Assembly: GCA_016212295.1 (NCBI GenBank)
Contig: JACRGO010000150.1
Coordinates: 1 to 13,278 of the forward strand
Length of the DNA stretch: 13,278 nucleotides
From: Nitrospinota bacterium
GTDB lineage: Bacteria; Nitrospinota; Nitrospinia; JACRGO01
Reading direction: 5' to 3'
Within the stretch, counting starts at the first letter, position 1. Each line of letters begins with the position of its first letter. The position numbers and the translations under genes are program-made. Positions 1 to 13,278 of the stretch are shown here, one piece after another. The notes under the pieces were generated by a model that was not told where the DNA came from, did not search any database, and saw only the letters and a program-made list of their open reading frames with translations.

Positions 1-165
1 CGGTCCTGGATAATAGACGAGCCTTTCAGCGCCGGTCTTTTCCGGAACGATTCTTTCCTCCACGAAGGTGTTCCATTCCCCGCAGTCCGGGCATCTCCCC
101 ATCCATTTTGGAGACTGGGCGCCGCATGATCCGCACGAGAAGAAAGTTTTTGTTTTAGATGACAT
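1..165 (-). CDS. radA: RadA/Sms DNA repair ATPase, N-terminal fragment
   Basis: This is the first 55 codons of a gene running off the left edge on the minus strand, starting at the ATG that reads from 165. The visible protein begins MSSKTKTFFSCGSCGAQSPK and carries a C4 zinc finger, CGSC (Cys11, Cys14) followed by CPDC (Cys25, Cys28), then GEWNTFVEE. This is the typical N-terminus of RadA/Sms, a RecA-like ATPase that helps process recombination intermediates and repair DNA in the cytoplasm. The RecA-like core and Lon-like C-terminal domain would lie outside the window, so completeness cannot be judged. The gene is divergent from the polyprenyl synthetase gene. Identification rests on the zinc finger spacing and the WMGRCPDCGEWN stretch, which is very characteristic of the family. 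Confidence 0.93.
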   Translation of the reverse strand, partial: MSSKTKTFFSCGSCGAQSPKWMGRCPDCGEWNTFVEERIVPEKTGAERLVYYPGP

Positions 166-188
166 AAATGACTCGGACAGGAAGCATT

Positions 189-219
189 AATATAGGTTCG
201 GTTGAAATTTCTGTTCCAA
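189..219 (-). promoter_or_regulatory. Candidate sigma-70 promoter for radA
   Basis: On the minus strand TTGGAA (219-214) is followed after 19 bases by TATATT (194-189), with the radA start codon 24 bases further on. The spacing is longer than the preferred 17, so this is only a plausible candidate. Confidence 0.3.
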
Positions 220-316
220 TCGGTTAAGATTGTCCTTTTTTTGTGGTCAGAATACAAGGTTGAGAGGTTTTAATCCAGTTCCATAGCGCGGCATAGCCGC
301 AACCATGAAAAAAACA

Positions 317-454
317 AAATTTCAAATAACAAATTTCAAATAAATTCCAAATTAAAATTACCGGAGGTCCAAAACAAGTTCATTTCCTTGTTTATTCATA
401 GGACTTTTGGTTAGTTAGGTCTATTTGTTATTTGATAATTGAGATTTGAAATTT
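317..454. repeat. AT-rich inverted-repeat element (MITE-like)
   Basis: The arm at 322-334 is the exact reverse complement of 423-435 (13 bp), and 331-341 is the exact reverse complement of 444-454 (11 bp). In the middle, 372-378 pairs with 387-393. The outer sequence is made of the same AAATTTCAAAT units seen as tandem copies at 1551-1592. No coding capacity is evident. It resembles a short non-autonomous dispersed repeat; without the rest of the genome the copy number is unknown. Confidence 0.55.
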
Positions 455-525
455 CATGAAAATTTGCGCGGAAAACGGCGCGGGGTTCAACCATCCACAT
501 ATTTTCCTCTTTAGGGTTTGCGCTT

Positions 526-1530
526 ATGGTATTTGAAGACTCCGTTGGTTTGGTGAAAGAAGAGCTTGACGCGGTAGAGGCCGCCCTTCGCAAGAATTTC
601 ATGTCCGATGTTGTGATGATCCCTGAAATCAGCCGGTATCTATCGGAGGGAGGCGGGAAGCGCATTCGTCCGCTTTTGCTTTTGACCGCTTCGAAGCTGT
701 GCGGGTACCATAACGGGGACAGGCCCATCAACATAAGTTGCGTGGTGGAGTTCATCCATTCCGCCACCCTCCTCCATGATGACGTTGTGGATGAGGCCCA
801 TATCAGGAGAGGGAAGGCTTCCTCCAACGTCAAATGGGGAAACGAGGCCAGTGTGCTTGTCGGGGATTATTTATTTTCCAAATCCTTCCAGTTGGTGGCC
901 CAGGACAATGATTTCAGGATTCTCGCCACCATTTCAGAGGCGTCCCGCCGTCTTATAGAGGGGGAGGTTTTGCAATTGACCCAGAGGAGGTCCATCTTCA
1001 CCACCGAAAAGGAATATTTCGATATGGTGAGAAGAAAGACAGCCGCCTTGATCGCCTCTTCCTGCCAGGCAGGCGCTATCATTGGGAAGGCCCCGGAGGA
1101 AACGGAATCGGCCCTGTTCCGGTATGGAGACCAAATTGGAATGGCTTTTCAATTGATCGATGATTTATTGGATTACATATCCGAGGAAGAGAAACTTGGG
1201 AAACCTGCCCGTAACGATTTGAGGGAAGGCCATATAACCCTTCCATTGATCCGGCTCCTGGCGCGCGCCGGCGAGAAAGAGAAAAAAATGATAAAAGGGA
1301 TTGTTTCCTCGGATGAGGGGATCATGGACGGAGCCGCGAAGGTTTTGGACTTGATGGAAAAGTATGCGGTAGTCGAATATACCATCGAGAAGGCAAGGGA
1401 GTTTGTGCGTGAGGGGAAAAAGGAGATCGCCGGATTGCCGCCTTCCATATATCTTGATTCCCTGTTTGCCATTGCGGATTATGTGGTTGAGAAAAGAGTC
1501 GAGTCGTGCCTGAAAGGGGCGTCTTTGTGA
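526..1530 (+). CDS. ispB: Long-chain polyprenyl diphosphate synthase (IspB-like)
   Basis: A 334-residue trans-isoprenyl diphosphate synthase that adds isopentenyl diphosphate to an allylic primer to make the side chain of a respiratory quinone. Visible family marks are GGGKRIRP at 42-49, the first aspartate-rich motif DDVVD at 85-89 inside FIHSATLLHDDVVDE, the trailing RRGK, and the second motif DDLLD at 212-216. The segment before the first motif (ATLLHDD) lacks bulky residues that cap short chains and matches octaprenyl/heptaprenyl synthases, so a long product is inferred. In the GKP..NDLREG..TLP block (from 225) a histidine (236) stands where a lysine or leucine is common. The length is normal. 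The start at 526 fits the family's N-terminus but has no strong ribosome site. It probably supplies the quinone tail for respiration; it lies upstream of, not inside, the oxidase-like operon. Confidence 0.9.
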   Translation: MVFEDSVGLVKEELDAVEAALRKNFMSDVVMIPEISRYLSEGGGKRIRPLLLLTASKLCGYHNGDRPINISCVVEFIHSATLLHDDVVDEAHIRRGKASSNVKWGNEASVLVGDYLFSKSFQLVAQDNDFRILATISEASRRLIEGEVLQLTQRRSIFTTEKEYFDMVRRKTAALIASSCQAGAIIGKAPEETESALFRYGDQIGMAFQLIDDLLDYISEEEKLGKPARNDLREGHITLPLIRLLARAGEKEKKMIKGIVSSDEGIMDGAAKVLDLMEKYAVVEYTIEKAREFVREGKKEIAGLPPSIYLDSLFAIADYVVEKRVESCLKGASL

Positions 1531-1550
1531 GCGGGCTGGAGGTAATTGAT

Positions 1551-1592
1551 TTGAGATTTGAAATTTGAGATTTGAAATTTGAAATTTGAAAT
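1551..1592. repeat. Heptanucleotide tandem repeat, six copies
   Basis: Six consecutive 7-base units, TTGAGAT or TTGAAAT in the order G-A-G-A-A-A at the variable base, lie just after the polyprenyl synthetase stop. The same unit in inverse orientation makes up the arms of the element at 317-454. Confidence 0.85.
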
Positions 1593-1623
1593 TTCGGATT
1601 TAAATCCCAAACCCGCAATTCCC

Positions 1624-1647
1624 GACACATGACACATGACACATGAC
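1624..1647. repeat. Second heptanucleotide tandem repeat (GACACAT), 3.4 copies
   Basis: Three full copies of GACACAT and a partial fourth end five bases before the amrS start codon at 1653. This places the repeat in the position normally taken by a ribosome binding site. Confidence 0.85.
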
Positions 1648-1652
1648 GCCTT

Positions 1653-2645
1653 ATGGTTGAAGCCATCCATTACGAAAGACTGGAAGGGGGGAAAATCCGT
1701 TGCGGCCTTTGTCCCCAGGAATGTGTGCTGGCCGAGGGGAAATCCGGGATTTGCCGCGGGAAAAAAAATATCGGGGGAAAACTTTTCGCGGTAAATTATG
1801 GCCTTGCCGTTTCCCTGGCTCTTGATCCCATTGAAAAAAAACCCCTGTATCATTTTTTCCCCGGGACCAGCATTCTCTCCACCGGCCCCAACGGGTGCAA
1901 TTTCAGGTGCAGGTTTTGCCAGAATTGGAATATTTCCCAGGGCGTTGCGGCTGTCAGGGAAATAAGCCCCGGGGAGCTGGCCGAGGAAGCCTTAAGGCTT
2001 AAAAGCATTGGCCTGGCTTATACCTATTCCGAGCCGTTTATATGGTATGAATACGTGTTGGAAGCCTCAAGGGAGGTCCGCAAGCTAGGCATGAAAAACG
2101 TCCTGGTGACCAACGGTTTCGTGAACGAAAAACCCCTTAGGGGCCTGCTTCCATATATCGACGCCATGAATGTTGATATAAAGTCCATGGAGGACTCATT
2201 TTACAAGTCCCTTTGCTCCGGCAGGCTGGAACCGGTGTTGAGGACGGTCCGGATAGCCCACGAGGAAGGATGCCACGTGGAAATCACCAATCTGGTCATT
2301 CCCACGTTTAATGACAGTGACGGAAATTTCCATGAACTCGCGGAATGGATCGCCGGCCTGGACCCGGATATACCTCTCCACCTATCACGGTATTTTCCGC
2401 ATTACAAATTGGCTGTTGCTCCAACCCCGGTGGAGACCTTGGCCAGGGGGAGGTCCATTGCAATGGAAAAATTGAATTATGTCTATGTGGGGAATGTGTC
2501 CCATGAAGAATGGGGGGACACTTTTTGTCCCAAATGCCGTAACGCGGTGATAAAAAGACATGGCTACTCGGTTGATAGAAGCAACTTCAGGGACGGGAAG
2601 TGCTGTATTTGCGGCGCCTACCTGCCCATTTTGGAAGCGCCCTGA
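1653..2645 (+). CDS. amrS: AmmeMemoRadiSam-system radical SAM enzyme
   Basis: A 330-residue radical SAM protein of the AmrS type, related to pyruvate-formate-lyase activating enzymes. The 4Fe-4S/SAM motif is CNFRCRFC, with Cys82, Cys86 and Cys89. The N-terminus has a cysteine cluster (Cys17, 20, 24, 34) in CGLCPQEC...GICRGKKN. The C-terminus has CPKC (292-295) and CCIC (317-320), which suggest a further metal site typical of this subfamily. The family is named for co-occurrence with AMMECR1 and MEMO proteins. Neither is in the window, and the substrate is not known to me. The start at 1653 gives the family's usual N-terminus, but the upstream sequence is a tandem repeat and offers no Shine-Dalgarno. 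The gene ends 20 bases before the -35 box of the oxidase-like operon, so the operon promoter sits directly behind it. Confidence is high for the family and low for any function. Confidence 0.9.
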   Translation: MVEAIHYERLEGGKIRCGLCPQECVLAEGKSGICRGKKNIGGKLFAVNYGLAVSLALDPIEKKPLYHFFPGTSILSTGPNGCNFRCRFCQNWNISQGVAAVREISPGELAEEALRLKSIGLAYTYSEPFIWYEYVLEASREVRKLGMKNVLVTNGFVNEKPLRGLLPYIDAMNVDIKSMEDSFYKSLCSGRLEPVLRTVRIAHEEGCHVEITNLVIPTFNDSDGNFHELAEWIAGLDPDIPLHLSRYFPHYKLAVAPTPVETLARGRSIAMEKLNYVYVGNVSHEEWGDTFCPKCRNAVIKRHGYSVDRSNFRDGKCCICGAYLPILEAP

Positions 2646-2665
2646 AACCAAAAATAAAATTTTAC

Positions 2666-2694
2666 TTGACTGTGGAATGAGGATGTAGTTTAAT
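2666..2694 (+). promoter_or_regulatory. Sigma-70 promoter of the heme-copper operon
   Basis: TTGACT (2666-2671) is followed after exactly 17 bases by TTTAAT (2689-2694); each box matches consensus at five of six positions. Transcription would start near 2701 and give a leader of about 160 bases before the first gene at 2860. A short hairpin (2820-2826 with 2832-2838, loop of five T) lies near the end of that leader. Confidence 0.7.
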
Positions 2695-2764
2695 ATATCG
2701 CCTTTTTATTTTTTTAAATTTTGGGTTTGGCCCAAGGGTGTGGATTAATAAAACTCGATAGGAA

Positions 2765-2774
2765 AAGGAGGTGA
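2765..2774 (+). promoter_or_regulatory. Orphan perfect Shine-Dalgarno in the operon leader
   Basis: AAGGAGGTGA is fully complementary to the usual 3' end of bacterial 16S rRNA and equals or exceeds the ribosome sites of the operon's real genes. No start codon follows at a workable distance, and the only in-frame reading (from the internal GTG) stops after seven codons. It may be a ribosome standby site, a leader-peptide site or a relic of a lost gene. Confidence 0.6.
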
Positions 2775-2859
2775 GTCAGGAAATTTTTTCGTAAGGTTTG
2801 TTGGTTTTGAAAGTTTAGGAAGATTATTTTTTAATCTTTTCAGGTGGGGAGGATAAAAG

Positions 2860-3426
2860 GTGAGGATAAAAAACATCTTGTATTTGGCTTTATTTTTTAT
2901 GTTTTCGTTGTTGTGCGCGTCCCCGGGTTTCGCGGAAGAAGCGGGGGGCGGCTCAGGACTGGGGTATGGCCTGGTGTTCAGCATCGCGACTCTTTTCATA
3001 GGCGGGGTAGGGGTTTCCCAGATGAAATACAGGGATAAAACCATCCTTATCTTTTTTGCCATTATAGGCTCCGGAACATATCCCTCCGTCAATGCCTATA
3101 TGGCGAATATGTCGCTGATTCCAAAGAACACGGTCACCATAACGGCTTCCCGGTACAATTTTGAAGTGCAGGGGGAGGCCAAGGTGGGGGAGCCGACCAA
3201 GGTCATGGCGGCGGCGACGGATGTGACCCATGCCGCGTTCATTAAGGAGTTGGGGGTAAACCTGGCGTGCTTGCCCGGCAAAGGAGGCACAAAGGGAAGA
3301 GACAACTTCAGGATTATTGTTCCACAGCAAGCGGGCACTTATAAGATTAAATGCGTTGAATATTGCGGCGAGCTTCACGGCAACATGAGCGTGGATATGG
3401 CTGGCGAATTTGTCGTCAAACCCTAA
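2860..3426 (+). CDS. Heme-copper oxidase subunit II with CuA centre (COX2a)
   Basis: A 188-residue electron-entry subunit that would take electrons from a soluble donor at the outer membrane face and pass them to subunit I. It starts at GTG 2860, chosen because GGGAGGA lies seven bases upstream. Residues 1-25 form a signal peptide ending GFA, followed by two membrane segments (about 35-53 and 60-80), so the mature protein has the two-helix layout of classic subunit II. The periplasmic cupredoxin domain keeps every CuA ligand: His124 (DVTHAAF), Cys165, Glu167, Cys169, His173 and Met176 in CVEYCGELHGNM. It is the first gene of a six-gene operon and lies 26 bases before COX1a, whose ribosome site GGAGGTGA falls in the gap. 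A second CuA subunit closes the same operon. Family assignment is secure; the electron donor is unknown and no cytochrome c gene is present. Confidence 0.92.
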   Translation: MRIKNILYLALFFMFSLLCASPGFAEEAGGGSGLGYGLVFSIATLFIGGVGVSQMKYRDKTILIFFAIIGSGTYPSVNAYMANMSLIPKNTVTITASRYNFEVQGEAKVGEPTKVMAAATDVTHAAFIKELGVNLACLPGKGGTKGRDNFRIIVPQQAGTYKIKCVEYCGELHGNMSVDMAGEFVVKP

Positions 3427-3452
3427 TAATTAAGTTTTCTTGGAGGTGAGAA

Positions 3453-5069
3453 ATGGGAGGATACGTAGAATCAGCGGTCTGGTTGGCGTACGGGCCAATG
3501 GCGCTGGTATTTTTTCTTTCGCTGGTTGCGGCTTTCTATTACAAACCAAAATGGGTGGGCGATCCCTCGGAATTCAGGGTCTGCTCCATCACTGGAATGA
3601 AAGTCCACATACCGGCAGGTTCTTTGATAAAGGCTAACTTGTGGATGGCCTTTTTGTTTTTAGCGCTCGGCGGCGTCATGGCCTTCGGGGTCGCTTTCAC
3701 ACGGTGGCCGGTGGTGCATCTGTTGCCGGACACCCTTTTTTACAGAGCACTGACCATGCACGGTTTGGCCATGCTTGTCTTTTGGATTGTCTGGTTTGAA
3801 GTTGCGCTGATGTATTTTACCATCACGAGCATAATAGGGGCCAGGCTGGCGGCCATAAGGACGGCTTGGATAGCGTTCGGCTTGATGCTCGGCGGGTCCC
3901 TTGTGGTAGTTTTGACGGTGTTGACCGGAAACGCGGACATCATGTTCACTTCATATCCGCCGTTGATGGCCCACCAGTGGTACTACTGGGGCATTCTTGT
4001 ATTCGCGGTCGGGGCGTTCTTTGCCTGCGCCGTTTATTACGTGACAATGGCCGTTGCCTTCAGGGAAAAAGTTATTACCGGCTCATTGCCCCTGGGAGTT
4101 TATGGCATGTCCGCGGGGGTCACTATCACCCTTTTGACCCTGTTCCACGGGGCGGTTTTTTATTTTCCGACGTGGCTATGGTCCATGGGTCTGTTTCAGA
4201 ACATTGACGTGGTTATTTACAGGCTTATTTTCTGGGCCTTCGGCCACTCCTCGCAGCAGATCAATGTATGCATGATGATCGCCTGCTGGTATATGGTCGG
4301 CACCCTTTCAATAGGCTCCAAGCCGCTCAATGAAAAGCTCTGCCGCACGGCTTATGTGCTGTACATTCTGTTTATATGCATCGCTTCCGAGCACCACCTC
4401 CTGGTGGATCCGGCAATCAGCCCGGCCCACAAGGCGTTCAACACCGGATATTTCATGCACATGGCGGTCCTGGCCAGCATGATTCACGCCCTGGCGGTCC
4501 CGGCTTCCTACGAAATTGCGCTCAGGAAAAAGGGGTATACCCAAGGGCTTTTTGAATGGTTGAAAAAAGCGCCGTGGTCGAATCCCGCCTTTTCCGCGTC
4601 GTGCCTCTCGATCGTTGGTTTCGGCTGGGTCGGCGGCATAACCGGCGTTACCTTCGGGACCGAGCAATTGAATATCATATCCCATAACACATGGAGGATG
4701 ACCGGGCACTTCCACGGGACCGTGGTGGCCGGGACTAGCCTTGCCTTCATGTCCATGACCTACTACATGATTCCAATAGCCCTTAAAAAGGAAATCGCCT
4801 TCCCAAGCTTGGCGAAAATACAGCCGTGGCTTTTCGGCCCCGGGGTTATCCTTTTTGCCGTCACCATGATGTTCATAGGCGGGTTCGGCATTCCAAGGCG
4901 CCATTGGGATATAACCTTTTCAGAGGCGGCCTTCAGCTTCAGCTTCAACCCTATCGTTTCCGTTGGGTTCATAATCTGCGCCATCGGATGGACCATGGCA
5001 ATAATCGGGGGCTTGTCCTTCGTTGTTATCGCCATAGGATCCTTGCTTAACGATAAGGAAGTCGAGTAA
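3453..5069 (+). CDS. Heme-copper oxidoreductase subunit I lacking the active-site Tyr (COX1a)
   Basis: A 538-residue polytopic catalytic subunit, with about 13 predicted helices including one extra at the N-terminus (9-30). All six histidines expected of subunit I are present: His103 (low-spin heme, in LTMHG), His265, His314 and His315 (CuB; the pair is in SEHHLLVDP), His419 (proximal ligand of the high-spin heme) and His421 (low-spin heme) in HNTWRMTGHFH. The YPPL turn at 168-171 and the HHxxxDP form resemble ba3-type (B-family) enzymes. The odd feature is helix VI: HPxVY of oxygen reductases is replaced by HSSQQ, so Gln269 stands where the cross-linked tyrosine should be. As I recall, NO-reducing members of the superfamily also lack that tyrosine, so NO reduction is possible but unproven. 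A strong ribosome site GGAGGTGA precedes the ATG. It is followed 28 bases later by a second subunit I homologue. Confidence 0.9.
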   Translation: MGGYVESAVWLAYGPMALVFFLSLVAAFYYKPKWVGDPSEFRVCSITGMKVHIPAGSLIKANLWMAFLFLALGGVMAFGVAFTRWPVVHLLPDTLFYRALTMHGLAMLVFWIVWFEVALMYFTITSIIGARLAAIRTAWIAFGLMLGGSLVVVLTVLTGNADIMFTSYPPLMAHQWYYWGILVFAVGAFFACAVYYVTMAVAFREKVITGSLPLGVYGMSAGVTITLLTLFHGAVFYFPTWLWSMGLFQNIDVVIYRLIFWAFGHSSQQINVCMMIACWYMVGTLSIGSKPLNEKLCRTAYVLYILFICIASEHHLLVDPAISPAHKAFNTGYFMHMAVLASMIHALAVPASYEIALRKKGYTQGLFEWLKKAPWSNPAFSASCLSIVGFGWVGGITGVTFGTEQLNIISHNTWRMTGHFHGTVVAGTSLAFMSMTYYMIPIALKKEIAFPSLAKIQPWLFGPGVILFAVTMMFIGGFGIPRRHWDITFSEAAFSFSFNPIVSVGFIICAIGWTMAIIGGLSFVVIAIGSLLNDKEVE

Positions 5070-5097
5070 AAAAAATTTAATCAAGGAGGTGTAAGAA

Positions 5098-6543
5098 ATG
5101 CCTGTAGATAAACCACCATATAATGAAAAGACGGTGCTTAGGATTTTGACCTGGGCCGTCTCGTTTTTTGTTATCGGGACCTTTATCGGCGTGATAGGCC
5201 GGATAGGGATCTCGGTTCCCGGGTTCATAGATAATATCACCTTTTACAGGATAGTGACCCACCATCCCTTAATATTGGTCGTGGGATGGGCGTCGCTGGC
5301 GGTCATGGGGATAGTGCATTATTCTATCCCCAAGATATCAGGGAAGCCGATTTACAGCGAGATCACCGGCAGCGCGACGATGTGGTTGACCATAACTTCC
5401 ACTATCATGTTGATAATGGGCGTTATCCCGGGTTTGAACGGGTCCACGGCGCGTTATTCCGCGTTGCCGCCTTTGTTTCACCCCTTTTTCCCGACCATGC
5501 TGTCGCTGTGTATCGCCTTGACGGCGGTAATTTTCTACGGCGGGAATATTTTGAAGACCTTTCTGACAATCGCCGAGGGTGACAAGCCGCCGCATACCAG
5601 CGCATGGTATTTCGTCATGTCCGCTGTACTTGGGACCCTGTTTCTCGGCATGGCGGGCGTTCCGCTTCTTTTGCAGTCCCTTGCCGGACTCTTCCAGGTT
5701 GACGGACTGGATTACGTATACGCGCTTGATCCGCTGGTGAACAAGCACCTGATCTGGTGGGGTCTCCATTCCTATGTGAACCAGATGATAAACATAGGCG
5801 TTCTCGGCATGTGCTACGTGGCCATTCCCATTAACGTAAAGAAGGGGATTTACAGCGAAAAAGGGGCCACGTGGGGTCTTTTCCTTTACATCATCGTGAA
5901 TAACATGGCATATTTCCACCACATGATGATGGACCCGATTCCAATGTGGCAGAAGGTAGTCGGACAGGTATCCACGTGGTTTCTTGGCTTGACCACCGCT
6001 CTCTCACTTTTCAACCTGCTGAAGACCGCTTCAGGAGGCGAAAAATGGGGTGTGGCTATGAAATTTTTGGTCGGCGGGTTGATAGGGTTCATAGTGGAAG
6101 GCTGCATAGGCATTTTCCATTCCACCCTTGTGGTCAACCTGTTTGCCCATAACACGCAGGCCATCCTCGGATACATACACGCGACTTTTTATTCCTATAT
6201 CTCCATGTGCCTGCTTGGGACGATCTACACGATTATCCCTGACGTTCGAGGAGTGCCTCTTTATAGTGAGAAATTGGGAACCATTCATTTCTGGACCGCG
6301 ATATTCAACATGACGGGCATGGTCGCTGTCCTGTTGTTGGCAGGCTATTCCGGCATGCCGAGAAACGTCCAGGTGGTCGAACCCTATTTTCAGCCGCACA
6401 TGGCGGCGGCCACGGCCTTTGGCATAGGGTTGTGGGTGTCCACCGCTATCGGCGGTTACAACCTGATTATGTCCGCTTGGTATTGCCCTGAGAAGAGGGC
6501 GGCAAAGGAAGCGGCTCTGGCGGGGAGCGCCGCGGCGCACTAG
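5098..6543 (+). CDS. Second, divergent subunit I homologue with altered heme ligand (COX1b)
   Basis: A 481-residue protein with about 12 predicted helices and clear subunit I landmarks: FYRIVTHHPL (His56 aligns with the low-spin heme ligand), His224 in helix VI, the CuB pair His274-His275 (FHHMMMDP), HNT at 351-353, His361, and the C-terminal YSEKLGTIHFW...GMPRN stretch. Aligned by the HNT landmark, the proximal histidine of the high-spin heme is Tyr359 (GYIH instead of GHFH). The active-site tyrosine position after His224 is Asn228. The low-spin heme site and CuB triad therefore look intact while the high-spin heme lacks its usual ligand. The ORF is full length and carries none of the usual signs of decay, and its ribosome site AAGGAGGTG is strong. 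I infer a structural or electron-transfer partner of COX1a, or an unusual Tyr-ligated site. A separate second oxidase is the alternative. It is only distantly similar to COX1a. Confidence 0.85.
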   Translation: MPVDKPPYNEKTVLRILTWAVSFFVIGTFIGVIGRIGISVPGFIDNITFYRIVTHHPLILVVGWASLAVMGIVHYSIPKISGKPIYSEITGSATMWLTITSTIMLIMGVIPGLNGSTARYSALPPLFHPFFPTMLSLCIALTAVIFYGGNILKTFLTIAEGDKPPHTSAWYFVMSAVLGTLFLGMAGVPLLLQSLAGLFQVDGLDYVYALDPLVNKHLIWWGLHSYVNQMINIGVLGMCYVAIPINVKKGIYSEKGATWGLFLYIIVNNMAYFHHMMMDPIPMWQKVVGQVSTWFLGLTTALSLFNLLKTASGGEKWGVAMKFLVGGLIGFIVEGCIGIFHSTLVVNLFAHNTQAILGYIHATFYSYISMCLLGTIYTIIPDVRGVPLYSEKLGTIHFWTAIFNMTGMVAVLLLAGYSGMPRNVQVVEPYFQPHMAAATAFGIGLWVSTAIGGYNLIMSAWYCPEKRAAKEAALAGSAAAH

Positions 6544-6562
6544 TTGTATAACGGCATTTTTC

Positions 6563-6592
6563 CCGGGAAGGGGTTTTTAAAACCCTTCCCGG
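6563..6592 (+). promoter_or_regulatory. Intra-operon hairpin between COX1b and the 4-helix gene
   Basis: CCGGGAAGGGG and TTTT pair with AAAACCCTTCCCGG across a minimal loop; the stem is nearly perfect with one extra G. It fills the 68-base gap between genes and is not followed by a T-run. It is therefore more likely an mRNA-stability or processing element, or a partial attenuator setting subunit ratios, than a full terminator. Confidence 0.55.
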
Positions 6593-6611
6593 AAGTTTGC
6601 CTCCAGAATAA

Positions 6612-7088
6612 ATGGCGGGTTCATTGAGTCTTGAAGGAAAAGAGCAAAAGCTTGAAAGGCTTAGGCCGTATTTCATGGCGCTGGCATTTACAATAGGCCT
6701 GGGCTCCTTCATCTATCTGGCTTTTGGAATACTTTATGGCTTCGTGAACATCTGGTTTCCCGGCGAGGTGGCGGAGATTTGCGGGTATGAATTCAATGAT
6801 ACGGACTACACGGGTTATATTCATGTAGTCATCGGGTTCTTCTCGCTGGGTCTTTCGCTGATAGGAGTTTGGGGAATCAGGGATTTGGTTGTTGAAAGAA
6901 AAACCGCCAAGGCGGGAATCGCTGTCTTGGCCATGCTGGCTTATTCATGCGGGGTGGCCATGATGCCGACGTCGGAATACGCCCTTCTGGTGATAGTCGG
7001 CTTGGTTTTGCTGGTTACGAATTTTTTCAGCGGTTTTATCCTCGCTTATATTATCACCGAATTTGTTTCGGAAGGCGCGGGAGCATAA
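6612..7088 (+). CDS. Four-helix membrane protein of the heme-copper operon
   Basis: A 158-residue protein I do not recognise as a named family. It has a charged amphipathic N-terminus (EGKEQKLERLRP), then four hydrophobic segments at about 20-49, 67-89, 99-118 and 122-150. One histidine (His71) lies in the second helix, too few for a bis-His heme within the protein alone. It is encoded between COX1b and the small one-helix gene in the same orientation, so an accessory subunit or assembly factor of the complex is a fair inference. It does not show the features of subunit III. The ATG at 6612 was chosen because it gives the complete charged N-terminus; no clear Shine-Dalgarno precedes it, unlike the neighbouring subunit I and II genes, which could mean lower translation. 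The preceding hairpin may also affect its expression. An internal ATG at codon 22 is the alternative. Confidence 0.75.
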   Translation: MAGSLSLEGKEQKLERLRPYFMALAFTIGLGSFIYLAFGILYGFVNIWFPGEVAEICGYEFNDTDYTGYIHVVIGFFSLGLSLIGVWGIRDLVVERKTAKAGIAVLAMLAYSCGVAMMPTSEYALLVIVGLVLLVTNFFSGFILAYIITEFVSEGAGA

Positions 7089-7155
7089 TGATTCAGGGGC
7101 GTTGCAGGCCTTGAGAAAATAAATTATAAACCTTTTAAAGGGGGTGGAGTAAGTT

Positions 7156-7293
7156 ATGCAAAAAGATAATGACAAAGTCCATGTAGGGCAATGGTTTTAT
7201 GACCAGATTTTTCTTCTTTTTGTTCTTTGCCAACTGATTACCCTGCTTTGCTTTGATATTTGGGGTGTTTTGGATGTAATGAGCGTAAAGTAA
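7156..7293 (+). CDS. Small single-helix subunit, 45 aa (subunit IIa-like)
   Basis: This short reading frame starts MQKDNDKVHVGQWFYD and contains one strong hydrophobic segment (about 18-34), ending VMSVK. It is preceded by GGGGGTGGAG about six bases before the ATG and lies in a 249-base gap that would otherwise be empty within a tight operon. The helix contains CQLIT, and the same five residues occur in the N-terminal anchor of the COX2b protein encoded 44 bases downstream (WCQLITF). In ba3-type oxidases a tiny one-helix subunit IIa occupies the place of a missing subunit II helix, so a similar role is inferred. Whether the shared CQLIT reflects duplication or shared contacts with subunit I cannot be decided from so short a match. 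No catalytic residues are evident. Confidence 0.72.
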   Translation: MQKDNDKVHVGQWFYDQIFLLFVLCQLITLLCFDIWGVLDVMSVK

Positions 7294-7337
7294 AAATCGA
7301 AGCAAATTTATAACAACAACAAGGAGGAGGATATTAA

Positions 7338-7865
7338 ATGAGTCTTTATACCCCGGAAAAACACTGGTGGAAGCCGATGGACAGGGAAGAGATGATCTGG
7401 GTGACCATCGCCTTCATCTGGTGCCAATTAATAACATTCATAATGCCTTTTTCCCACGCCTATGGAAAGCACAATCCCCCGGCTGTGACCTCCAAGGCCA
7501 GCACAGCGGAATATGGCGCGAAGGTGGACAAATTCATCGCTGAAAACAAGACTGGAGAGGAAGCCGGCGTGGCAGTGGTTGAAGTAAAGCCGGAAGTGAA
7601 GGAAATCTACATAGTCGGAAGAAGCTACCAATGGGAGCCGGTCCTGAAACTCCAGCAAGGCAAGGAATACATCCTGCACCTTAGTTCAGGGGATTATGAG
7701 CATGGGATGTCCATACAACCCATGAACATGAACATCATGGCCCTTCCAGGTTATGATTACCACCTGAGAATAACTCCTGACCAGGCCGGCGAGTATTTTA
7801 TCATTTGCAACGAATTCTGCGGCGCCGGACACCACATGATGACCGGAAAGATTTATGTAAGCTGA
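7338..7865 (+). CDS. Second CuA subunit II, ba3-like (COX2b)
   Basis: A 175-residue subunit II with a single N-terminal membrane anchor (about 18-38, no cleavable signal) and a periplasmic cupredoxin domain. The CuA ligands are complete: His122 (YEHGMS), Cys157, Glu159, Cys161, His165 and Met168 in CNEFCGAGHHMM. The one-helix layout and CNxxCGxGH form resemble the ba3-type subunit II, unlike COX2a, which has a signal peptide plus two helices. A linker rich in Ala, Lys and Glu (about 48-88) joins anchor and domain. A good ribosome site (AAGGAGGAGGAT) lies before the ATG. It is the last gene of the operon and is followed by a rho-independent terminator. With COX2a it gives the operon two potential electron-entry ports. 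It may serve COX1b, COX1a or both; the sequence does not say. Confidence 0.92.
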   Translation: MSLYTPEKHWWKPMDREEMIWVTIAFIWCQLITFIMPFSHAYGKHNPPAVTSKASTAEYGAKVDKFIAENKTGEEAGVAVVEVKPEVKEIYIVGRSYQWEPVLKLQQGKEYILHLSSGDYEHGMSIQPMNMNIMALPGYDYHLRITPDQAGEYFIICNEFCGAGHHMMTGKIYVS

Positions 7866-7885
7866 AAATAGTTTTTTTATATTTG

Positions 7886-7926
7886 AAAACCCGCTTTGGG
7901 CGAGAACCCAAAGCGGGTTTTTTTTT
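7886..7926 (+). terminator. Rho-independent terminator of the heme-copper operon
   Basis: A perfect stem, AAAACCCGCTTTGGG (7886-7900) with its complement at 7907-7921, closes a six-base loop CGAGAA and runs into a T-tract to 7926. It begins 20 bases after the COX2b stop. Confidence 0.93.
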
Positions 7927-7967
7927 GGGGAAAAGACTTGGTTAGAGGACTATGCTTTGAACTTGGA

Positions 7968-7986
7968 TTTCGTTATAATAACGAAA
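7968..7986. promoter_or_regulatory. 19-bp palindrome over a perfect -10 box
   Basis: TTTCGTTAT and ATAACGAAA are exact inverted arms around a single central A, and TATAAT (7974-7979) lies within them. No good -35 box stands 17 bases upstream, which fits a regulated promoter. A repressor or activator site controlling the DUF3422 gene is inferred. Confidence 0.5.
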
Positions 7987-8016
7987 CTGGAGTCTTTAAA
8001 TTCCACATCCCCCTGG

Positions 8017-8034
8017 CCCCCTTTTCCAAGGGGG
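8017..8034. repeat. Short C/G-rich hairpin before the DUF3422 gene
   Basis: CCCCCTT, a loop of TTCC and AAGGGGG form a perfect 7-bp hairpin, flanked by near-complementary AATTCC/GGAATT. It ends 20 bases before the start codon at 8055 and takes up part of the leader. It resembles a widely dispersed intergenic repeat type (CCCCCT...AAGGGGG). Confidence 0.5.
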
Positions 8035-8054
8035 AATTAAAATAGGCCCTTATA

Positions 8055-9389
8055 ATGTTTCAATGCGAAAAAAAAGAACAGATAGACCTCATCCACGGGG
8101 ATATCCATAAAAGCGGGATACCGGAACCGTCCCTCCCGGTGCAGATACATGCCGTCTCTTATCTGATAGGGGACGATATAAAGGACCGCTCGGTCTTTCG
8201 CGATGAGTTCGAACGGATACTCACGCATATAGGAATTGATTCCGGGTACAGGAGCATCACGGGAAGGGCAGGCCAGGGCCGCAAGGACTATGGTCCACGC
8301 GTGGGCCAGTTGATCGCCACCTGGGAACTCCATTCCAGGTATTACATCTTCCAGTTCTGGTTTTTTCCAGGATCGGAAAGCAAGGATCTTGCCTTCGGCC
8401 CCATCCAGTGTCCAGCCCCCATCATGGACTTTTGCCCTTCCGGGGAAAAGCTCTCTTCACTGGACATAATCGTGTCGGACAAGTCCTTCGGCGATCCCAA
8501 ATCCATCCATGAAAAGCTCGGCGGCGCCACCCTCTTCGCAAGCCGCGCCCTGGACTCAGGCATAGACATCTACACCAATTATTATCCGGATAATTATGAC
8601 CGGGAGAGGTATTTGATATTCGCGGACAAGAAAAAGGGTTTGCTGGAGAACCTGGAGTTCGTGGTGGAAAGCGTGGTGCGCATTGAGAACAGTTACCACT
8701 CCATGCTTTTGCCCTTGCCGATGTTTTACGATGGATTGGAACGGGTACATAAACTGGAGCAGGGACTTGCCGGCAAGGTGGACGAGATTCAGGAAAAACT
8801 GGGCGAGGCGGACATCGCGCGGCTCAAGGCATGGCTCAAGGACCTCACCGGCAAAATGGCGGACGTGACCCACCTTTTTGAAAAACTGGGACACTTCATC
8901 TCGTCCGTCCCCGCCTATGAACAGATATATCATCAGACCATGGAGCAGTTGCAGGAGAAGAAGATACCTGGCTTGAAGCCTCTTTCCGAATTCGTGAACC
9001 GGAAGACCATGTTCATAAGCACTGACTATACCAGCTTCATGAAGCGGATTGAGAGCCTTGGCAAGGGGGTATCCGACACAATATCAATCCTGCGGACCAA
9101 GATAGACATGAACCTTGAAGAGCAGAACTTGAAGCTCCTGCACAGCATGGACAAGACCGGCAAGGTCCAGGTAAAGCTCCAGCAGACCGTGGAAGGGGTG
9201 TCTATAATCATATTGGCCTACTACATGACGTCTCTCTCAACTTACGCGTTCAAATTTCTGGAAAAAGAGGGGCTTATTCGCGACCACCTGCTTTTTACTG
9301 TTTTTTTCATCCCTGTGGCGTTCCTGTTGGGGTTTTTGGTAACCAGAAGGGCTAGGCACAAAATCATTGAAGATGATGGACAGGACTGA
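8055..9389 (+). CDS. DUF3422 family membrane protein
   Basis: A 444-residue protein of a widespread but uncharacterised family. Recognition rests on the C-terminal third, ILRTKIDMNLEEQN followed by LLHSMDKTGKVQVKLQQTVEG and two membrane helices (about 383-402 and 412-430), which is the hallmark of DUF3422. The long N-terminal part is soluble and mixed alpha/beta, and the centre (about 225-360) is largely helical with coiled-coil character. The two-helix C-terminus with a large N-terminal cytoplasmic domain recalls the topology of CorA-type channels, but I see no GMN motif and do not claim transport. The start at 8055 has no clear ribosome site and lies just after a hairpin. It is translationally coupled to yraN by a TGATG overlap. 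Function is unknown. Confidence 0.88.
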   Translation: MFQCEKKEQIDLIHGDIHKSGIPEPSLPVQIHAVSYLIGDDIKDRSVFRDEFERILTHIGIDSGYRSITGRAGQGRKDYGPRVGQLIATWELHSRYYIFQFWFFPGSESKDLAFGPIQCPAPIMDFCPSGEKLSSLDIIVSDKSFGDPKSIHEKLGGATLFASRALDSGIDIYTNYYPDNYDRERYLIFADKKKGLLENLEFVVESVVRIENSYHSMLLPLPMFYDGLERVHKLEQGLAGKVDEIQEKLGEADIARLKAWLKDLTGKMADVTHLFEKLGHFISSVPAYEQIYHQTMEQLQEKKIPGLKPLSEFVNRKTMFISTDYTSFMKRIESLGKGVSDTISILRTKIDMNLEEQNLKLLHSMDKTGKVQVKLQQTVEGVSIIILAYYMTSLSTYAFKFLEKEGLIRDHLLFTVFFIPVAFLLGFLVTRRARHKIIEDDGQD

Positions 9390-9775
9390 TGTGGAAGAAG
9401 TCGAATGCCCATGAAGATTCCACTACCCCCGCCCACCTGGATTGTGGGAGAAAGGGAGAGGAGTTGGCTTTAAAACTCCTTCAAAAAGAAGGGTACAGGA
9501 TCATTGAGCGGAATTTCAGGTGCCCCTTCGGGGAGATAGACGTGGTGGCGAGGGACGGAAAGACCGTGGTTTTTGTTGAAGTCAAGGCCCGCGAATCAGG
9601 GCGGCTTTCCCCTCCCTATCTGGCGGTTGGCAAGGCAAAGCGCATGAAAATAAAAAAAAGCGCCCGGTACTATTTAAATCGAAAGAGGGCGGGCCAAGTG
9701 GAATGCCGGTTTGATATAGTATCCATCACTTTCGATGATGGCCCTGCCTGTGAACTTATCCGCGGGGCCTTTTAA
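9389..9775 (+). CDS. yraN: YraN family (UPF0102) putative endonuclease
   Basis: A 128-residue protein of the YraN/UPF0102 family, which has a restriction-endonuclease-like (PD-(D/E)XK) fold. Visible marks are GRKGEELALKLLQKEGY (20-36), ERNFRCPFGEIDVVARDG (40-57), and VFVEVKAR (61-68), with Asp51, Glu64 and Lys66 as the likely metal and catalytic residues. The C-terminal RFDIVSI (107-113) is also typical. It is cytoplasmic; roles in DNA processing have been suggested for the family but its substrate is not settled. The start ATG overlaps the stop of the DUF3422 gene (TGATG), so the two are co-translated. Another possible start would remove the poorly conserved first 15 or so residues. The gene is followed by a large inverted repeat. 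Confidence 0.9.
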   Translation: MWKKSNAHEDSTTPAHLDCGRKGEELALKLLQKEGYRIIERNFRCPFGEIDVVARDGKTVVFVEVKARESGRLSPPYLAVGKAKRMKIKKSARYYLNRKRAGQVECRFDIVSITFDDGPACELIRGAF

Positions 9776-9797
9776 TAAATAAAAATATGAAAAATGA

Positions 9798-9874
9798 ACC
9801 GCGGAGACGCTGAGGCGCGGAGAAAGGATTTTTAAATTATAGAGCTTTTCTCCGCGCCTCAGCGTCTTTGCGGT
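9798..9874. repeat. Long inverted repeat between yraN and the glycosyltransferase gene
   Basis: The 28-base arm at 9798-9825 matches the reverse complement of 9847-9874 at 26 of 28 positions around a 21-base AT-rich loop. No T-run follows, so it is more likely a dispersed repeat (GCGGAGACGC...GCGTCTTTGCGG type) than a standard terminator, though the hairpin could still end or protect the yraN transcript. Confidence 0.8.
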
Positions 9875-9925
9875 GAAATATCAACGGTTGAGGTTGATTC
9901 CTCCCGGTTTTATGGTAAAAAACAC

Positions 9926-11056
9926 ATGCCCAAAGTCGCCATAGTCCACGACTGGCTTACAGGAATGAGAGGCGGCGAGAGATGCCTTGAGGTCTTTTGC
10001 GAGATCTTTCCCAAGGCCGACCTCTTTACCCTGCTTCACGTCAAAGGATCAGTCTCCAGGACAATAGAGGAAATGCGCGTCAAGACCTCCGCCCTCCAGC
10101 GCCTTCCCTTTGCGGAAAAAAAGTACAGATACTATCTCCCGCTGATGCCCCGCCTTATTGAGAAATTCGACCTGTCCACTTATGACTTGGTGCTTAGCAG
10201 CAGCCATTGCGCGGCGAAGGGGGCCCGGCCCGGCCCGAATACAAGCCACATCTGTTACTGCTATTCCCCCATGAGGTATATATGGGACCTTCACGATTCC
10301 TACTTCGGCAAGGAGGGCATGGGCGCGCTGGAGGGGCTGGCCATGTCCCTTTTTATGGGATATTTAAGGAATTGGGACAGGAGGACCGCTAAGAGCGTTG
10401 ATAAATTCATCGCCATTTCCAGATTTGTGGCGGAGAGGATAAGGAACTGCTATGGGCGGGAGTCAGAGGTGGTCTATCCCCCGGTTAATACATCTTTTTA
10501 TGTCCCGCGAAATGGGCCAGGAGATTATTTCCTCATGGTAACGGCTATGGCGCCTTATAAGAGGGTGGACCTGGCCGTCAGGGCGTTCAACCGTCTGAAA
10601 CTTCCGTTGAAAATAATCGGGACCGGGCAAATGGCGTCGCGGTTGAGGGAGATTGCAGGTCCCAATATCGAATTTCTGGGATGGAGGAGCGACGAGGAAG
10701 TCAGGGACGCTTATGCTGGATGCCGCGCGTTTATTTTTCCCGGTGTTGAGGATTTCGGTATAACGCCGCTGGAGGCGCAAAGCTGCGGGAGGCCGGTGAT
10801 AGCGCTGGGAAGGGGGGGGGCGCTGGAGACAGTGGCGCCAGTGAACCCGGAAGGAACGGCGGGCGTCCCGGCCCGGCAAGCCACCGGCGTCTTTTTTTAT
10901 GAACAGGACGAGAGGGCGCTTGAGGAAGCGGTCATGGTCTTTCTGAGGATCGAAAAGGATTTTCAGCAGGACGCGATCAGGCGGAACGCCCTGAAATTCG
11001 ACAGGACCGAATTCAAGAAAAGCATGGAGAAGCATTTGAAGGATTTCGTAATTTGA
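9926..11056 (+). CDS. Glycosyltransferase family 4 (GT-B fold)
   Basis: A 376-residue retaining glycosyltransferase that would move a sugar from a nucleotide-sugar to a cell-envelope or polysaccharide acceptor in the cytoplasm. The N-terminal domain starts KVAIVHDWLTGMRGGERC with the glycine-rich turn of the family. The C-terminal Rossmann domain has the linker FIAISRFVAERI, YPPVNT, AMAPYKRVDLAVRAF and the E-x7-E motif with Glu275 and Glu283 in EDFGITPLE, followed by GRPVIALGRGGALETV. The hydrophobic stretch at 137-147 is probably a membrane-surface element, not a span. Between GGALETV and TGVFF there is an extra glycine/proline/alanine-rich insert (about 306-319) not usual for the family. 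No ribosome site is obvious before 9926. No other polysaccharide genes are nearby, so sugar and acceptor cannot be named. Confidence 0.88.
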   Translation: MPKVAIVHDWLTGMRGGERCLEVFCEIFPKADLFTLLHVKGSVSRTIEEMRVKTSALQRLPFAEKKYRYYLPLMPRLIEKFDLSTYDLVLSSSHCAAKGARPGPNTSHICYCYSPMRYIWDLHDSYFGKEGMGALEGLAMSLFMGYLRNWDRRTAKSVDKFIAISRFVAERIRNCYGRESEVVYPPVNTSFYVPRNGPGDYFLMVTAMAPYKRVDLAVRAFNRLKLPLKIIGTGQMASRLREIAGPNIEFLGWRSDEEVRDAYAGCRAFIFPGVEDFGITPLEAQSCGRPVIALGRGGALETVAPVNPEGTAGVPARQATGVFFYEQDERALEEAVMVFLRIEKDFQQDAIRRNALKFDRTEFKKSMEKHLKDFVI

Positions 11057-11364
11057 AAAGCCTGGAACCACGAATTAACTCGAATATTTCATAGCGCGAC
11101 GTGGCCGCAACCAAAATAAATTTCGCTGTATTCAAACGTTTGATGATATTATTACGTTCAGAAATTTACCTTTTCCGCTTTAAATAAAACCGGCGTTGAT
11201 GCTTCAAGAGAAATTTATTTTGGCTGCGGACACGTCGCGCTATGCGACCGGCTTAAAAATTTGCGCGGACAAGGCAAATTTCTGAACGTAATAATATAAA
11301 AACACACCTTTGGCCTTTAAAAACAATTCGTGTCCATTCGTGGTTCAAATTCCTATCAAGCTTT
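11057..11364. other. Gene-free region with interleaved inverted repeats
   Basis: No coding sequence is supported here. Three inverted pairs fill it. The outer pair is 11065-11085 with 11326-11346 (18 of 21). Pair A is 11090-11124 with 11210-11244 (33 of 35). Pair B is 11146-11178 with 11265-11297 (31 of 33). A and B are interleaved (A B A' B'), not nested. Confidence 0.9.
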
Positions 11365-11556
11365 TCAGGAGCCCTTTTCGCTTGTCACAGGGTATTCGCC
11401 AATGCTCCGGCAATTTGCCGAGTACATGATTACCTCATCTTTCAGTCTGTTTGCCTCCCCCACCTTTTCATCTATATATTTCAACGCCTGAAAAGCCGCG
11501 AAGGCGCACCCCGAATTAAAAAACAAAAAAAGAGACAGAAATATTATCTTGGCCAT
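11365..11556 (-). CDS. Small exported protein of unknown function, 63 aa
   Basis: A short minus-strand gene I do not recognise. The start codon at 11556 is preceded by a perfect AGGAGGT (11572-11566) nine bases upstream, the best argument that it is real. The protein opens with MAKIIFLSLFLFFNSGCAFA, a signal peptide that could be cut after AFA; the cysteine in NSGC is only a poor lipobox, so a lipoprotein is less likely. The mature part of about 43 residues is charged and probably helical (YIDEKVGEANRLKDEV), with one cysteine (Cys49), and ends TSEKGS. It stands alone between two repeat-rich spaces and is convergent with the glycosyltransferase gene. Function unknown. Confidence 0.68.
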   Translation of the reverse strand: MAKIIFLSLFLFFNSGCAFAAFQALKYIDEKVGEANRLKDEVIMYSANCRSIGEYPVTSEKGS

Positions 11557-11611
11557 TACGATGTTACCTCCTGATAAAAGTTTATGAATTAGATTCTTGG
11601 ATAAGGAATGC

Positions 11612-11670
11612 AGGAAGCCAGGAAAAAACCGGAAAGGCAGGAAAAATATAAAAAATTTTCCTGGCTTCCT
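11612..11670. repeat. 15-bp inverted repeat upstream of the small exported protein
   Basis: AGGAAGCCAGGAAAA (11612-11626) is the exact reverse complement of 11656-11670. The loop contains a degenerate copy of the same arm (GGCAGGAAAAA), so the element also has direct-repeat character. It lies about 55 bases upstream of the small minus-strand gene's start. Confidence 0.75.
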
Positions 11671-11933
11671 TATAAAAAATTCATGGTAAATAAGAATTTC
11701 AAATATTTTTGGTTAGAATTTGTTTATTGCGTAAGCGCATACTAAGGACGTGCATGCTTGAGGCCGAAAATAGGCAAGGGCCTGGGCGCGCGGCCGCGGA
11801 TAAGGATCACGGACAACAATTTTTACTATGGATTTTTCAGGCCAGACAAAAGAGAAAAATGCTGAAGATTAAAAATGGCGAGAACGCGCGAATTTCCGTT
11901 GCAAAAATCAGTTTAACTGTATAATTGAGAGGC

Positions 11934-11967
11934 ATAGTCAACGCTTTTTTAAAAGTGCGTTGACTAT
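11934..11967. repeat. Perfect 11-bp stem-loop
   Basis: ATAGTCAACGC (11934-11944) pairs exactly with GCGTTGACTAT (11957-11967) around a 12-base T- and A-rich loop. No T-run follows. It could be a protein-binding dyad or the remnant of a mobile element end. Confidence 0.6.
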
Positions 11968-12074
11968 AGCTACTATTTCCGAAGTAATAATATGAGTTAT
12001 TTTGATAACGTTTATACAGGCTATCACAAAGACCGGTCCCATAGCAAAAAAATTTTTTTAATAATATAAAAAGC

Positions 12075-12105
12075 TTGATAATTTCGGGGGGGGGGGGGGT
12101 AAAAT
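12075..12105 (+). promoter_or_regulatory. Promoter with a 14-G tract as its spacer (candidate phase-variable switch)
   Basis: TTGATA (12075-12080) and TAAAAT (12100-12105) each match the sigma-70 consensus at five of six bases. The 19-base spacer is ATTTC followed by 14 consecutive G's (12086-12099). Slippage in the tract would change the box spacing; two fewer G's would give the optimal 17. The start codon at 12147 lies about 35 bases after the expected transcription start. Confidence 0.65.
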
Positions 12106-12146
12106 TGCGGCATTAAAAACCAACTTCTAATTCAGTGGGGACAGCC

Positions 12147-12798
12147 ATGAGAAAAATTCCGTTATCCGTATTTGCTGTTTTTTGTTTTCTGGTTGGCGTT
12201 GAGAGCGCTCAAGCGGGGGCAGCCAAGACGGGAACCCTTGCCGTTACAACGGTTGACGCGAACGGCGAAAATATTGACGCCCCCATAACGGTGGCGAAAG
12301 GGAAAACTACCGTGCAGGAAGGGAACGGCGACTCTCCCTGCCGGGGCGTACACGACAACTTTCGGGGAGTTGGCCGGCTATGCCGTCAGGACGCCTAAAA
12401 CCGGCAAGAAAACAGTAATGGTAAAACCCCGAACCGGGCAAAGTGTTGTGGCGGTTTACTCCTCCACAGCCGACGTCTGGACCCTGGCCAAACTCCCGGA
12501 CACGGGCCAGACCATAGCCCCATTTTCTCCGAGCTATAAGACTGACGGCGACTGCACGATCAATCCCCCCTCTGACACCGACTGGAGGTACTCCAATATA
12601 AGAGAACTACCTTCTCTATTAGATTTCTCAAAATCAACCGAGCCCTGGATAGACGCCGAATATTTTCCCAAGGCCCACGCCGCTCGGTACGCTTCGTCCA
12701 CTTTCGACCCAGAGGACCCTTACTCCGCATACCTTGCATCGATCTTCGGTTCAGACACGAGCCAGTATATCCGCTGCGTTCGTGGTGATGGGCAGTGA
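12147..12798 (+). pseudogene. Secreted DUF1566/Lcl_C-like protein gene, frameshifted and internally shortened
   Basis: Two overlapping frames together make one recognisable protein. From ATG 12147 (weak GGGG ribosome site) the first frame gives a signal peptide (MRKIPLSVFAVFCFLVGVES, ending AQA) and a beta-rich repeat-like domain (GTLAVTTVDANGENIDAPIT). Near 12321-12325 the sense passes to the +1 frame: skipping one base joins VQEG to TATLPAGAYTTTFGELAGY, so one extra base is present. The second frame continues to the stop at 12798 and gives about 216 residues in total. Its C-terminus, DWRYSNIRELPSLLDFS...YASST...YIRCVRG, matches the end of DUF1566/Lcl_C domains. The part expected between LPDTGQT...INPPS and DWR (normally containing TVTDNxTGLMW) is missing. 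A sequencing error could explain the frameshift but not the missing segment. Probably a decayed surface protein. Confidence 0.7.
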
Positions 12799-13273
12799 GG
12801 AAAATGGAAGGCAAAGAACCGTCGGCGGTATTAACCTGAGTCCGACAAAATTTTTGACATTCTATAGTGTCTTCTAAAAAAAGTTGAGGCTCAACATGGG
12901 TTTCAGGTTGTTATCTGCCTAAACAACTCACAATTTATAATTCAGACTTGTAGAACCGCGGAATATCGAACAAGGAATAACGAATGTCGAAGGAAAACCT
13001 TCAAAATTCAGCGGTTCCTTGTTCGATATTCGTTATTCGATTCACCAAAATTTAAAATTTCAAATATCTTTTGTTAGTCTTTATTAAAGTCTCATAATAG
13101 TATTGACAGAAATAAACTCTCTCGCTCCCAGGGTCCCCCCTCACTGCCATTAAGTTAAGGAAAAAAGCCTTTGTTTTCAATTAGTTAGGCGGGCTAGATT
13201 TTATATTAACTATATGGTAATATGTGTCTATTATGCATTAATTATTAAATTTATAGTAAAAAAGGATGATATA
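12799..13273. other. Intergenic region with repeats, no supported gene
   Basis: After the DUF1566 remnant this 475-base space holds the inverted repeat at 12953-13038, an AT-rich stretch at 13055-13083 resembling 11693-11720, a lone consensus TTGACA near 13104 without a matching -10 box, and AT-rich sequence leading to the start codon at the right edge. Confidence 0.6.
12953..13038. repeat. Inverted repeat with interleaved arms
   Basis: The arm at 12961-12977 is an exact 17-base reverse complement of 13015-13031. GAACCGC (12953-12959) pairs with 13011-13017, 12975-12983 pairs with 13030-13038, and a small GAAGG/CCTTC hairpin (12989-13002) lies in the loop. The ATATCGAACAAGGAATAACGAA wording is of a kind seen in dispersed intergenic repeats. 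No T-run follows the stem. Confidence 0.8.
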
Positions 13274-13278
13274 ATGGC
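13274..13278 (+). CDS. Start codon of a gene running off the right edge
   Basis: The window ends with AAAAAAGGATGATATA followed by ATGGC. The GGATG-like ribosome site eight or so bases before the ATG and the AT-rich leader suggest a true start, but only one codon and two bases are visible, so the product cannot be named. Confidence 0.45.

Follow-up and report, generated by a model that had tools for sequence, protein, structure and literature searches.

A Nitrospinota operon that interleaves a predicted eNOR-type NO reductase with a second, divergent heme-copper module

Gene content and layout of the locus

Six genes, in the order COX2a-COX1a-COX1b-4TM-small TM-COX2b, occupy positions 2860 to 7865 of the window, by which we mean the whole 13,278-nucleotide stretch of DNA that was analysed (Table 1). 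A genome bin of 3.7 Mb (G000), from a little-known genus of Nitrospinia, carries the operon on its contig C98; all six genes are on the plus strand, the gaps between them are short, and Shine-Dalgarno-like sequences are found ahead of the genes. The one further genome examined from this genus (G001) has the same six genes in the same order, with 62 to 80% protein identity, behind the same two upstream genes, which encode a polyprenyl synthetase and a radical-SAM protein. In G001 only, COX2b is followed by genes for a diheme cytochrome c and a NapA/Fdh-like molybdenum enzyme (L028 8635-12174). As these are absent from the window, they were set aside as members of the system.

The coordinates and the Pfam COX1 and COX2 matches bear out the gene content and order given in the original prediction, which was also right to call this composition unusual. 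The single terminator it proposed was found after COX2b; it is strong (7885-7922), and none of 200 shuffled sequences was as stable. The single promoter fared less well: eight promoter-like sites were counted, against 6.8 +/- 2.3 in shuffled sequences, and no promoter stands out. A further hairpin lies in the gap between COX1b and 4TM (-28.6 kcal/mol; z -4.8; no equally stable structure in 200 shuffles); its counterpart between the same two genes of G001 has an energy of -25.0 kcal/mol. This hairpin, shared by both genomes, suggests that the transcript is processed within the operon.

The six genes fall into two modules that differ in origin and are interleaved along the operon: the first comprises COX1a, the small TM gene, and COX2b, and the second COX2a, COX1b, and 4TM. 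Both CuA sites are complete, as had been predicted, with the motif CVEYCGELHGNM at 165 in COX2a, CNEFCGAGHHMM at 157 in COX2b, and an upstream His in each. Hydropathy analysis of COX2a gave a signal-peptide-like segment followed by two TM helices. COX2a is 70% identical to its G001 counterpart and 29% identical to COX2b over 86 residues, and its relatives on plasmids are generic CoxB proteins only, at 37% identity or less. The 4TM protein has no Pfam match over cut-off and is 62% identical in G001.

Table 1. Positions of the operon features in the window, and of related genes at other loci
Feature	Position	Strand	Description
COX2a, CuA subunit II	2860..3426	+	188 aa, GTG start; PF00116 27.7 bits, TIGR02866 36.7 bits
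COX1a, predicted eNOR-type subunit I	3453..5069	+	538 aa; assigned by ligand columns, eNOR-clade tree, and identity
COX1b, divergent heme-copper subunit I	5098..6543	+	481 aa; PF00115 204 bits; alignments, hhalign, and tree
Tyr359 codon of COX1b, proximal-ligand position	6172..6174	+	TAC; TAT in G001
RNA hairpin, COX1b/4TM gap	6553..6601	+	Strong, without a T run after it; G001 has a hairpin there too
4TM protein, family unassigned	6612..7088	+	158 aa; four TM segments
Small TM protein	7156..7293	+	45 aa; homologue of the eNOR-operon small ORF ahead of COX2
COX2b, predicted eNOR-type CuA subunit II	7338..7865	+	175 aa, one anchor helix; identity to eNOR subunit II
Intrinsic terminator	7885..7927	+	16-bp stem and T run; z -5.9
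Candidate clade III N2O reductase	G000:C59 = L082 2144-3967; G001:C69 = L083 3119-4942
CuB-poor COX1-fold genes	L100 5534-7012; L105 9347-10801; L107 2203-3534; L108 3916-5331; L109 8956-10410; G000:C185 17001-18353
H-F-K eNORs	L054 7980-9665; L106 5771-7447; L110 6803-8488

The eNOR module and its relatives

COX1a matches Pfam COX1 (PF00115) at 180 bits (cut-off, 34.8) and retains every heme-copper ligand: H103 and H421 for the low-spin heme, H419 for the high-spin heme, and H265, H314, and H315 for CuB. The active-site Tyr is replaced by Gln269, four residues after CuB His265, as established by direct count, by a MAFFT genafpair alignment, and by a 44-row alignment. Gln is the residue tabulated at this position for eNOR, Asn for sNOR and bNOR, and Asp for gNOR (PMC8756737). 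COX1a is 41 to 61% identical to eNORs overall (41 to 47% to plasmid genes of Thermus, Thermomicrobium, and Defluviimonas), and in the 44-row tree it is nested within a 22-row eNOR clade, beside other Nitrospinota eNORs, at 100/99.

The companion genes point the same way. COX2b, a Pfam COX2 match, shares 31 to 37% identity with the subunits II encoded in the eNOR operons whose subunits I match COX1a, and it is 54 to 56% identical to the canonical eNOR subunits II of G000 and G001. The small TM protein is homologous to the small ORF found ahead of COX2 in operons for eNOR. Subunit IIa of the B-type oxidases is likewise a single-helix small subunit adjoining subunit II (cf. PMC3128077), and the small TM protein resembles it in this layout; its sequence was compared with the eNOR small ORFs only. 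Given the Gln at the Tyr position, the placement of COX1a within the eNOR clade, and the matches of its two companions to their eNOR counterparts, we assign COX1a, COX2b, and the small TM protein on sequence grounds to an eNOR-type NO reductase. This core is very probably the NO reductase of the operon, with NO as its likely substrate by virtue of membership in the eNOR family.

The module nonetheless differs from known eNORs in several respects. Its genes stand in a permuted order and have a second heme-copper module set among them, the window contains neither CyoE nor SCO, and COX1a carries an extra N-terminal TM helix (about residues 8 to 26 by hydropathy) that other eNORs do not have. Subunit II directly upstream of subunit I is the usual eNOR order, which was not counted into the definition of an eNOR; here COX2b instead comes after COX1a, COX1b, 4TM, and the small TM gene. 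A second, canonical eNOR is encoded in the same genome on contig C3, in the order COX2-COX1-CyoE-SCO, with a subunit I 60% identical to COX1a, and G001 also carries a canonical eNOR.

At 13 eNOR loci outside Nitrospinota, drawn from a 387-genome sample, COX2 is directly ahead of COX1, usually behind a small TM ORF. Five of these loci have a second COX1-fold gene, which adjoins the eNOR on the same strand in four (G245, G255, G290, and G149) and lies about 2.9 kb away in the fifth (G083). The encoded proteins are sister to the eNOR clade (100/99); they keep their heme His ligands, the proximal His among them, and do not have a complete CuB His pair. One such CuB-poor gene is present in the window's own genome, on contig C185, away from its eNORs. 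In a separate observation, the HxH motif reads H-F-K in three eNORs, from a Thermus plasmid, its close relative G094, and G286, so that the second low-spin heme His is replaced by Lys.

COX1b and its tyrosine at the proximal position

COX1b matches the Pfam COX1 model at 204 bits, against the same cut-off. Its low-spin heme histidines (H56 and H361) and CuB histidines (H224, H274, and H275) are retained, so that these ligands are present in both subunits I, as was originally proposed. A reading of both as complete oxidase subunits I is wrong for COX1b, however, which is without the high-spin heme ligand: five of the six conserved heme-copper His ligands are found, and the sixth is Tyr359. Tyr359 precedes H361 by two residues and follows H351 by eight, and four MAFFT alignment modes and hhalign alike put it at the proximal-ligand position. 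In the proximal-His column of the 44-row alignment only the two COX1b proteins have Tyr, the remaining 42 rows all being His, and the two genomes use different codons for the Tyr (Table 1). Judged by its aligned residues, COX1b is thus a heme-copper homologue that departs from the ligand definition.

Profile comparison places COX1b nearer to the A-family than to eNOR (hhalign E values of 2e-20 and 1.5e-12, respectively), and it is about 24% identical to A-family oxidases. Both trees place it on the A/cbb3/cNOR side and at a distance from eNOR; its stem is long, and its exact place is unsure. COX1a and COX1b are separated by a 100/99 branch in the 44-row tree, which, together with the low identity between COX2a and COX2b, upholds the earlier view that the halves are not a tandem duplication. 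The second module also resembles the A-family (aa3-type) in the signal-plus-two-helix layout of COX2a, but neither the proximal His nor the active-site Tyr at CuB His +4 is found in COX1b, and the operon has no subunit III. At the +4 position the sequence HSYVN gives Asn228 after CuB His224 by direct count, with a gap there in three of the four alignments. Asn is the residue listed for sNOR and bNOR (PMC8756737); COX1b resembles them in that residue and differs from them in the missing proximal His. A proton-channel reading of one alignment column of COX1b was too uncertain and was dropped.

Values of dN between G000 and G001 were 0.15 for COX1b, 0.13 for COX1a, and 0.17 for flanking housekeeping genes, with synonymous sites saturated. 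As dN is like that of its neighbours, COX1b is not decaying, and the comparison indicates strong purifying selection. AlphaFold2 models of COX1b from 4- and 2-row alignments were uninformative (mean pLDDT, 39.6 and 37.6).

Searches of 77 Nitrospinota genomes from outside the genus, of 387 genomes (about 310 of them from other phyla), and of two further phylum sets of 24 and 395 genomes brought up no further COX1b, and a plasmid collection gave no match above 25% identity. The DNA pattern H-[ND]-T-x4-[GA]-Y-x-H matched 22 times in the 387 genomes, with a heme-copper reading only in the two COX1b genes. A scan of the contigs of the whole collection with two exact 7-residue patterns, which says little on distant relatives, returned the sister genome only. 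Together these searches sample a small share of known genomes and diversity. Matches of about 136 aa in other Nitrospinota (L060 5811-6218, L061 3203-3640, and L062 4098-4502) were rejected as COX1b fragments; they are separate small proteins that resemble a short COX1/CcoN piece, with a GHAHLN motif. Viral contigs were scanned for further heme-copper sequences, and none was found.

The recurrence of gene order to which the original prediction looked for support therefore extends to one sister genome and to no other genome searched. The halves that it joined in one complex differ in this respect: the eNOR half occurs separately in many genomes, including this one, and so is not new, an outcome that the original prediction had itself named as refuting it and that applies to this half. 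The COX1b half was not found elsewhere in the genomes searched. We know of no module like COX2a-COX1b-4TM. The pairing of COX2a with COX1a gives way to COX1a with COX2b as the natural one. The earlier reading had not noticed Tyr359, the eNOR identity of COX1a, the small TM protein, and COX2b, or the extra helix of COX1a.

A possible joint assembly and its alternatives

Our preferred reading, to which we give about an even chance, is that the operon encodes an eNOR-type NO reductase made together with the second, non-canonical heme-copper module as its partner. Electrons would enter at the CuA site of COX2b, by homology, and would pass from there to the low-spin heme of COX1a, and NO would be reduced to N2O at the COX1a high-spin heme/CuB site. 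COX1b would be a specialised partner in the same membrane assembly, fed by COX2a and without the standard O2 or NO reaction; most likely it would keep the low-spin heme and CuB, with the high-spin heme site lost or changed. We infer this physical association, the cofactor content, and the role of COX1b. The case for one assembly, which we regard as evenly balanced, is that the genes are interleaved, that their order is kept in G001, and that COX1a has gained an extra helix. Several points count against this reading: only two genomes carry the operon; a canonical eNOR is already encoded in this genome, which leaves the second in need of a reason; and the hairpin in the COX1b/4TM gap might reflect unequal production of the halves. 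A purely structural partner, moreover, would not need CuB ligands, and a source of NO is not evident, as no curated NirK match was found and the cytochrome-d1 matches are only weak.

The same hairpin within the transcript would also suit two independent enzymes, an eNOR and a divergent oxidase-like one, that share an operon and its regulation without forming a common complex, as would the different origins of the modules and the CuA subunit that each possesses. We consider this somewhat unlikely, however. The genes are interleaved and not side by side, in an order kept in both species; the eNOR set is broken up compared with every other eNOR operon examined; and COX1a has gained an N-terminal helix of the sort that a new contact would be expected to bring. 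Duplicated cytochrome c oxidase genes of the ordinary kind, or an artefact of assembly or sequencing, would account for the fact that Pfam and NCBIfam recognise both genes only as generic COX1. This explanation is extremely improbable, given that COX1a and COX1b fall on opposite sides of a 100/99 branch, that scores against curated oxidase models fall well short of the cut-offs, and that two separate bins share order, flanks, and the Tyr with different codons.

A further reading gives COX1b a catalytic role of its own: a high-spin heme ligated by tyrosinate would adjoin CuB as a new class of active site, with a reaction different from that of the eNOR core, for example, the oxidation or other conversion of NO, or a peroxide reaction. 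All CuB and low-spin heme ligands are kept, and the only change is from the proximal His to a residue that ligates heme elsewhere, as Tyr does in catalases; the Tyr is maintained with different codons under strong purifying selection, and COX1b has its own complete CuA subunit in COX2a. Against this, the protein is known from two sequences only, and Asn in place of Tyr at His +4 removes the usual cross-link residue of O2 reductases, and we judge a catalytic COX1b unlikely. That a tyrosinate-heme beside an intact CuB is moreover held in one complex with the eNOR, to give two different heme-copper centres and two CuA entry ports in one membrane assembly, we regard as distinctly improbable. To our knowledge, a tyrosinate-ligated high-spin heme beside CuB would be the first in the heme-copper superfamily; a literature search, with most subscription journals outside its scope, gave no precedent for a Tyr proximal ligand or for a two-subunit-I enzyme.

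The reading of COX1b as a partner of an eNOR has a parallel of a kind in the CuB-poor COX1-fold proteins, which likewise represent a second COX1-fold protein beside an eNOR. These, however, are the reverse of COX1b: the proximal His is kept, the CuB pair is incomplete, and they are sisters of eNOR. The two forms are opposite and belong to different lineages. A second COX1-fold neighbour of eNOR has thus arisen at least twice, and eNORs acquire such neighbours more than once.

A survey of Nitrospinota reported norBC and nosZ to be absent from the genomes analysed there. Both genomes considered here contain a candidate clade III lactonase-type NosZ of 607 aa, followed by a cytochrome b6-like gene, which scores 599 and 604 bits against a curated cut-off of 700. 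A candidate N2O reductase in both genomes would fit an N2O-producing enzyme, and so counts in favour of the eNOR reading. Annotation pipelines and the survey can therefore miss NO reduction, and possibly N2O reduction, in the phylum. The proximal His is invariant in all 42 other heme-copper proteins compared, including relatives in which CuB ligands have been lost, and a natural, selected Tyr at that position offers a direct route to asking what the ligand does. Tyr359 of COX1b may mark a novel type of active site or, alternatively, a novel type of partner subunit, and it also raises the question of whether heme-copper enzymes can be built as unlike pairs.
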